DNA of 64,000 nt. Origin: Spirulinaceae cyanobacterium SM2_1_0 (GTDB lineage: Bacteria > Cyanobacteriota > Cyanobacteriia > Cyanobacteriales > Spirulinaceae). The DNA lies in NCBI GenBank assembly GCA_012031265.1, contig JAAUTY010000020.1:1-64000 (forward strand), written 5' to 3'. The notes beneath the pieces are model-generated. The model worked only from the letters and a program-made list of their open reading frames with translations. It ran no database searches and was not told the origin of the DNA. How positions within the stretch are numbered: position 1 is the stretch's first letter; each line of letters begins with the position of its first letter. Shown here one piece after another: positions 1 to 64,000 of this stretch. The translations under genes were made by a program, and so were the position numbers.

Positions 1-486
1 TGCGGTCTCGTAAACCAGAATGGCATATTTCATACAAGGAACTCATTTTAGGTGAAAGGCAAGCACAAGTGTCTTGATGCTTCTACTGCTATGACGAGCG
101 AGCGACGGCCATTTCGACAACACCGCAGGAGTTTTTTTGGGCGCGGTGACAAAGATTTCGCGTTGAGTTTCCGGCAACCGACGCATTGCCAAGGGTTTTG
201 GGCCGTGGGCAGGTTTCTGGCAATTATGAAAACCCGGTTTTACCTGCAACAGAAAATTCATATACTGCATTATTTCGATTCTGTTTTGGCATTACTGGGC
301 TTGTGCCAGCGCGGGTTGCCTCTGAGAATCTGGAGAGAATACCGGGTCGCGATCGCCGGCCGTTTGTACCCCTGGTTGGCGGCGACTCGTTGCAGTGACA
401 GCGATGCCGCTGGCTCTCACTGACCCGGAATGGCAGCCCGACTCCCCCCTAGCGCGCGACCGTCACGGCAAACTTATGACTAAACC
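1..486. other. No convincing gene before the ntcB promoter
   Basis: Several short open frames exist here on both strands, but none shows a recognisable domain, a good ribosome binding site or family-like composition. One frame runs into ntcB from position 395, but it passes through the NtcA-type promoter and so is not the gene start. Confidence 0.6.
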
Positions 487-528
487 GTATCGCCTTCTAC
501 GAAACCCCAGCCGCAGATCGGTTAAATT
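487..528 (+). promoter_or_regulatory. NtcA-activated promoter of ntcB
   Basis: The sequence has GTA at 487-489, eight bases, then TAC at 498-500, a perfect GTA-N8-TAC NtcA operator. Exactly 22 bases later, at 523-528, lies TAAATT, which fits the TAN3T -10 box. This spacing is the known arrangement of class II NtcA-activated promoters in cyanobacteria. It implies a transcript start near 535 and a leader of about 35 bases before the ntcB ATG at 569. NtcA control is inferred from the pattern only. Confidence 0.8.
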
Positions 529-568
529 CTCATCACCTATTTTTCTACCGAATGCGAGTCCAGCAGGG

Positions 569-1552
569 ATGCGAATCGAGCAACTGCAAGCCTTCCTCGC
601 GGTTGCCCAGACCGGCAACTTCGGACAAGCGGCCCGCCAATGCCAGGTGAGCCAATCATCGGTCAGTCGCCAGATCCAGGTTTTGGAGTCTACTCTCGGT
701 CTGCCACTCTTTCACCGCTCGAATCAAGCCAAGCTGACCGTGGCGGGCGAGCAGTTTTTGCCGCGTGCCCGGAAGATTTGCCAGGAGTGGGAGACGGCGG
801 TTCGCGACCTCACGGAATTGCGCGAAGGCAAGCAGCCAGAACTCTGTGTGGCAGCGATCCATTCGATCTGCGCGCATTATCTGCCGCCCGTGTTGCACGC
901 TTTTTGTCGGGATTATCCCAAGGTGCAACTGCGGGTCACAGCACTGGGGAGCGATCGCGCCCTGAAAGTCCTGCGCGATGGCCTCGTCGATATCGCGATC
1001 GTCATGAACAATCGCTTGCTCACGGCTACCCCTGAGATGCACGTCGAGCCTCTATTCAGCGAGCCGGTTCGCATCCTCATGGCGGCTGACCATCCGCTGG
1101 CGGGCCGATCTCAGGTTGATTGGTCGGATCTCTGCATCTATCCGCAAGTCGTGTTCAAGGACGGCTACGGGATGCAGCGGCTGGTTCACGATTTATTTGC
1201 CAACGCTGATTGCCTGTTGCAGATTGCGATGGAGTTGAATACGCTGGATGCTTTTCGTGGTGTCGTGCGCCAGGGGCAGTATGTGGCGCTACTGCCGCAG
1301 TCGGCGCTGGTGGATGCGCTGGACGATCCAGAACTAGCGGTGCGATCGCTGCACCTTCCCAAAGCTCAAGGCAATGAGAGTAACGGCACTCACCCGCTCA
1401 CCCGTCAGGTCGTTCTCGCCACGACGCAGGATCGACTCTCTGTCCCACCGATTGCCCGCTTCTGTGAATTGGTACGACAATTTAGCCCCGTCCAGGCTGC
1501 CGTCTCCCCCCTCGACATTGCTTTGCTCTCGCCGCTCCACAGTGATCGCTGA
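569..1552 (+). CDS. ntcB: LysR-family nitrogen assimilation activator NtcB
   Basis: This is a LysR-type transcription factor of about 327 residues. Residues 1-60 form the winged helix-turn-helix (MRIEQLQAFL, then FGQAARQCQVSQSSVSRQIQ). The rest is the substrate-binding effector domain, with the stretch VTALGSDRALKVLRDGLVD that I recognise from cyanobacterial NtcB proteins. NtcB boosts transcription of the nitrate/nitrite assimilation operon when nitrite or nitrate is present. The ATG at 569 is chosen because it starts at the conserved N-terminus, follows AGCAGGG, and lies just downstream of a canonical NtcA promoter; the frame is open from 395. The next gene is cnaT, the same neighbour as in Anabaena. 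No nir or nrt genes are in this window. Confidence 0.87.
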   Translation: MRIEQLQAFLAVAQTGNFGQAARQCQVSQSSVSRQIQVLESTLGLPLFHRSNQAKLTVAGEQFLPRARKICQEWETAVRDLTELREGKQPELCVAAIHSICAHYLPPVLHAFCRDYPKVQLRVTALGSDRALKVLRDGLVDIAIVMNNRLLTATPEMHVEPLFSEPVRILMAADHPLAGRSQVDWSDLCIYPQVVFKDGYGMQRLVHDLFANADCLLQIAMELNTLDAFRGVVRQGQYVALLPQSALVDALDDPELAVRSLHLPKAQGNESNGTHPLTRQVVLATTQDRLSVPPIARFCELVRQFSPVQAAVSPLDIALLSPLHSDR

Positions 1553-1663
1553 TAATGGGCGTTGACAACGCTGCCCCCCCCCGCTATCCATGCTCCCCAA
1601 ACGCTTCATTCACTCCAAAAGAGCCGGACACCGGCTATCGGCACCGGTCGAGGCATATTTTCT

Positions 1664-2758
1664 ATGAGTCAGCAGTTTCGCGAATTACTTCAAAAAGTTG
1701 GCAATGGCGCGCATACCAAACAAAATTTGAGCCGTCAGGAAGCGGCGATCGCTGCCCGACACTTACTCGAGCAGGAGGCTACACCCGCTCAAATCGGTGC
1801 TTTTTTAATCGCGCATCGGATCAAGCGGCCGACGAGCGCGGAACTGGCTGGAATGCTGGACACCTACGCCGAACTGGGCCCGCAGGTTCCCGCGCTACCG
1901 GCGACTGAGCCGCCCGTGATTGTGATGAGCACTCCTTACGACGGGCGATCGCGCACTGCCCCCGTCACCCCCCTCTCGGCGCTGATCCTGGCGACCGCTG
2001 GCTTGCCCGTCCTCCTGCATGGCGGCGATTCGGCCCCGACCAAACATGGTCTGCCGCTGAATGACCTGCTCGTTGGTCTGGGGCTAGACTTTCGCACCCT
2101 CTCGCTGACCCAGCTCCAGACGGTCTTGACGACCAGCAAACTCGGCTTCGTCTACACGCCCCATCACTTTCCGCAGGCGGACGCGCTGATGACCTACCGC
2201 GAGGAGATCGGCAAACGACCGCCGCTCGCGACGCTGGAGCTGATCTGGCTGCCCTATGCTGGGCTTTGTCGCGCCGTCGCGGGCTATGTGCATCCACCCA
2301 CCGAGCCGCTGTTGCGACAGGCGCTCGCCCAGCGGGGGATCACCGATGTCGTGTTGGTGAAGGGGTTGGAGGGGAGCTGCGATCTGCCCCGCGCCCGCAC
2401 GGCGATCGCCACGGTGAGCCAGTCGCGCATCCCCGGGGTCGGTGACTATCTCAAACTCCACCCCCGCGACTACGGCTTCGCGGGTGAGGATCTGCCCAGT
2501 CTGCCGCTGCCAGAGTTGTTGACCCAGATGGAAGCTGTGCTCCGGGGTGAGGCAGTGGAGCTGCTACCCGCCGCGCTCTGGAATGCGGGCTTCTATCTCT
2601 GGCAGTTTGGCGGCGCGGCGAGCTTAGCGGCCGGGATCGATCAGGCGAAGACATGGTTGGCAGCGGGGCGCGTGGTTGAGCAGCGTCGGGAGATTCAGCA
2701 GGCGATCGCCGCTTGCCACGAACTTTCTAGAACGCCGCCACCTCACCACTCGCCTTGA
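1664..2758 (+). CDS. cnaT: CnaT-like anthranilate phosphoribosyltransferase homologue
   Basis: The protein has about 364 residues and the fold signature of the anthranilate phosphoribosyltransferase / glycosyltransferase family 3. It starts with a helical domain (residues 1-75, HLLEQEATPAQIGAFLIAHR) followed by the phosphoribosyl-binding domain with YDGRSRTAPVTPLSALILA and LLHGGDSAPTKHG. In Anabaena PCC 7120 a gene of this family beside ntcB, cnaT, is needed for expression of the nir operon; its biochemical activity is not established. Position straight after ntcB supports this reading over a tryptophan-pathway trpD. The ATG at 1664 is chosen over an upstream in-frame ATG at 1562 because it matches the family N-terminus. 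The 3' end overlaps the convergent CHAT gene by 16 bases. Confidence 0.75.
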   Translation: MSQQFRELLQKVGNGAHTKQNLSRQEAAIAARHLLEQEATPAQIGAFLIAHRIKRPTSAELAGMLDTYAELGPQVPALPATEPPVIVMSTPYDGRSRTAPVTPLSALILATAGLPVLLHGGDSAPTKHGLPLNDLLVGLGLDFRTLSLTQLQTVLTTSKLGFVYTPHHFPQADALMTYREEIGKRPPLATLELIWLPYAGLCRAVAGYVHPPTEPLLRQALAQRGITDVVLVKGLEGSCDLPRARTAIATVSQSRIPGVGDYLKLHPRDYGFAGEDLPSLPLPELLTQMEAVLRGEAVELLPAALWNAGFYLWQFGGAASLAAGIDQAKTWLAAGRVVEQRREIQQAIAACHELSRTPPPHHSP

Positions 2759-5448
2759 ACGGTGAAGGCGGCCCAATAGTAGGGCGATCGCCACTCTGGC
2801 TGCGACCACATCTGCAACTGTGCCGCCCGCATCGCCGCTGTCGGTGACTGACCCGCCGCCAGCAGTTGGCGATAGAAATCAGTCATCAGTTCTGCCGTCC
2901 CCTGATCATCGACATTCCACAGGCTCACCACCACGCGCTTGGCTCCGGCGTAGAGAAAACCGCGTGGTAACCCCACCGTGCCCTCACCGCGAATTAGTTC
3001 GCCCAAGCCCGTCTGACAAGCGCTGAGGACGACCAGTTCAGCGGGCAATTCGAGATTGAAAATGTCGTGCAGTCGTAGAAAGCCATTCTTAGGATTACCT
3101 TGCTCATCGACGAGCGAAAATGCCAGCCCTGAGAGTTCAGGACTGCTGCTGTTGAGTAGCCCGTGGGTGGCAAAGTGCAGAATGCGATAGTTGCGAAGTT
3201 GTGGGTCGAGGGCTAGTTCGCGACTGGCCTCACTGCCAAAGGCCTTCGTTGCCTGGGTCGCATCCACCAGATCGAGGATGCGATCGGCCTCCTGGCGCGT
3301 GAACGGGATGCGGTCAAACAGAACGCCTGACTCGCGCGCTGACCGCTCTAGCTCCGGGGGAAGACTGGGAACGGGGACTTGGCGGCTGATCCGCTCGTCC
3401 TTAACGCTGAAGATCGGGTCGGCGAGCACCGCCAGCGCGCGCGGGGCAGGCGGCCGATTGGCGATGTCGCGACGCAGCACTGCTAGCGTTGAGGCTGAGG
3501 GCAAGGTCAGCAACTCGTGGCCGGTGACCAGGGGGGCATAGAGGCGATCGCTCCCTTCTCCCGGAATCGCTAACAGCGAATCTTCGGTGCTGGTGGTGGG
3601 CGGATTGGGTCGGGTCAGGGCGGCGAACGGGATATAGTTGAGCGCGCCGTGGCTGACGATGATCAACCGCCGCTCGCCCAGTTGGTCAGCGACAGGGCCG
3701 AGTAACAGATCACTCAACTGCGTCGCCGACCGTCGAAAACCGACCGAAAGGCGGCTGTGTCGCGATCGCGCAATTTCCCGTCGTAGCCTCACCACCAGCG
3801 CTTGGATTGGCGCGCGACCGGGTAGCACAGCACTCAACAGTGAATCGGCATCGACGGCCCAGAGGTAGCTGTGCTCCTGACCCATGAAATATTCCAACAG
3901 CAAGGCGTCGCCATCGATCACTTGCGCCTGAATCTGTCCGACATCTAGGGGCTGCGGCTGCGTCAGGGCCGCATAGCGCGGACTCGTTGCCCGGATCTCG
4001 GCACGAACTTCTTGATACGCGGTGAGTAAGTCATCAATTTCTTGATTGATCGCCTCCGCCTGAGCGGGTTTGTGGGGGCGACTGAGGGTTTTGACTTTGC
4101 GCTGCTCAGCGGCGTCGAGTTGGGCGCGGAGTTGCTGTTCGCGCGCGAGCAGCTGGGCATCAACCCCGGTGCGAATGTCAGCATTGGCTTCGTTGAGCAG
4201 ATCGAGGAGCGATCGCGCCCGCGCCTGTTCGCTGACTTGCAGCGCCTGCGCGTCGTAACCCGCTTCCGAATCCTGCTCCTGCAACTCCATCAGCAGATCG
4301 ATGTAGAACTCGTAATAGTCCTGCTGGGTGGCGAAGAAGCGGCTGCGGAGGTCGAGGTCATCAATGTTGCCGCGCAGATCTTCGGCAATCTCAACAGCGC
4401 GGCTGATTTCCGCCAACGCCTGGGTGCGATCGCCCTGTTGTCGCAGCGAGCGGGCGAGTTGATAGCGGGTCAGCGCTTCTTTAGCGCGATCGCCCACCGC
4501 CTGCCGCAGTGCTAGCGCTTGTTCGTAGTACCCCTGCGCTTGGGTCAGATCCCCCTGCTCAGCGGCGGCGACTCCGAGGTTGCTGAGCGTGCTGGCTTCA
4601 CCCTGGCGATCGCCCACCTGCTGCCAGAGCGGTAGCGCCTGTTGATAATAAGTTTCGGCCTTACGAAATTCGCCCGCGTCGGCGGCGAGATAGCCGAGGT
4701 TGTTGAGGGTGCTGGCTTGCGGCCCGATTTTCTCGAGACTCGTCCAGAGGTCGAGGGCTTGCTGGTAGTGGGACTGGGCGCGGGGGCGATCGCCCTGCGT
4801 CGCAAAGACTTGACCGAGATTATTCAACGTCGCCGCCTGACCCTCGGCATTGCCTGCCGCCTGGGCGAGCGCCAGGGCTTGGCGGTAGTGGCTGAGGGCG
4901 CGATCCTGATCGCCCAGTTGCGCGAAGACGCGGCCGAGATTATTCAACGTCGTTGCCGCCCCCGTGCGCGACTCGACCTCATTCCAGAGCGGCAAAGCCT
5001 GATCGTAGTCATCGAGCGCCTGTTGATACTCGCCGCGTCGGGCGTGCAGGCGGCCGAGGGCGACGAGGGCGGTGGCTTCGGAGTGGCGATCGCCGAGCTC
5101 CCGGTAGAGTTGCCGCATTCGCTGGTAGCTGGCGAGGGCGGCCTCGGTGTCGCCGAGCGCCAGATAGGTCGGGCTGAGCCAGTAAAGCGTCAGGGCGAGT
5201 TGTTGGCGATCGCCGACTTGTTCCCAAAGCGGCAGGGCTTGCTCCCACTTGGCGATCGCGGCGCGCATCGCCGTGCCAGTTTGCTCGCTGTGCAGGGCGA
5301 GGCCCTCGCTGAAGAGGGCAGTAGCGGTGGTTGTGGGTTGGGCGATCGCTGGGATTGCCGTCAGTTGTGCCAGAGCAAAGCTGAGCGTAGCCAGCCCAGC
5401 GAGGCATAGAGAGCGAATTCGGCGGCGCATCATGAGGATATTCAGCAA
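2743..5448 (-). CDS. Secreted TPR-CHAT domain protein
   Basis: A protein of 901 residues. An N-terminal signal peptide ends near the AIAQP motif at about residue 37. Residues 40-350 are a row of about seven tetratricopeptide repeats of roughly 40 residues (for example ASTLNNLGYLAADAGEFRKA). A helical linker follows, then a caspase-like CHAT domain (about 590-901). The catalytic pair is intact: His762 in FATHG and Cys811 in SACQTG, with the typical SLWNVDD and PYYWAAF motifs near the end. CHAT proteins are caspase-family proteases; cyanobacteria have many exported TPR-CHAT proteins of unknown substrate. It is followed by no obvious partner, so a function beyond a likely protease is not supported. 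Confidence 0.9.
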   Translation of the reverse strand: MLNILMMRRRIRSLCLAGLATLSFALAQLTAIPAIAQPTTTATALFSEGLALHSEQTGTAMRAAIAKWEQALPLWEQVGDRQQLALTLYWLSPTYLALGDTEAALASYQRMRQLYRELGDRHSEATALVALGRLHARRGEYQQALDDYDQALPLWNEVESRTGAATTLNNLGRVFAQLGDQDRALSHYRQALALAQAAGNAEGQAATLNNLGQVFATQGDRPRAQSHYQQALDLWTSLEKIGPQASTLNNLGYLAADAGEFRKAETYYQQALPLWQQVGDRQGEASTLSNLGVAAAEQGDLTQAQGYYEQALALRQAVGDRAKEALTRYQLARSLRQQGDRTQALAEISRAVEIAEDLRGNIDDLDLRSRFFATQQDYYEFYIDLLMELQEQDSEAGYDAQALQVSEQARARSLLDLLNEANADIRTGVDAQLLAREQQLRAQLDAAEQRKVKTLSRPHKPAQAEAINQEIDDLLTAYQEVRAEIRATSPRYAALTQPQPLDVGQIQAQVIDGDALLLEYFMGQEHSYLWAVDADSLLSAVLPGRAPIQALVVRLRREIARSRHSRLSVGFRRSATQLSDLLLGPVADQLGERRLIIVSHGALNYIPFAALTRPNPPTTSTEDSLLAIPGEGSDRLYAPLVTGHELLTLPSASTLAVLRRDIANRPPAPRALAVLADPIFSVKDERISRQVPVPSLPPELERSARESGVLFDRIPFTRQEADRILDLVDATQATKAFGSEASRELALDPQLRNYRILHFATHGLLNSSSPELSGLAFSLVDEQGNPKNGFLRLHDIFNLELPAELVVLSACQTGLGELIRGEGTVGLPRGFLYAGAKRVVVSLWNVDDQGTAELMTDFYRQLLAAGQSPTAAMRAAQLQMWSQPEWRSPYYWAAFTVQGEW

Positions 5449-5793
5449 GCAATCAACACATTTGCGCCTCCGATCTTAGCCGAAGGTCAAGGCGGCGAGG
5501 GGGAATGAATCTTTCGCAACATCTCGTAGACGACGGCGCAAATGAGGGCACGATTCGAGGGTGAACGGCGTAGCAGTTGAGTGTCGCTCCTGACGCTCGC
5601 TGCCGCCCCGCGTTCCAACGCTTGGCTCACCGCTCAAGCTGGCTCGAGCAGACTCGAAGAGCCTGAATTCATTGAACCCCAGGTTCAGCAAGATGATGCA
5701 CCAAACATGGGTTGATTGTTGGGCAATAGCTCGCCCCTGGAACGGGGGGTATGGATGAGAGAACTTGCCCCTTCCTTGCAAAGCAGAGATGCC
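5449..5793. other. Intergenic region without a supported gene
   Basis: About 345 bases between two minus-strand genes. A 101-codon frame at 5476-5781 exists on the minus strand but has low-complexity translated sequence with no domain and no ribosome binding site. The region probably holds the promoter of the TPR-CHAT gene near its left end. I see no further structure. Confidence 0.5.
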
Positions 5794-7242
5794 TCATTCC
5801 TGACCAGGTTGCGTCATCTCTGAAGCCCGGATCTCTGGCGCTGATGCAGCATCCAAGCGTTGGTAGAGCACAACACCGTCGCGCGCGTAGCTGATCTCAA
5901 AAGCGGCATCAGCAGCAAGGTAAGCAGCGATCGCCCCCACTGCCTCGCGTGAACTCGCAAACCCCGGATGCCGCTGGTCGAGCAAGACATAATCGTAATT
6001 TTTGAGCGACGCCAGCTCCAGTTCCGGGCGGGGCAATTGGATCGTTTGGCGGTGCGACAGGTGCGGCGCGAGCTTGGCCGGAGCGATGACTGCGCCTTTG
6101 GTCTCGATCCGGGCGATCGCCGCGCGACTCGCCGACCAAGTATCCAGCGTCGCCAAATAGGTTGTCCAAAAATAACCATACTTCGCCAGTGCCAAAAATC
6201 CCACCAGCGACCAAGCCAGGATCCAGCGTCGCGGCCAGGACACTCGCCCCGCCGCCCCAGCCGAAATCACGGCCAGCAACAGAAACGGCAAAATCGGCAC
6301 CGAATATTGCAACACAAGATTGCGCTGGCTGTCGTGGGTCGAGAGGATGTTGAGCGCCAGCGCGGGCAAGGCCGCCACGAGGGGCGTCAAGTGGCGGCAC
6401 CGCAGCCCCCAGAGTAGCGGCAAGAGCAGCAGTGCCAAGTATTCCAACGTTGCCAGCGAGAACACTTGCCCCAGGACTAAACCGGGCTTCAGTACCAGAT
6501 TGAGCGCGACTTGCAGCACCGAATCGCCGAGGTAACCATAACGCGCCACCGCGGCCACTTCTGCGCCGCTGAATTGGGGAATGATGATCTGCGTCGTCAG
6601 TAGGAACCAGGTGCTGCCGAGGATCAGGGCGATCGCGCCGCAAAACTGTCGTCGTTCAAACACCAACAGCCAAAACCCCATCGCCGCTACCGTCAGGGCG
6701 AGGACGGCTTTGCAACTGAGGATGAAGAGGATGGCGAGGGTAAAGGTGAATATTTTTCCCGCCCGGGCCGCCCAGACGCTCACCAGCAGCGCCGGAATCG
6801 CCAACACTTCAGGATGGAAGTCGTAGAGGTTGACATTAAAAACCAGCGGGTAGAGGAGATAGGCGGTGATCACTGTCCAGCGCGCTGGTACGGGCAAACC
6901 CGCTTGGCGCGCCAATAGCCAGAGCGCCAAGATTCCCAGCGCCAATGCCAAGGCTTGCAGCAGAAACAGCCAATGGACATCGGCATAGAGCCGATAGAGC
7001 AGGGCGATGGGATAAAAAATAATCGCCGCATGGTCGCCGAGCAGATGATAGTCGGCGAGGGTGGTGATCGGCGGTTGCCCCCGGCTGAGCAGATACACCA
7101 TCTGGTCAAACCAGCCGAGATCGTAGGCATTGGATTTGAACAGGGCGTGCCGCACTGTGCTGCACAGGAATAGGAAAATAGTCACTGCCGCGCTCGCGCC
7201 GGTCAGCGTCCAGACTGGCGATCGCCTCCCCTTCATGCCCAA
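5794..7242 (-). CDS. DUF2079 multi-pass membrane protein
   Basis: 482 residues with about ten hydrophobic segments. The first loop carries the features of DUF2079 proteins: DLGWFDQMVYLLSRG followed by LLGDHAAIIFYPIALLYRLY and, later, NLYDFHPEVLAIPALL. The family resembles the membrane part of GT-C glycosyltransferases, with acidic residues in the first periplasmic loop, but no substrate is known. The C-terminal 110 residues are soluble and extracytoplasmic (YDYVLLDQRHPGF). It is divergent from the sugar cluster that starts 44 bases away at 7287, so a role in surface polysaccharide is possible but only inferred. Confidence 0.8.
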   Translation of the reverse strand: MGMKGRRSPVWTLTGASAAVTIFLFLCSTVRHALFKSNAYDLGWFDQMVYLLSRGQPPITTLADYHLLGDHAAIIFYPIALLYRLYADVHWLFLLQALALALGILALWLLARQAGLPVPARWTVITAYLLYPLVFNVNLYDFHPEVLAIPALLVSVWAARAGKIFTFTLAILFILSCKAVLALTVAAMGFWLLVFERRQFCGAIALILGSTWFLLTTQIIIPQFSGAEVAAVARYGYLGDSVLQVALNLVLKPGLVLGQVFSLATLEYLALLLLPLLWGLRCRHLTPLVAALPALALNILSTHDSQRNLVLQYSVPILPFLLLAVISAGAAGRVSWPRRWILAWSLVGFLALAKYGYFWTTYLATLDTWSASRAAIARIETKGAVIAPAKLAPHLSHRQTIQLPRPELELASLKNYDYVLLDQRHPGFASSREAVGAIAAYLAADAAFEISYARDGVVLYQRLDAASAPEIRASEMTQPGQE

Positions 7243-7286
7243 AAAGCCGTTACGATAAAGTTCCCAAACAGTCAGGCTAGCACGCG

Positions 7287-8390
7287 ATGCCCGTCTCAGT
7301 CCCCTTTCTCGACCTCGTGCAGAGCTACGGCGATGGTGAAAAAATCGCCGTCACCTGCGCCACGGTCGCCCAATCGGGCTGGTATATTCTCGGCCCAGAA
7401 GTTGCAGCCTTTGAGCGCGAGTTTGCGGCCTATTGCGGGGCCGCCCATGGCGTCGGGGTCGGCAATGGTTTGGATGCGCTGCGGTTGTTGCTCTTGGCAA
7501 GCGACATCGGGCCGGGGGCTGAGGTGATTGTTCCGGCCAACACCTACATCGCTACGATTCTGGCGATCACGCAGACAGGGGCAACGCCAGTTTTGGTTGA
7601 GCCGGCCCTGGCGACGCTGAATCTCGATCCGGCACGGGTTGAAGCGGCAATTTCGCCACACACCCGGGCGATGCTCGCCGTGCATCTCTACGGCAATCCG
7701 GCGGCGATGGTCGAGTTGCAGGCGATCGCCAGCCGCCACGATCTGCTGCTATTCGACGACTGCGCCCAAGCCCACGGTGCCACGATTGGTTCACAACGCC
7801 TGGGTTCCCTGAGCAACGGCAGTGGCTTCAGCTTTTTTCCGACCAAGAACCTGGGCTGCCTGGGCGATGGCGGCGCGGTGACGACCAATGATGGCAAGCT
7901 GGCGGAGCGGCTGCGTTGCTTGCGCAACTATGGCTCTCAGCGCAAGTACTACAACCAGTTGGCGGGCTGGAATAGTCGCCTGGATGAGTTGCAAGCCGCC
8001 ATTTTGCGTCAGCGCCTACCGCATCTGGATCAGCGCAATGCCGAGCGGCGGCGCTTGGCACAGGTTTACATCGAGGCCTTGCAGGAGCTGCCGCTGCAAC
8101 TGTTGCCATACAATCCCCAGAGCGTTTATCACCTGTTGCCAGTCCTGTGCCGCGATCGCGACAGTCTGCAAGCCTTTCTGAAAGAGCGCGGAATTGCTAC
8201 GATGATCCACTATCCGCTGCCGCCGCACCAACAGGATTGCTACCGTCATTGTGCTTGGGCACAGCGATCGCTGCCCCTGACTGAGGCGATCGCCCAGCAA
8301 GAACTCAGCCTGCCGCTTTATCCCGGCCTGACCGACGCCCAACAAACCTATGTCATTGAACAAATCCGTGCTTTCTACTTTGGGCCCTGA
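7287..8390 (+). CDS. DegT/DnrJ-family sugar aminotransferase (FdtB-like)
   Basis: A 367-residue PLP-dependent sugar aminotransferase. Visible family marks are GVGNGLDALRLLLLA, ANTYIATILAITQTGATPVLVE, DDCAQAHGA, and the PLP-lysine motif SFFPTKNLGCLGDGGAV near residue 183. WNSRLDELQAAILR and YPLPPHQQ complete the fold. Enzymes of this type put an amino group on nucleotide-linked keto sugars. The next genes encode a 3,4-oxo-isomerase and a hexapeptide acetyltransferase, the FdtA and FdtC partners, so the likely product is dTDP-3-amino-3,6-dideoxy-galactose. The gene overlaps the isomerase by 41 bases, which suggests coupled translation. Other 3-amino sugar routes remain possible. Confidence 0.85.
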   Translation: MPVSVPFLDLVQSYGDGEKIAVTCATVAQSGWYILGPEVAAFEREFAAYCGAAHGVGVGNGLDALRLLLLASDIGPGAEVIVPANTYIATILAITQTGATPVLVEPALATLNLDPARVEAAISPHTRAMLAVHLYGNPAAMVELQAIASRHDLLLFDDCAQAHGATIGSQRLGSLSNGSGFSFFPTKNLGCLGDGGAVTTNDGKLAERLRCLRNYGSQRKYYNQLAGWNSRLDELQAAILRQRLPHLDQRNAERRRLAQVYIEALQELPLQLLPYNPQSVYHLLPVLCRDRDSLQAFLKERGIATMIHYPLPPHQQDCYRHCAWAQRSLPLTEAIAQQELSLPLYPGLTDAQQTYVIEQIRAFYFGP

Positions 8391-8781
8391 GCTACTGCTT
8401 GAATTTCCAGCGATTGGCTCACCCGAGGAAGGATATTTGGCCATTGCGGAATTTGAAAAGAGCTGCCCCTTTCCCATTGCCCGCACCTACTGGGTCTACG
8501 GCTGTCCTGAGAATATGCAACGCGGCGGTCACGCCCACCATCGCCTCAGCCAACTTCTGGTTTGTGTCGCGGGTGAAGTGGAGGTGACGCTGAATGATGG
8601 CACTGAGAAACAGATATTTCTACTCAACCAGCCTACCGTCGGCTTGCTACAAAAACCGCTCGTTTGGGGCGACTTGCGGTACCGCAACCAGGCGGTCTTG
8701 GTCGTACTCGCTTCGCACCCCTATGCCGCCGAGGACTACATTCGCGACTATCAACATTTTCTGGCGTTGACCAATGTTTAG
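8350..8781 (+). CDS. Cupin sugar 3,4-ketoisomerase (FdtA/WxcM-like)
   Basis: 143 residues forming a single small cupin. The stretch YWVYGCPENMQRGGHAHHRL contains the conserved RGGHAH motif, whose two histidines are catalytic in FdtA. ALVVLASHPYAAEDYIRDY is the usual C-terminal signature. FdtA turns dTDP-4-keto-6-deoxyglucose into the 3-keto form with the galacto configuration, the substrate of the aminotransferase encoded just upstream. The ATG at 8350 lies inside the end of that gene; the first 15 or so residues are not conserved, so a start slightly downstream cannot be excluded. Confidence 0.85.
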   Translation: MSLNKSVLSTLGPELLLEFPAIGSPEEGYLAIAEFEKSCPFPIARTYWVYGCPENMQRGGHAHHRLSQLLVCVAGEVEVTLNDGTEKQIFLLNQPTVGLLQKPLVWGDLRYRNQAVLVVLASHPYAAEDYIRDYQHFLALTNV

Positions 8782-8790
8782 GATGCACAG

Positions 8791-9339
8791 ATGACGGCGT
8801 TTATTCATCCCCAAGCGATTGTTGAAACGGCGGTGATTGGCGATCGCACCAAAATCTGGGCCTTCACCCACGTCCTCCCCGGCGTCGAAATCGGCGCAAA
8901 CTGCAACATTTGCGACCATGTTTTTATCGAATCCGGGGTCAAAGTCGGTCAGGGCGTGACGATCAAAACCCATGTTTCACTCTGGACTGGCGTTGTCGTC
9001 GAAGACTACTGCTTCATCGGCCCCAATGTCGCTTTTGTCAACGACTTGTATCCGCGATCGCACCGCAATCCCGAACTGCAACAGCGCTACTTTGGTGGGG
9101 AAGATGAGAGCTGGTATCGGGCAACAACCCGAATCTGCGAAGGGGCATCTCTCGGAGCCAATGCCACGATTCTCTGCGGAGTCACAGTCGGGTACTATGC
9201 CATGGTCGCGGCGGGTGCTGTTGTCACCCACGACGTACAGCCGTTTGAGCTGGTGGCCGGTGTCCCCGCCCGACATTTTGGCTGGGTCGATCGCGAAGGT
9301 CGTAAAGTCGAGCAGCAACCCCGAACCGATGACCGCTAA
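8791..9339 (+). CDS. Hexapeptide-repeat N-acetyltransferase (FdtC-like)
   Basis: 182 residues with a left-handed beta-helix built from hexapeptide repeats (VIGDRTKIWAF, VEIGANCNICDHVFI, GVKVGQGVTIKTHVSL, GASLGANATILCGVTVG). FVNDLYPRSHRNPE and the ending LVAGVPARHFGWV are typical of sugar N-acetyltransferases acting on 3-amino-3,6-dideoxyhexoses. It follows the FdtA-like gene by 9 bases and precedes the glycosyltransferase by 3, which indicates one operon. The likely reaction is acetyl-CoA-dependent acetylation giving dTDP-Fuc3NAc or a stereoisomer; stereochemistry cannot be read from the sequence. Confidence 0.83.
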   Translation: MTAFIHPQAIVETAVIGDRTKIWAFTHVLPGVEIGANCNICDHVFIESGVKVGQGVTIKTHVSLWTGVVVEDYCFIGPNVAFVNDLYPRSHRNPELQQRYFGGEDESWYRATTRICEGASLGANATILCGVTVGYYAMVAAGAVVTHDVQPFELVAGVPARHFGWVDREGRKVEQQPRTDDR

Positions 9340-9342
9340 CCG

Positions 9343-10290
9343 ATGATGACTGCTGAGCATATCCAACCGACCCTTTCGATTGTCGTCCCGCTCTACTACG
9401 CTGAGTCGTTGCTCGCCACGCTGGTCGCGGAACTGGATCGCTTGACACTGGAGTATCAAGCCGCGTTCCAGACCGAAATTGTTTTCGTTGATGATGGTTC
9501 TAAAGATCTTACCTTTGAGAAAATTCGGACGCTTGAGCCGCAATATTTCACTTACCAAGCAATTCGCTTAGCGCGCAATTTCAAGTCCTATGTCGCCATT
9601 TTGGCGGGGATTCAGCACGCACGCGGTGACTACATCACGTTCCTACCGCAGGATCTACAAGAACCACCGGAGCTGGTCTGGCAGTTGTGGCAGGCGTTGC
9701 AGCCAGGATTTGATGTGGCTTGGGCGGTACGGCGATCGCGGGGCGATCGCTGGCTCGACCGCATTTTTTCCCACCTCTTCCATCGTCTCATGCACGCGAT
9801 TTGGTCAGAATGGCCCGCGACCGGTGCCGATATGTTCATGATTTCTCGCCCAGTCGCCAATGTCTTGCTGTCAATGCAGGAAAAAAATTCACACATCACC
9901 GGCCAAATCCTCTGGAGCGGCTTCCGACAAACCCGCATTTTCTACGACCGTCAGCGTCGTCGCCAGGGTAAATCAGGCTGGAGTTTTTGGAAAAAGGTGG
10001 AGCTAGCAGTCAGTGTCATCGCCCAGTTTTCCTACTTGCCGATTCGGGCTTGTACCGTGTTGGGGTTGGTTTTAGCCTTGCTGGGGTTCATCTACGGCAT
10101 CATCGTGCTCATCGGTCGCCTGACACTACAAATCTTGGTGCCCGGTTGGACGGCGCTGATGGTTGTGACCTTGCTCATCGGCGGCTTTCAGCTCATTTTC
10201 CTCGGCACGATTGGCGAGTACCTCTGGCGCATCTTCGATGAGGTTCGTAAGCGGCCGGTTTACATCGTGATGGAAAAAATAGAGCGTTGA
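9343..10290 (+). CDS. Family 2 glycosyltransferase with membrane anchor
   Basis: 315 residues. Residues 10-225 form a GT-A glycosyltransferase: LSIVVPLYYAE, FVDDGSKD (nucleotide-sugar aspartates), RLARNFKSYVAILAGI, and LPQDLQEPPE in place of the more common DADLQDPPE. Two membrane helices lie near residues 232-305, followed by the GEYLWRIFDEVRKRPVY motif. This is the architecture of GtrB/ArnC-type enzymes that load a sugar onto undecaprenyl phosphate. As the last gene of the fdt-like operon it probably transfers the amino sugar or a related residue to a lipid carrier for surface glycan assembly. Flippase and polymerase genes are not in the window. Confidence 0.82.
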   Translation: MMTAEHIQPTLSIVVPLYYAESLLATLVAELDRLTLEYQAAFQTEIVFVDDGSKDLTFEKIRTLEPQYFTYQAIRLARNFKSYVAILAGIQHARGDYITFLPQDLQEPPELVWQLWQALQPGFDVAWAVRRSRGDRWLDRIFSHLFHRLMHAIWSEWPATGADMFMISRPVANVLLSMQEKNSHITGQILWSGFRQTRIFYDRQRRRQGKSGWSFWKKVELAVSVIAQFSYLPIRACTVLGLVLALLGFIYGIIVLIGRLTLQILVPGWTALMVVTLLIGGFQLIFLGTIGEYLWRIFDEVRKRPVYIVMEKIER

Positions 10291-10317
10291 ACAAGTCACT
10301 AATACCCTAAGCCGATC

Positions 10318-11688
10318 CTATTCTGGGATCGTGCGGCAAGGGAGCACGATATTGAAGGCGGTGCCCTCACCCACTTCTGTTTCCAGGGTCAGTTCGCCTT
10401 GGTGTTTCTGAGTGACGATCTGGTGGCTGATCGATAGCCCCAGGCCTGTCCCCTTGCCAATCGGTTTGGTGGTGAAAAAGTTCTCGAAGATGCGATCGCG
10501 AATCGCAGGCGGAATCCCCGGCCCGTTGTCCTCAATGCGAACCGCAACCCCCGGCCCGTCACCGTAGTTCTCGACCCGCTTAGTGGTGATTTTAATTTTC
10601 GGCTTCCAGTCCGATGGCTGGGCCTCCGCGTCGGCGTGTGCCGCTGCCTTGTGATCTGCTTCCTTATCGACCAAAGCGTCAATTGAATTGGCAATCAAGT
10701 TCATGAACACCTGGCTCAACTGACCGGGATAACAGTTGACGAGCGGCAGTTCATCATAATTTCTCTGCACCTGAATCGAGCGCTTAAGGCGATTTTCCAA
10801 AATCAGTAATGTCCCGTCAATGCACTCATGCAAATCGGCGGCTTGGAGCTTATCATCATCCATGCGCGAGAAGTTGCGCAGGCTGGTCACGATTTGGATC
10901 AATCGTTCCGAACCCAGCCGCATACTCTTCAGCAGGTTGGGTGAATCTTCGAGAATAAAATCCAGATCGATTTCTTCCTTGAACTCGACAATGCGCTTCG
11001 GGGTTTCCGCGAGTTCGGTGTCGTAAAGTTCGAGTAATTCCATTAAGTTACCGTAGTAATCCGTGAGAAAGTCAATGTTGCCGTTGACGGAATTGACGGG
11101 ATTACGGATTTCATGAGCCACACCCGCGACCATTTGCCCCAGACTCACCATCTTCTCGGTTTGGATCTGGTGGGCGTAGGTCTTCTCGTCCAGTAGGCGG
11201 GTTGTAATCTGGTGAATTTTGGACTGGGCGACGAGCAATTGGTGGCTATCGATCAAGCGGTAGACCCCCGGATGCAATTCAGTGACGATGGGTTCGTAGA
11301 CCAGCTCCGGCGGGCGTTGCAGAGATTCTCTCGCCGCCTCGACGATTTGGGTGTCGGGGGGGAAAATCTTGAAGGTGGCTTGAGTGAAGTTGTAGAGGGC
11401 ACTCAGGGGTCGCCGCAGAAACAGATCGAGGGCGTAGGGGCGACTCATCCGCTCCAAGAAGCGCCGCCGCGAAATCATGCCAGCACATTGGCCGTTTTTG
11501 GTCAGGATCACGCCAGGAATCGCTAAGTCTTCTTCTAGTTTACGCGCTACCTCGATCGCTAGGTGCGAGTCTGCGACCTGAAAATCGTAGAGAGATAGTT
11601 CGCGTAGGGTCGATTCAGTACTCAGCGACTTGGCTTCAAACAAGTCGAAGACTGATTGTTTCTGTGGCTGTCCTTGCAAGTTGATCAT
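10318..11688 (-). CDS. Sensor histidine kinase with CBS-like N-terminal domain
   Basis: About 456 residues from the ATG at 11688; an in-frame start 16 codons upstream (11736) is also possible. The N-terminal 160 residues contain [40 protein letters not shown] and [10 protein letters not shown], a sensor resembling a divergent CBS pair. The kinase core is complete: H-box [12 protein letters not shown]-box [13 protein letters not shown]1 [11 protein letters not shown] and G2 [11 protein letters not shown]. No transmembrane segment is evident, so it is probably cytosolic. The next gene upstream on the same strand encodes a diguanylate cyclase with the same N-terminal sensor. No response regulator is adjacent. 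Confidence 0.88.
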
Positions 11689-11893
11689 GGTATGGTGATC
11701 GCGAGAGTCACTCCAATGCGATTTTTGTAGAAACACCCACTCATCTTAACTGTACTGGAAATAATCGTGGGGATGTGGTCACAGACTTCTAAAAAGTTTA
11801 AATGATTACCCAGTTTTTCCTTAATCACCTCTTAAACCTCACTTAATCCCAATTTATAGCATCCCCCAGAGGTCGGCCTGAATGAACTCCGAA

Positions 11894-13003
11894 TCATCCC
11901 TGCTCAGGCATCAGCAAGTCCGTCGGGACTGGCTCAAAGATCGATACACAGTTGCGTCCCTGACTCTTCGCGGCGTAGAGTGCCCGATCCGCTGCATCAA
12001 CCAGTGCTTCCAGGCGGCTGTGGACGGTCGGTACAGCAGTCGCCACGCCGAGGCTCAAGGTTACCCTTTCGCTGAGCGACGAGGTGGCGTGGGGAATCGC
12101 CAACTGGGCAATCTGGCAACGGATGGCTTCCGCTAGCTCGCGCGCTACGGACAAATCCGTCTGGGGTAAGACCACGGCGAACTCTTCGCCTCCATAGCGC
12201 GCCACTAGGCATGTCGAATGCTTGACTGTGGCGCAGAGCTGCTGGGCAATCTGTTGCAAGCAATCGTCGCCAGCCAGATGGCCATAAGTATCGTTGTAGC
12301 GTTTGAAAAAGTCCACATCGCAGAGAATGATCGAGAGGGACGACTGGAACTGGGCTGCCTGCTGCCAGACCGATGCTAGGTACTCATTGAAGTGGCGGCG
12401 ATTGGCAACTTTGGTGAGGGCATCCAGCGAAGCCAGACGTTGCAAATCGAGATTGGCTACCTCCAACTGCTGCGAGGATTGACGCAGCAGCGCCAACGTC
12501 ATCTGGTGAATTTTGGACTGGGCGACCAGCAGGTGGTGGGCATCTAGGAGGCGATAGGTCTGTGACCCAAGCTGCACCACTAATGGTTCGTAGAGTAACT
12601 CGGGCGATCGCTGCAAGGAGAGCTGTACGGCTTCGATGACTGAGGTTGTCCCTGACAAGCAAAGTAGCTCGGTCTGCACCAGTTTGTACAGAAAGCGAAT
12701 CGCCCGACCCTGGAACAGAGCCAAGCTGTAGGGGCGGCTCATCCGCTCCCAGAAGCGCCGCTGAGAAATCGCCCCCCAAAACTGACCGCTCTCAGTCAGA
12801 ATGACTCCCGGCAGCAAGGGGTTGTGCTCAAAGGCTTGGGTGACTTGCTGAGCGTGGCAATTGGCATCCAACTGAAAGTCGCTGAGCTGTAGGTCTTGCA
12901 GCGTCGAGTCGATGCCTAGCTCTGTGGGGACAGGGCTAGGGAGAGCCGACGGTAGGGGATTGGGGAACACAGTTCTACAGCGAGTCACAGTGGAGGCAGA
13001 CAT
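11894..13003 (-). CDS. Diguanylate cyclase with the same CBS-like sensor
   Basis: About 369 residues from the ATG at 13003. Residues 30-170 match the N-terminal domain of the neighbouring kinase: GVILTESGQFWGAISQRRFWERMSRPYSLALF, then [11 protein letters not shown] short coiled coil leads to a GGDEF domain (about 195-355) with LTKVANRRHFNEYL, CDVDFFKRYNDTYGHLAGDD and the active-site loop ARYGGEEF, so it should make cyclic di-GMP. The RxxD inhibitory site five residues before the loop is absent (KHST), so product inhibition at that site is unlikely. Both genes point the same way with 206 bases between their coding sequences. Confidence 0.88.
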   Translation of the reverse strand: MSASTVTRCRTVFPNPLPSALPSPVPTELGIDSTLQDLQLSDFQLDANCHAQQVTQAFEHNPLLPGVILTESGQFWGAISQRRFWERMSRPYSLALFQGRAIRFLYKLVQTELLCLSGTTSVIEAVQLSLQRSPELLYEPLVVQLGSQTYRLLDAHHLLVAQSKIHQMTLALLRQSSQQLEVANLDLQRLASLDALTKVANRRHFNEYLASVWQQAAQFQSSLSIILCDVDFFKRYNDTYGHLAGDDCLQQIAQQLCATVKHSTCLVARYGGEEFAVVLPQTDLSVARELAEAIRCQIAQLAIPHATSSLSERVTLSLGVATAVPTVHSRLEALVDAADRALYAAKSQGRNCVSIFEPVPTDLLMPEQG

Positions 13004-13330
13004 GACGCAGGACAATTATCTCATAAGGATCTCAGGGTTGAGGCGATGAATTTTGGAGTTGAGCTAGGGTACACTGCAAAGTTTAGCTTTAACTCAATGG
13101 TAGGCTGTACCACTAGAGTTGACTGTGCGTGATAGCACGGATGTTTCCGGATCCACCATAATTCGTGGCGTCTGGCATAATCTACGATCCTGCTGCATAC
13201 GACCCGGGCGTCAACGCGGGAGCGATCTGCCCGTCAATGCTGTCAGAATAGAGGACGCACTGTCCTCCCTAAGCGTCGCGATCGGGTCGGTTTGGGATAA
13301 TCTAAGGACTTCGGTTGGACGGCTAGAGCA
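13004..13330. promoter_or_regulatory. Divergent intergenic region with repeated ATAATCTA boxes
   Basis: A 327-base region between the minus-strand cyclase and the plus-strand permease. The octamer ATAATCTA occurs twice on the plus strand, near 13176 and 13298; each resembles a -10 promoter box. No gene is supported. Promoter function is inferred. Confidence 0.35.
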
Positions 13331-14362
13331 ATGACCCAACTTTACAATGCGTTCACACTCTTCCTGAGCCTGCTTGTCGAGGCATTGCCCTTCTTGCTGT
13401 TGGGGATCTTGCTGTCGAGCTTGCTGCTATTTTTCGTCGATGAGCGTCAGCTCATCGCCCGGATGCCCCGCAATCCGTTGCTGGGGGCGGTGGTGGGCAG
13501 TTGTGCCGGGTTTTTGTTTCCGGTCTGTGAGTGCGGCAATGTCCCGGTGGCTCGTCGCCTGCTGGCGCAGGGTGTTCCGACCGCAGTGGCGATTGGCTTT
13601 TTGCTGGCGGCACCGACGATTAACCCGATCGTGATTTGGGCGACTTGGGTAGCGTTTCGCGATCAGCCCGAGATCGTTGTTTTGCGGATTGTTTTCTCGT
13701 TGACGGTGGCGATCGCCATTGCTGGCATCTTCGGGGTTCAGCGTGACCCCAAGCCGCTGCTGAGTCCAGAGTTGGCGCGACGGGTGGATCTGGTGGGTGT
13801 ACCGCGATCGCCCCAACCGGCCCCAGCGGCGACGGCGGCTGTTCCCGCCCTGTTGCAATCGGGAACCTTTCTCCTCGGTCAGGGCAATGCCCCGGTGCGG
13901 TTGGAGGCGACGAAGCCGGCGATGCTGCTACCCAAGGCGCAGCAGCGACGCTTCAATCGTCGTAAGTGGTTGGCTTGCCTTAATAATGCTGTGCAGGAGC
14001 TACGAGAACTCGGGGGGATGCTGGTGATCGGCAGTGCGATCGCCGCTAGTATCCAAGTGTTTGTCCCGCGCGAGGTCATCGTCAGCCTTGGGCAGGGGCC
14101 GCTGACTTCGATCTTGGCGATGATGCTGTTGGCGGCCGTCGTCTCTATCTGTTCGACGGTGGATGCCTTCTTCGTCCTCGCTTTTGCGGCGACCTTCACG
14201 ACCGGCTCGTTGCTTGCCTTTCTTGTTTTCGGGCCGATGATTGACCTGAAAGCGATTGGGCTGATGCTCTCTATTTTCAAACCGCGCTTTATCGTCTACC
14301 TGTTTGCTCTTGCCGGCCAACTGACGATTTTGCTTTGCCTTTCCTACAGCTACTTCTTCTAG
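13331..14362 (+). CDS. UPF0718/DUF318-type permease
   Basis: 343 residues with about eight membrane helices in two blocks separated by a soluble segment (about 135-215). The first block has GSCAGFLFPVCECGNVPVAR with the CECGN motif and LAAPTINPIV; the second has CSTVDAFFVLAFA and FGPMIDLKAIGLML. This is the DUF318/ArsP-like permease family, whose members export organoarsenicals or, more often, have unknown substrates. The CECGN motif hints at metal or thiol chemistry. No arsenic genes or regulator are adjacent, so a substrate cannot be given. Confidence 0.82.
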   Translation: MTQLYNAFTLFLSLLVEALPFLLLGILLSSLLLFFVDERQLIARMPRNPLLGAVVGSCAGFLFPVCECGNVPVARRLLAQGVPTAVAIGFLLAAPTINPIVIWATWVAFRDQPEIVVLRIVFSLTVAIAIAGIFGVQRDPKPLLSPELARRVDLVGVPRSPQPAPAATAAVPALLQSGTFLLGQGNAPVRLEATKPAMLLPKAQQRRFNRRKWLACLNNAVQELRELGGMLVIGSAIAASIQVFVPREVIVSLGQGPLTSILAMMLLAAVVSICSTVDAFFVLAFAATFTTGSLLAFLVFGPMIDLKAIGLMLSIFKPRFIVYLFALAGQLTILLCLSYSYFF

Positions 14363-14506
14363 ACTGAGCTATACTGCATTTTTGGGTTGTAATCGCTTGC
14401 GGTTGAGCGGGCGAGCGCCACTCCCAAGCATCAGGGTTTGCGGCTCGCGTGAGATGAACACGGCTGCGCGCCACAGCAGCATCGGAGGATTGGAGCTTAG
14501 CAGGGG

Positions 14507-16867
14507 ATGACCCGGACTATTCTTGGCGTCGGTCACGATGCCGCTGCCCTTGACTGCTTGAGTCGCGCCCTCGAGTCGCACTTTGGCGCTCACTACCCTA
14601 TCGAGATCGTCACCAGTCGCACTACGGCTTGCGATCGCCTCGCGGCCTTACATGACCAGGGTGCCGCAACGCCGCTCTTGATCGCGGCTTGGTCAGCGCT
14701 CGAACCGCTGGCGGCTGACTGTCTCCAACATCTGCACATCTGCTATCCGCAGATGTTGTCGATTGTCCTCGCGACTCCGGCTGAGGTGGCGGTGATCCGG
14801 GACAGCGCGATCGCCCCCTATCTCTACCGCTACCTGCCACAGGCCTGGGAAGAAATCGATTTACAACTCACCGTGCGCGAAGCCCTGCGCCGCTACGACC
14901 AAGAGCAGCAGTTGGCCAGCCGCGTCACCGCCTTGCAAGCCGCCAATGCCGAATTGGCTCGGTTTAAACATTCCCTCGAGCAACAGGTCAATGAGCGGAT
15001 GATGGCTCTGAGTGCGACCAGCGCCCAGTTGCAAGACGAAATCGCCGAGCGTGCTGCCTTGCAACAGAAATTGCGGGTTTCGGAGAGTAAGCTGCGCGCC
15101 ATTGTCGAAGCGATGACGGACTTGGTGCTGATCATTGACGCTGACGGTAATGTCGAGATCGCCCCCACTGACCCCCAGCGCCTGTACCGGGGTGACACCA
15201 ACCCCCTCAATGCCACCATTGAGCAATTCTTTGGGCACGACACTGCCGCGATTTGGTTGGCTCCGGTGCGTCAGGCGATCGCCACTCAGGAAACGGTCGA
15301 TTTTGACTACAGCCTCGCCGTCGGCGACGCGACGCTCTGGTTTGCGGCTAGCATTTCCCCGCTGCCGGATCGCTCCGCGATCTGGGTGGCTCGCGACATC
15401 ACCCAGCGCAAGCTGGCGGAATCGGCGCTGGAAACGGCGAAGGAAGCCGCAGAAGCCGCCAATCTCGCCAAGAGCACGTTTCTTACCAACATGAGCCATG
15501 AACTGCGATCGCCCCTGAATGTCATCCTCGGCTTTTGCCAAGTGATGAGTCGCAGTGCCACGCTCCCGGTTGAACATCGGGCTAACCTCGAGACGGTCAA
15601 CCGCAGCGGTCAGCACTTGTTGTCCCTGATCGACAACATTCTCAATCTCTCCAAAATCGAAGCCGGCGTGATCGCCCTCGCCCCAACCGATTTTGACCTC
15701 TACGCGCTGCTCGACGAGATTCGTGCCATGTTCCGGCTGCGCGCCGAGTCCAAGGGCCTCACCCTCGACTGGACGCGCGCCCCAGACTTGCCGCGCCACA
15801 TCTGCACCGACAAGCTGAAGCTGCGTCAGGTATTCATTAATCTCGTCGGTAACGCGATCAAATTCACGGCGCGCGGTCGGGTCAGCCTCACGGCTGACCT
15901 CACTCAGCGCGATGACCAAACGTTGCAGCTACACTTTGCGGTCGCTGATACCGGCCCTGGCATTGCCCCCAAGGAGCGCGAGCGGCTGTTTGAAGCCTTT
16001 CACCAGACCACTACGGGGCGGGCCGCACAAGAAGGCACGGGACTGGGGCTGGTGATCGCCCAAAAATTCGTCACGCTCCTCGGCGGCCAGATCCACGCCC
16101 ACAGCCAACTCGGACAGGGCACCTGTTTTGAGTTCGAGATCACCGCCGCGCCCGCGACCAGTCTGTTGCCCGCCGTAAACCACCCAGCCCGCCTGCCCAC
16201 GGGTCTCGCCCCCGACCAACCCGCCCCCCGCCTGCTGATCGTCGATGACCTCGAAGACAACTGCCGGTTGTTAACCCAACTCCTCCAACCCCTCGGTTTT
16301 GCCGTACAGACGGTCAACGACGGCGAGATGGCGATCGCGCTCTGGGCAAGCTGGCAGCCGCAGTTGATCTGGCTGGACATCCGCATGGCGGGTCTCGATG
16401 GCTGCGCGGTCGCTCGCGAAATCCGCCGCCGCGAAGCTCAGCCCCAAGCAGGTTTGCGCACGGCGATCATCGCCCTCACCGCCAGCGCCCTGGACGACGA
16501 GCGCGATCGCATCCTGGCAGCAGGCTGTGATGATTTCGTCAGCAAGCCGTGGTTGGCAAATACAATTTTGGATAAGGTGGCTCAGCATCTGGGTGTCCGC
16601 TATCAGTACAGCTCAGCTCCGGCGATCGCCGTCTCACCCAGCGTCATCGCCCTCACCCCAGCCGCCTTCCAGACGCTCTCCCGAGACTGGCTCAACCGGC
16701 TCTACGAAGCCGCCAGCGCCGTAGACGACGACCGCATCCGTGAGCTACTGGCGGAACTCCCCGCCGACCACGCCGAAATTATCGCAGCAATTGACCAACT
16801 GATCGCGGATTTTGCCTGCGATCGCTTGATGGATCTGATAGAAGCTAGCGGAACGCTCCAGTCATGA
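14507..16867 (+). CDS. Hybrid histidine kinase (pseudo-REC, PAS, HK, REC)
   Basis: 786 residues. Residues 1-125 look like a receiver without its phosphorylation aspartate. A coiled coil (130-190) leads to a PAS-like domain (190-300), then HisKA with His331 in NMSHELRSP, the ATPase domain with N-box INLVGNAIKF and DTGPGIAP, GTGLGLVIAQ, and a receiver (575-690) with Asp624 in IWLDIRMAGLDG. The last 60 residues resemble a worn HPt domain without a phosphorylatable His. No membrane segment is seen. The stop overlaps the start of the next kinase gene (ATGA), so the two are translationally coupled. Confidence 0.9.
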   Translation: MTRTILGVGHDAAALDCLSRALESHFGAHYPIEIVTSRTTACDRLAALHDQGAATPLLIAAWSALEPLAADCLQHLHICYPQMLSIVLATPAEVAVIRDSAIAPYLYRYLPQAWEEIDLQLTVREALRRYDQEQQLASRVTALQAANAELARFKHSLEQQVNERMMALSATSAQLQDEIAERAALQQKLRVSESKLRAIVEAMTDLVLIIDADGNVEIAPTDPQRLYRGDTNPLNATIEQFFGHDTAAIWLAPVRQAIATQETVDFDYSLAVGDATLWFAASISPLPDRSAIWVARDITQRKLAESALETAKEAAEAANLAKSTFLTNMSHELRSPLNVILGFCQVMSRSATLPVEHRANLETVNRSGQHLLSLIDNILNLSKIEAGVIALAPTDFDLYALLDEIRAMFRLRAESKGLTLDWTRAPDLPRHICTDKLKLRQVFINLVGNAIKFTARGRVSLTADLTQRDDQTLQLHFAVADTGPGIAPKERERLFEAFHQTTTGRAAQEGTGLGLVIAQKFVTLLGGQIHAHSQLGQGTCFEFEITAAPATSLLPAVNHPARLPTGLAPDQPAPRLLIVDDLEDNCRLLTQLLQPLGFAVQTVNDGEMAIALWASWQPQLIWLDIRMAGLDGCAVAREIRRREAQPQAGLRTAIIALTASALDDERDRILAAGCDDFVSKPWLANTILDKVAQHLGVRYQYSSAPAIAVSPSVIALTPAAFQTLSRDWLNRLYEAASAVDDDRIRELLAELPADHAEIIAAIDQLIADFACDRLMDLIEASGTLQS

Positions 16868-18798
16868 CCGATTGCCCAGCCACACTCCTCATCGTTGATG
16901 ACGAACTCGAAAACCTCCAAGTCCTTTCCCAAGCCCTAAACCAGCACGGCTACAAGGTTCGCGGGGCGGTCAAGGGCGAACTAGCGCTGCGAGCCGTGCG
17001 TTCTGGTCAGATCGATCTCATCCTGCTCGATATCCGGATGCCCGAGATCAACGGCTACAACCTTTGCCACCAACTCAAAGCCGATCCCACGACCGCCCAG
17101 ATCCCGATCATCTTTCTCAGTGCCCTCGACGATACGGCTGAGAAGGTGAAAGCCTTTCAAATGGGTGGTGTTGACTACATCACCAAGCCCTTTCAAATCG
17201 AAGAAGTCCTCGCCCGAGTCGAGAACCAACTCACCATTCAGCGCCTGCAACGCCAGCTCCAAAGCCAAAACCAGCACCTGCAAGCCGAAATCCAAGAACG
17301 GCGTGACGCTGAAGACAATGCCGCCACCGCTGCCCAGTCCAAAAGCCTGTTCCTTGCCAACATGAGCCACGAACTGCGGACGCCACTCAATGCCATCCTC
17401 GGCTTCACACAAGTCTTGCAACACGACCGCGCCCTCGACCCTGAACACCGCGAATATATCAACATCATCAGTCAAAGCAGCAAACATCTCCTAGAACTGA
17501 TTGACGACATTCTCAACCTCTCCAAAATCGAAGCCGGAGTCGTCACCTACAACGAGCGCAGTTGCGACCTCTACCAACTCCTCGACGGTCTGGAAGATAT
17601 GTTCCAGATGAAAATTATTCAAAAAGGAATTGCGCTGCACTTCCAAATCGATGCCAATGTGCCGAAGTCGATCCGCACCGATCCGCAAAAGCTCCGTAGC
17701 TGCTTGACCAATCTGCTGGGCAATGCCGTCAAGTTCACCGAGCGCGGGCAAATCATGGTCAGTGCCAGCGCCCAGCCGCCGATTCACCCCGGTGATCCGT
17801 ACCAAATTCACTTTGCCGTCAGTGACACCGGCTACGGCATCGACGCCGACGAACTGGAGAAGATGTTTGCCGCTTTTGTGCAGACGGCCTCGGGACGGGC
17901 GAGTGCGGAGGGGACAGGGCTGGGTCTCTCGATTACCAAACACTTTGTTGAACTGCTGGGCGGGGCGATCGCCGTCGAGAGTCAGCGCGGCATGGGCACC
18001 ACCTTTCGCTTCCACATCAGCGCTCAGGCCGACGACGGCAGCAACCCCAGCTTCATCAAACCCCACCGCACCGTTCTCGGCCTCGCCCCCGACCAACCGA
18101 CCTACCGCATCCTCGTCGCCGACGATACCCGCGAACACCGCCTGCTCCTAGTCAAACTCCTCAGCCGCCTAGGCTTCCAGGTTCGCCAAGCAAGCAATGG
18201 TCAAGATGCCCTTGCAATCTGGCACGATTGGCGGCCGCACCTGATCTGGATGGACACACGAATGCCAGTCATGGACGGCATTGCCGCCACCGGCGAGATC
18301 CGTGCCCGCGAGGTAGAGCTGGCACAAGCCGCCGAACGCCTCGGTGAACCACTGCCCGACTACACAGTGATCATCACCCTCTCGGCCAGTGCCTTTGAAG
18401 ATCAGCGCATGGAAATCTTGGCGGCTGGCTCCGATGACTTTATCCGCAAGCCCTACGCTGAAGCGGCTGTCCTCAGCAAGCTCGTCGAGCATCTCGGTGT
18501 CGTCTATGCCTATGAGGAAACCGAGACGGCAGCCATGGACAAGCCTGAGCCTGCAGAGACAGAATCGACGAATCCCTGGCAACAGCGGCTGAATGCCCTA
18601 CCCGCGATCTGGCGTCGCGATCTGGCGCGCGCGGCTCAGGGGGACGATGCAGGGGCCGTATTGGCTTTGATCGAGACCCTGCCGGCCCAGCAGGCGGAGC
18701 TAGCCGGGATCTTGCGCGAACTCGTGCGGCAGTCACGACTTGAAACCCTCGCCAATGTTACCGCCCGCTATCTCACGCCGCCCCCTGCCGCCAGCTAG
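16864..18798 (+). CDS. Hybrid histidine kinase with two receivers (REC-HK-REC)
   Basis: 644 residues. The first receiver has acidic residues VDDELEN and Asp56 in LLDIRMPEING. A coiled coil follows, then HisKA with His169 in NMSHELRTPLNAILGF, an ATPase domain with LTNLLGNAVKF, DTGYGID and GTGLGLSIT, and a second receiver around 415-530 (VADDTREH, IWMDTRMPVMDG). The C-terminal tail (about 560-644) resembles the degenerate tail of the preceding protein. Overlap ATGA with the upstream kinase suggests that the two form a phosphorelay unit, feeding the REC-GAF-GGDEF protein 263 bases downstream; that link is inferred. Confidence 0.9.
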   Translation: MTDCPATLLIVDDELENLQVLSQALNQHGYKVRGAVKGELALRAVRSGQIDLILLDIRMPEINGYNLCHQLKADPTTAQIPIIFLSALDDTAEKVKAFQMGGVDYITKPFQIEEVLARVENQLTIQRLQRQLQSQNQHLQAEIQERRDAEDNAATAAQSKSLFLANMSHELRTPLNAILGFTQVLQHDRALDPEHREYINIISQSSKHLLELIDDILNLSKIEAGVVTYNERSCDLYQLLDGLEDMFQMKIIQKGIALHFQIDANVPKSIRTDPQKLRSCLTNLLGNAVKFTERGQIMVSASAQPPIHPGDPYQIHFAVSDTGYGIDADELEKMFAAFVQTASGRASAEGTGLGLSITKHFVELLGGAIAVESQRGMGTTFRFHISAQADDGSNPSFIKPHRTVLGLAPDQPTYRILVADDTREHRLLLVKLLSRLGFQVRQASNGQDALAIWHDWRPHLIWMDTRMPVMDGIAATGEIRAREVELAQAAERLGEPLPDYTVIITLSASAFEDQRMEILAAGSDDFIRKPYAEAAVLSKLVEHLGVVYAYEETETAAMDKPEPAETESTNPWQQRLNALPAIWRRDLARAAQGDDAGAVLALIETLPAQQAELAGILRELVRQSRLETLANVTARYLTPPPAAS

Positions 18799-19061
18799 GT
18801 CTCGACCGTGACCGGCAGTCGCTGGCTGAAGAAAATTGCTAAAATCATGGAATTGCAGCATTTATAGTGATTGAGTTGGTGCCCTAAACAATCCCAACAA
18901 CTCTCTCTCATTCACAGCTAGATTGCCATATGGTAGCAGTATGATAGAGCAATGGCAGCGGTATGGAGCTTCGTTCTGTTTTCTGCGCCGCTACCTGTCG
19001 GGTGACGCCTGCAACTTCGCATTCCAACTGAGACCAATCAATCACATCGAGTTGAGATGAT

Positions 19062-20615
19062 ATGAAGTCGGCATCGTCAACTCCCCAAAGGCGCGGAGAC
19101 ATTCTCATCGTCGATGATATGCCTGACAACCTGCGGCTGCTCTCGACTATGCTCCAGACACGCGGCTACCAGGTTCGCAAGGCGATCAATGGCAGGATCG
19201 CCCTGCACGGGGCGCATTTATCGCCCCCGGATCTGATCTTGCTCGACATCAATATGCCGGACATCAACGGCTATGAGGTTTGCAAGCGGCTCAAAGCCGA
19301 CGATATCACCACTGAAATCCCGATTATCTTCATCAGCGCCCTAGATCAAGCCATTGATAAAGTTCGCGCTTTTGAGATCGGCGCAGTTGATTACATCACC
19401 AAGCCCTTCCAAGTCCGCGAGGTGTTGGTGCGGGTAGAAAATCAGCTCTCCCTCCACCGCCTCCAACGCCAACTGCGCGCCAAGAATAAACAACTTGAAC
19501 TTGAAATCGCGGTTCGCCAACGGGCCGAGGATGAGGTTCGCTTCCTGCTCTCCACTACGCAGGCGATCGGGGAGGCTTCAGACTTTGATGCCGCGCTGGA
19601 GGTGACGCTCAGCCAAGTTTGTCGCCTCATTGACTGGGACTACAGTGAGGCCTGGATTCCCGACGACAGTGGTGAGGTTTTGCAGTGCAGTCGGGGCTGG
19701 TATGCTCGCGAACCGCAGCTCTCTTCTTTCCGTCTTGCGAGCGAGCAGCTTGATTTCAAGCCTTATCAGGGATTGGCGGGGCGGATTTGGGCAACGCAGC
19801 ACTTTGAGTGGCTAGAAGACCTGTGCGGTCATGATAGTGGTTTCAAACTGGAAGTGCTGATGGCGGTGGGCTTACGCACCGCTTTTGGGGTGCCGATCGT
19901 CCTGGATGATCAGGTATTGGCGGTCATGCTCTTTCTCAACCAGGCCGCTGTAGTTCCGGACTGGCGCTTGATCGAGTTGGTGCAGGCCACCGCTACACAG
20001 TTGGGCAGTTTAATTCAACGCAAAAAAGCCGAGGTGATTCTCCGTCAAGCCAACCATGAGTTGCGTCGGATTGCCACCCTGGACGGCTTGACCCAGATTC
20101 CTAATCGTCGCCAGTTTGACGATTATTTGGCCAAGGAATGGCGGCGATCGCGCCGGGAAGAACAGCCACTATCGCTGATCGTCGGCGATGTCGATCATTT
20201 CAAGCACTACAACGACACCTACGGCCACCTGGCCGGGGATGACTGCTTGCGATCACTTGCACAAGTCCTACAACTGGCGCTACGGCGACCGGGTGACCTA
20301 GTGGCTCGTTACGGGGGCGAAGAGTTTGCGGCAATTTTGCCCAACACCGACCGTGAGGGTGCCGCCTGCGTGGCTGAGGCGATGCGGGAAGGCGTTCAGA
20401 AGCTCGCGATTACTCATGAGGGGGCTGGGGAGAGCGGCATTGTCACGATCAGTCTCGGGGTCGCCACACTGCAACCGGACTGCGATCGCCATACTGATCA
20501 ACTGATCGGCCGCGCCGATCGCGCCCTCTACATTGCCAAGGCCCAGGGGCGCAACTGCGTGGTCACTGATGCCAGCGAACTCAGCGCTCCCGACTGCGAA
20601 CTGGAACCCGGTTGA
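19062..20615 (+). CDS. REC-GAF-GGDEF diguanylate cyclase response regulator
   Basis: 517 residues. Receiver at 12-130 (LIVDDMPDN, Asp62 in LLDINMPDING), coiled coil to about 165, GAF domain at 165-330, and GGDEF domain at 345-505 with LTQIPNRRQFDDYL, GDVDHFKHYNDTYGHLAGDD and ARYGGEEFA. An RPGD sequence sits five residues before the active loop and fits the RxxD inhibitory site, so feedback inhibition by cyclic di-GMP is likely, unlike the cyclase at 11894. The gene follows the two hybrid kinases and is the natural output of that cluster. It converges on leuC with 18 bases between. Confidence 0.9.
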   Translation: MKSASSTPQRRGDILIVDDMPDNLRLLSTMLQTRGYQVRKAINGRIALHGAHLSPPDLILLDINMPDINGYEVCKRLKADDITTEIPIIFISALDQAIDKVRAFEIGAVDYITKPFQVREVLVRVENQLSLHRLQRQLRAKNKQLELEIAVRQRAEDEVRFLLSTTQAIGEASDFDAALEVTLSQVCRLIDWDYSEAWIPDDSGEVLQCSRGWYAREPQLSSFRLASEQLDFKPYQGLAGRIWATQHFEWLEDLCGHDSGFKLEVLMAVGLRTAFGVPIVLDDQVLAVMLFLNQAAVVPDWRLIELVQATATQLGSLIQRKKAEVILRQANHELRRIATLDGLTQIPNRRQFDDYLAKEWRRSRREEQPLSLIVGDVDHFKHYNDTYGHLAGDDCLRSLAQVLQLALRRPGDLVARYGGEEFAAILPNTDREGAACVAEAMREGVQKLAITHEGAGESGIVTISLGVATLQPDCDRHTDQLIGRADRALYIAKAQGRNCVVTDASELSAPDCELEPG

Positions 20616-20633
20616 GATCGCTCCTACCGCTGC

Positions 20634-22037
<1,404 letters not shown>

Positions 22038-22144
22038 GGGAACTCCCTCCTCAAAATCAAGCGCGCCGTGACTCCAGACGCTCAATATTTGCCAGCATCT
22101 GCTCACTATAGCTTAACCCTACTGCCGCCAGGAACCGCTTGCCG

Positions 22145-22306
22145 CTACGGGCGCGATCGCCAATAGCGCCATAGCTTGAAGCTGCCGAAGCCACCGAGAA
22201 TCAGGAGATACAAGATCGCCAGCACTGGGATCGCCTGCAAGCGACTCGCCACAATCACGGTGGTGACGGCGACGATCCCACTACTTGTCCAGGCTCCTGA
22301 CCGCAT
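22145..22306 (-). CDS. Small two-helix membrane protein
   Basis: A 53-residue frame between leuC and the first 111-bp repeat. It has two hydrophobic stretches (GIVAVTTVIVASRL and IPVLAILYLLILGGFGSF) and ends with the basic tail KLWRYWRSRP, as in small membrane proteins. I do not recognise the family. The ATG lies only 9 bases from the end of the 111-bp repeat and no ribosome binding site is visible there, so the gene may have lost its 5' part or its leader to the insertion. Confidence 0.4.
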   Translation of the reverse strand: MRSGAWTSSGIVAVTTVIVASRLQAIPVLAILYLLILGGFGSFKLWRYWRSRP

Positions 22307-22315
22307 TGCTAAGGA

Positions 22316-22426
22316 CTAGTACCGCTACGCGGAATTTTGAGTTCTGAGTTTTGAGTTCTGAGTGCCTGCAATACGGGAATCTTGGGGATTTTGAATGGGC
22401 ATCTCATTTCCGCCGTCCTGTACTAG
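22316..22426 (+). repeat. 111-bp MITE-like element, copy 1
   Basis: Begins CTAGTACCGCTACGCGG and ends CCGTCCTGTACTAG. The ends form imperfect inverted repeats bounded by CTAG. At 22335-22362 it contains four tandem heptamers alternating TTTTGAG and TTCTGAG. It ends 6 bases from the stop codon of the TPR gene on the minus strand. Four more copies lie at 26441, 33876, 35425 and 38727. It carries no coding capacity. Confidence 0.9.
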
Positions 22427-22432
22427 CTGTCG

Positions 22433-23760
22433 CTACTGAAAGGGTTGTGGCTGCTGTGGTGACTGCTGTTGCTGTTCTTGTTGCTGTTCTTGTTGCTGGC
22501 GGAGTCGCTCGGCCTCAGCGAGTGCTGCTTCCTGAGCGGGGATCACAGTCTCGTTGAGAAAGGTGACAACTTCATCCGCTTTTTCCATATTGCGCTCACC
22601 GAGGTAGAGGCTGCGGGCTTGGCGCAAGACGGCGATCGCCGGTTCGTAGCGCTGCGTTTCATAAAAAGCATCGCCGAGGTTGTAGAAGGCGTCGGCAAAC
22701 ACCGGATCCAAACGGATCGCACTCTGATAGGCGACGATCGCCTCGTCGTAGAGACCCGTTCGTTGATAGGCAATGCCGAGGTTGTAGTAGTTGGTCGGCT
22801 CCTCAGGATCTAGCTCGATCGCCTTCGTCAAAGCGGCGATCGCCTGCTCATTATTCCCCGTGCGGGCAAGCACCGCTCCCAACTGTTGATAGGTCGTGAC
22901 ATTGTTAGCTTCCAGCTCGGCTGCCCGCGTAAAGCGTTCAGCCGCCGCCACAGGATCGTCAAGCTGACTGTAGACCAGACCCAATTGATACTGAGCCTGC
23001 GCGCTTTCGGGTTCGAGCCGTGCTGCCAATCCCAAGGCATCGCGCGCAGCGATCAGGTCACCCTGATCTGCATAGAGCACCCCCAGTTGATAATAAGCCG
23101 GGGCGAACTCCGGGTCTAGCTCAATCGCCTGCTCAAAGAGGTTGACCGCTTCCGCGCGCGCGCCCTCCTGCGCGACAATCAGGCCCAGGTTGTAGTAAGC
23201 CTGGACGTTATTAGGCTCGATCAATAGGGCCTGACGATAAGCCTCAGCCGCTTCGCGATCGCGCCCCAGTGAGTCGTAGGCCAGTGCCAAGTTGTAGTGA
23301 GCCGCCGCAAACTCGTCGTCAAGACTAGCGGCCCGCTGAAATGAGGTCACCGCCGATTGCGGTAGGCCCTGGCGGTAGAGGGCAACGCCGAGATTGTAGT
23401 GAGCCGCCGCCAAGTTGGGATCGAGAGCAATGGCTTGCTGATATTCTTGCGCTGCCTCATCGGGCTTGTCCTGCTGGAGCAGCGAGTTCCCCAGCAAATA
23501 GTAGCCCATCGCCATCAGCGGATCGATCTGGACAGCAGCACGCAATGCTCGCTCAGCGGCACGATAGTTCTGTTGCTCGTACTCGATCGCCCCTTTTTGG
23601 AAGAGGGCAGCCGCGTCAAGATCATTGGTATAGAGGCCGTCTAGAACTTGCTTGCCCTGCGGTAGTACGGGAAGCGTTGCCGCTTGGGCGAGTCGGCTCG
23701 CTGAAGCACCTACGAGGCGATCGCCAGTGCCAGACCCAACGGTTGAACCAGTTTCAGCAT
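22433..23760 (-). CDS. Exported TPR-repeat protein, reading frame broken once
   Basis: The main frame (to about 23,745) encodes about ten tetratricopeptide repeats of 34 residues (typical unit: AHYNLGVALYRQGLPQSAV) and ends in a Gln/Pro-rich tail. It has no start codon before the repeats. A good signal peptide start, MLKLVQPLGLALAIAS, begins at 23760 in a different frame and hits a stop at 23710-23712; the continuation VGASASRLAQAA, a plausible cleavage region, is in the TPR frame. One base of correction between about 23712 and 23745 joins them into a protein of about 440 residues. TPRs mediate protein binding; no specific role can be given. Confidence 0.75.
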
Positions 23761-24305
23761 AAAGCGAGGATCATAGAAAGGACGCATCTTTGCCCAGTTA
23801 ATCCAGAGCACGCGCCGGTGATGACGCGCCAGTTGCCGCCTATCTTAGCAGCCCGACCGCTGCGATCGACTCCGCCGAAATGCAGCATTATGTTGACTGC
23901 CTGCGGCGACCCGCCCCGACCCGCTTCGCCAGCATCCAGCCTTTACGCGAAAATCACTTGGCTTGGTTTCCAGAAGGTTACTACTCCGGAATCATGAAGG
24001 GCATGGTTTGCAACAGTCGGAAAGCAGAATGGACAGGGCGGCTGGCAAGTTTGCCAGACGTGTTCACTAACCACCTCGGTGCAGTAGCACCCGTTTGGGA
24101 ATTACCAGCGGGGGTCAGGCCCGCAAACCCTTGTCATAACCGGGAATTGCCGCTTATGCTGAAAGCGACTGCGCCGACTCGATGAATGGAAGGCAGCAGA
24201 GCAGGTCGGTTCTTTATGCCCATTATCGCCATTTTTCACGGGCTGCTATTGACAACAGAGCGGTCTTCAGGCAAAAAAACATAGCAGAGGTTATACACAG
24301 GGTCA
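23761..24305. other. Divergent intergenic region
   Basis: About 545 bases between the divergent TPR gene and the pseudo-caspase gene. Open frames on the plus strand (for example 23880-24185) have no ribosome binding site or recognisable sequence. Promoters for both flanking genes are expected here, but I cannot point to a distinct box. Confidence 0.5.
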
Positions 24306-26381
24306 ATGGCAAACTACAGCGCGATCGCAATTGGCATCAACCGCTATCAATTCATTCAACCCCTCAGCTATGCCCAGGCTGATGCCCAGGCGCTGCATTC
24401 CTTCTTGATCGAAGAAGCGGAGTTGCCCAAGAGCCAAGCCCTACTGCTCAGTGACGCTTCGCCCTGGCTCGACAACCAGTCCACCTATCCCACCGGCGAG
24501 TCGATCCGGCGCTGGTTGCAGCCGCCAGACGCACCGACGCCCAAACCCTTTCTCTGGTTCTTCTTCAGCGGCTACGCAGCCCACGTTGATGGTCAAGACT
24601 ACTTCATGCCCATCGATGCCAACCCGGCCGACATCCTTAGTACGGGCATTGCCGCCAGTGAGATCCTCGATTTATTGGCGCAACACGGGGCCGAAAATAT
24701 CGTGCTCTGCCTCGACATCAACCGCTCCCCGAATGCGATCGCCGGGGCGAATGTCGGCGCTGAGATTGTACAACTGGCCCAAGACCAGGGCTTCATCTGC
24801 ATCCTGTCCTGCCAGCTCGAGGAAACCTCCCACGAGTCAATGGCCTTAGGCCACGGGATGTTTGCGGTCGCGCTGCTAGAGGTGTTGCGCTATTATCGCC
24901 ACGAAGTCACCCTCGACCGCCTCGCCCGCTATCTGTGCGATCGCCTGCCTGAACTCAGTCAACACCACTGGCGACCGGTGCAAAATCCACTCATCCTCAT
25001 GCCTTCGCTAGAACTCGTCGACCGCTCACTGCTGCCGGTGGCAATGCCTGAAAGTCAGGACACGCCTGCGGTCGTGGAGACCCCTAGCCCGGTTGTCGAG
25101 TTGACCGCTGACCAGGAATCCACTCACAGCAACGGCAACAACCGCGGCAGTGCTACAGCGCTCGACGACCCTGGCAATGGTCACTCCGGCAGCACCTCGC
25201 TACAACTCCCGACTTTCAACAACCCCAGTGGCGAGGCCGAGCCGCCCGAACTGACCGGCGGCGTTGAGGACATTCGCGAAGACATCGCCCCCCCCATTCC
25301 GTCTGAGCCACCCGAATCCTCAAGCTCGCGCGGACGCTGGCTGCTCTGGAGCGGTCTGGCATTAGCATTGCTCTTGCTCGCAGGTTGGCTGGGGTCTCGC
25401 CGCCAAACCGCGCTCGTCGAAACCCCAGATCCGCCAGTCGTTGCCCCGGCACCGGACGCGGCTACCGAGTCACCGGTGGCACCAGATGCGGCGGCTCCGG
25501 CACCGGACACGACGGCTAGCCCAGCCCCTGATCCTGCTACGCTCGCACCAGAAACGGCGGTGAGTCCAGCAGTGGAAGACGGTGCAGCCCCTGCACCAGA
25601 AACGGCGGCGAGTCCTGCCCCGGATGCGGCAGCGCCGGGAACCGGGGTAGATCAAGGCGTGACTTCACCCACTACCCCCGCACCGGAAACGGCGGCGAGT
25701 CCCAGCCCGGATGCTCAGATTGCGGCCCCGCCGGCTACGACCGCACCTGCACTGGCTGCCCAGACACCAGCCGCCGTGACGCAAACTGAGGGGGCGAGTC
25801 GCGCGATTCTGGCACGAGCACGCACCTACATCCAAGCCAATCAGGCGACTGGTTTCAGCCGTGCTGTGGCTGAAGCACGCAAGATTCCGGCCGGTGCGCC
25901 GCTCTACGACGAAGCACAAGCTGATATTCAGCGTTGGAGCCAAGTCATTCTTGACATCGGTAAAGGTCGTGCCGCGCGAGGACAGTTTGGAGCGGCGATC
26001 GCCGCTGCCCAGTTGGTCTCTCCGGATCGCGGTGAACTTTACCAGGATGCCCAAGCGAGCGTCGCCCGTTGGCAACAGCAGGCACAGCAGCAGACGGTCA
26101 ACCTGAAAGTGCTCAGCGACGCGCGGCGCACGATCAACTACACGCAGGCTTCGTCCTACAACCAGGCGATCACGATGCTGGCAGCGATCCCGCCCGGTCA
26201 ACCTGGTTACCTCGAAGCGGAGTCCCTGCGGGAGCGCTGGAGCCGCCAAATCTATCTGATCGCTAACTCGCGCGCTGCTCAGGGCAATCTCGAGCAGGCG
26301 ATCGCCACCGCTCGACTCGTCCCAACGGGAACCTCCAATTACACCGATGCCCAGCAGGCGATCGCCCGCTGGCAGCAATGA
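24306..26381 (+). CDS. Pseudo-caspase (peptidase C14-like) with membrane anchor
   Basis: 691 residues. Residues 1-235 are a caspase-like p20 domain (AIAIGINRYQF, then FLWFFFSGYAAHVDGQDYFM). At the catalytic histidine position (canonical SGHG) there is Tyr90, and at the cysteine position (canonical DACHS) there is Asn139 in LDINRS, so proteolysis is not expected. A low-complexity linker precedes a single membrane helix at about 344-363. Next is a Pro/Ala-rich segment with repeated APETAASPAP-like units (370-490), then a helical C-terminal domain of about four repeats ending in ARWQQ. Catalytically altered orthocaspases of this kind are known in cyanobacteria; their role is unknown. It is followed by the 111-bp repeat copy 2. 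Confidence 0.85.
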   Translation: MANYSAIAIGINRYQFIQPLSYAQADAQALHSFLIEEAELPKSQALLLSDASPWLDNQSTYPTGESIRRWLQPPDAPTPKPFLWFFFSGYAAHVDGQDYFMPIDANPADILSTGIAASEILDLLAQHGAENIVLCLDINRSPNAIAGANVGAEIVQLAQDQGFICILSCQLEETSHESMALGHGMFAVALLEVLRYYRHEVTLDRLARYLCDRLPELSQHHWRPVQNPLILMPSLELVDRSLLPVAMPESQDTPAVVETPSPVVELTADQESTHSNGNNRGSATALDDPGNGHSGSTSLQLPTFNNPSGEAEPPELTGGVEDIREDIAPPIPSEPPESSSSRGRWLLWSGLALALLLLAGWLGSRRQTALVETPDPPVVAPAPDAATESPVAPDAAAPAPDTTASPAPDPATLAPETAVSPAVEDGAAPAPETAASPAPDAAAPGTGVDQGVTSPTTPAPETAASPSPDAQIAAPPATTAPALAAQTPAAVTQTEGASRAILARARTYIQANQATGFSRAVAEARKIPAGAPLYDEAQADIQRWSQVILDIGKGRAARGQFGAAIAAAQLVSPDRGELYQDAQASVARWQQQAQQQTVNLKVLSDARRTINYTQASSYNQAITMLAAIPPGQPGYLEAESLRERWSRQIYLIANSRAAQGNLEQAIATARLVPTGTSNYTDAQQAIARWQQ

Positions 26382-26440
26382 TCGCCACAAACCGGGTCAT
26401 TACCCGTTGCGGCTGGTCGCGCCTAGCCTGGAAATGTTGG

Positions 26441-26551
26441 CTAGTACCGCTACGCGGAGTTTTGAGTTCTAAATTTTGAGTTCTGAGTGTCTACAATACT
26501 GGAATCCTGGAGATTTTGAATGGGCATCTCATTTCCGCCGCCTTGTACTAG
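26441..26551 (+). repeat. 111-bp MITE-like element, copy 2
   Basis: Starts CTAGTACCGCTACGCGGAG and ends CCGCCTTGTACTAG. The heptamer array is partly degenerate. Its last bases supply the TAG stop codon (26548-26550, minus strand) of the sigma-like downstream ORF, so the element sits directly on that gene's 3' end. Confidence 0.9.
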
Positions 26552-27276
26552 GAGGCGCGTTCGGCGCGCAAGCGTTCCAGGCAATCGCAGAGGCTGCGCG
26601 CGAATAAACTGCGCGGCGGCGGCTGGCGTTGCTTCACTTCGGCTTCACTCGCCGCTTCATTGATAATCTCCGTCAGCTCCGCAGCCAGTGCTTCCTGAAT
26701 AGTGCTGTATAACGCCTGCAAGCACTCGGCATCGCTGTAGGCTTGCGCCAGTTCGGTGACGCGATCACTCAGCAACTCTAGCGCATACTGGCTAATCGTC
26801 GCGCGCAACTGCTTCAGCTTCAGCAGACGGCTGACCTGATACTGCGCTTGCAGACCGATACTGGCGGCAATCTCGGTCATGTTCTCGCCGCGCACGTGGA
26901 AGCGGTAGAGCGCATCCAGCAACTGCGCCGCCCGCTGAGGTTGGCGACGGCAGCGTTCGCGGAGCGCCCGCTCACTCGCGATCGCGAGGCAGTCCCGAAA
27001 TAATTCGTGGTAGCGTTGCAAAAATTCCCGTTGCATCTGTCGCGTATCGTTCTCGCTGGCAGTGATCGCCCCCGCGTGCAGTTGCGGGTCATCCAGCGAT
27101 TCGGTCAGCGGTGACTTGTTCCGCCGTTGGACGCGATAAAGCCGCAACTGAGCCGCAAGCTCGCGCAATTTGCTAAGCGCCTGACTGGAACTCAAACTCT
27201 GCTGATGCTGTTGCCACAAATCTTCGCTGATACGCTGCAACTGATCCACATCAGGCGGCAGGCAACGACCGCTCAT
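26548..27276 (-). CDS. Sigma-70-like protein, C-terminal part (region 4-type HTH)
   Basis: 242 residues, basic and helical. YRFHVRGENMTEIAASIGL followed by QYQVSRLLKLKQLR resembles sigma region 4: a helix-turn-helix with a recognition helix rich in basic residues. The start ATG overlaps the stop of the upstream ORF (ATGA at 27273-27276). The start GRCLPPDVDQLQRI reads like the middle of a larger protein, so either the pair is two coupled subunits or one sigma-like gene with a one-base frame error. The stop codon lies inside repeat copy 2, so the native C-terminus may differ. Confidence 0.65.
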   Translation of the reverse strand: MSGRCLPPDVDQLQRISEDLWQQHQQSLSSSQALSKLRELAAQLRLYRVQRRNKSPLTESLDDPQLHAGAITASENDTRQMQREFLQRYHELFRDCLAIASERALRERCRRQPQRAAQLLDALYRFHVRGENMTEIAASIGLQAQYQVSRLLKLKQLRATISQYALELLSDRVTELAQAYSDAECLQALYSTIQEALAAELTEIINEAASEAEVKQRQPPPRSLFARSLCDCLERLRAERAS

Positions 27277-27938
27277 CCCGGCTGCGAGCGATCGCGCCGG
27301 TAGACGGCATGATAACTGCTCAACAACGCCTGATCACTCTCCACCTCCGCAGCCGAGAGCGCCAAAATGGTGGTGAGACGATGGGGCGGCGTGTCATTGA
27401 GGATTGCCCAGTCACTGATCAGATAAACGCCATAACTGAGCAGGCAATCGTTGAGTTCTCGGTGCTGCCCGACGAGGCGACTGATCCAAGCACTGAGGCT
27501 GCCCCGTTCTGGCTCATAGGTTCGCAGGATCTCAGCCGCCAGGGGCACATGACAGCGATCGCGCTGCTCCGACTCGGCCTCTACCAACGGTCGTAGTGAA
27601 GTTGTCAGGGCAACATCTGTCAACACCAACGGCAACAAATCGCGTGACCCAAAACCGTAAGCCTTGCCAAAGCGCTCAGCCAACTGCCAGCAAGCTTGGG
27701 CGATGTGGTTGGAAATATAGCACCGCAAGCAGAGTTCAGCCGCACTCGGTTGCGGCTGCTCCGGATCAGTCTGCCAAGTATGATAAAGCTGGCGGGTGAT
27801 CGCGGTGTCGCTGAGCGCCAGCGGCGCAAAATGAGTGGTGAAGAACTGTCGAGCCGTGGCGATCTCCTGGCGTTGACTGCCCCGCTCGACATTGAGCACC
27901 ACAAACTGCCAGTAGAAAGCGCGATCGCGTTGATTCAT
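27273..27938 (-). CDS. Sigma-70-like protein, N-terminal part (region 2-like)
   Basis: 221 residues. After a helical start it contains AAEILRTYEPERGSLSAWISRLVGQHRELNDCLLSYGVYLISDWAIL, which resembles the sigma region 2 pattern (Y/F-x-P-x-RGSLxxWxxR) seen in ECF-like factors of cyanobacteria. It ends QALLSSYHAVYRRDRSQPG. The following ORF carries the region 4-like half. I infer an alternative sigma factor or a sigma-derived regulator; no promoter target or anti-sigma gene can be named. The convergent neighbour is the pseudo-caspase gene. Confidence 0.6.
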   Translation of the reverse strand: MNQRDRAFYWQFVVLNVERGSQRQEIATARQFFTTHFAPLALSDTAITRQLYHTWQTDPEQPQPSAAELCLRCYISNHIAQACWQLAERFGKAYGFGSRDLLPLVLTDVALTTSLRPLVEAESEQRDRCHVPLAAEILRTYEPERGSLSAWISRLVGQHRELNDCLLSYGVYLISDWAILNDTPPHRLTTILALSAAEVESDQALLSSYHAVYRRDRSQPG

Positions 27939-28223
27939 GATGCCCTGACTGACGGGTTGGGCGGGAAAGATCCCGTCTCTTTATTAGCTCCCATTGAGTA
28001 GACTTATGCAAGTCCAATCCGGCACTTCACCGCCATTTCAGATCAAGGCAATACCATAGTTCAGTGTCGCGAACCACCGATACTCCCTTACAGCTCCAGC
28101 ACCAAGTCATTGGGTTGCCCGCAATCCGGCTGCCTGAAGAGTGAGACTCAACCATGTAGAAGCGGACTTGGCTATGGTGGGGGGCAGGTTCCTGTTGATA
28201 ATCCAGCTTGAGATCGATCGCGA
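27939..28223. other. Intergenic region upstream of the sigma-like gene
   Basis: I see no gene here. It should contain the promoter of the sigma-like pair, since that gene starts at 27938 on the minus strand. Confidence 0.45.
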
Positions 28224-28349
28224 CTATTGGTCAAGGGAGGCGGCTTGGGTCTGGAGTTCCGGGATGAGCGCGGCGTGGGCGAGGCGCGGTAGGCTCAGCG
28301 TCAAGGCAAGGATGATGGCATAGGTTGTCGGACGGGAGGCTGGCGGCAT
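28224..28349 (-). CDS. Small predicted secreted peptide
   Basis: A 41-codon frame with a clear signal peptide: positively charged start, hydrophobic core TYAIILALTLSL and an AHA-like cleavage site, then a short tail ALIPELQTQAASLDQ. AGGA lies about 10 bases before the ATG at 28349. I do not recognise the family; the mature part is only about 15 residues. It could also be the remnant of a longer gene. Confidence 0.4.
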   Translation of the reverse strand: MPPASRPTTYAIILALTLSLPRLAHAALIPELQTQAASLDQ

Positions 28350-28734
28350 GATGGCATTTCCTGGAGGGCGGTTCGATTAGCTGGACTAATTCATCGAGCG
28401 CTGGAAGCCTCGTCGCTAGGATAGCCCCAAAAACACACTGTTTTTTTGGATGATTGCCCTGCGATTACGAATGCTTACAGTCGCAAAATGCCGTCAAAGT
28501 CCTGAAAAGGCTTGAGTAGCTAGGATTTCAGCGCTTTGAGTGGATTTCGGAAGCGGCGGGGCGATCGCGCTCCCCGGCGTTATCACTCCTGGTTATCACG
28601 GTAAAAATCAGGGATCAGATCGCGAATTTGGCTACTTTTTCGGTGTAAGCACTGAACTTACTCCGCACAATTACTGAGTCGTTCACGACATTTTTCAGCC
28701 AACGGCGATCGCCATCCAAGTCATGTTCAGTGAC
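28350..28734. other. AT-richer intergenic region
   Basis: About 385 bases between the small peptide gene and the PEP-CTERM terminator. I see no coding frame with support and no clear structured RNA. Confidence 0.4.
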
Positions 28735-28772
28735 AAAAAAGCGGGGCAGCCTCTGGTTCATGACCGCCCCGC
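28735..28772 (-). terminator. Rho-independent terminator of the PEP-CTERM gene
   Basis: Reading the minus strand, GCGGGGC and GCCCCGC pair around an 18-base loop and are followed by six T residues (28735-28740). It lies 46 bases beyond the stop codon at 28818. Confidence 0.85.
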
Positions 28773-28817
28773 TATAACCATGTCGAAACTCAGCGTGAGG
28801 AAACAGAAGGTTGCAGC

Positions 28818-29768
28818 CTACGCGCGACGCTTACGAGCGCCGAGCATGCCCACACCCAAGAGCGCCAGCGCTGCTAGAGCCGTCGGTTCCGGGACTTCTT
28901 CTTCCGCCGGAGGCACCGCCGCGAAGCTGCCACTAGTGCCCATGATGTCGTTGGCGCACTCTGCCATCACATGCGCCATCCAGTTCAGTTCGCCAGCGGG
29001 CAGCAGGGAACGCGCAAAGCTCACCGCGTAGGTCTGCGTGCCCAGCGCCGGACTGTTGAGACCCGCCGCAGAGGCCGCGCCAGTGAAGTCCAGACCCATA
29101 GCACCCAGGGTCAAGGCATCGGTGGTCACATTGACATCACCCAGCTTCGTACCGGAGCCAGCTTGCACGACGCTCTCGCCGTGTTGGCCCAGGTAACTCA
29201 TGGCAGCACTATTGCTCAAGCCGTCGATATACTCGAAGCTACCGCCCTTGCTGTTGACGTAATTCTGGTAGTCGCTGTAGCTCTGCCAGCCGTTGTTGAC
29301 GTTGGTGACATCACTACCAACCACATTGCTGAACAAGCCAGTGCCGCTGAGGCCGGAGTCATTGCTCTTTGCGAAGCGCACGGCTAGCAGACTCTCAGTA
29401 CCCTCAACTTCCGTGAAGGATTTTGTGGGATCGAGATTGATGAACAAGTCACCAATACCAATGTTTTTGTCCTGAGCACCGTTGCTATACCAGCCATCAA
29501 TGTTGAGGTTGGTGTTGAAGGCGAAGGTGATGGTGTCAGCCTCGAGATCTTCGAGCACCGCCATGCCGAAGAATTCGTAATCACTCTGGTAACCCACGCT
29601 GTGTCTGCCGTCACCGCCATTTTGGTTGCGGTTGCCGGTACCGTCCGCGAAGGAGTCCCAGGAATAGTTCCAGCCCGCTGCTTGGGCTTGGGGCGCAGCT
29701 ACAGCCCAAGCACAAGCTAAGGCCGCTGTTCCCACGCAAATTTTGCCGAAAGTGGTTCGCTTCATCAT
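28818..29768 (-). CDS. PEP-CTERM surface protein
   Basis: 316 residues from the paired ATG codons at 29768/29765, preceded by AGGGGAAAG. An N-terminal signal peptide (MMKRTTFGKICVG..., cleavage after AQA near residue 33) leads to a Gly/Asn/Asp-rich, beta-type body with little lysine. The C-terminus has the sorting signal: VPEPTALAALALL, a hydrophobic helix, and a basic tail ARKRRA. Exosortase enzymes cut at PEP and anchor or release such proteins at the surface. The stretch WMAHVMAECANDIMG is also seen in some cyanobacterial exosortase substrates. The exosortase gene is not in the window. The frame is open upstream to 29942. Confidence 0.88.
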   Translation of the reverse strand: MMKRTTFGKICVGTAALACAWAVAAPQAQAAGWNYSWDSFADGTGNRNQNGGDGRHSVGYQSDYEFFGMAVLEDLEADTITFAFNTNLNIDGWYSNGAQDKNIGIGDLFINLDPTKSFTEVEGTESLLAVRFAKSNDSGLSGTGLFSNVVGSDVTNVNNGWQSYSDYQNYVNSKGGSFEYIDGLSNSAAMSYLGQHGESVVQAGSGTKLGDVNVTTDALTLGAMGLDFTGAASAAGLNSPALGTQTYAVSFARSLLPAGELNWMAHVMAECANDIMGTSGSFAAVPPAEEEVPEPTALAALALLGVGMLGARKRRA

Positions 29769-30380
29769 TCTTTCCCCTAGCATCTGTAAAGTTTTGTTCG
29801 TGCAAAATTCAACTTGCCTGAGTGTTGCGATCGCGGCAAACTCGCCATGTATCCAACCCAAAATCCGAATCCTGAATCGGCAAGCTGAAGTGCTGTAGAT
29901 GACGATCCCTTGCCCTGTTGATCCCAATTTAAGCCAGCTCACTGAGATTTTCCAGGTTATTCAGTGGCTCTCATCGAATCTTCATCTCTGGCTCAGCGAG
30001 CATAAAGTTCTGTCGAGAAAGCAGCGAAATTTTTTAGCGTCGATGAGCATGGTCGTCCCAGCATGGCAATGATTAACCATACGATATTGGGATCAAAATC
30101 CAGTTTTAGTAAGGGTTTCAGCCCAAGCTACTGAAAATCAAATTGTTCATTGATTCTGGGCTTTGGGTGCAAATTACTAATTGCTCTTGCGGATATTTAT
30201 GCGTCAACAATCGGGGCATGGTGTTGATTTTCGTAGAAACACGCAATCATTATCCGGGCGAGTGCTGACTGTTCAGAGATTTCCACAGCAATGCACCGCT
30301 GAACTGCCAGTTTTTACGCAACAGCCGACGCATGATGATCCGTCGAACCGGGCAACGGGGCCGGGTCAACCGCTCCTAAA
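29769..30380. other. Intergenic region between divergent PEP-CTERM and birA
   Basis: About 610 bases with lower GC than the flanking genes. Open frames here (for example 30181-30384) have no support. It should hold the promoters of both neighbours; I cannot identify operators. Confidence 0.5.
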
Positions 30381-31244
30381 ATGAATGATCAGTCTCGTGA
30401 GGAGCCAATCGCCATCGCCACGGCTACACCTTGGTTTGACCGTCAGCGTTTCGATGCGGCCTGGGCAAGGCAGCCCTGGATGGATGCTAGACCTGAGCTG
30501 GCGCTCACCGAGTATCGGCAAATCGACTCCACCAACCGCGCGCTCTGGCGGCAGTTGATGAGCGGTGGCTGCCATCTACCGGCAGCGGCGATCGCCCGTG
30601 AACAAACGGCCGGGCGTGGGCAGTGGCAGCGGACTTGGCAGTCAGCTCCGGGCGGTCTGTATCTATCCATTGCCTTACCCGCTCCGGATGTGCCCCATGG
30701 TCGGTTGCCTTTAGCCATTGCTCGGGCGATCGCCCGGGCGCTCCGTCATCAGGGTCTACCTGTACAACTCAAGTGGCCCAATGACCTGATCTTGCAGGGG
30801 AAAAAGCTGGGCGGGTTACTCTGCGAGACGCGCCGCCTCGGGGATCAGGCTCAAACGGTGGTCGGCCTCGGCTGCAACTGGACAAATCCGGTTCCGGAGA
30901 CGGGGATCAATTTACAAACCTGGCAGCAGACAACCGGATTATCGGCGGTGACTGGCTTGGAGCAGTTGGCGGCGATCGCCAGTTACGGGATTTTGACCGG
31001 CGCGGCGATCGCCGCCAATACCGACTGGCTCACGGACTACTGGCAACTCCTCGCGCACCAGCAGGGGCCGGTGCGCGTCCAGGGTTGTCCCGGCACAGCT
31101 ATCGGGGTCACGCCAGCCGGTGAGTTGCGCGTGCGTTTGCAGGCCCCGGGCGCGGCGACGGAGATTTGCTGTCTACCCGGCAGCGTTCGCATTGACTATG
31201 CCGACCTGTCCCCCACACCCGACTCAATCGCGCCGCCAGATTAA
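30381..31244 (+). CDS. birA: Biotin--[acetyl-CoA-carboxylase] ligase
   Basis: 287 residues. It transfers biotin from biotinyl-AMP to the carrier protein AccB for fatty acid synthesis. Motifs: REQTAGRGQWQRTWQSAPGG (the GRG loop that holds biotinyl-AMP) and LKWPNDLILQGKKLGGLL with the catalytic lysine. The N-terminus lacks the helix-turn-helix of E. coli BirA, so it is the monofunctional type. Its 3' end overlaps the convergent solute-binding protein gene by 21 bases. Confidence 0.93.
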   Translation: MNDQSREEPIAIATATPWFDRQRFDAAWARQPWMDARPELALTEYRQIDSTNRALWRQLMSGGCHLPAAAIAREQTAGRGQWQRTWQSAPGGLYLSIALPAPDVPHGRLPLAIARAIARALRHQGLPVQLKWPNDLILQGKKLGGLLCETRRLGDQAQTVVGLGCNWTNPVPETGINLQTWQQTTGLSAVTGLEQLAAIASYGILTGAAIAANTDWLTDYWQLLAHQQGPVRVQGCPGTAIGVTPAGELRVRLQAPGAATEICCLPGSVRIDYADLSPTPDSIAPPD

Positions 31245-32520
31245 TTCCAGACGTTGTTGCGATCGCGCCAGGGCAACTTCCGGATCATCACCGAGCAGTA
31301 CCGCCTCGATGGCGCGGCCGAGGCTGTCGGAGAGGCGGGCGTAGCCGGGGAGAATGGGGCGCGATCGCCCCGCTGCCATCTGGTCGAGAAAGACTCGCAA
31401 CACCGGCTGTTGAGCCACGTAGTCTTGGTAGGTCTGGCTCGCCCGCGCCGCCAAGTTCACCGGCAAATAGCCGGTGCCCAGTGCCCAGCGCGTTTGAAAT
31501 TCTTCACTGAGCGCATAGGCTAAGAACTCCAACGCTGCCTGCTCGCGTTCAGGCGTCGTCTGCATGACAAACAAGCTCTCACCGCCCAGCACCGTCGCCG
31601 GTTGCGCCTGTTGGGGAATCGGCAAAACCGCAAAATCATCGCCCACGGGTGTCTCGGGCAAAAAGCCCAGCGTCCACGGCCCGGTCAATTGCATCGCAAC
31701 GCGACCGCTGATGAAGGCGTCTTGCTCGTAGCCACGCTCCGGTTGCGAGAGCAGGGCGGAGCCATCAGCCAGCAGGTCAGACCAGAGTTGTAGTGCCGCT
31801 ACTGCACCCGGATCGATCAGCGTCGGTGCGCCATTCGCGACGATTTCGCCGCCCGCGCTGTAGAGGAAGGGCAACCAGCTAAAGACGCTCCACTCGCCCT
31901 TGCCTAGCGGCAGGAGCATTCCGTACTGTTCCGGCTGCCCGTCGCCGTCGCGATCGCGGGTCAACTTCCGGGCCGCATCGCGCCACTCGGCCCAGGTGCG
32001 CGGCAGTTCTGTGATCCCAGCGGCGGCAAAGAGGCTGGGGCGGTAGAACAAGCCCATGTTATTGGTCGCCATCGGCACTGACCAAAGCTGCCCCTCGAAG
32101 CGCATCGACTCGAGCAGCGCCGGATCGAGTTGCTGACTGGCGGGGAGTTGGGCAAACCAGTCGTCGAGCGATCGCAGCGCTTGCAACTCGACAAATTGCC
32201 CCGTCGCCGTCGGCGAAAACCAGAGAATATCGGGCGGCTCGCCACCAATGACAGCGGTGAGCACCTTGGGCATTTGCTGGTCGGACTGGCCGACATACAG
32301 CGCCTCAACTTCAATCTCAGCGTGCTCGCGATTGAAAGTGTCTACCAGTTCTTGGAAGACATCGCGGTTGGGCGGCGGATTGATGCCATGCCAGAGGGTG
32401 AGGTGGATGATTCCGGCCGGGGGCGGGGGGGGGAGCTTGGCAGGCAGTGGTACAAAGCACCGAGAGGCTGAGCGCGATCGCCAGCCCCACACTCAACCAA
32501 CCCCGATAGAGCCAACGCAC
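31224..32520 (-). CDS. ABC sugar-binding lipoprotein, frame broken at a G9 run
   Basis: The main part encodes a family 1 extracellular solute-binding protein (LTLWHGINPPPNRDVFQELV, GEPPDILWFSPTATG, YRPSLFAAAGI, FISGRVAMQLTGPW). It lacks a signal peptide in its own frame. A lipoprotein signal starts at a GTG at 32520 in another frame (MRWLYRGWLSVGLAIALSL, lipobox with Cys in CTTAC) and runs into QAPPPAP. The switch falls in runs of G5 and G9 (32419-32433), so one base of correction gives a protein of about 430 residues. Such proteins deliver sugars to an ABC importer; no permease or ATPase gene is adjacent. Confidence 0.82.
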
Positions 32521-32538
32521 AGTGTTCTGAGGCGTCGC

Positions 32539-32715
32539 CTAGGAGGCAGACGGGAAAGCCCGCTCGTACTCTTCCAGCAACTCGTCGAGTTCTTCGAGTG
32601 CCTGATTGACATCGACGCGCAATGTGCCGAGGTTGGGGCGCTCGAGCAGTTGCACTAGAAATTCGCGCTTGCCAGCCACGGTGCCAATGCGTTCTTGTAG
32701 CGTTTGGTCGTCCAT
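32539..32715 (-). CDS. Small conserved acidic protein
   Basis: 58 residues from the ATG at 32715, preceded by GGAGAG. Sequence MDDQTLQERIGTVAGKREFL is followed by helical, acidic sequence that ends LLEEYERAFPSAS. It is mostly helical with Leu/Glu heptads. I think I have seen similar short proteins in other cyanobacteria but cannot name a function. It lies just upstream of the solute-binding protein gene on the same strand, 18 bases from its GTG, so they may share a transcript. Confidence 0.65.
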   Translation of the reverse strand: MDDQTLQERIGTVAGKREFLVQLLERPNLGTLRVDVNQALEELDELLEEYERAFPSAS

Positions 32716-32996
32716 AAAAAATTGCTCTCCGCCAGCCAAACTCGATGTTGCGGCCATACTTTGTTACCAATCTTAACCGATGCTCGTTGAGCGCTGGCGG
32801 TTGTGCGCGCGGGTTGGCCCCAAAAAAAACCAGGAAGTGATGTGCCACTTCCTGGCTCCGACGGTAGTTGGGGCTGTTTCAGCTTGCGGCGCAGGTGTTG
32901 CTGCTGCTTGCGGAGCTGGCGGGCGCGGGCTGAACCCCCGCGTCCCTTGGCGTTGCGCCCCTGGCGGCGGGGCGACTCCCAGCGTTTTAGGCGCAT
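32655..32996 (-). CDS. Putative small basic protein, uncertain end
   Basis: From the ATG at 32996 the frame encodes MRLKRWESPRRQGRNAKGRG and about 20 more Arg/Gln/Lys-rich residues, suggestive of a nucleic-acid-binding peptide. The frame has no stop until 32655 and runs through a perfect hairpin with T8 (32822-32856), which would end transcription inside it, and into the next gene. Either the true protein is short, with its stop lost through a base error, or this frame is not translated. Confidence 0.3.
   Translation of the reverse strand: MRLKRWESPRRQGRNAKGRGGSARARQLRKQQQHLRRKLKQPQLPSEPGSGTSLPGFFWGQPARTTASAQRASVKIGNKVWPQHRVWLAESNFLWTTKRYKNALAPWLASANF
32822..32856 (-). terminator. Strong intrinsic terminator on the minus strand
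   Basis: Minus-strand reading: CCAGGAAGTG, a six-base loop, CACTTCCTGG, then T8. The 10-bp stem is perfect and the T tract is long. It would end a transcript started in the palindromic region near 33025, before the small acidic protein gene at 32715. Confidence 0.75.
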
Positions 32997-33024
32997 GATC
33001 GTTATCCTGTAGTGAACGGACATT

Positions 33025-33056
33025 TACAATTGTAGTCCAAAATATTACATTTGTAA
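33025..33056. promoter_or_regulatory. Paired palindromic operators in a divergent promoter
   Basis: TACAATTGTA at 33025-33034 is a perfect palindrome, and TTACATTTGTAA at 33045-33056 is nearly perfect (TTACA-TT-TGTAA). Their centres are 21 bases apart, two helical turns. They lie in an AT-rich patch in otherwise GC-rich DNA, between the DCC protein gene (plus) and the basic frame (minus). Binding of a dimeric repressor to both is inferred; the regulator is not known. Confidence 0.5.
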
Positions 33057-33094
33057 TTCGTTCGCCCTGCTGAATATTTAAGACGCTGAATTCC

Positions 33095-33514
33095 ATGCCT
33101 CATCACGTGATCTACGACGGCAACTGCAATCTCTGCACTAACTTTGTTCAGCTTCTCGAGCAGGTTGATCGCGGCGATCGCTTCGACTACATTCCAATGC
33201 AAGACCGCGAGACACTCGCCCAATTCGACATCAGCGAGGCTGACTGCGCCTTCGGCATGATGCTCATCGACGCTGACCATCCCGACCAGCGCTGGCAGGG
33301 TAGCGCCGCCGCCGAGGAAATCGCCCGCCAACTGCCGCTCGCGACCGGGTTGGTCGAGTTCTATCGTCGGTTACCGGGTCTCAAGGATCTGGGCGATCGC
33401 GCCTATGACCAAATCCGCGACAATCGCTATGCCTGGTTCGGCCGCCGTGAGCAAACCTATCGCTCGGCTTATCCTTGCAATTGCCCGCCGACGACGACTG
33501 CGGCCGAGGTCTGA
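33095..33514 (+). CDS. DCC-family (DUF393) thiol-disulfide oxidoreductase-like protein
   Basis: 139 residues. YDGNCNLCTNFVQLL contains the CxxC motif (Cys10, Cys13 region) with the preceding YDG that names the DCC family. DQRWQGSAAAEEIARQLP and the C-terminal DNRYAWFGRR motif also fit. The fold is thioredoxin-like; the substrate is unknown. Two further cysteines lie near the end (CNCPP). The start is the ATG at 33095 (MPHHVIYDG). Confidence 0.85.
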   Translation: MPHHVIYDGNCNLCTNFVQLLEQVDRGDRFDYIPMQDRETLAQFDISEADCAFGMMLIDADHPDQRWQGSAAAEEIARQLPLATGLVEFYRRLPGLKDLGDRAYDQIRDNRYAWFGRREQTYRSAYPCNCPPTTTAAEV

Positions 33515-33600
33515 GGTGGTCGCAGCTAGCTAGAAACTGGCTTGCTGCAAAATCATCCAGACGGCAAAATTGGGGGGCTGTTGTATCCGCCGCGATCGCT

Positions 33601-33855
33601 ATGAAAGAAACCGTCCAAACTTGGTTAAATCGGCTGTTGGTGGCCGACGTTTTTGTCGTACTTTTTGCATTTGTTTGGTTCGCGATCGCGCTGCTCGGTC
33701 GGGCCACTGATTTGCCCCTGGGCTGGGAGCTGTGGTATTCCCTTTGGGAACCCGTTTTCACACCGGCGATCGGGATCCTGATGGCGGGGGCGATCCTCAG
33801 CGGCGTGATCGGCTGGGTCAGCAAGCGCCTCGATGCTGACCGGCCGCCAGGGTAG
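33601..33855 (+). CDS. Small conserved membrane protein
   Basis: 84 residues with two membrane helices (VADVFVVLFAFVWFAIALLG and FTPAIGILMAGAILSGVIGW) and an amphipathic start MKETVQTWLNRLL. The ATG at 33601 is preferred over the open frame upstream because it begins at the basic-amphipathic segment. Function unknown. It is followed by repeat copy 3 after 20 bases. Confidence 0.7.
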   Translation: MKETVQTWLNRLLVADVFVVLFAFVWFAIALLGRATDLPLGWELWYSLWEPVFTPAIGILMAGAILSGVIGWVSKRLDADRPPG

Positions 33856-33875
33856 TGCCGCTCGGCATCAACGGC

Positions 33876-33986
33876 CTAGTACCGCTACGCGGAGTTTTAA
33901 GTTCTAAATTTTGAGTTCTGAGTGCCTGCAATACAGGCATCCTGGGGATTTTGAATGGGCATCTTATTGCCGCCGTCCTGTACTAG
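33876..33986 (+). repeat. 111-bp MITE-like element, copy 3
   Basis: Starts CTAGTACCGCTACGCGGAG and ends GTCCTGTACTAG. It has the same length and ends as copies 1, 2 and 5. It lies between the small membrane protein gene and eno. Confidence 0.9.
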
Positions 33987-34003
33987 AGTGTCTCAGCAAT
34001 TAA

Positions 34004-35529
<1,526 letters not shown>

Positions 35530-35613
35530 CCTGTCTGTTTCCCAGGTCTGACCCCCGGTGGAGCGGTTGGCGATCGCTGACTTTGCCCGCCAAGCGGCTC
35601 CCCAATTATTTCA

Positions 35614-35644
35614 AAACCCCGGTTGCTTCAAGAAACCGGGGTTT
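35614..35644. terminator. Bidirectional terminator between eno and the nuclease-like gene
   Basis: AAACCCCGGTT at 35614 and AACCGGGGTTT at 35634 form a perfect 11-bp stem with a nine-base loop. A-rich and T-rich flanks allow use in both directions. It sits between convergent genes. Confidence 0.8.
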
Positions 35645-35646
35645 GA

Positions 35647-36329
35647 TCACCGCTCACTCGCGGCACCTGGCTCCGGCTGCACCATCCAGAGCAGAAATCC
35701 GAGGATGATCCCCACGGGCGGCAGCGGATGGTCGGTTAGATCAATGGCGGCGGTCTGTCCGCTCAGCTTCAGAAATCGCCAAACTGTGCCGCTGGTCACT
35801 GCCCCATAGATTGTGGCAGTGGTCTGCTGCTGCTGATTGAAGCGCTGGGCAGCAACCATTTCAGTCAGGCACTGACCCAAAGCGGGCTTCAGATCCTCCT
35901 TTTTTGCCCCGACCAGTACGACAACTGGTGCTGTGATAAATAACTGCTCGGGCGAGCGGCTGATCAAAAAATCCACATAACCCGTTAAGCCAGACTCTGG
36001 CTGCACATTGAACTCTTCGCCGGAGAAGACGCTGACCTGTCCCTGAAGCTGACGTTTCACTTCCAGCAACACCGGATTGATGATGCCCTCAGAGCGGGCT
36101 TTCTCGCTGTCAGCAGCGAGAAAGCCCACGGCAGCGTCTCTTGCAACGTCTCGCGCAACAACGCTGTCGGCTCCACTGGAGTGAGCTCGGGGAGGAAGCG
36201 ATCGCCCGCCACTAGAGTCAGTTGAAAATCCTCAACGGCGCGGCGGAGAGTAAATTGGCTGTAGGGCATGGGCAGGGTTACCGGCAATTCGCACCAGTCT
36301 AATGCTACGTTACCTAAAAGTAGTTGCAC
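35647..36329 (-). CDS. Conserved restriction-nuclease-like protein, frame broken once
   Basis: The gene is split into a 5' frame (start 36329: MQLLLGNVALDWCELPVTLP, then AVEDFQLTLVAGDRFLPEL) and a 3' frame (from about 36129: SEKARSEGIINPVLLEVKRQ, then GYVDFLISRSPEQLF and VVVLVGAKKEDLKPALGQCL). Together they make about 225 residues of a cyanobacterial family that I recognise by pattern. A one-base correction near 36100-36130 restores one frame. The E/D...VGAKKED region resembles a PD-(D/E)xK nuclease active site, which is the basis for the name. Function not established. Confidence 0.7.
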
Positions 36330-36343
36330 CGTTCTAGATCACC

Positions 36344-36895
36344 ATGTCTCGCCGCACTTTCCTGCGCGCTCTACTCGCTGGTTGTCTCGCCCTACTGCTC
36401 AGCTTCCCCGCCGCTCCAGCCCTCGCCCTTGGCGGCCCGCAACCGCCCATCGGTCAGCCCGCGCCTGATTTCGAGTTACCGACCAATGCCGGCGACGGTC
36501 GCGTCGCTCTGAGTGACTATCGCGGGCAATGGGTCGTTCTCTACTTCTACCCGCAGGACTTCACGCCCGGTTGCACCCTGGAGGCGCGCCGCTTCCAGCA
36601 GGATTTGCTGAAATATCGCGATCGCCAGGCCCAAGTCATCGGTGTCAGCGCCGACGATACCACCTCCCATGAGGAATTCTGCGACGCCGAGGGGCTGCGC
36701 TTCCCGCTGCTCGCCGACACCAACGGCGCGGTGAGCAAGGCCTACGGCTCCTGGCTAAGGGCGCGATCGCTCCGCCATACCTATTTGATTGACCCCGAGG
36801 GGCAACTGCGCGAGATTTTCCTCGGCGTGCGACCGGCGATCCACAGCGCCGAAGTGCTGGCGCGACTGGATGAACTCCAGAGCGACCGTGGTTGA
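36344..36895 (+). CDS. Exported peroxiredoxin of the PrxQ/BCP type
   Basis: 183 residues. The start MSRRTFLRALLAGCLALLL has the SRRxFL twin-arginine motif, so export by Tat to the lumen or periplasm is likely. The thioredoxin-fold body has FTPGCTLEARRF with the peroxidatic Cys. The resolving Cys usually five residues later is absent; another Cys occurs in EEFCDAEGLRFPLL, so the enzyme may be 1-Cys or use an atypical partner. It reduces peroxides. The last 8 bases overlap the dprA start. Confidence 0.87.
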   Translation: MSRRTFLRALLAGCLALLLSFPAAPALALGGPQPPIGQPAPDFELPTNAGDGRVALSDYRGQWVVLYFYPQDFTPGCTLEARRFQQDLLKYRDRQAQVIGVSADDTTSHEEFCDAEGLRFPLLADTNGAVSKAYGSWLRARSLRHTYLIDPEGQLREIFLGVRPAIHSAEVLARLDELQSDRG

Positions 36896-37994
36896 GGAAC
36901 GTGCCTACTGGCTCGCTTGGTCGCAGATTCGCGGCATCGGCGCAGTCCTGCTCCAGCGCTTGCAGGCCCACTACAAGACGCTGGCAGCGGCTTGGCAGGC
37001 GTCCCCAGCTTCATTGGCACAGATCGACGGCTTCGGCGGCAAGCTGTTGGCGGCGGTGACGGCCGAGCGATCGCGCCTCGAACCCGAAAAGCTGCTGGCA
37101 GATTACTGCGATCGCGGCTTCCAGTTTTGGACACTCGCCGACGACGACTACCCCCGCCTGCTACGCGAAATCCCCAGTCCGCCCGGCGTTCTCTACTATC
37201 GCGGTCAGGTAAAACCGGCTGAACTGCAAGGTTTCGCGCCCCTAATCGGCATCGTCGGCACTCGCAATGCCACCGAATACGGCCGCCGCTGGACCGGTCG
37301 CCTCAGCACCGCCCTGAGCAAGCATGGCTTTGGCATCATCTCCGGCCTCGCCCTCGGCATCGATACCGAGGCGCATCAGGCTTGCCTCGAAGCGGGGGGA
37401 AGAACCCTCGCGGTTCTAGGCACCGGCATCGACATCATCTATCCTAGCCGCAATGCCGGACTGTTCGAGCGCATCGAGGCTGAGGGCTTGTTGCTGAGCG
37501 ACTACCCACCCGGCACCCGCCCCGATGCCAAAAACTTCCCGCCCCGCAACCGCATCATCGCCGGTCTCAGCCGCGCCGTGTTGGTGATGGAGGCGCAGCA
37601 GCGTTCTGGGGCGCTGATCACGGCTCACTTTGCCAATGAGTTCGGGCGCGACATTTTCGCACTGCCGGGTTCCCTCGACCAGCCATATTCCTGGGGCTGC
37701 CTCGAACTGTGTACGCGCGGGGCGCAGCCGATCCTGGGTGAGAGTGAGCTGATCGAAGCTTTGGGAGAAATCCCACAACTGGATGCGATCGCCCCCGCCC
37801 ATCCTGAAACCCCCGCCGATCTCGCTCCGGAGCTGGCGCAGATTCTCGAAACCCTCGCTAGCGAGTCGCTACCCCTCGACCTCATCGTGCAGAATACAGG
37901 TACGAGCGCCGGTCAAGTTTCGGGGGCGCTGCTGCAATTGGAACTGATGGGACTCGTCCGCCAGTTGCCGGGTCTGCGCTATCAACGCTGTTAG
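36888..37994 (+). CDS. dprA: DNA processing protein DprA
   Basis: 368 residues with the Rossmann fold of DprA: VGTRNATEYGRRWTG, SGLALGIDTEAHQACL, AVLGTGIDIIYPSRNAGL, FPPRNRIIAGLSRAVLVMEA and SGALITAHFANEFGRDIFALPG. A winged-helix domain follows at about 295-368. It loads RecA on incoming single-stranded DNA during transformation. The GTG at 36888 (MVEERAYWLAW) is chosen because family members start here and the overlap with the peroxiredoxin stop indicates coupling; the upstream frame is out of character. Confidence 0.93.
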   Translation: MVEERAYWLAWSQIRGIGAVLLQRLQAHYKTLAAAWQASPASLAQIDGFGGKLLAAVTAERSRLEPEKLLADYCDRGFQFWTLADDDYPRLLREIPSPPGVLYYRGQVKPAELQGFAPLIGIVGTRNATEYGRRWTGRLSTALSKHGFGIISGLALGIDTEAHQACLEAGGRTLAVLGTGIDIIYPSRNAGLFERIEAEGLLLSDYPPGTRPDAKNFPPRNRIIAGLSRAVLVMEAQQRSGALITAHFANEFGRDIFALPGSLDQPYSWGCLELCTRGAQPILGESELIEALGEIPQLDAIAPAHPETPADLAPELAQILETLASESLPLDLIVQNTGTSAGQVSGALLQLELMGLVRQLPGLRYQRC

Positions 37995-38009
37995 GGGAGG
38001 TTGCGAGAA

Positions 38010-38612
38010 GTGAAACAAGAGTATCGTCCATCCGTGTCACCACTGGGAACGCCCCCCGCCAAAACGCGGCGCGATCGCCCGTCGCCCGTCCAGCCACTGC
38101 TGTACATCAGCATCATGCTCAACTTGTCGGCGCTGGTGCTGCTCGCAGGCAATCTACTGCTCTCGGGGACGATCTTGCGGCGGCTAGCGACACCGCCAGT
38201 CACCGCTCCCATGACCGCTGAGGCGAGCCTACCAACCGAGCTGGACGACCTCGCTCGCCAGCGTCTATTCGCCGAGGTGCAGGCACTCTACAATCAGAGC
38301 GATTTTGTGACGCTCTACGACCGTTTCGATGACTATGCCAAGGTGCAAATGGATCGCGAACAAACGGTCGCCGATCTCGAGCGCATGTCAGAACTCTTTC
38401 AGGGCATTGAAGAGGGGATTTACACCCGCTTCGAGGACATCGAGCCGCAGGACGGCCGCGAGTTTTACAACCTTTACTATCAAGCCAAGATTCGCACGCC
38501 AGACGGTAGCCGCCCCGGTGAAGTTCGCATCGGTGTGCTTCGTGACAGTGGCGATATTGGCATTGTCGAATTTAATATCACCGCCTCCCAACAAGCTGCC
38601 CCAACCGAGTAA
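38010..38612 (+). CDS. Membrane-anchored DUF3887-like protein
   Basis: 200 residues from a GTG at 38010 preceded by AGGGGAGG at 37993-38000, the better-spaced choice over the TTG at 38001. A Pro/Arg-rich start leads to one membrane helix (residues 30-56), then a soluble extracytoplasmic domain with YNQSDFVTLYDRFDDYAKV and GEVRIGVLRDSGDIGIVEFN, a pattern like DUF3887. Function unknown. It is 15 bases from dprA on the same strand. Confidence 0.7.
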   Translation: MKQEYRPSVSPLGTPPAKTRRDRPSPVQPLLYISIMLNLSALVLLAGNLLLSGTILRRLATPPVTAPMTAEASLPTELDDLARQRLFAEVQALYNQSDFVTLYDRFDDYAKVQMDREQTVADLERMSELFQGIEEGIYTRFEDIEPQDGREFYNLYYQAKIRTPDGSRPGEVRIGVLRDSGDIGIVEFNITASQQAAPTE

Positions 38613-38667
38613 GTTAGAATCTGAGTCCCCTAGAGCTGAGCGATCTTTGGGAGGGGAAAATTCTACA

Positions 38668-38712
38668 GGAGCATCCCAGATTAGCAGCCCTACGCTCCTA
38701 CGGAACAGGCTG
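38668..38712 (+). repeat. Partial copy of the GGAGCATC hairpin repeat
   Basis: GGAGCATC, 15 bases, then TACGCTCCTACGGAACAGGCT. The same layout with equal spacing occurs at 55861, where it forms a full hairpin; here the left arm is worn. A second short match (CCAACACCCTAAAT) lies beyond repeat copy 5, at 38845. Confidence 0.65.
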
Positions 38713-38726
38713 ATGTCTCCGACACG

Positions 38727-38837
38727 CTAGTACCGCTACGCGGAATTTTGAGTTCTGAGTTTTGAGTGATGAGTGCAGACAATACAGGCATCCTACGGAT
38801 CCTGAATGGGGATCTCATTTCCGCCGCCTTGTACTAG
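38727..38837 (+). repeat. 111-bp MITE-like element, copy 5
   Basis: Starts CTAGTACCGCTACGCGGAA and ends GCCTTGTACTAG. It separates two stretches that are continuous at 55884-55922, so it appears to have inserted into a copy of another repeat. Confidence 0.9.
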
Positions 38838-38874
38838 CGCGAACGCCAACACCCTAAATTCCTCCTCGCTGACG

Positions 38875-39651
38875 CTACAGTCCCATAATTTCGTAGCCAG
38901 CATCGACATAAATCACCTGTCCAGTAATGCCGCTAGCGAGGTCGCTACAGAGGAAGGCAGCCGCATTTCCCACTTCGGTCTGGGTCACGGTACGACCCAG
39001 GGGCGCGGTTGCTTCTACATGACGGATCATGTCGAGGATGCCACCGATCGCGGAGGAGGCGAGGGTGCGAATCGGGCCGGCAGAGATGGCGTTGACGCGG
39101 ATGTTTTGCGGGCCGAGTTCGGCTGCAAGGTAACGAACGCTTGACTCCAAAGCGGCTTTGGCGACGCCCATGACGTTGTAGTTCGGCGTGACCTTGACAC
39201 TTCCCAGGTAGGTGAGTGTGAGAATTGCACCGCCCTCGCTCATCAGGGGTTTCGCGGCCTGAGCCAGACGGGGGAGTGAGTAGCTACTGATCTCCAGAGC
39301 GGTTTTGAAGCTGTCGCGGCCTGTGGCTGAGAAGTCACCGGTCAGGTCTTCCTTGTGGGCAAAGGCGAGGCAATGAATCAGGATGTCCAGCTTGCCCCAT
39401 TGGTCAGCGATCGCCTGGAAAGTGCCGGCAATCTGGTCGTCGTCCTGGACATTACAGGGCACAAAAATGCTGGGCTGAAGCGGCTCGACGAGATCGCCGA
39501 CTTTTTTTTCAAAGCGGCCTTTGTCGTCGGGCAAAAAGGTGACGCCGAGGTTTGCGCCCGCCTTGTGGAGTTGCTGGGCGATGCCCCAAGCGATCGAGCG
39601 GTTATTGGCGATGCCGGTTACGAGGGCGTTCTTGCCAGTTAGATCGAGCAC
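38875..39651 (-). CDS. fabI: Enoyl-[acyl-carrier-protein] reductase (NADH)
   Basis: 258 residues, classic SDR-type FabI. Start MLDLTGKNALVTGIANNRSI carries the NADH-binding motif. SLPRLAQAAKPLM and YNVMGVAKAALESSVRYL contain the Tyr and Lys of the active site, and SAGPIRTLASSAIGG is the usual substrate loop. It does the last reduction step of fatty acid elongation. It ends near repeat copy 5 and is convergent with the DUF3887-like gene. Confidence 0.96.
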   Translation of the reverse strand: MLDLTGKNALVTGIANNRSIAWGIAQQLHKAGANLGVTFLPDDKGRFEKKVGDLVEPLQPSIFVPCNVQDDDQIAGTFQAIADQWGKLDILIHCLAFAHKEDLTGDFSATGRDSFKTALEISSYSLPRLAQAAKPLMSEGGAILTLTYLGSVKVTPNYNVMGVAKAALESSVRYLAAELGPQNIRVNAISAGPIRTLASSAIGGILDMIRHVEATAPLGRTVTQTEVGNAAAFLCSDLASGITGQVIYVDAGYEIMGL

Positions 39652-39880
39652 AATCGGTTACAAATTTAGCGGGTTTGTTGGCTTAGATACCCTACACTAC
39701 CAGATGCCCTGGGGCGATCGCGCTCCAATTCACGTTGCCATTGACCTAAAATAATTGTCACCCGCAGGCCGGTTGCGGTGAAAACTCCCCAGAGCTGCGC
39801 AGATCCGGGGTATTTGCTTTAACATTGTGATTCACACCTGAGCGCTCGGTGCCAGCAATCTGTCGAGACGAACCCCTGCA

Positions 39881-40558
39881 ATGGATTTTTCGGTATCCCA
39901 AGAACAAACGTTAGCCGCTGTATTTCGGCAGGTTGGCAGCGGTGCCTTTCCGCCAGTTGTGGAGTTTTGTGAGCGCGGCAAGACGATCTTCTTCCCCGGC
40001 GACCCAGCGGAGCGCGTCTATTTTCTCATCAAGGGAGCTGTGAAGCTCTCGCGGGTCTATGAGGCTGGCGAGGAGATTACGGTGGCACTCCTGCGCGAAA
40101 ATAGCGTTTTTGGGGTGCTGTCGCTGATTACTGGTCAGCGCTCCGACCGCTTCTATCACGCGGTTGCTTTCACGCCGGTCGAGCTACTGTCGGCACCGAT
40201 CGAGCAGGTCGAGAAGGCACTCAAGGAAAATCCCAATTTGGCGATGCTGATGCTGCGCGGGCTGTCTTCCCGGATTTTGCAAACGGAGATGATGATCGAA
40301 ACCCTGGCGCACCGCGATATGGGGTCACGGCTGGTCAGCTTCTTGCTGATTCTCTGCCGTGATTTTGGTGTGCCGACTCCAGATGGGATTCGCATCGATC
40401 TGAAACTCTCGCACCAAGCGATCGCCGAAGCGATTGGCTCCACTCGCGTCACTGTCACCCGCTTGCTCGGCGATCTGCGGCAGGAAACGATGATCTCCAT
40501 TCATAAAAAAAAGATTACGGTTCACAACCCGGTCGCTTTGAGCCAGCAGTTCACCTAG
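39881..40558 (+). CDS. ntcA: Global nitrogen regulator NtcA
   Basis: 225 residues, CRP/FNR family. The cyclic-nucleotide-like sensor domain (about 25-145) has [35 protein letters not shown]; the HTH at about 180-205 is [20 protein letters not shown], the sequence I recognise from NtcA. It binds 2-oxoglutarate and GTA-N8-TAC sites and turns on nitrogen assimilation genes. A matching site stands before ntcB at 487. No strong NtcA site is visible in its own upstream region. Confidence 0.97.
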
Positions 40559-40638
40559 GCGCGTGGCGCGCGCTACCGTTAAGGTTAGCAATGGTAAGTT
40601 AGCTCAGCAAAGAACTGCCGCACGCTGATTGCCCGCCC

Positions 40639-42053
40639 ATGACTAGTGCCTATGTTCTAATTGCCGCAATATTGCTTCTTGGTGGCGCGATCGCCGTGCT
40701 GGGTGATCGCCTGGGCACCAAGGTCGGCAAGGCGCGCCTGCGCCTGTTCAACCTGCGGCCCCGCAAGACGGCGATACTGGTGACAATCCTGACGGGCACA
40801 ACGATCGCCGCGTCTACTTTGGGCATCCTCTTTGCACTCAGTGAATCGTTGCGTCAGGGGATTTTCAACCTTGACAATATCCTCGACGAGCGGAACGCGG
40901 TGGAAGCTGAGTTGGAGGAGATTAGCCGCGAGAAAGTCCGCGTTGAGGTTGAGTTGCAAGACGCGAATGCAGAGCGGGAGTTGGTGGAGCAGGGGCTGAA
41001 AGGTGTGCAGCGCCGCTTTGCTGAAACCAGTCGCCAAGCTCGCGAGTTAGGTGCTGAGGTGCAGCGTTTGCGGCAGCAGCGGCAGCGGTTGGTACAGCAA
41101 ATTCCTGAATTGCAGTCGCAGGTGCGCACCCGCGATCGCACGATCCGCCAGCGCAATGCCGAGATCAGTCGCCAAGGTCGGGTTCTCAGTGCGCGCGAAC
41201 GCGGCCTCCGCAATCTCCAGACCGAAATCAGCCGCCGCGACAGCCGCATCCAGGTGTTGGATACGGATATTGCGCAGCGCGATCGCAAGCTCAGGGAGGG
41301 ACAAGATAATCTGGAAAATCTCGGCTCACAACTGTTTGTGTTGCAGCAGGAGGTGACAGCGCTCGAGGAAGAGCGCAGCAAGCTGCGGCTCGGGCGGGTT
41401 GCCATTGGACGCGGTGATGTGCTCAGCTTCGGGGTCGTGCGGATTGTGGAGCCAGGGGCGGCTCGGGACGCGCTGGACACGCTGCTGCGTCAAGCCAACC
41501 GTCAGGCGGTTGAGGCGATCCGGCGTCCGCTGGAGGTGGGTGAACCGGCGGATGAGCGGGTGGTGCTGATTACCCAGGCGCAAGTGGATCAGATTGTGGA
41601 TGGGATTCGCGACGGGCGCGACTATGTGGTTCGCATCTTGTCGGCGGGTAACTATGTTGAGGGCGATCGCTACGTGCAGGTCTTTGCCGATGTCACCCCC
41701 AACGAAGACATCTTCACCGAAGATGAGGTCATTGCGACCGTCTCGATCGAACCTGATCAGATGACGCCCGAAGAGCGCAAGGAACGGCTCGATATTTTGC
41801 TGGCGGCATCACAGTTTCGCGCCCGGCGCTCGGGCATTCTCGGCGATATTGTGATTGGCGATGGCAGCGTCACGACGTTAACTAGCTTTATCGACCAGCT
41901 CAGTGATTCGGAGGAAAGCTTTGACCAACTCAAGGCGATCGCGCCGAAACCGCGTTCGCATCTGGACCGCTACGCCTCCGTTTGGTCGCGCTCGATCGGC
42001 AGGGAAATATCATTTTCAATAGTGAGAACAATGAGAATAATAATGAGCTGTAA
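40639..42053 (+). CDS. DUF3084 membrane/coiled-coil protein, frame broken near its end
   Basis: About 470 residues after correction. Two membrane helices near residues 3-20 and 45-68 are followed by a long coiled coil (80-250) and a C-terminal DUF3084 domain. In the start frame the end becomes non-conserved from KAIAPKPRSHLD; another frame instead reads TAFASGPLRLRLVALDRQGN and stops at 42051-42053. That fits the family end, so one base is missing near 41,940-41,950. The family is cyanobacterial; function unknown. Confidence 0.8.
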
Positions 42054-42119
42054 CGCATGGGTTCGGACAGCAACAGCTTTGTCTGAGCCTGAACGGATGA
42101 GCAATCGTTAGGGGCTGCA

Positions 42120-42518
42120 ATGTTACTCGGCTTTGATCCAGGGCGTGACAAATGCGGGATTGCCGTCGCCGATGCTGCTGGGATGCTTGCCGAGCATCAA
42201 GTGGTCGCGGCAGCGGCGGCGATGACGACGGTGGCGGCGTGGCGATCGCGCTACGCCATCACTCGCTTGGTGATGGGCAATCAGACGACCGCGCAGCAGT
42301 GGCAGACGCGACTCGCACAGGAATTTCCCGATTTGCCGATTACCCTGGTAGACGAGCGCAATAGTAGTTTGGAAGCGCGCGATCGCTACTGGCAGCTCTA
42401 CCCTCCGCGTGGTTTGACGCGGCTGCTGCCGCCAGGAATGCGTCTGCCGCCGCGTCCGGTGGACGATATCGTTGCTATTCTGTTGATTGAGCGCTACCTG
42501 GCGATACAGCGCCCCTAG
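42120..42518 (+). CDS. RuvC/RNase H-fold nuclease-like protein
   Basis: 132 residues. MLLGFDPGRDKCGIAVAD has the first acidic residue of the RNase H-like active site (FDPG), LVDERNSS the second and RPVDDIVAILL the third. The layout fits the YqgF/RuvX-like group, with a cyanobacterial subfamily likely. Possible roles are resolving Holliday junctions or rRNA processing, but the substrate is not known. It is followed 19 bases later by the DUF4079 gene. Confidence 0.75.
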   Translation: MLLGFDPGRDKCGIAVADAAGMLAEHQVVAAAAAMTTVAAWRSRYAITRLVMGNQTTAQQWQTRLAQEFPDLPITLVDERNSSLEARDRYWQLYPPRGLTRLLPPGMRLPPRPVDDIVAILLIERYLAIQRP

Positions 42519-42537
42519 CTGTCGCGTGGAGACGCCG

Positions 42538-42972
42538 ATGAATTTACCTTCTTTTATCTGGCTTTGGCAGATCGCCGCTTGGTCAATGGGCTGCTCGCTA
42601 CTGGCCTACGTTATGCTCGCAGTGACCGGCGGCTGGCTGTTTAATCGTCGGACACTGAAGCGATCCCGCCCGCGCTGGCTGCGACCGCTGCACTATAGCA
42701 TAGGCATTGTTTTGGTCACATTTGTCCTGGTCTTGCTAGCGATCGGGCTGGTGGGAACGCTGGGGTACTATGGCAGCCTCGGTCACTCGCCGCATTTGAT
42801 CGTCGGTTTGCTTGTCGTCACTCTGGTACTGATCTCGGCGACGAGCGCGACGCAGATTGGTCGGCGGCCTTGGGCGCGATCGCTCCACCTCGCGGCCAAT
42901 GGCTTGCTGTTCCTGGGATTTATCGCGGTCACCTTTACCGGCTGGACAGTCGTGCAGAAATATTTGCCCTAA
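42538..42972 (+). CDS. DUF4079 membrane protein
   Basis: 144 residues from the ATG at 42538, with four membrane helices. HYSIGIVLVTFVLVLLAIGLVG, then GHSPHLIVGLLVV and the RSLHLAANGLLFLGF segment place histidines in helices as in b-type cytochrome-like proteins. The family is common in cyanobacteria and plants; function unknown. Confidence 0.72.
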   Translation: MNLPSFIWLWQIAAWSMGCSLLAYVMLAVTGGWLFNRRTLKRSRPRWLRPLHYSIGIVLVTFVLVLLAIGLVGTLGYYGSLGHSPHLIVGLLVVTLVLISATSATQIGRRPWARSLHLAANGLLFLGFIAVTFTGWTVVQKYLP

Positions 42973-42976
42973 CGCA

Positions 42977-43011
42977 TAAAAACCGAGGCGAGGATAGATC
43001 CCCGCCATCGG
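42977..43011 (-). terminator. Terminator of clpC
   Basis: On the minus strand, CCGATGGCGGGGA and TCCTCGCCTCGG pair with one bulge around TCTA and are followed by TTTTT. It lies about 36 bases after the clpC stop at 43047. Confidence 0.65.
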
Positions 43012-43046
43012 TCTTCGGCTAACGCTAGGGCAATTTAGCGCCAGGT

Positions 43047-45530
43047 CTATTGATTGGCTCCCTCGAGCAAGAGTTCCGGCGCTTTGTCAACCGGGATGAC
43101 CACGACCTTATTATCGTCGTCAATATCCACCTGTGCTTCCGACCCCTCGCTCAGACGACCCGAGAGGATCTCCTCAGCTAGGACATCTTCCAACAGGCGC
43201 ATGATGGCGCGACGCAGCGGGCGAGCCCCGTAACTGGGGTTATAGCCCTCTTCGACAAGGAGATCCTTGAACTTCTCGGTCACCGTCAGCGTGATGTGCT
43301 GCTCGGTCAGGCGGCGGAAGACATCCTTAAGCAGAATATCGGCAATTTCCTTGACCTCGACCTTGCTGAGCTGACGGAAGACAATGATCTCGTCCAAACG
43401 ATTGAGGAATTCTGGGCGGAAGTACTGCTTGAGTTCTTCGTTGACTAGAGAGCGGATGCGATTGTACTGCGATTCCGCCTTGTCTTCGCTGAACTCGAAG
43501 CCCAGACCACCACCACCTTTTTCAATGACTTTTGAGCCAATGTTGGAGGTCATGATCAGCAGCGTGTTCTTGAAGTCCACAGTGCGGCCCTTAGCATCGG
43601 TCAGGCGACCGTCTTCCAGGATTTGCAGCAGCATATTGAAGACATCCGGGTGCGCCTTCTCAATTTCGTCGAAGAGCACGACGGTGTAAGGGCGACGGCG
43701 CACTGCTTCCGTCAATTGACCGCCTTCGTTGTAGCCGACGTAGCCGGGGGGAGAACCGATCAGCTTCGAGACCGTGTGGCGCTCCATGAACTCCGACATA
43801 TCGAGGCGGATCATCGCATCTTCTGAGCCAAAGAAGTAAGCCGCCAGCGACTTCGCCAATTCCGTCTTACCCACACCGGTCGGGCCGGAGAAGACAAAGC
43901 TAGCGATTGGTCGGTTGGGATTCTTCAGACCGACACGGGCGCGACGGATGGCGCGGGAGACCGCGCGCACGGCTTCTTCCTGACCGATCAGGCGCTGGTG
44001 GAGCGTGTCTTCCATGTGCAGCAGCTTCTCAGACTCGGTTTCGGTCAGCTTATTGACCGGCACGCCCGTCCAAGAGGCGACAATGTGGGCGATTTCCTCT
44101 GCATCGACGTGGGGGCCGCTGGTGTCTTCGTCGCCCTGTTGCTCGCCTTTCTTTGCCGCCGCGATCGCCCGAATCTCGGCTTTGATTTCCATCTCACGAT
44201 CACGCAGCTCGCCCGCCTTGTCGAAATCTTGGGCGCGCACGGCGTCATCCTTCTGCTTCAAGACTTGGCGCAATTCCTTGTCCAGTTCCTTTGCGGCTGG
44301 GGGCAATTGCGAATTGAGCAGGCGAACCCGCGAACCCGCTTCGTCGATCAGGTCGATAGCTTTGTCCGGTAGGTAGCGATCGCTGATGTAGCGATCCGAG
44401 AGCTTCGCCGCCGCATCCAGCGCCTCGTCGAGAATTTTCAACTTGTGGTGCTGCTCATAGCGCTCGCGCAAGCCGTAGAGGATTTCGATCGTCTCCTCCA
44501 CCGACGGCTCACCCACCATCACCGGCTGGAAGCGGCGTTCCAGGGCAGCATCGCGTTCGATGTGCTTACGGTACTCGTCCAGCGTCGTCGCCCCGATGCA
44601 CTGCAACTCACCGCGAGCCAGCGCCGGCTTGAGAATATTCGCCGCGTCAATTGCGCCCTCAGCCGCACCGGCACCAATCAGCGTATGAACCTCGTCGATG
44701 ACCAGGATGACATTGCCCGCCGAGCGGATCTCATCCATGATTTTCTTGAGGCGTTCTTCAAATTCGCCGCGATACTTCGTGCCCGCAACCAGTAAGCCGA
44801 TGTCAAGGGTGACGACGCGCTTTTCTTCGAGAATATCGGGGATATCGTTGTTGGCGATGCGTTGCGCCAGACCTTCAGCGATCGCCGTTTTACCGACGCC
44901 CGGCTCACCGATCAACACCGGATTGTTCTTGGTACGACGACCGAGAATCTGGATGACGCGCTCAATTTCCTTCTGGCGACCCACGACGGGATCCAGCTTG
45001 CCATCGCCCGCCATCTGCGTCAGGTTCGCCCCAAACTCATCCAGGGTGGGTGTTTTGGTGCGGCCCTGACCACCACCGACTGTCGAGACTTCTGCCGTCT
45101 CACCGAGCATCCGAATGACTTGCGTGCGGACTTTTGAGAGATCCACGCCCAGATTTTCCAAAACGCGGGCGGCGACGCCCTCACCCTCGCGGATCAGACC
45201 CAGCAACAGGTGCTCGGTGCCGATGTAGTTGTGTCCGAGTTGGCGTGCCTCCTCGAGCGAAAGCTCAAGCACGCGCTTCGCGCGGGGGGTGAAGGGGATC
45301 TCGACGGCAACGAAGCCAGAACCGCGCCCGATAATTTTTTCAACTTCAATCCGGGCGTCTTTCAGGTTGACGCCCATTGATTTCAGGACTTTGGCGGCGA
45401 CCCCAGTGCCTTCGCCGATCAGACCCAGTAAGATTTGCTCCGTCCCCACAAAATTGTGACCGAGACGGCGCGCCTCTTCCTGGGCGAGCATGATCACCTT
45501 AATGGCTTTTTCTGTGAAGCGTTCAAACAT
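43047..45530 (-). CDS. clpC: ATP-dependent Clp protease ATP-binding subunit ClpC
   Basis: 827 residues, a class I Hsp100 protein. Two Clp_N repeats at the start ([20 protein letters not shown] and [18 protein letters not shown]), first AAA+ domain with [14 protein letters not shown], a middle coiled coil with a UVR-like stretch, then the second AAA+ domain with [15 protein letters not shown] and [14 protein letters not shown]. It unfolds substrates for ClpP and is normally essential in cyanobacteria. No ClpP gene is adjacent. Confidence 0.98.
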
Positions 45531-45660
45531 GACCTGTTTCCATCACCTGTTGCTGGCCCATTGTCCGCTCATTCTAACACAGGGCTTTTGGGGATGCGGT
45601 TGGGCTGGGGATCGCAGGCGGTATAGGAATCGCGGCGTTTTCAGGACGGTTATCCGCCAC

Positions 45661-46236
45661 TCAGGCGGGTGCGCTGGCGACGGCTTCAGCTGGCCAACTC
45701 CAACCGCGATCGCGCAAGCGCTGGTCAACAATGGCTTGCCAAGCCGCCAATTCTTCAGCAAACTGAGGCGGCTGCAAGCCACTGCGCCAGAGGATTAGCG
45801 CATCTTCCTGCGTAGTGGCGTAGTAGCCGGGTCGCCGACCAGCAACTTGAAAGCCGAATTTCGTGTAAAGCGCCAAAGCCGCGACATTGTGCTCCCGAAC
45901 CTCTAAGGTGGCGCGTTCGAGACCGCGCTGGGCGGCGCGCTGTAGGAGGGTCAGTAAAAGTAATTGACCGAGACCGTGGCGTTGATAGTCAGGATGGATC
46001 GCTAGCAGCGTCAGGTGTGCCTCTTCAAGAATCGCCCAAAAACAGCCGAGGCCAATCAGGGGAGGACTCGCCAGGGTGGCTAAGCGCAGACCCAGCAACT
46101 CGCTGTTGGGACTGTCGAGTTCGCGCTGGTAACCGTCAAGACTCCAAAGACCACCGAGGCAAACCCGATCTAGCTCGGTGGCAGCGGCAAGCTGCGCTGC
46201 CGTCAAAGGTTGGAGGTGAAGTTCTGAAAAGGTCAC
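45661..46236 (-). CDS. rimI: GNAT N-acetyltransferase (RimI-like)
   Basis: 191 residues. The acetyl-CoA-binding motif is HPDYQRHGLGQLLLLTLLQRA (H..R/Q-x-x-G-x-G/A), followed by ATLEVREHNVAALALYTKFGFQVAGRRPGYY, the RimI hallmark. RimI acetylates the N-terminal alanine of ribosomal protein S18, although members vary. It is divergent from lysA; the 123 bases between hold both promoters. Confidence 0.8.
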   Translation of the reverse strand: MTFSELHLQPLTAAQLAAATELDRVCLGGLWSLDGYQRELDSPNSELLGLRLATLASPPLIGLGCFWAILEEAHLTLLAIHPDYQRHGLGQLLLLTLLQRAAQRGLERATLEVREHNVAALALYTKFGFQVAGRRPGYYATTQEDALILWRSGLQPPQFAEELAAWQAIVDQRLRDRGWSWPAEAVASAPA

Positions 46237-46359
46237 AAGTTCTGATTGTACACTGGTTGAGCACGGCTACGCACTCGTCTGCCAACTCGACTGGGGGCTG
46301 GCGAGGTTCGCCCCGCGACCGGATACCGCGCTCGAAATTCAGTTTTCAAAAGTTTTATC

Positions 46360-47762
46360 ATGACGTTGACCGAGCTGACTGCCCAAGCCTCTGCCCGCCG
46401 CTACCTGTCCGACGCCTCTGCACTGCGATCGCCCAATCAGAACCTGCTGCCCCTGACGGCAACGGTGAACGCTCGCGATCGCTGGTGATCGGGGGCTGTG
46501 ATCTGGTCGAACTGGTGGCAGAATTTGGCTCGCCTCTCTACATTCTCGACGAACATACAGTTCGCACCGCCTGCCGCCAATACCGCGACGCCCTCACCCG
46601 CTACTATCCGGGCGAGAGCCAGCCAATTTATGCCTCCAAAGCCTGGAATTGCCTCGCTGTCTGCGCGCTCGTCGCCAGCGAAGGTCTGGGCATTGATGTC
46701 GTTTCGGGAGGAGAGTTCTATACAGCGCTGCAAGCCGGAGTCAACCCGGAGCAGCTTTACTTGCACGGCAATAATAAATCGAGTGACGAGCTGCGCCTCG
46801 CCTATGACCAGGGCGGCACAATCATGGTCGATAACTGGCTGGAGTTGGACTTGCTGACGGCGATCGCCAGCCCCGACCAGCCCGCCCGCATTGCCCTGCG
46901 GCTCACCCCGGGCATCGAATGCCACACCCACGAATACATCCGCACCGGTCACCTCGACAGCAAGTTCGGCTTCGATCCGCAGCAGTTGCCCCAGGTCTTT
47001 GCCCGTCTCCAGCAGCAGCCCCAGCTCCGCTGTGTGGGCCTGCACGCCCACATCGGCTCGCAGATCTTCGAGCGACAGCCCCATCACGATCTGGGGGATG
47101 TACTAGTGGGTTGGTACCAGCAGGCGCGCGCGGCCGGGTTACCAATTACAGAATTGAACATCGGTGGCGGCCTCGGCATCTGCTATACCGAGGCGGATGA
47201 TCCGCCGAGCATTGAGGAGTGGGTGAAGACGGCGAGTCAGGCGATCGCCACCGCCTGCGAGACCCGCCAATTACCCCTGCCGAAGTTGATCTGTGAGCCG
47301 GGACGATCATTAATCGGCACAGCCGGCCTCACGGCCTACACCCTCGGCAGTCGCAAGCAAGTCCCGGGGGTGCGGACTTATGTGGCGGTGGATGGGGGAA
47401 TGTCCGATAATCCGCGTCCGATCACTTACCAATCGGTGTATCGCGCGGCGATCGCCAATCGCTTCTCAGCACCCCTGACGGAAACGGTGACCGTCGCGGG
47501 CAAGCACTGTGAGTCCGGCGACATCGTGTTGCCGACGGCCGAGTTGCCGAGCAGCGAGCCGGGCGACATTCTGGCGGTCTTTGCGACGGGAGCCTACAAC
47601 TATAGTATGGCGTCCAACTACAACCGCTTGCCGCGACCAGCAGCGGTGCTGGTCGGTGGTGGCGATGCCGAGCTGATTCTCGCCCGCGAGACTTATACTG
47701 ACCTGCTCCAGTACGATCGTCTGCCCTCACGCTTGCAGTTGGACGCGACGACAAACCGTTAG
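46360..47762 (+). CDS. lysA: Diaminopimelate decarboxylase, frame broken once
   Basis: About 467 residues after correction. It makes lysine from meso-diaminopimelate. PLP lysine in IYASKAWN; GLGIDVVSGGEFYTA, HAHIGSQIF, GGGLGI, CEPGRSLIGTAG and the active-site Cys in GKHCESGDIVL are seen. The N-terminus starts at 46360 (MTLTELTAQASARRYLS) but that frame stops at 46486-46488; the main frame continues with LVIGGCDLVELV. A missing C near 46480 (CGC-CTG) explains it. It is followed by cdaA and uppS, an order typical of cyanobacteria. Confidence 0.93.
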
Positions 47763-47931
47763 AATCAAGCCAGGATGCCTCGCTACGTGCTAGCTTGGCG
47801 ATCGCCGAGATTCTGACCTCCCACGGGTTGGCTGCTGACAGAATCGAGACTTTGGCAAAGCTTCAGATGCTCTGGGTGATCGCCAGCCCACACCGTCACC
47901 TCTCTCTGCCCCCACTGCCACTGGATGTGCA

Positions 47932-48876
47932 ATGCCATTGTTGGGTGCGATCCCAAATCTCAGTACGCTACAGGCTTGGCTGCTCGAGCTGCTCGACATC
48001 GGCTTGGTGCTAGCGCTGACCTACGTCGTGCTCCTGATCGTCGGCGAGCGGCGTACTTTGTGGATGGTACGCGGCTTGATCGTGCTTATGCTAGCAGCAG
48101 TGGTGGCTAGCAAGCTTGGTCTGCCGCATTTGAGCTTTGTCCTCGAACGCCTTGTCCTTGGCTCAGCGGTGGCGATGGCAGTCATCTTCCAAGCCGAGTT
48201 TCGCCAGTTTCTCGAGCAACTCGGACGGGGTGAAGTGTGGCAACTCCTCGCTCCATCGCGGCGCGCCGTACCGAAGCCAGACAGCGTCGTCGATGAAATT
48301 GTCGATGCGGTGAAGGAGTTGTCGCAGAACCGCACCGGCGCATTGATTGTCGTCGAAACCAGCGGCCCGATCGACGAACGCGACTTCTCAGTTCCCGGCG
48401 TCACGCTCAATGCCGAGGTTTCCAAGGAACTCCTGCAAACCATTTTTCAAACCACGACCCTGTTGCACGACGGCGCGGTACAGATTCGTGGGGCGCGCGT
48501 GGTGGCAGCAGGCGTGATCTTGCCCCTGTCCGAGCGCACGGCTTCACGTCAGCTCGGCACTCGCCACCGGGCGGCGATGGGCATTACGGAGCGGGTGGAC
48601 AATTGTCTATGCATCGTGGTCTCTGAGGAAACGGGCTCGATTTCTTTGGCCGAACATCGCACCCTCAACCGGCCCCTGACGAGCAGCAAGCTCAAGGAAC
48701 TCCTCGACGAACGCTTCTCGCCTTCAGCAGAGCGCGATGCTGTAGCACCCCAGTTGGGGCGCTGGAGTCGCCGCCTTGGCTCACAGGGCTGGTCGCTGCT
48801 GCGCCGCCTCGGACGCTGGCTGCCCAGCAGCAACAACAGCGCTGCAACCGCCAAGGAAAAACGCTGGCGCGATTGA
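47932..48876 (+). CDS. cdaA: Diadenylate cyclase (CdaA type)
   Basis: 314 residues. Three membrane helices at the start (ALTYVVLLIV, MVRGLIVLMLAAVVAS, RLVLGSAVAMAVIFQ) lead to a DAC domain with TLLHDGAVQIRG (DGA) and GTRHRAAMGI (RHR), the motifs that make cyclic di-AMP from ATP. A basic C-terminal tail follows. Cyclic di-AMP controls potassium and osmotic homeostasis. It lies between lysA and uppS in the usual order. Confidence 0.92.
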   Translation: MPLLGAIPNLSTLQAWLLELLDIGLVLALTYVVLLIVGERRTLWMVRGLIVLMLAAVVASKLGLPHLSFVLERLVLGSAVAMAVIFQAEFRQFLEQLGRGEVWQLLAPSRRAVPKPDSVVDEIVDAVKELSQNRTGALIVVETSGPIDERDFSVPGVTLNAEVSKELLQTIFQTTTLLHDGAVQIRGARVVAAGVILPLSERTASRQLGTRHRAAMGITERVDNCLCIVVSEETGSISLAEHRTLNRPLTSSKLKELLDERFSPSAERDAVAPQLGRWSRRLGSQGWSLLRRLGRWLPSSNNSAATAKEKRWRD

Positions 48877-48954
48877 ATCTACGCCGTGTGGGTCAGTTGA
48901 CGATTCGCTAGGGCGGTAATGACTGGGATGATCGCCAACTCCCCGCATCACTTC

Positions 48955-49050
48955 CCCTAATATGGAATTCAACATTGGAGGAATATGAGCAGAGCGACAT
49001 CCCGGAGTATTGGATGGTTGATGACGCGGCGATCGCCCCGAGTCGGTACA
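48955..49050 (+). pseudogene. Fragment of a Uma2 (DUF820) family nuclease
   Basis: The plus strand reads WNSTLEEYEQSDIPEYWMVD, which matches the centre of Uma2 proteins (YEQAGIPEYWIVDP). No start codon, N-terminal part or proper end is seen; the frame soon leaves the family pattern. Uma2 genes are common in cyanobacteria as PD-(D/E)xK-like nucleases with many copies. This one is a remnant. Confidence 0.6.
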
Positions 49051-49051
49051 C

Positions 49052-49085
49052 AAAAAAAAGCCAACTGTCACAGTTTTTCAGTTGG
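49052..49085 (-). terminator. Hairpin with T8 on the minus strand
   Basis: Minus-strand reading: CCAACTG, an 11-base loop, CAGTTGG, then CTTTTTTTT. It has the form of a terminator, but no minus-strand gene lies behind it; it may be left from a lost gene. Confidence 0.45.
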
Positions 49086-49465
49086 TCGAGAGTCGGTATG
49101 GGGGGCAACGTTTCCAAGGGAGTGTTTTGATCACCTCATCAATTCCCTGATTTACGTCTGAACAGTGGATCAGAATCGTTGAGCGGATCGAGATCTAAGG
49201 TCTAGCACTCACCGACACTCCTGGCTTAACGGCTACTGCTCGCAAAGGAAAGCCATCCATCCGCTTGCCAAAAGTCAAAACTGAGTCTGTGTTCGCCGCG
49301 ACGCTTCGACAACAGGGTTTGCAAACACAGCAATCATTGCTAATATTTTTGATTGGCTTACTTTGCAGCCGCCAGCAACCAAAAATCGCCGGCTTCGGTC
49401 TGAGATCAGCATGTAAGCTACGCTAGCCACTTCCGGCAGATCTTTAGTCTTAGGTTGAGGTCATC

Positions 49466-50217
49466 ATGATTGCCAAGCCGAGCGCTCTACTGGAGCGATT
49501 GCCCGCCGATCTCGACAGCCACCGTCTGCCCGAACACGTTGCCGTGATCATGGATGGCAACGGTCGCTGGGCACAGCAGCGCGGCTTCCCCCGCATGGTG
49601 GGTCATCAGCGCGGCGTCGATACGCTGAAAGATTTACTCCGCTGTTGCAAGGATTGGGGCGTCCCGGCCCTGACCGCCTATGCGTTTTCCACAGAGAACT
49701 GGGGGCGACCGCTGAACGAAGTCGATTTTCTGATGACGCTGTTTGAGCGCGTGCTGCGGCGCGAGCTAGACGAGATGATGGCAGAAAATGTTCGCATTCG
49801 CTTTGTCGGCAACTTGGCGGCGTTGCCGGAGACCTTGCAGGCAGAGATTGGACGTGCCATGAGCGACACCGCCGATAATACCGCTGTGCAATTTACCGTG
49901 GCGACCAACTACGGCGGCCGTCAGGAGATTTTGCACGCTTGCCGGGCGATCGCCCAGAAGGTACAACAGGGTGAATTGACGGTTGAGGAGATCGACGAGC
50001 AGATTTTTGAGCGCCACCTCTACACCGCCGGTCTCGCTCACCCCGACTTGCTGATCCGCACCAGCGGCGAAATGCGGATTAGCAACTTTTGCTCTGGCAG
50101 ATGGCCTATGCCGAAATCTACGTCACAGAAACGGCCTGGCCCGATTTCAGCCGCCCCGATTTCCACCAGGCATTGCTGAACTACCAACAGCGCCAGCGTC
50201 GCTTCGGCAAGGTTTGA
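49466..50217 (+). CDS. uppS: Isoprenyl (undecaprenyl) diphosphate synthase, frame broken at T4
   Basis: About 250 residues after correction. It joins isopentenyl units in cis to make the polyprenyl carrier for peptidoglycan. [20 protein letters not shown] has the catalytic Asp and diphosphate-binding residues; [18 protein letters not shown] follows; the C-terminal [11 protein letters not shown] starts the last motif. In the given frame it turns to non-family sequence after NF; the other frame reads [20 protein letters not shown], stopping at 50215-50217. One T is missing in TTTT at 50087-50090. Confidence 0.93.
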
Positions 50218-50346
50218 ACGGGGCGATCGCCAAGCCACCGCCCAGTCGGCGTAGCCAGGGTATCCAGCCTGAACGTGAGCACTCGACTTTAGCCCTGACA
50301 GCGGTTAGTCTAGGATTAACCTCAAGGTCGCGTGTGGCGAGATGGC

Positions 50347-51279
50347 ATGAGAATTTTGGTTACCGGCGGCGCTGGGTTTCTAGGCTCCCACCTCATCGAC
50401 CGGCTGATGGAGCAAGGCCATGACGTGATTTGTTTGGACAATTTCTACACTGGCAATAAGCGTAACTTATTGCGTTGGTTGCAGAATCCGGCCTTTGAGC
50501 TGATTCGTCACGACATCACCGAGCCAATTCGCCTCGAAGTCGAGCAGATTTATCACCTGGCTTGTCCGGCATCGCCGGTTCACTATCAATACAATCCGGT
50601 CAAAACGGTCAAAACCAACGTCCTGGGGACGTTGAATATGCTAGGTCTCGCGAAGCGCGTCAAGGCGCGTTTTTTTCTGGCCTCGACGTCTGAGGTCTAC
50701 GGCGATCCAACCGTACACCCGCAGCCAGAAACCTATCGCGGCAATGTCAGTTGTACCGGCATTCGCGCCTGCTACGACGAAGGCAAGCGCGTCGCGGAGA
50801 CCTTGACTTATGACTACCACCGGCAAAACGGCGTTGACGTGCGCGTCGTGCGGATTTTCAATACCTATGGTCCTCGGATGCTACCCAATGATGGGCGGGT
50901 CGTGAGCAACTTCATCGTCCAGGCCTTGCAGGGGAAGGCGCTGACCGTCTACGGTGACGGCTCCCAGACGCGCAGCTTCTGCTATGTCTCTGATCTCGTG
51001 GATGGCTTCATGCGCTTGATGAATAGTGAGCAGACTGAACCGGTCAACATCGGCAATCCGGGCGAGTATACGATTCTCGAGCTGGCGCAGACGATTCAAG
51101 ACATGGTAAACCCAGATGCAGAACTCATTTTCAAACCCCTGCCCCAGGACGATCCCAAACAACGTCAACCGGACATCACCCGGGCACGCAACTGGCTTGG
51201 CTGGGAGCCAACCGTGCCGCTGAAGGAGGGGCTAAAATTAACCATCGACTATTTCCGCGATCGCCTACAAGGTGAGTGA
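50347..51279 (+). CDS. UDP-glucuronate decarboxylase (UDP-xylose synthase)
   Basis: 310 residues from the ATG at 50347 ([16 protein letters not shown], the NAD-binding motif). [28 protein letters not shown], and the active-site [13 protein letters not shown] (YxxxK) are those of UXS enzymes, and [26 protein letters not shown] close the fold. It converts UDP-glucuronate to UDP-xylose. The next gene, 79 bases on, makes UDP-glucuronate, so the pair forms a pathway to xylose-containing glycans. Confidence 0.88.
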
Positions 51280-51358
51280 ACAGGGAGCGGCGGCGGGCCC
51301 GCCAATAGCCCCATCTGCTAGCACAACCAACGTTAACTGCGACAAGGACTAAAAAGTT

Positions 51359-52741
51359 ATGCGCGTTTGTGTCATCGGTACTGGATATGTCGGCTTAGTC
51401 ACGGGCGTCTGCCTCGCCAAGATCGGCCACAAAGTCATTTGCGTCGATAACAATGAACAGAAAGTCAAGCTCATGCAGTCGGGCCAGACGCCCATTTACG
51501 AACCGGGCTTATCGGAGCTGATGCAAGAGTGCATGGCGGCTGAAACGCTCGAATTCACCACCGACCTCGGCTATGGCGTTGACAATGGCGACATCCTCTT
51601 CATCGCTGTCGGGACGCCCGCCCTGCCCACGGGCGAGAGCGACACCCGCTATGTCGAAGCGGTGGCACGGGGCATCGGCACCCATCTCAAGGACGGCTAC
51701 AAAGTCATCGTCAACAAGTCCACCGTCCCCATCGGTTCGGGTGACTGGGTGCGAATGATCGTACTTGATGGTGTCGCTGAGCGTCAGAAGGCAGTGGTCA
51801 ATGCTGGCGGCGGCGATGAAACGATGGAGATCACGGCTCAGTTCGATGTCGTCAGCAACCCGGAATTCTTGCGCGAAGGCTCGGCCGTGTACGACACTTT
51901 CAATCCTGACCGCATCGTCCTGGGCAGCAACAGCGAAAAAGCCTTGGCCCAAATGCAAAAACTTTACACCCCCTTGGTCGAGCGCACCTTTGCCGACGAT
52001 AAGGAATTGCCGCCGGTGCCGATCGTGCTGACCGATCTCAGCTCGGCGGAAATGATCAAGTACGCCGCCAACTCCTTCCTAGCAACGAAGATTAGCTTTA
52101 TCAATGAAGTCGCCAATATTTGCGATCGCGTCGGTGCTGATGTAGTGCAGGTCGCCAAAGGCATCGGCCTCGACACCCGTATTGGCACCAAATTTCTACA
52201 AGCTGGTCTGGGATGGGGTGGCTCCTGCTTCCCGAAGGATGTCTCGGCACTGATCCACACCTCGGACGACTACGGCTACGACGCCGAACTGCTCAAAGCA
52301 GCGGTCATGGTCAACAAGCGTCAGCGACTGATCGTCCTGGAGAAGTTGCAGCAGGAACTCAAAATCCTCAAGGGCAAAGTGATCGGTCTACTGGGTCTGA
52401 CCTTCAAGCCCGACACCGATGATATGCGCGACGCGCCCGCCCTGGACTTGATCGAACAACTCAACCGTCTCGGTGCCAAGGTCAAAGCCTACGACCCGAT
52501 CGTCTCCCAGTCCGGCTTGAGCCACGGGATGTCCGGTGTGATTGTCGAGACGGATCCGGAGCGGCTGGCGGATAGCTGCGATGCCCTAGTGCTCGTCACC
52601 GATTGGCAGCAGTTCCTCACCCTCGACTACGAAAAGCTCGCGGGTCTGGTGAACAATCCAGTCATTATCGACGGCCGCAACTTCCTAGATCGGGCTGCCG
52701 CTGAGCAAGCCGGCTTCCGTTACGTCGGGATCGGACATTAA
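51359..52741 (+). CDS. ugd: UDP-glucose 6-dehydrogenase
   Basis: 460 residues. MRVCVIGTGYVGLVTGVCLA is the NAD-binding start; VGTPALPTGESD, NPEFLREGSAV, AANSFLATKISFINEVANIC and GLGWGGSCFPKD with the catalytic cysteine are clear. It oxidises UDP-glucose to UDP-glucuronate in two steps. It follows the UXS-type gene on the same strand. Confidence 0.95.
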   Translation: MRVCVIGTGYVGLVTGVCLAKIGHKVICVDNNEQKVKLMQSGQTPIYEPGLSELMQECMAAETLEFTTDLGYGVDNGDILFIAVGTPALPTGESDTRYVEAVARGIGTHLKDGYKVIVNKSTVPIGSGDWVRMIVLDGVAERQKAVVNAGGGDETMEITAQFDVVSNPEFLREGSAVYDTFNPDRIVLGSNSEKALAQMQKLYTPLVERTFADDKELPPVPIVLTDLSSAEMIKYAANSFLATKISFINEVANICDRVGADVVQVAKGIGLDTRIGTKFLQAGLGWGGSCFPKDVSALIHTSDDYGYDAELLKAAVMVNKRQRLIVLEKLQQELKILKGKVIGLLGLTFKPDTDDMRDAPALDLIEQLNRLGAKVKAYDPIVSQSGLSHGMSGVIVETDPERLADSCDALVLVTDWQQFLTLDYEKLAGLVNNPVIIDGRNFLDRAAAEQAGFRYVGIGH

Positions 52742-53045
52742 GAAAAGCCTAAGAGCGTGTTGCGAGTCAAAGCACACCAGCCGAGTTGTCGCGCGGCTGG
52801 TGTAGCGCTTGAGCCTTGCCAGCGTAGGCGGATTGTGCCGCGATGGCTGTGGGGTTCCAGACACCGGAGTCGAGAGGGTAGCTTGCCAACACGGTGGCTG
52901 TTTTTACAGAAGCTGCCGATGCCCCCAGGGGGGATGTTAAGCTAAGAGGGTAAACGGTAGATGCCTCAGCCTGTTATTTGGGTCTGAAGCGGATCGCTGA
53001 CCGCGATCGCCCGTTGACATCGCATTAATGAGGAATTTTTGCCCT

Positions 53046-54206
53046 GTGGTTGCTACCCCCGAACGAGTCCAATCCCCCCCAACTGAAGCCTCTGGCACCG
53101 ACCGCGTGGCTGTGCTCCTAATGGGTTACGGCGAGGTGGAGAGCTACGAAGACTTCGCCAACTACAACGAGCAAGCCCTCAACCTGCTGACGGCCAAGTT
53201 CGCCCCCGTTCCCACCTGGCTCTACCCGCCGCTCGCTAAGCTCTTGGCCGTCTTTGACCTTCACGAGTGGAGCCACCAGCACGGTAACTTCATCTCTCCC
53301 CACAATGCCATCTTCGAGCGGCAGCGGGCGGGGATTGAGACCGCGCTACAGGCAGCTTGGGGCGATCGCGTCAAGGTGTTCAAAGCCTTCAACTTCTGTG
53401 CGCCGCATCTGCCGGAACAAGTGCTCGCCCAGATCGAAGCCGAGGGATTTGACAAGTTGTTGATCTACCCGCTGCTGGTCGTGGATTCGATCTTCACCAG
53501 TGGCATCGCCGTTGAGCAAGTCAACGCCGCGCTGAGCCAAACGAGCGGCCGCCGCGAACATTGGCTGCACGGCACGCGCTATATTCCCTCCTTCTACAAC
53601 GAACCCGCCTACATCGACCTGCTAGCGCAAATGGTGGAGGAAAAAATCCAGCACGACCTCGCTGTCGCCCACCTGCCTTCACAAACTGGCATTGTCCTGA
53701 TGAATCACGGCTGCCCCCACAAGGCGAAGGGATTCACCTCCGGCATCGTCGAGAGCGAAGCCCTCTACGAAGCCGTGCGTCTGAAGTTGATCCACAAGTA
53801 TCCGCTGGTTTCCGTCGGCTGGTTGAACCACGATACGCCGTTGATCGAGTGGACACAGCCGAACACCAAGCTGGCGGCGCAGAATCTGATCGATCTCGGT
53901 GCCACAGCCATCGTGATGATGCCGATCGGCTTTGCGACCGAGAATCATGAGACGATCCTGGATGTCGATCACATCATCGGCGACCTCAAGCGTCGCCATC
54001 CGGAAGTGACCTACGTGCGGATGCCCTGCGTCAACGACCGCCCCGACTTCTTGCAGATGGCAGCGGGCTGGGCGACGCCACAGATTGAGGCGTTGCTGAA
54101 TGAGACTGCTCTGGTAGTCAATCCGCAGTTGGCGGCTGCACAAGCCCAACCCGCCCACGACCACGACCACCACCATCACGGTGAGGGCCACCACCACCAT
54201 CATTAG
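53046..54206 (+). CDS. Ferrochelatase-like protein with His-rich tail
   Basis: 386 residues from the GTG at 53046, chosen because GAGGAA lies nine bases before it; an ATG at 53028 has no good site. Two halves of the chelatase fold are seen: VAVLLMGYGEVESYEDFANY, then TGIVLMNHGCPHKAKGF and MMPIGFATENHETILDVDHI. The overall pattern is the ferrochelatase superfamily but the N-terminus differs from HemH. The tail ends HDHDHHHHGEG and five more His, which suggests metal binding or storage (Co, Ni, Fe). The metal and product are unknown. Confidence 0.78.
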   Translation: MVATPERVQSPPTEASGTDRVAVLLMGYGEVESYEDFANYNEQALNLLTAKFAPVPTWLYPPLAKLLAVFDLHEWSHQHGNFISPHNAIFERQRAGIETALQAAWGDRVKVFKAFNFCAPHLPEQVLAQIEAEGFDKLLIYPLLVVDSIFTSGIAVEQVNAALSQTSGRREHWLHGTRYIPSFYNEPAYIDLLAQMVEEKIQHDLAVAHLPSQTGIVLMNHGCPHKAKGFTSGIVESEALYEAVRLKLIHKYPLVSVGWLNHDTPLIEWTQPNTKLAAQNLIDLGATAIVMMPIGFATENHETILDVDHIIGDLKRRHPEVTYVRMPCVNDRPDFLQMAAGWATPQIEALLNETALVVNPQLAAAQAQPAHDHDHHHHGEGHHHHH

Positions 54207-54473
54207 GGGACTCGGGTGATCGCCCTGCTTCTCCCCTATCGCCACCAATGCCATGCCTACGATCAGTACCGAGGATGTCCACGGACTGGTCGCAGGCATC
54301 CGTTGGTGTACCATCGTCGCCTCGTTGAGCAATGGTGTTGCCAATTTGTCGGCCTCATTAGCACCCTGTGCTGCTGTGTCCTAGCGATCAGTCTTGCCAA
54401 GAGTCTGCTGCTAATCTCAGGGTCTGAAACTTGAACAGACTTGATTGCGAGACAATTGCAGCACTAACCGCTT

Positions 54474-55746
54474 ATGGATACAACAAGCTATCACTCTGGA
54501 TTGACTGTATTAGGGCTACCCGCCGAGCGAGGTCGGTGGCTCCTCATTCCTTTGGGCACGAGTGTTTTACTTTGCCTCGGCAGTGTCTATGCCTGGAGCG
54601 TTTTTAGAACGCCGCTAGAAGCCGAGCTAAACATTGGAGCGACGGCAAGCCTACTGCCCTACACTATCGCCCTCGTGTGCTACGCCGCCTCTATGCCGAT
54701 TGCAGGCTTCTGCATTCCACGCGTCGGCACGCGTACGATGACCGCCATTGGTGGCGTAGTGGTGGGGTTAGGTTACATCCTGGCGAGCTTTGCCACCAAT
54801 ATCTGGCTGATTACATGCGCCTACGGAGTGATCGCCGGTACTGGAGTGGGCATCGCTTACGGGGTTCCCGTCGTCGTCGCGGCTCGTTGGTTTCCCGATA
54901 AAAAAGGCTTGGCAGTTGGGCTGACGATCATTGGCTTTGGTCTGTCACCGCTGATCACCGCCCCCTTAGAGAATTATTTAGTCGAAACCTACACGGTGCG
55001 GCCGACACTGCGAATCATGGGTTTCGCCTTCATGCTGATCGTGCTGGCGATCGCGATCACTCTGAAGCTCCCCCCAAGGATTGGCAACCCCGCCAGTATC
55101 TGGCAGCTCCAACGGCTGCTGTCGCCCAAACTATCCCCAAAATTTGCTCAGAAGCCAATCATTTTACGGACTGTGGTTCTGCTATGCAATTGGCACGCTG
55201 ATCGGCTTGAGCGCGATTGGGATTTCCAGCCCCGTTGGTGAAGAAATCATTCAGATCGATTCCCGGGTCGCTGCCAGTAGTGTTTCGCTGTTTGCGCTCT
55301 TCAATGGCGCGAGTCGGCCGTTATTCGGCTGGTTGAGTGATCGCTTCAAACCCCATTACATTGCCATCCTCTCCTACAGTTTGTTTCTCCTCGCTTGTCT
55401 GCTCATGACCAGTGCCCAAGACGGACAGGTAGCGAAGTATTTGGTTGCCTTTTGCCTCTTTTGGTTTTGCTTAGGCGGTTGGCTGGCGATCGCGCCCACG
55501 ACCACCCTACGCTTTTTCGATCCCGACCATTACGCCCAAAACTATGGGATTGTGTTTACGGCTTATGGGGTCGGCGCTCTGACTGGAACCTTAGTCACTG
55601 GGCGCATTCGTGATTGGTTTGGAACCTATACCTATGCGTTTTATCCCATGGCACTTCTGGCAATCATTGGCATCGTCGTCGCGAGTCTGATGCTCAAGCG
55701 CGAGCGATCGCCGCAAGCCTCCTCTCAAGTCGGCATTGCTGATTGA
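54474..55746 (+). CDS. OFA-type major facilitator transporter, frame broken
   Basis: About 420 residues after correction with twelve membrane helices, the oxalate/formate antiporter-like group. The first half (residues 1-195) has GSVYAWSVFRTPLEAEL and GVGIAYGVPVVVAARWFPDKKGLAVGL; the second half (from about 55130) has SFYGLWFCYAIGTLIGLSAIGIS, NGASRPLFGWLSDRF and the last helices. Between them the frame switches once or twice: PPKDWQP is readable in a third frame near 55075, and the C-terminal frame takes over near 55140. Runs of C6 and CCCCAAAATTT are there. A transported acid cannot be named. Confidence 0.78.
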
Positions 55747-55860
55747 TGGGTTGCATGTGACTTGATGAGCATAATCCTCAGACTGAATCGTAGAGACACA
55801 AGCGATCGCGTCTCGACGATCCTGAAGCGAAGATGCTTGCCCCAATGCCGATCAAAGTTG

Positions 55861-55904
55861 GGAGCATCTCTGTTCCGTAGCTCTACGTTCCTACGGAACA
55901 GGCT
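55861..55904 (+). repeat. GGAGCATC hairpin repeat, intact copy
   Basis: TGTTCCGTAG at 55871 pairs with CTACGGAACA at 55891 around CTCTACGTTC, a 10-bp perfect stem. The same unit, worn, is at 38668. A tail CCAACACCCTAAAT (55909) also recurs at 38845. Confidence 0.7.
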
Positions 55905-55971
55905 CCACCAACACCCTAAATCCCGCTCCCAGCCTGGACTATACATTACCCAGAAATCGCTGAAACCCTCG

Positions 55972-56001
55972 CTGAGCCTGGGATTCAAATCCCAGGCTCA
56001 G
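55972..56001. repeat. Perfect 14-bp inverted repeat
   Basis: CTGAGCCTGGGATT, CA, then AATCCCAGGCTCAG. The stem is perfect over 14 bp with a 2-base centre and no T tract, so it looks like a dispersed cruciform unit, not a terminator. Confidence 0.85.
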
Positions 56002-56233
56002 AGCGAAAACCCGTTGAAACAGGTTCAGCGGCGGGTCTAGATTGTTGGGAATCGGGAGTCTTGGGGTCAGATCCGAGCCGGCTTGAGCCGACTTCAGCTT
56101 TGAGCCAAGCATTTGTTCGCGTAGCGTCAGCACTGAAGCAGCCTCTGATTCTGAGCGCTTTGACTGAGCCGTGGGCGGAAAAAATCATCAACGCCCGAAC
56201 CTGATTAGCGAGCAGCAATATTCAATCTTTGAA

Positions 56234-56306
<73 letters not shown>

Positions 56307-56475
56307 GTTTTCGGTCAACGGTCTACTATCCTAGCGAATGAGGGGTGGTTTTGGCAAGGTTTGGGCGGGCGGAATTGTAATCTATTCTGGTGATGCCTGG
56401 CTCCAGTTCAGATTTAGGATACTGGCAGCCTGACTGGAATTAGTTTCCCATCTTTATCGACTGGTAAGCACTGGG

Positions 56476-57843
56476 CTAACCGGTGGCGATCGCCTGCTGG
56501 ATGCGGTCGAGAATCTGTGTGCAGTTCAGGGATAACGGCAACTGGATCGCGTGCGCGAGCGCAGGGGGCAGGTCAGGTGTCAGTTCATTGGCCAAGAGAA
56601 AGGTCGGGCGGGGCTGGCAGCTGCAAGCAAGCTGGAAGAACCACTGCCACTGTTGCGAGGAGTTGCCCTTGAGTAGCACGGTTTGCGGTTGCAGGGTGGT
56701 CAACTGCGTTGGGAGCGCACTCTCACCCTCGCTGGCAAACCGGAGGGTCAACTGTCGCTGTGAGGCGGCTTGGCGCAGATCGATATTGAAAAAGTGATCA
56801 TCACTAACTACCAGAAGATCAGGACGGACGGCGATCGCCTCGCGGAGTTGCGTCACCTGGGCGTCGAGTTCATCGAGTTGCGAAAGCAGGTCGGCTTTGT
56901 TCAAGGCACGTCCAATGTCAGCCGCTAGCGCCGCAGCGGGTTGGTGCGCCAGCGTTCCCAGCAACCCGTGCAAGTTATGGGCGCGTTGTTGCATGGCTGG
57001 CAACTGGGTGCGGCACCTCAGCAATTGCTGATTGAACGAGGCCAAGGCGGCAATATCGTCGCAAATGCTGGCATGGTATTGCTCCCAGGAGCGGTCGAGC
57101 ATCGCGCGCAACTTTTCATTTCGCCCGTCCGGTGAAGGAGTCGGCGATGCTGACGCGGCGACGCTGGCTTGCAACTGGTAGCCTAAGCCATAGATAGTGG
57201 CAATTAAATCTTCTAGACCAACGGTGGCGAGCTTACGACGCAGGCCGCGGAGGTGCGATCGCACGGTATCGCGTGTTTTCAGTTCACTGCTGAGGTCGTA
57301 GACATAATCGGCGATCGCCTGCCAGTCTAAAACTTTGCGGGGTTGACGCAGAAAGCACTCCAGCAGCCGGGTTTGGGTCGGCGAGAGCTTGAGGGGGCGA
57401 TCGCCGTAGTACGTTTCGCGTGATTGCAGATCGAGCCGGAGGTCACCGCAGCACAACTCGGGTAAAAATACGATTAAATCGTGCTCAACCCGCCGCAACA
57501 TCGCACGAATATCGGCAAATAACTGGCGCAAATCCACGGACTTCGCTAAATATTTGTCCCCGCCAGCGTCCAGTCCGCGCACTCGATCATCACTGCTATC
57601 CCAAGCACTGAGAAACAAAATCGGTGTCTCTGTCCCCTGCTGCCGTAATTGATGGCAAAGCTCTGTCCCGTTGATGTCAGGTAGGTTAACGTCCAAGATC
57701 AGCAAATCGTAGTCTTGGTAGGCGAGGAGTTGGCGAGCGGCTTGTCCGTCGGCCGCCCACTCGACGACATAATTGCGCTCCTGCAACATTTCAACGAGCA
57801 TATTGGCGAAACGCTTGTCATCTTCTACAACTAAAATTCGCAT
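56476..57843 (-). CDS. OmpR-type response regulator with HPt and extra C-terminal domain
   Basis: 455 residues from the ATG at 57843 (MRILVVEDDKRFANMLVEML); the frame is open to 58029. Receiver at 1-120 with Asp51 in LLILDVNLPDING; OmpR winged helix at about 130-225 (LKLSPTQTRLLECFLRQPRK, RSHLRGLRRKLA); an HPt-like domain at about 250-345 with AHNLHGLLGTL (likely phosphorylated His); and a last domain of receiver-like pattern without a clear Asp. The fusion of DNA binding with an HPt is unusual. The kinase partner is not visible. Confidence 0.85.
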   Translation of the reverse strand: MRILVVEDDKRFANMLVEMLQERNYVVEWAADGQAARQLLAYQDYDLLILDVNLPDINGTELCHQLRQQGTETPILFLSAWDSSDDRVRGLDAGGDKYLAKSVDLRQLFADIRAMLRRVEHDLIVFLPELCCGDLRLDLQSRETYYGDRPLKLSPTQTRLLECFLRQPRKVLDWQAIADYVYDLSSELKTRDTVRSHLRGLRRKLATVGLEDLIATIYGLGYQLQASVAASASPTPSPDGRNEKLRAMLDRSWEQYHASICDDIAALASFNQQLLRCRTQLPAMQQRAHNLHGLLGTLAHQPAAALAADIGRALNKADLLSQLDELDAQVTQLREAIAVRPDLLVVSDDHFFNIDLRQAASQRQLTLRFASEGESALPTQLTTLQPQTVLLKGNSSQQWQWFFQLACSCQPRPTFLLANELTPDLPPALAHAIQLPLSLNCTQILDRIQQAIATG

Positions 57844-57956
57844 GGGTCTGCGGGTGCTCGGCGTATAGCGGTGAAACTCATTGGGTTCTGGAAGGTAGGA
57901 TGCAGCCGTCAGTAACTTCTCAGTCACTTCCGATTCCTCGCCAAGATTGCGACTGT

Positions 57957-58550
57957 TTAGAAGCGTGGTTGCGATCGCCAGGCCATCTGTGCGATCAAAT
58001 CGGTCACGGCTTCGACCTCGATCTGGCAATCACAGGTCGCCGCCACCACCAAGAAATCATTGGGTCGCTCAGGACGAGCAAAAACGAAGGCAACATGATA
58101 ACCAATATCTGACTGGACGAGATAGCCCGAGAACCACTCTGAGGTGTAAGGTTCAACAGTGCTGCCCGCGCCACCGAGATCTAGCGCCGACTGATACAAG
58201 CTGCGCTGGCGATCGCGCGCCACTTCACGAATACTTTCGGCATAGTAGCCGCGTCCGCCCAGTCCCCCCGCGGCAACACAGCGCACAAAATCGTAGGTTT
58301 GAGGATGCAGGATTTCTACCGTCCCGTCTTGCCGCTGCCAGGTGCGGTAGTTGCTGGGGATCTGGATAGTCAGCCCAAACTGAGGCAAATCAACTGTGCG
58401 TTGGGTCGTCGCCGCTGGTTCGTAAGCCTCGCCGGTATCGCACAGCGGCTGAGCAGAACTGGGCTGAACCATGCTCAGGCTAATCAGGCTGGCGATCGCG
58501 ACTCCCGCAAGCCGGACAAGGGGTTGGTGAGGCTGCCGATGTAAGAGCAT
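57957..58550 (-). CDS. Secreted protein of unknown function
   Basis: 197 residues from the ATG at 58550. A signal peptide (LAGVAIASLISLSMV, ending at SSAQP) precedes a soluble domain with GLTIQIPSNYRTWQRQDGT, ILHPQTYDFVRCVAAGG and FVFARPERPNDFLVVAATC. Several Cys are present (CDTGEA, CVAAGG, CDCQ), so disulfides are likely. I do not recognise the family. Other ATGs upstream at 58574 and 58715 are less likely. Confidence 0.65.
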   Translation of the reverse strand: MLLHRQPHQPLVRLAGVAIASLISLSMVQPSSAQPLCDTGEAYEPAATTQRTVDLPQFGLTIQIPSNYRTWQRQDGTVEILHPQTYDFVRCVAAGGLGGRGYYAESIREVARDRQRSLYQSALDLGGAGSTVEPYTSEWFSGYLVQSDIGYHVAFVFARPERPNDFLVVAATCDCQIEVEAVTDLIAQMAWRSQPRF

Positions 58551-58627
58551 GATCACGACTGCTAAAAAAACCATGCGGCTCGCTGCCACAGACGCGGGCA
58601 AGCGCCACGACTGACAAAAGCGGTCAA

Positions 58628-59407
58628 CTACGGGCAGTTCTCGACGGGGGTAAACACTTTCTCGCTGACCGAATACTGCCAAGCAATTCCCTCCGGATCG
58701 CGGCTCTGCGTCCATTGCGGAAAATCCGGATCGCTCTTGCGCTTGGTGAGGGTGCCAGAATGTACGGCGAGCCGCTTAGACAATTCAGCCTGGATCAGGG
58801 CGCGCGGTTGCTTGACCGAGACCGGCTGAGTTGGCGCTTGCTCTGAGGCCGTTGGTGTCACGGGTGGGGCGATCGCCACCGTCATGGGAATAGGGGCAGC
58901 CGACTCGTCAGCTGCTTCGGGCGGCGGCGGCGCGGGCGGGGCCGCAGCGGGAGCCGGGATCAGCTCGGCAACTTCTTCGACGCTCAGGGCTTCGTGATCG
59001 CGATCGCCCACCGGCTCGCTCTCCTGAAACATGCTACCGAGCGCGCTGGCAGTCAGGAAATAGTAGACACGACCGCCTTCCTTGTAGTCCTTGCACTGCG
59101 CGCCATAATCAGCAGCCTTGCGGTCGAGGAAGCGCTGCGCCGCCGCTGCCGTCAAGTTAGCCTTCATCGCCAAGTCGAAGGGCGTCAGGCAACCCTGATT
59201 ATCGGAAATCAATTGGTTGAAGTAAGGAGTGACTTGTTGGCTCCACTGTTGCCAGCGGTACTTCTGCCAGACATTAAGACCAATCCCAGCAGCAACGATC
59301 AGCAGCAACAGCGGCCAAACTGAGTATAAAAGCACCAACACAAAAGCGAGCGGAATCAGCAGCACCAAAATGCTCGCGGCGCTTCTTTCCAGCACTTGTC
59401 CAGTCAT
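58628..59407 (-). CDS. Membrane-anchored cyanobacterial protein with Pro-rich linker
   Basis: 259 residues from the ATG at 59407 (MTGQVLERSAAS). Two close membrane helices at about 10-46 are followed by a helical domain (LTPFDLAMKANLTAAAAQRFL, YFLTAS) that looks like a winged-helix-type fold, a Pro/Ala-rich linker, and a C-terminal domain with KRLAVHSGTLTKRKSDPDFPQWTQ. The last part resembles a small basic binding motif. Function unknown. Confidence 0.6.
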   Translation of the reverse strand: MTGQVLERSAASILVLLIPLAFVLVLLYSVWPLLLLIVAAGIGLNVWQKYRWQQWSQQVTPYFNQLISDNQGCLTPFDLAMKANLTAAAAQRFLDRKAADYGAQCKDYKEGGRVYYFLTASALGSMFQESEPVGDRDHEALSVEEVAELIPAPAAAPPAPPPPEAADESAAPIPMTVAIAPPVTPTASEQAPTQPVSVKQPRALIQAELSKRLAVHSGTLTKRKSDPDFPQWTQSRDPEGIAWQYSVSEKVFTPVENCP

Positions 59408-59470
59408 AACGCAAAAAGAAGTGGCAAACTCAGGCAACACTTAGGCAAGCCGTTGCCCTTACTTCAAAGT

Positions 59471-60265
59471 TTAAGCGTTTCCCGGCAAACTGGCTAAGTT
59501 TAGTCGTTGCAACATCGCTTTCCGTGCTTGCTGAGCCAGAGAATCATCAAGTTTTGTCAAGGTGATGGGCTGCTGATATTTGCGCTGCAAGGCGGTTTGA
59601 ATCAGCCAGTCGGCAATGAAAGGATTCTTCGGCAACAACGGGCCGTGGGCATAGGTAGCGATCGCATTGCTGTAAAACGCGCCTTCCCAGCCATCCTCAC
59701 CATTGTTGCCATAACCGGCCAAGACCTTGCCCAGCGGCGCAACTTTACCCAGATAGGTTCGTCCACCGTGATTCTCAAACCCGATCGCAATTGGCGGCTC
59801 ATTCCAAAGTTGCCGTAACTCCGTCGCCAGCGGCTCGGCAACGATCTCAAAAGCAACATTGCCGATGCAGCGTGGCGCGGCGATCCCGGGATGTCGTGTC
59901 GTCAGGTCAAGCAGGCCGAGACCATCAATGCGTTGGCCCAAGGCTGGCTCGTAGTAGTGCCCCAGCAGTTGCGGTGAGCCACAGGTAAACGCGCCTGGTG
60001 TGCCGCCGGCCAATTGTTCACGCATCGCAGCCGCCTTCGCCCCCTGCAAATCCCGCATAACAATCTCTTGTTGCCGGTCTTGCGCGCCGCCACCGACGAT
60101 CACATCAACCGTCGCAACTTGGCTGACGTCAGCCTCCCGATCCAAGGGCACAATTTCAACACCAATGCCTCGCCACTGACAGCGCCGTTGCAGACAGATG
60201 ACATTGCCGCGATCGCCATAGGTGCTCATCAGGGTCGGATAGAGCCAGCCAATTTTAAGATCCAT
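59471..60265 (-). CDS. gatD: GatD, glutamine amidotransferase for lipid II amidation
   Basis: 264 residues from the ATG at 60265 (MDLKIGWLYPTLMSTYGDRG), preceded by GAGGGAACTC. Class I amidotransferase domain with nucleophile Cys in GAFTCGSPQLLG and the His in ATYAHGPLLP. With MurT it amidates the glutamate of lipid II to isoglutamine. The murT gene ends 87 bases upstream on the same strand. Cobyric acid synthase relatives are excluded by the MurT pairing. Confidence 0.88.
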   Translation of the reverse strand: MDLKIGWLYPTLMSTYGDRGNVICLQRRCQWRGIGVEIVPLDREADVSQVATVDVIVGGGAQDRQQEIVMRDLQGAKAAAMREQLAGGTPGAFTCGSPQLLGHYYEPALGQRIDGLGLLDLTTRHPGIAAPRCIGNVAFEIVAEPLATELRQLWNEPPIAIGFENHGGRTYLGKVAPLGKVLAGYGNNGEDGWEGAFYSNAIATYAHGPLLPKNPFIADWLIQTALQRKYQQPITLTKLDDSLAQQARKAMLQRLNLASLPGNA

Positions 60266-60352
60266 TGCGTTGAGTTCCCTCTGAGGAAAATTCGGGCAGA
60301 ATCGCCAAGAATGTGTAGGCGTCAAGACAGGCGTGCAATGCGTTCAATCCAG

Positions 60353-61704
60353 TCAAAGAATCTTCCGGCCAGTGAGCAAGTGGCGGAGGTCGAGCATCGC
60401 CGAGTAGGTGGGCAGAATGTGGAGGGTTTCATCGACGGGCGTTTTATTCAGCGCGATTTGTAACGCCTCGGTTAGGTCAGGTTCGACGATCAGGGTTGGT
60501 GGGTTGGGCAAGTTCGCCCCGGCAAACTGCTCCAGGCTGTAGTTGAGGCGGAGAGCGAGGTCATAGGTGCGATCGCCCGTCACCACAAAGGTTCCGCCCA
60601 GCGCCACCAACGGTTCCGTATCGACATCCCAGATCCAGGACACATCCGTGCCGTCAGGAATGCGATCATTCAGCGCCATCAGAACCACCGAGGTTTTGCC
60701 CTGTTGTTTCAGTTCCTGAACGGCGCGGATAGTTTCATTCATGCCGACAGGATTTTTAGACAGTAGGATGCGGATTTTTTTACCCTGAACGGTCAATTCT
60801 TCGGCGCGACCAAAAGCGGCGCGAAAGTTAGCAACAACCGTATCGATGCGAGAGCGCTCAATGCCCAGATCGTGGGCGATGAGACCGGCAGCAAGGGTGT
60901 TGTATTTGTTGTAAACGCCGATGAGAATTTGCCCCCATTCGGCACTATTGAGCGAGAGGGGACTTTTTTGAAAATCGCACTGAGGACAGGAGTAATCGCC
61001 TAAATGCGAGAGATAGACGCCCTGGTAATTCAACCGTTGACCGCAACTCGGACAGTAGATGGAATCGACCGCATGGGGGATCGCCTCGAGATACAAATCA
61101 GGTTCATTGAGTCCAAAATAGAGCACCCGTTGGCGAAGATTTTGCCCCAAAAACGAGAGCGTCGGATCGTCAGCATTCAAGACAACAGTAGTGGCATCGG
61201 GGAGGCGAGCGATCGCCTCGCGCCAGCGATAGCCAATCGTATCCACTTCGCCGTAGCGGTCAAGCTGGTCACGAAAGAGGTTGAGCGCCAGGATGTAGCG
61301 CGGCTGGCAGTCACGCAATACCAGCGGCAAGACATTTTCATCCACTTCTAGGATGGCGTAGTCCGTCCGCAGATTTCCCAGCCCGTTGGCATCCGCCAGC
61401 AGCGCGGTGATCAAGCCATTGATCAGATTCGCGCCCGTGGCATTGTGGGTGACCCGCCAGCCCTGTTCCGCCAGGATCGTTCGCAGCAGTAGCGCGGTTG
61501 TCGTCTTACCATTCGTGCCCGCGACCAGGATTGCGCCTTGCCGGACTTGGGCAAATAGCAACGGCAAGATGCGGGGCTGCAAACGACGGGCGATCGCCCA
61601 GGCAACACACTCCCCGCCCCCCGTTTCAGTCGCCTGACTACCGCCGTCGCTACCTTGGCAACGCTGACCGCCAAGCCGAGGCGGACGCGATCAAAAAGTT
61701 GCAT
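60353..61704 (-). CDS. murT: MurT Mur-ligase-like subunit, frame broken near its start
   Basis: About 450 residues after correction. The body has GTNGKTTTALLLRTIL (P-loop), YAILEVDENVLP, LALNLFRDQLDRYGE, a Cys4 zinc site (CPSCGQR, then CPQC) and the C-terminal DUF1727 domain. In the annotated frame it starts only at 61582 (MQPRILPLLF), lacking the first residues. These occur in another frame from the ATG at 61704 (MQLFDRVRLGLAVSVAKVAT); the frame switches near 61596-61602, where one base is missing compared with the duplicate at 63273. It works with GatD. Confidence 0.88.
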
Positions 61705-61724
61705 AGCCTCGCCCTCGCATCTAA
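61589..61724. repeat. 136-bp direct repeat, copy A (murT start)
   Basis: Contains the murT start region and matches 63273-63409 base for base apart from one change near its left end (GCCCAGGC here, GCCCCGGGC there). The one-base difference shifts the murT frame. Same orientation as copy B. Confidence 0.92.
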
Positions 61725-61782
61725 GTTGAGCATCATAGCCGATTCCGGGATGGGCGGATGATTCCCGCTGGCTCACTGTGAT

Positions 61783-62224
61783 TCAGAAGGGTTGCGACCA
61801 CGCTGGCTCATCCGTTTTCATCGCCGCCAATCCCAGCCAATTCCCGCTGTAATGCAACCAAAACTTGTGCCAGATTGCCTGCGAGTCGGGCAGCTTTATC
61901 CAACCGCAGTCTCGGAAACCGGACTGCCCGACACAGCTTGAACCGCCCTCAAAACGCAGGCCCACAGCCAACCCAGTCAACCCGAAAACTGGAAGCTTGC
62001 CAAGAACTGCTTGCCGCCATACTTTTGCTGAGCCTCACCAATAGCGGCCGGAGTCGCTACTGACAGACACTCTGCTAATGGAAGCACAACCGGCTCTATC
62101 AGTTTAATTCGGCGAGATCCCCCTTTTATGTCAGATTTGGGGTGAAACGTTGATTTTTCGTTGACTGTGATGGGGGGAATTTGTGGAAAGTTCCCGAAGT
62201 AACCGACGGAGGAGAGTTCTCAAG
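61783..62224. other. Intergenic region between murT and the methyltransferase
   Basis: About 440 bases without a supported gene; the frames at 61783-61980 and 61875-62063 show nothing. Composition is less GC-rich than the flanks. Confidence 0.45.
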
Positions 62225-63223
62225 CTACACAGCAGTCGCAACAACATCAATCACATTGCCGAAACCCAGCCAACTTTCAATTTTGGCAACCCAGGCCGAG
62301 AAGGCCATAGCACTACTGATAGCCAGTTCTCGCATTGGCTGGGTACGCTCCTGAATGGCAGCGGCCGAACCATGGTCAAAAGCAGAGTTGGGAGCGCAAC
62401 AAATCTTGCTCTCTAGGCTGAAATGTGATTTCCGCTTCAGGGCTGACTTGAGTAAATTGAGATAACTGATGAAGGTAAAGGTTGGGCTGTGCCAAGGATC
62501 GTAAGTAACCGTGCTGAGAGGTTTAAATCCCTCGCGTATCAGCAGCTTTTCCAGAGTTTTTGGGCTGTAGAAATAGACATGCTGTGGGAAGACCAGCCCT
62601 TCCCAAACACTTTGTGTGAGACGGGCATCAATACCGCCAAAGTTGGGTAGTTGCAAATGTAGAATCCCGCCTGGCGGCAGCAACAATCTAACTTTCTGTA
62701 GCCACTGGGTTGGATGATAAAGATGCTCAAACACGTGATAAGAGCCAACAACCTGGAGTGAAGCAGGTGCCAGCGGAATTTGAAGTAAGTCGCCAGCTAA
62801 AACGGTGATATTGTGTCTTGCTTTGACAAAATCAACCGTGTTGGCGTGATATTCTAGACCATCGACCTGCCAACCGCGTGCCTTTAGTGTCGCCAAAAAG
62901 TTGCCATCACCACAGCCAATTTCAAAAATACTGCGGTCGGCAATGGGAACAAATCTCTCCAGTCGTTGCTGCCGAAAGGCGAAGGTCGGATTTGCCAACT
63001 GTTTGTTTAATTCTGGCTCTGGCAGATTGCCATCAGAATAGTAATCATTGTAGAGATGACCTAATTGATTTTCCTGGAGCCGATCGTACAGCCGAACAAC
63101 TTGGCATTTTTTACATCGAACGTAGCGCTTTTGGCTGACGGAGAATAGTTTGGTATAGGTCGTCGCACTACAGACATTACATACCTCAGCAACTTCCCAA
63201 ATATCAAGCTTCAAAAGATCCAC
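62225..63223 (-). CDS. SAM-dependent methyltransferase with zinc-type N-terminus
   Basis: 332 residues. An N-terminal cysteine cluster (CNVCSAT, CKKCQVVR) suggests a zinc site. The class I SAM fold follows: IFEIGCGDGNFLATLKARGW, GLEYH, LAGDLLQIPLAP, YHVFEHLYHPTQWL, LPPGGILHLQLPN. Proteins of this kind often act on sugars or small molecules. The gene is AT-richer than its neighbours and has fewer HIP1 sites, and it lies between the two copies of the 136/137-bp repeat, which suggests that it came in from elsewhere. It cannot be assigned a substrate. Confidence 0.85.
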   Translation of the reverse strand: MDLLKLDIWEVAEVCNVCSATTYTKLFSVSQKRYVRCKKCQVVRLYDRLQENQLGHLYNDYYSDGNLPEPELNKQLANPTFAFRQQRLERFVPIADRSIFEIGCGDGNFLATLKARGWQVDGLEYHANTVDFVKARHNITVLAGDLLQIPLAPASLQVVGSYHVFEHLYHPTQWLQKVRLLLPPGGILHLQLPNFGGIDARLTQSVWEGLVFPQHVYFYSPKTLEKLLIREGFKPLSTVTYDPWHSPTFTFISYLNLLKSALKRKSHFSLESKICCAPNSAFDHGSAAAIQERTQPMRELAISSAMAFSAWVAKIESWLGFGNVIDVVATAV

Positions 63224-63272
63224 GGTGCGTTACTCCTCAGTTCAGTCATTTCGCTTGCATCGTACATTTGCT

Positions 63273-63409
63273 GGCGATCGCCCCGGGCAACACACTCCCC
63301 GCCCCCCGTTTCAGTCGCCTGACTACCGCCGTCGCTACCTTGGCAACGCTGACCGCCAAGCCGAGGCGGACGCGATCAAAAAGTTGCATAGCCTCGCCCT
63401 CGCATCTAA
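63273..63409. repeat. 137-bp direct repeat, copy B
   Basis: The duplicate of 61589-61724 outside its gene. Its sequence keeps the murT reading frame (TTGCCCGGGGCGATCGCC) but stops there; the following murT sequence is absent. It therefore seems to hold the older, intact end. Confidence 0.92.
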
Positions 63410-63445
63410 AGTGTTACTGGCTTGTAATGACCTTCACGCTGGTAA

Positions 63446-63780
63446 AATCAGTCCAATTCTTGGTCATAGACCCCCGTCAATCCAGATATTTCTGCATCGG
63501 CATCGAGACAAACCGTAGTATTGCCCAAGGCTTCAATACTAGAGATCACAACTTCATCGGCAATTAACCATTCCATGATTACGCGCATGGGGCTTAGCGT
63601 GGGCGCGAGCGTGTAGGGGAGAAGCCCTGTGGACACGACCGGCAATCAGTTCTGCCTTGTAAATTTTTGGCTGCGTCATATAGCGGCGCTCGAATTCATC
63701 ATGGGTGAGGCGATCGCCATTGTCTAGTGGCAGCAGGGCAAGCGGCGGGCTGGTGGGGATTATAGTTATGCTAAGTTCTA
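63446..63780 (-). pseudogene. Decayed Uma2 (DUF820) family nuclease
   Basis: In the minus strand a frame reads LPLDNGDRLTHDEFERRYMT, KIYKAELIAGRVHRASPL and then stops; from about 63590 another frame reads VIMEWLIADEVVISSIEALG and NTTVCLDADAEI. The order matches Uma2 proteins (NGDRLTRDEFERRY, KAELIEGVV, TVRLDADNE). One frameshift and loss of the C-terminal half make it a remnant. Confidence 0.75.
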
Positions 63781-64000
63781 CTCAGGCTAATGGTTGAGAT
63801 GAGCAGACGCAAACCACGGCTGGCACCCACAGGTAACAGCTCGGCGGTCAGCTCCATCGATTTGTTTTGTTATGCCGCCGCGTTCGGCTTTACTATCTCA
63901 CAGAAAATCGCCCTCACTACTTTTAAGCATCAATCTCAATACTGCCGCGCCAAGAACGCAAAAGCAAAGCGGGCCGCCAAGCCATCGACGTGATGCTCCT
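63781..64000. other. Window end without a supported gene
   Basis: A 67-codon frame at 63790-63993 begins MVEMSRRKPRLAPTG but has no domain. Nothing else seen. Confidence 0.4.

Follow-up and report, generated by a model that had tools for sequence, protein, structure and literature searches.

A conserved membrane-anchored YN pseudo-orthocaspase with a helical C-terminal repeat and an exported neighbour in cyanobacteria

The gene at 24306-26381 of the window, the 64,000-nucleotide stretch of Spirulinaceae cyanobacterium SM2_1_0 DNA analysed here, encodes a member of the published cyanobacterial YN pseudo-orthocaspases (PMC6426788, PMC8283722). In this protein, a caspase p20 domain with Tyr and Asn at the catalytic His and Cys positions is joined through a membrane helix to a C-terminal domain. 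Relative to these two studies, the all-helical C-terminal repeat, forms of the protein without p20, a divergently encoded exported neighbour and a wider distribution are new. We consider it probable, with some reserve, that the YN pseudo-orthocaspase is a non-proteolytic membrane-spanning scaffold or receptor. The pseudo-caspase identity proposed in an earlier sequence-only reading of this DNA holds, and we add the placement in the YN clade, which was missing there.

Domain layout and membership of the YN group

The reading frame is open from an ATG at 24306 to a TGA at 26381 on the forward strand and encodes 691 amino acids (Table 1). The PF00656 profile matches residues 6-216 with an E value of 6.8e-10 and a score of 39.5 bits, where the cut-off is 21.4. 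As to a separate p10 domain, whose absence marks an orthocaspase rather than a metacaspase, the Pfam search showed nothing besides the caspase domain above its cut-off. The AlphaFold2 model, built on 49 aligned orthologues, is confident at residues 1-245, in a helix at 342-365 and at residues 495-691, and disordered in the intervening parts of the region past residue 250. Structure prediction, named in the sequence-only reading as part of its check, yielded a confident p20 model with pLDDT mostly 90-98. A Foldseek search of this model against the PDB returned MALT1 and metacaspases as the best matches (best E 1.5e-9), and a search of the PDB by sequence, with this protein alone as query, gave no match. 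Three further features had been read from the letters, and all of them are borne out: membrane attachment by one helix, a long Pro/Ala stretch (residues 366-490, 22% Pro and 30% Ala) and a repeated C-terminal domain, which we find to be a two-fold repeat. The Pro/Ala/Thr linker varies from 37 to 180 amino acids among orthologues. Since p20 and C-terminal domain occur together in 81 orthologues, of which 80 exceed the hydropathy threshold set for the membrane helix (>1.6), this architecture is not a product of chance. A search for intrinsic terminators and promoters around the reading frame gave nothing decisive.

Table 1. Features of the YN pseudo-orthocaspase gene, in window coordinates
Feature	Position	Strand	Evidence
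Whole gene, YN pseudo-orthocaspase, 691 aa	24306..26381	+	81 orthologues
Caspase p20 domain, residues 6-216	24321..24953	+	PF00656, AlphaFold2, Foldseek
Asp26, matching the Asp in the CxND basic-residue pocket of metacaspases	24381..24383	+	Invariant in 81 orthologues; T. brucei MCA2 alignment
Tyr90 at the catalytic His position	24573..24575 (TAC)	+	Orthologue counts; SGHG of metacaspases
Asp137-Ile-Asn139-Arg140, Asn139 at the catalytic Cys position	24714..24725	+	D137/N139/R140 in 81/81; Cys-bearing relatives have LDACR
First disordered linker, Pro/Ser/Glu-rich, residues 233-341	25002..25328	+	pLDDT <50 over most; composition
Single predicted transmembrane helix, residues 342-365	25329..25400	+	AlphaFold2 helix; hydropathy >1.6 in 80/81 orthologues
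Linker rich in Pro, Ala and Thr, containing imperfect DNA repeats (25495-25714)	25401..25787	+	pLDDT <50; composition
C-terminal domain, predicted two-fold repeat of helical hairpins, residues 495-691	25788..26378	+	AlphaFold2

Klemencic et al. defined the YN clade in 2019 from 49 sequences (PMC6426788). In a 2021 survey, YN proteins made up ~31% of 133 pseudo-variants, about a third of the cyanobacterial pseudo-orthocaspases covered, and HN and CN variants were also listed (PMC8283722). That survey counted 37 pseudo-orthocaspases with a transmembrane helix. The window protein shares with the published YN proteins the Tyr/Asn dyad, the LDxNR motif, a conserved Trp shortly ahead of the Tyr (W84) and the acidic pocket, and the hosts are likewise large filamentous cyanobacteria. 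It departs from the published descriptions by its conserved C-terminal repeat domain, by the p20-less forms and by the exported neighbour; YS and YN proteins were described as having no identifiable C-terminal domain (PMC6426788), as were most pseudo-orthocaspases in the later survey (PMC8283722). We found no functional study of a YN pseudo-orthocaspase in the literature searched.

The distribution differs as well. YN proteins were reported to be confined to multicellular nitrogen fixers (PMC6426788). Among genomes that are at least 95% complete, in which we called the fused protein at a profile cut-off of E 1e-100 set in this analysis, 23 of the 50 with the fused protein lack nifH. Therefore, the reported restriction does not hold, and nitrogen fixation as a published functional link is no longer a requirement. 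The association is still positive, with nifH in 27/50 genomes with the fused protein and 15/194 without it, in counts that ignore shared ancestry. In the family of the window, whose relatives at the matching contigs are Spirulina species and the filamentous cyanobacterium ESFC-1, all 13 genomes encode the YN protein (in one genome, a fragment located at the end of a contig) and four encode nifH. The window's own genome (5.03 Mb in 149 contigs, 99.98% complete) contains nifH.

Two other groups of cyanobacterial p20 proteins are useful for comparison. The YS pseudo-orthocaspases with a Tat signal, such as L001, also have a pseudo p20, but this protein is exported whole via Tat and has a different C-terminus, with no detectable match to the C-terminal domain. 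The HC orthocaspases of the LDACR type (L113, L125, L189) are the closest catalytically intact p20 relatives and have Arg140 in common with the YN proteins. Unlike them, they retain His and Cys, and the C-terminal domain was not detected in them.

Conservation of the altered catalytic site

In a profile alignment with Cys-bearing cyanobacterial relatives, which read FSGHG and LDACR at these places, Tyr90 stands exactly in the column of the His and Asn139 (codon AAC, 24720-24722) in that of the Cys. The p20 profile also puts Tyr90 on the His of SGHG in the solved T. brucei MCA2 and Candida metacaspase 1, in an alignment that stops before the Cys. The replacement of both catalytic residues within a retained fold, as first read, thus agrees with the PF00656 match and with the alignment to Cys-bearing relatives. 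A His/Cys pair recovered through another alignment had been named as the result that would overturn this reading. We looked for such a pair and rejected it, as the profile alignment is unambiguous and C135, C165, C169, C211 and H93 form no dyad. In relatives, position 93 is mostly V, S or N, and position 135 is mostly L, V or A.

The altered site is not drifting. Asn139 is present in all 81 orthologues, as are Asp137 and Arg140, and the full YN dyad occurs in 75; residue 90 is Y in 75, C in 4, W in 1 and H in 1. In total, 21 p20 positions are invariant in these orthologues, D26 and D137 among them. The mean column entropy of the p20 within the YN clade is 1.48 bits (1.78 for the C-terminal domain). 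Set against this mean, the invariance of N139, R140 and D137 indicates that the site is under selection, frozen rather than decaying. In metacaspases, two Asp residues (MCA2 numbering) hold the basic residue of the substrate (PMC6426788). Judging from the alignment, D26 and D137 correspond to this pair, D26 being equivalent to MCA2 Asp95, and the acids of the basic-residue pocket are kept in the YN pseudo-orthocaspase.

Because Cys139 occurs neither in the 81 orthologues nor in the deeper fused relatives that we read, Asn is fixed at this position in the orthologues, and no alternative dyad was found, action of the YN p20 without proteolysis is well supported by the alignments. The sequence-only reading had stated that the protein must act in this way. 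Its non-proteolytic part probably stands, and its "must" was too strong for a property that we infer.

The C-terminal domain and the exported neighbour

A p20 tree of 54 rows, from which the YS Tat proteins were left out, places 42 proteins fused to the membrane helix and C-terminal domain in a single clade, separate from the HC rows with support of 98/97. No catalytic Cys is found in the fused rows read. Deeper fused members have N, S, R, H, Q or I in place of the Cys, and the Tyr is mostly retained. As the fused rows read lack the Cys and the C-terminal domain was not detected in the Cys-bearing HC relatives read, the gain of the helix and C-terminal domain accompanies the loss of catalysis.

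Modelled alone, the C-terminal domain consists of nine helices with a mean AlphaFold2 pLDDT of 96.4. It matches no Pfam family above cut-off, and a Foldseek search of the model against the PDB gave nothing at E 0.001 or better, only weak helical-repeat matches. According to the model, it is a helical-hairpin repeat of its own kind. It shares helical hairpins and weak structural and profile similarity with TPR and other helical-hairpin repeat proteins (BamD, NlpI, YfgM and designed repeats), but the TM-scores are about 0.2-0.3. We rejected an assignment as TPR, with no TPR Pfam match above cut-off and no Foldseek match at E 0.001.

The domain also exists apart from the p20. It stands behind a short N-terminal helix in three proteins (L141, L142, L144), and a further one is likewise p20-less (L143). 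A multi-repeat paralogue family carries it too, with one member in the genome of the window (L146). These paralogues (L146 at G000:C80:15500-21500, and L154) are 580-780 amino acids long and contain many copies of the same hairpin repeat; their type occurs in most cyanobacterial genomes searched and has no Pfam family above cut-off.

The gene next upstream of the YN gene encodes an exported protein in 45 of 80 named loci (42 of the 72 with at least 1.5 kb upstream). It is always divergent, with a median of 201 bp between the two starts, and the arrangement spans six orders. The neighbour has 130-370 amino acids, a predicted N-terminal export signal, recognised by visual inspection, and in many cases a tail rich in Pro, Ala and Thr. 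Its conserved domain reads RRAEAVARAAAQRSFD ... SRxxWRxRPDPQxWATYF, and the family (alignment A4; upstream in L033-L112) has no significant match in Pfam or NCBIfam. Within the family of the window, all 13 genomes have a homologue, which adjoins the YN gene in nine (in one, the p20 fragment). In the other four, the window's own genome among them, the two genes are not side by side. The copy in the window's genome sits on a different contig (G000:C126:16828-17220; L192:3287-3703), beside a hybrid histidine kinase gene. Across 244 genomes, a homologue is present in 40/50 with the fused protein and 16/194 without it, in counts that are not corrected for ancestry and whose weak matches include paralogues. 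Strong matches (>150 bits, counted by hand) occur in 32 genomes, 31 of which have the fused protein.

In the one exception, G080, the exported neighbour lies divergently beside a membrane-anchored protein that has the C-terminal domain but no p20 (L175: 1884-2867 - and 3362-4621 +). The same molybdopterin oxidoreductase gene lies beyond, so that the synteny matches that of YN loci minus the caspase domain. It is thus the C-terminal part, and not the p20, with which this locus associates the neighbour. A conserved outer domain together with an exported neighbour offers the first concrete partner to test.

Other genes recur near YN loci. A Mo-nitro_C (PF06967) gene lies convergently downstream in 26 loci (for example, L050:2837-3214 - and L049:4884-5486 -), and a molybdopterin oxidoreductase (PF00174) gene lies upstream in 31 loci. 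Neither was accepted as an operon partner: the former is convergent and seen only in Nostocales-type loci, and the latter belongs to a more widely shared synteny with no evident link.

Possible function and genomic surroundings

The proposed scaffold or receptor would work across the membrane. The p20 likely lies in the cytoplasm, because the protein has no N-terminal signal; this feature, together with the single helix and the long spacers, makes a p20 inside and a C-terminal domain outside the likely arrangement. The charges flanking the helix are balanced (2.17 versus 2.16 Lys/Arg), so that the positive-inside rule does not fix its orientation. Inside, the p20 may bind a ligand, either a protein or a peptide, that it leaves uncleaved. 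The C-terminal domain would reside in the periplasm or thylakoid lumen and bind a partner there, for which the divergently encoded exported protein is the best candidate. Binding on one side of the membrane might then be relayed to the opposite side or tethered to it. The sensor or scaffold role offered by the sequence-only reading is therefore reasonable, with indirect support from the conserved exported neighbour and from the C-terminal domain kept without p20, short of proof.

Four other functions can be considered. The protein might be a ligand-gated factor that promotes death or acts in oxidative stress, a role put forward for SyOC, a pseudo-orthocaspase of Synechocystis whose deletion increased H2O2 tolerance (PMC7889975). 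SyOC, however, belongs to the YG type and not to the YN group, and we hold this function to be unlikely here. The p20 could also be a passive remnant, with only the membrane helix and C-terminal domain of importance. The existence of the C-terminal domain without p20 and the drift of the dyad positions in deep branches fit such a remnant, which is nevertheless improbable given that the p20 of the YN clade, with its invariant positions and lower entropy, shows no less conservation than the C-terminal domain.

Alternatively, the dead p20 might act as a decoy or allosteric regulator of intact orthocaspases, dimerising with active p20s or titrating substrates from them, as cFLIP-L does for caspase-8. 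Like T. brucei MCA4, a pseudo-metacaspase, cFLIP-L has a biological function (as cited in PMC6426788), and both work with active partners. The retained acidic pocket would suit a decoy, and many YN-bearing relatives also have HC orthocaspases. In the genome of the window, however, PF00656 finds only two caspase domains, that of the YN protein and that of L001 (G000:C54), a 760-amino-acid Tat-signal YS pseudo-orthocaspase. This genome, 99.98% complete, thus has no HC orthocaspase and encodes no active partner, and G005 and G009 contain the same pair of YN and YS proteins only. Therefore, regulation of an intact orthocaspase cannot be the general function, and such genomes separate the YN protein from the regulation of cell-death proteases. 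Functions independent of active counterparts have also been argued for previously (PMC6426788). A decoy function, quite improbable overall, could survive only as an added role where YN and HC proteins co-occur. It is very unlikely that the protein has acquired a different chemistry, as a hydrolase or by processing itself, through a new active site made up of Tyr90 and Asn139 (with Arg140 and Asp137) that could, for instance, support self-cleavage at Asn. The invariance of N139, R140 and D137 is unusual for a dead site, but Cys, Trp or His replaces Tyr90 within the clade, position 139 is occupied by S, R, H, Q or I in deeper fused relatives, and the Asn is explicable as a structural hydrogen-bonder.

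Beyond the non-proteolytic scaffold or receptor, a more specific picture is tentative and, in our estimate, rather doubtful. The dead p20 might read a basic peptide inside while the outer helical domain holds the exported protein. The two genes might then form a widespread, undescribed envelope or thylakoid system, mostly of large filamentous cyanobacteria, with the p20-less form in G080 as its core.

In the window itself, the genes on either side of the YN gene (20634-24185 and 26548-29942) are not found again next to orthologues, and the families shared nearby are large regulator families only. Two overlapping reading frames of 242 and 221 amino acids (26548-27938, reverse strand) are convergent with the YN gene; they have no Pfam or NCBIfam match and no homologues beside other YN genes. 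Further downstream, a 374-amino-acid reading frame (28818-29942, reverse strand) ends in a PEP-CTERM-like sorting motif (PF07589, E 0.0063, under the curated cut-off). The CHAT protein with TPRs noted earlier at 2743 is also found (2743-5448, reverse strand); with a CHAT match at E 4.8e-70 and intact FATHG and SACQTG motifs, it is a predicted protease.

What the first reader, a model, noticed from the sequence alone, without database searches (positions are those of the whole stretch)
26548..27938. Sigma-like factor split between two overlapping ORFs next to the pseudo-caspase
Region 2-like and region 4-like halves lie on separate frames joined by an ATGA overlap. A bipartite sigma factor would be notable; a one-base error is the simpler view, as other genes here show the same.
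Basis: partly seen in the sequence, partly recalled or inferred. Interest (0 to 1): 0.5.

Follow-up and report, generated by a model that had tools for sequence, protein, structure and literature searches.

The report
Frameshifted sigma-like gene, likely sequencing error
A cyanobacterial gene that looks like a distant relative of transcription sigma factors appears cut in two only because one base is out of step, most likely through a sequencing error, since every relative examined is one continuous gene at that point and several unrelated genes of the same assembly are cut the same way.

Summary
In detail: two minus-strand ORFs (27938-27273 and 27276-26548) share an ATGA overlap. They are two pieces of one gene. 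Both hit the same single-ORF homologues, including a 474-aa paralogue in the same genome. In 80 of 80 genome loci both halves lie in one frame across the junction. The split is best read as an assembly indel. The genome's only undecaprenyl-diphosphate synthase gene is frameshifted 23 kb away, an MFS gene is split too, and two more split genes turned up in 183 kb sampled elsewhere. The ATGA overlap is not special: 9.8% of simulated one-base deletions in this window's long ORFs give one. The protein is sigma-like at fold level only. The window's N half aligns to sigma regions 1.2-2 (Z 6.5-7.9); the C half has a weak region-4-like HTH. No Pfam, NCBIfam or PHROGs family claims it. Relatives head an operon with DUF1822 and a CHAT/CHASE2 gene, matching a module predicted by Kaur et al. 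2021 (PMC8195603). This copy lacks those partners. A genuine bipartite sigma factor is unlikely (about 5%).

The parts
27273..27938 (-). N-terminal piece (221 aa) of the sigma-like gene; sigma regions 1.2-2-like core plus helices that follow it
26548..27276 (-). C-terminal piece (242 aa) of the same gene; helical region and a sigma region 4-like HTH
27273..27276 (-). ATGA overlap: start of the C ORF and stop of the N ORF
27271..27287 (-). variable linker of 17 nt between the conserved end of the N piece (YRRDR) and the conserved start of the C piece (GRC.PP); the frame break must lie in or next to it
27426..27893 (-). part of the N piece (residues 16-171) that aligns with sigma regions 1.2-2 of solved sigma factors; holds YEPERGSLSAW, compared by eye with the sigma region 2 motif FDP..G..FSTY
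26803..26880 (-). helix-turn-helix MTEIAASIGLQAQYQVSRLLKLKQLR, region 4-like
24306..26381 (+). convergent neighbour with a caspase-like domain; not part of the split gene and not a conserved neighbour of the family

Best explanation
The two ORFs are one gene of about 464 codons for a sigma-factor-like protein, broken by a one-base shift in the unconserved linker between its region 2-like half and its C-terminal half. The shift is most likely a sequencing or assembly indel, so the cell probably makes one full-length protein. By its family, that protein most likely works as the transcriptional output of a caspase/CHAT-linked sensing module: a signal received by the partner proteins would let it join RNA polymerase and redirect transcription. 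Shown: one gene in relatives, other frameshifts in this assembly, a sigma region 2-like predicted fold, and the family's operon. Inferred: that the base is wrong in the data rather than in the cell, and all of the function. This copy lacks the usual operon partners, so it would have to use the copies at C11 or elsewhere, or act differently.
For: Both halves hit the same single ORFs of 443-540 aa without stops in relatives and in the own-genome paralogue. Both halves are in one frame in 80 of 80 loci; 77 of 80 are uninterrupted end to end. The only Prenyltransf (PF01255) gene of the genome is in two frames, profile 1-180 then 180-219, at a run of T. The MFS gene at 54474-55743 is split. HlyD- and STELLO-like genes elsewhere are split where homologues are whole. 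ATGA overlap arises in 3963 of 40455 simulated deletions in 30 long window ORFs, any start overlapping the stop in 16803 of 40455. Fold. Operon. Literature: PMC8195603 section 9.
Against: The break falls in the linker and spares every conserved block. A one-base deletion anywhere in a homologue puts the first stop there in only 2355 of 45486 cases; times the 9.8% for ATGA this is roughly 0.5%, if independent. In 32 homologues only 4 of 1668 linker deletions gave an ATG overlapping the stop. The site holds no run longer than GGG, unlike the uppS and MFS breaks. The gene has a long end branch (1.0 against a median of 0.38), which would also suit a decaying orphan. No reads were available.
Confidence: 0.76

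Rival explanations
1. A real frameshift mutation: the orphan copy has lost its DUF1822 and CHASE2 partners and is starting to decay as a pseudogene.
For: No partners next to it; end branch 1.0 against 0.65 and 0.41 of its nearest kin and a median of 0.38; an intact paralogue with full operon exists in the genome. Broken copies exist elsewhere: Tolypothrix PCC 7601 plasmid and a frameshift inside the N half of L145.
Against: Only one break, at the most tolerant place; no other stop or shift in either half; codon usage still coding in both. Other whole copies also lack the partners, so lacking them does not itself mean decay.
Confidence: 0.14
2. A genuine two-subunit sigma factor: the halves are made separately by termination-reinitiation at ATGA and assemble on RNA polymerase.
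For: Break between conserved domains with ATGA overlap; both halves keep all conserved blocks; a two-subunit sigma factor is known, SigO-RsoA of B. subtilis (passage of PMC8103513).
Against: No homologue is split at the junction (0 of 80; 0 of 21 loci); ATGA overlap is an ordinary outcome of a deletion; no Shine-Dalgarno-like stretch seen by eye before the inner ATG; the assembly has other frameshifts.
Confidence: 0.06
3. Programmed -1 frameshifting joins the two frames, so both a short and a full-length protein are made.
For: The C frame is in the -1 frame and open for 19 codons upstream.
Against: No slippery heptamer of the X XXY YYZ kind is visible in the 17-nt linker (judged by eye); no homologue needs it.
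Confidence: 0.02

Closest known systems
EACC2-caspase systems with 'ECF sigma factor' and DUF1822 genes (Kaur et al. 2021, eLife, PMC8195603)
   Same: Relatives and the own-genome paralogue head an operon with a DUF1822 gene and a CHAT/CHASE2 protein; the paper describes a caspase-type constant protein with variable C-terminus (CHASE2 named) and neighbouring ECF sigma factor and DUF1822 genes
   Different: This copy has no such partners beside it; the paper does not name this protein by accession in the text read, so identity with its 'ECF sigma factor' is likely but not shown
Sigma-70 family (regions 1.2-4)
   Same: N half aligns to sigma regions 1.2-2 over 91-109 residues at 2.9-4.2 A; C half has a region 4-like HTH in the right order
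   Different: No Pfam, NCBIfam or PHROGs sigma model matches; profile-profile E only 0.015; extra helical region in the C half; longer than ECF factors (recalled)
[quoted passage not shown] subtilis (PMC8103513)
   Same: Sigma2- and sigma4-like parts on separate ORFs
   Different: There the split is established; here relatives are fused and the split is probably an error

Membership tests
Two-subunit (bipartite) sigma factor | the two domains are separate genes, conserved as such in relatives | tested here: not met
   both halves in one frame in 80 of 80 loci and in the relatives
Two-subunit (bipartite) sigma factor | both polypeptides are made and bind RNA polymerase together | not testable with these tools
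   needs proteomics and pull-down
Sigma-70 family | sigma2 fold | tested here: met
   all 50 listed rows are sigma chains as far as titles show, Z 6.5-7.9, 2.9-4.2 A; but Foldseek alone gives none at E<=0.001 and its top rows for this half are other proteins
Sigma-70 family | recognisable sequence profile (Pfam/NCBIfam sigma models) | tested here: not met
   no sigma model at E<=1 or E<=0.1
Sigma-70 family | region 4 helix-turn-helix | tested here: inconclusive
   hhalign E 0.015 and 0.019, probability 2-3%, in the expected register; control DUF1822 vs sigma E 0.71
Sigma-70 family | binds core RNA polymerase and directs promoter recognition | not testable with these tools
   no experiment
EACC2-caspase / DUF1822 module | DUF1822 gene directly downstream | tested here: not met
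   absent beside the window gene though present in 73 of 78 loci with enough sequence and beside the paralogue
EACC2-caspase / DUF1822 module | caspase/CHAT protein with variable C-terminus such as CHASE2 in the operon | tested here: not met
   absent beside the window gene; paralogue operon has CHAT + CHASE2; CHASE2 in 40 of 65 loci with >=4500 nt downstream

The most novel reading that the evidence does not exclude
A member of a caspase-linked, sequence-divergent cyanobacterial sigma-factor family has truly become a two-subunit sigma factor: after leaving its DUF1822/CHASE2 operon it split cleanly at the linker, with ATGA-coupled translation keeping the halves in equal amounts, so that promoter recognition by region 2 and region 4 can be controlled separately.
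Probability: 0.05. Interest if true: 0.55.

Novelty: not a real feature. Interest (0 to 1): 0.14.

Why it matters
As a split it matters little: it is a warning that this assembly carries false frameshifts in roughly one gene per 50 kb sampled, so 'split gene' readings from it need a homologue check. What remains of interest is the family: a divergent sigma-like protein with no entry in Pfam, NCBIfam or PHROGs, found in cyanobacteria as the first gene of a DUF1822 - CHAT/CHASE2 operon. That suggests a transcriptional arm of predicted caspase-linked conflict or stress systems and could be tested directly in a laboratory cyanobacterium.

Tried and rejected
Pfam, NCBIfam, PHROGs and PDB-sequence searches gave no sigma match (the best PDB hit, E 0.0045, is DMAP6, unrelated by name). 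The viral-contig scan found nothing. Foldseek against the PDB gave no hit at E<=0.001 for the full model or for the window N half (top rows HIV capsid, RNA-editing complex and others). Sigma factors appear among weak hits, and take the list only after re-alignment. The C half was not folded alone.

The caspase neighbour as a system partner was rejected: none of the three caspase queries, the window's own included, matched within 5 kb upstream in 57 of 57 loci with enough sequence. In 20 relatives' and own stretches, matches to the two plasmid caspase queries occur in 3 (L055, L056, L062), more than 5 kb from the sigma-like gene, and the window's caspase matches none as a best hit.

Orphan copies do not form one clade: 6 changes for 6 orphan rows, no better than shuffles.

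I took ATGA as possible evidence for a true split until the simulation. The solute-binding protein ORF at 31224-32492 was suspected of a frameshift; one search gave no support (no family in the other frame).

No independent sequence of the species was found; the genus holds one genome.

Full report
What is there. On the minus strand, ORF N (27938-27273, 221 aa) ends in TGA that overlaps the ATG of ORF C (27276-26548, 242 aa) as ATGA. The C frame is the -1 frame and is open 19 codons upstream of its ATG. A codon-usage segmentation calls both pieces coding, with a direct switch at 27278/27279. The neighbour 24306-26381 (+) has a caspase domain (Peptidase_C14 E 6.8e-10) and lies tail-to-tail. Its catalytic His and Cys positions look replaced (SGYA, LDINRS), but that is my reading by eye.

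One gene, not two. Searched separately in 59 genomes (own plus relatives), N matches 16 and C matches 15, at the same places. Outside the window all N matches lie in open frames of 443-540 aa with no stop. One is a paralogue in the same genome (G000:C11, 474 aa). C gave one further weak match with a stop, G017:C100, E 1.9e-4, which N does not share. Aligned with 21 homologues, the halves meet in a variable linker between a conserved YH.VYR-type end and a conserved C.PP..QL start. A scan of genome contigs gave 107 relatives, the best 80 kept. In 80 of 80 the two halves are in one frame; 77 of 80 have no stop from first to last matched residue. L090 and L131 stop only in the last few bases of the match, and L145 has a shift inside the N half. 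None is split at the junction. Plasmid relatives (18 records for N, 15 for C) are annotated as single hypothetical proteins in the four I looked at first. The Tolypothrix PCC 7601 copy is annotated in two pieces, while for PCC 7712 unbroken matches to both halves are listed on NZ_CP063788.

Why an error is likely. The window shows the same fault in other genes. The isoprenyl (undecaprenyl-diphosphate) synthase gene at 49466-50217 matches PF01255 positions 1-180 in one frame and 180-219 in another, at a run of T. It is the only such gene in the genome, and the family is found in all 14 control genomes. An MFS gene at 54474-55743 is split where relatives are single ORFs; its break lies among runs of C and A. 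Of the 10 same-strand direct switches in the window I took three as broken genes: uppS, MFS and this one. In 10 stretches of the own genome (183,271 bases, chosen around sigma-factor hits plus one at C11) 21 switches were listed. I judged most ordinary gene boundaries by eye. I tested two as splits, and both are split where homologues are whole: a HlyD-type gene (closest homologues 451-486 aa, own paralogue included) and a STELLO-like gene (homologues 339-359 aa). That is 5 broken genes in 247 kb, about one per 50 kb (my arithmetic; the sample is not random).

Is the ATGA overlap special? No. In 30 long ORFs of this window, 3963 of 40455 simulated one-base deletions (9.8%) end at a TGA overlapped by an in-frame ATG, and 16803 (41.5%) at a stop overlapped by ATG, GTG or TTG. 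The reason is mechanical: in that shifted frame a TGA always comes from NTG followed by A. Less expected is the place: 2355 of 45486 deletions across 32 homologues put the first stop in the linker (5.2%), and within their linkers only 4 of 1668 deletions gave an ATG overlapping the stop (five of 37 genes were dropped because the motif search failed). The site also lacks a long run of one base. These are the main points for a real split, and they keep the rival alive at a few per cent.

Is it sigma-like? By sequence hardly: no model in Pfam or NCBIfam, none in PHROGs, none in PDB sequences. hhalign with six of the genome's own sigma factors gives E 0.015 (probability 3%), and with two others E 0.019, both reaching the region 4 HTH; a DUF1822 control gives E 0.71. 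By predicted structure it is more so. A 479-aa homologue (37-sequence alignment, pLDDT 86) and the window N half (31 sequences, pLDDT 84, pTM 0.75) were folded. Foldseek alone is not significant. After re-alignment, all 50 listed rows are sigma chains as far as titles show, both for the full model (Z 6.5-7.6; many rows span all domains at about 20 A rmsd, so only the one-domain rows count) and for the window N half (Z 6.5-7.9, 91-109 residues, 2.9-4.2 A, within residues 2-171; 79 of 903 chains at Z>=5). The tool warns that Z under 8 can be a common arrangement and that it re-ranks only Foldseek's list; sigma chains are also abundant in the PDB. The family motif [FY][DEN]P.[KRQ][GSA][SN]L.[TA]W resembles the FDP..GY.FSTY motif of the genome's sigma factors (my comparison). 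I take 'divergent sigma-like protein' as probable, about 0.75, with the junction between the region 2-like half (plus following helices) and the C half.

Context and mechanism. In 73 of 78 loci with at least 1500 nt downstream a DUF1822 gene follows on the same strand, and in 40 of 65 with at least 4500 nt a CHASE2 gene follows (tblastn with a few queries, some unannotated plasmid proteins counted by position, so approximate). The paralogue at C11 is followed by DUF1822 (E 6.4e-51) and a protein with CHAT and CHASE2 domains. In one search, 15 of 20 relatives' and own stretches have a DUF1822-like gene next to it. The window copy does not, and several other whole copies do not either (L051, L052, L055, L057, where L064 ends too early to tell; 5 of 78). 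Section 9 of Kaur et al. [quoted passage not shown] This family most likely is, or stands in for, that sigma factor. Searches for DUF1822 with or without CHASE2, and for EACC2 with caspase and sigma factor, found only that paper and a Tolypothrix genome paper (search listings). Function is therefore inferred: a transcriptional output of a caspase/CHAT-linked sensor module.

Verdict. The split is probably an assembly indel (0.76), less likely a true recent mutation of an orphan copy (0.14), a bipartite sigma factor (0.06) or programmed frameshifting (0.02). Interest is low for the split and moderate for the family, whose operon type is already in print.

Noticed in passing
window 49466-50217 (+): The genome's only undecaprenyl-diphosphate synthase gene (PF01255) is frameshifted at a run of T near 50086-50090; almost surely an assembly error.
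   Followed up: yes
window 54474-55743 (+): MFS transporter gene split over frames, with breaks among runs of C and A; the closest relatives are single ORFs of 410-475 aa.
   Followed up: yes
L160:1-862 and L156:2373-3412 (own genome, contigs C43 and C47): HlyD-type and STELLO-like genes are likewise split; homologues are whole.
   Followed up: partly
window 24306-26381 (+): Caspase-fold protein whose catalytic His and Cys positions look replaced (SGYA, LDINRS), with a Pro/Ala-rich linker and repeats; likely a pseudo-caspase. By-eye reading.
   Followed up: no
L174:4243-4992 (own genome C54): A different small sigma-like ORF (249 aa, no Pfam match) with a YDPERAVLQWV motif and a C-terminal HTH-like end stands directly before another DUF1822 gene: a second, unrelated-looking occupant of the sigma position in these operons.
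   Followed up: partly
L050:3262-8437 (own genome C11): Intact operon: sigma-like paralogue, DUF1822, CHAT+CHASE2 protein.
   Followed up: yes
L049 (Tolypothrix sp. PCC 7601 plasmid NZ_CP064882): The sigma-like gene is annotated in two pieces and the following DUF1822 and other ORFs look fragmented, while PCC 7712 has unbroken matches to both halves; decay or assembly error.
   Followed up: no
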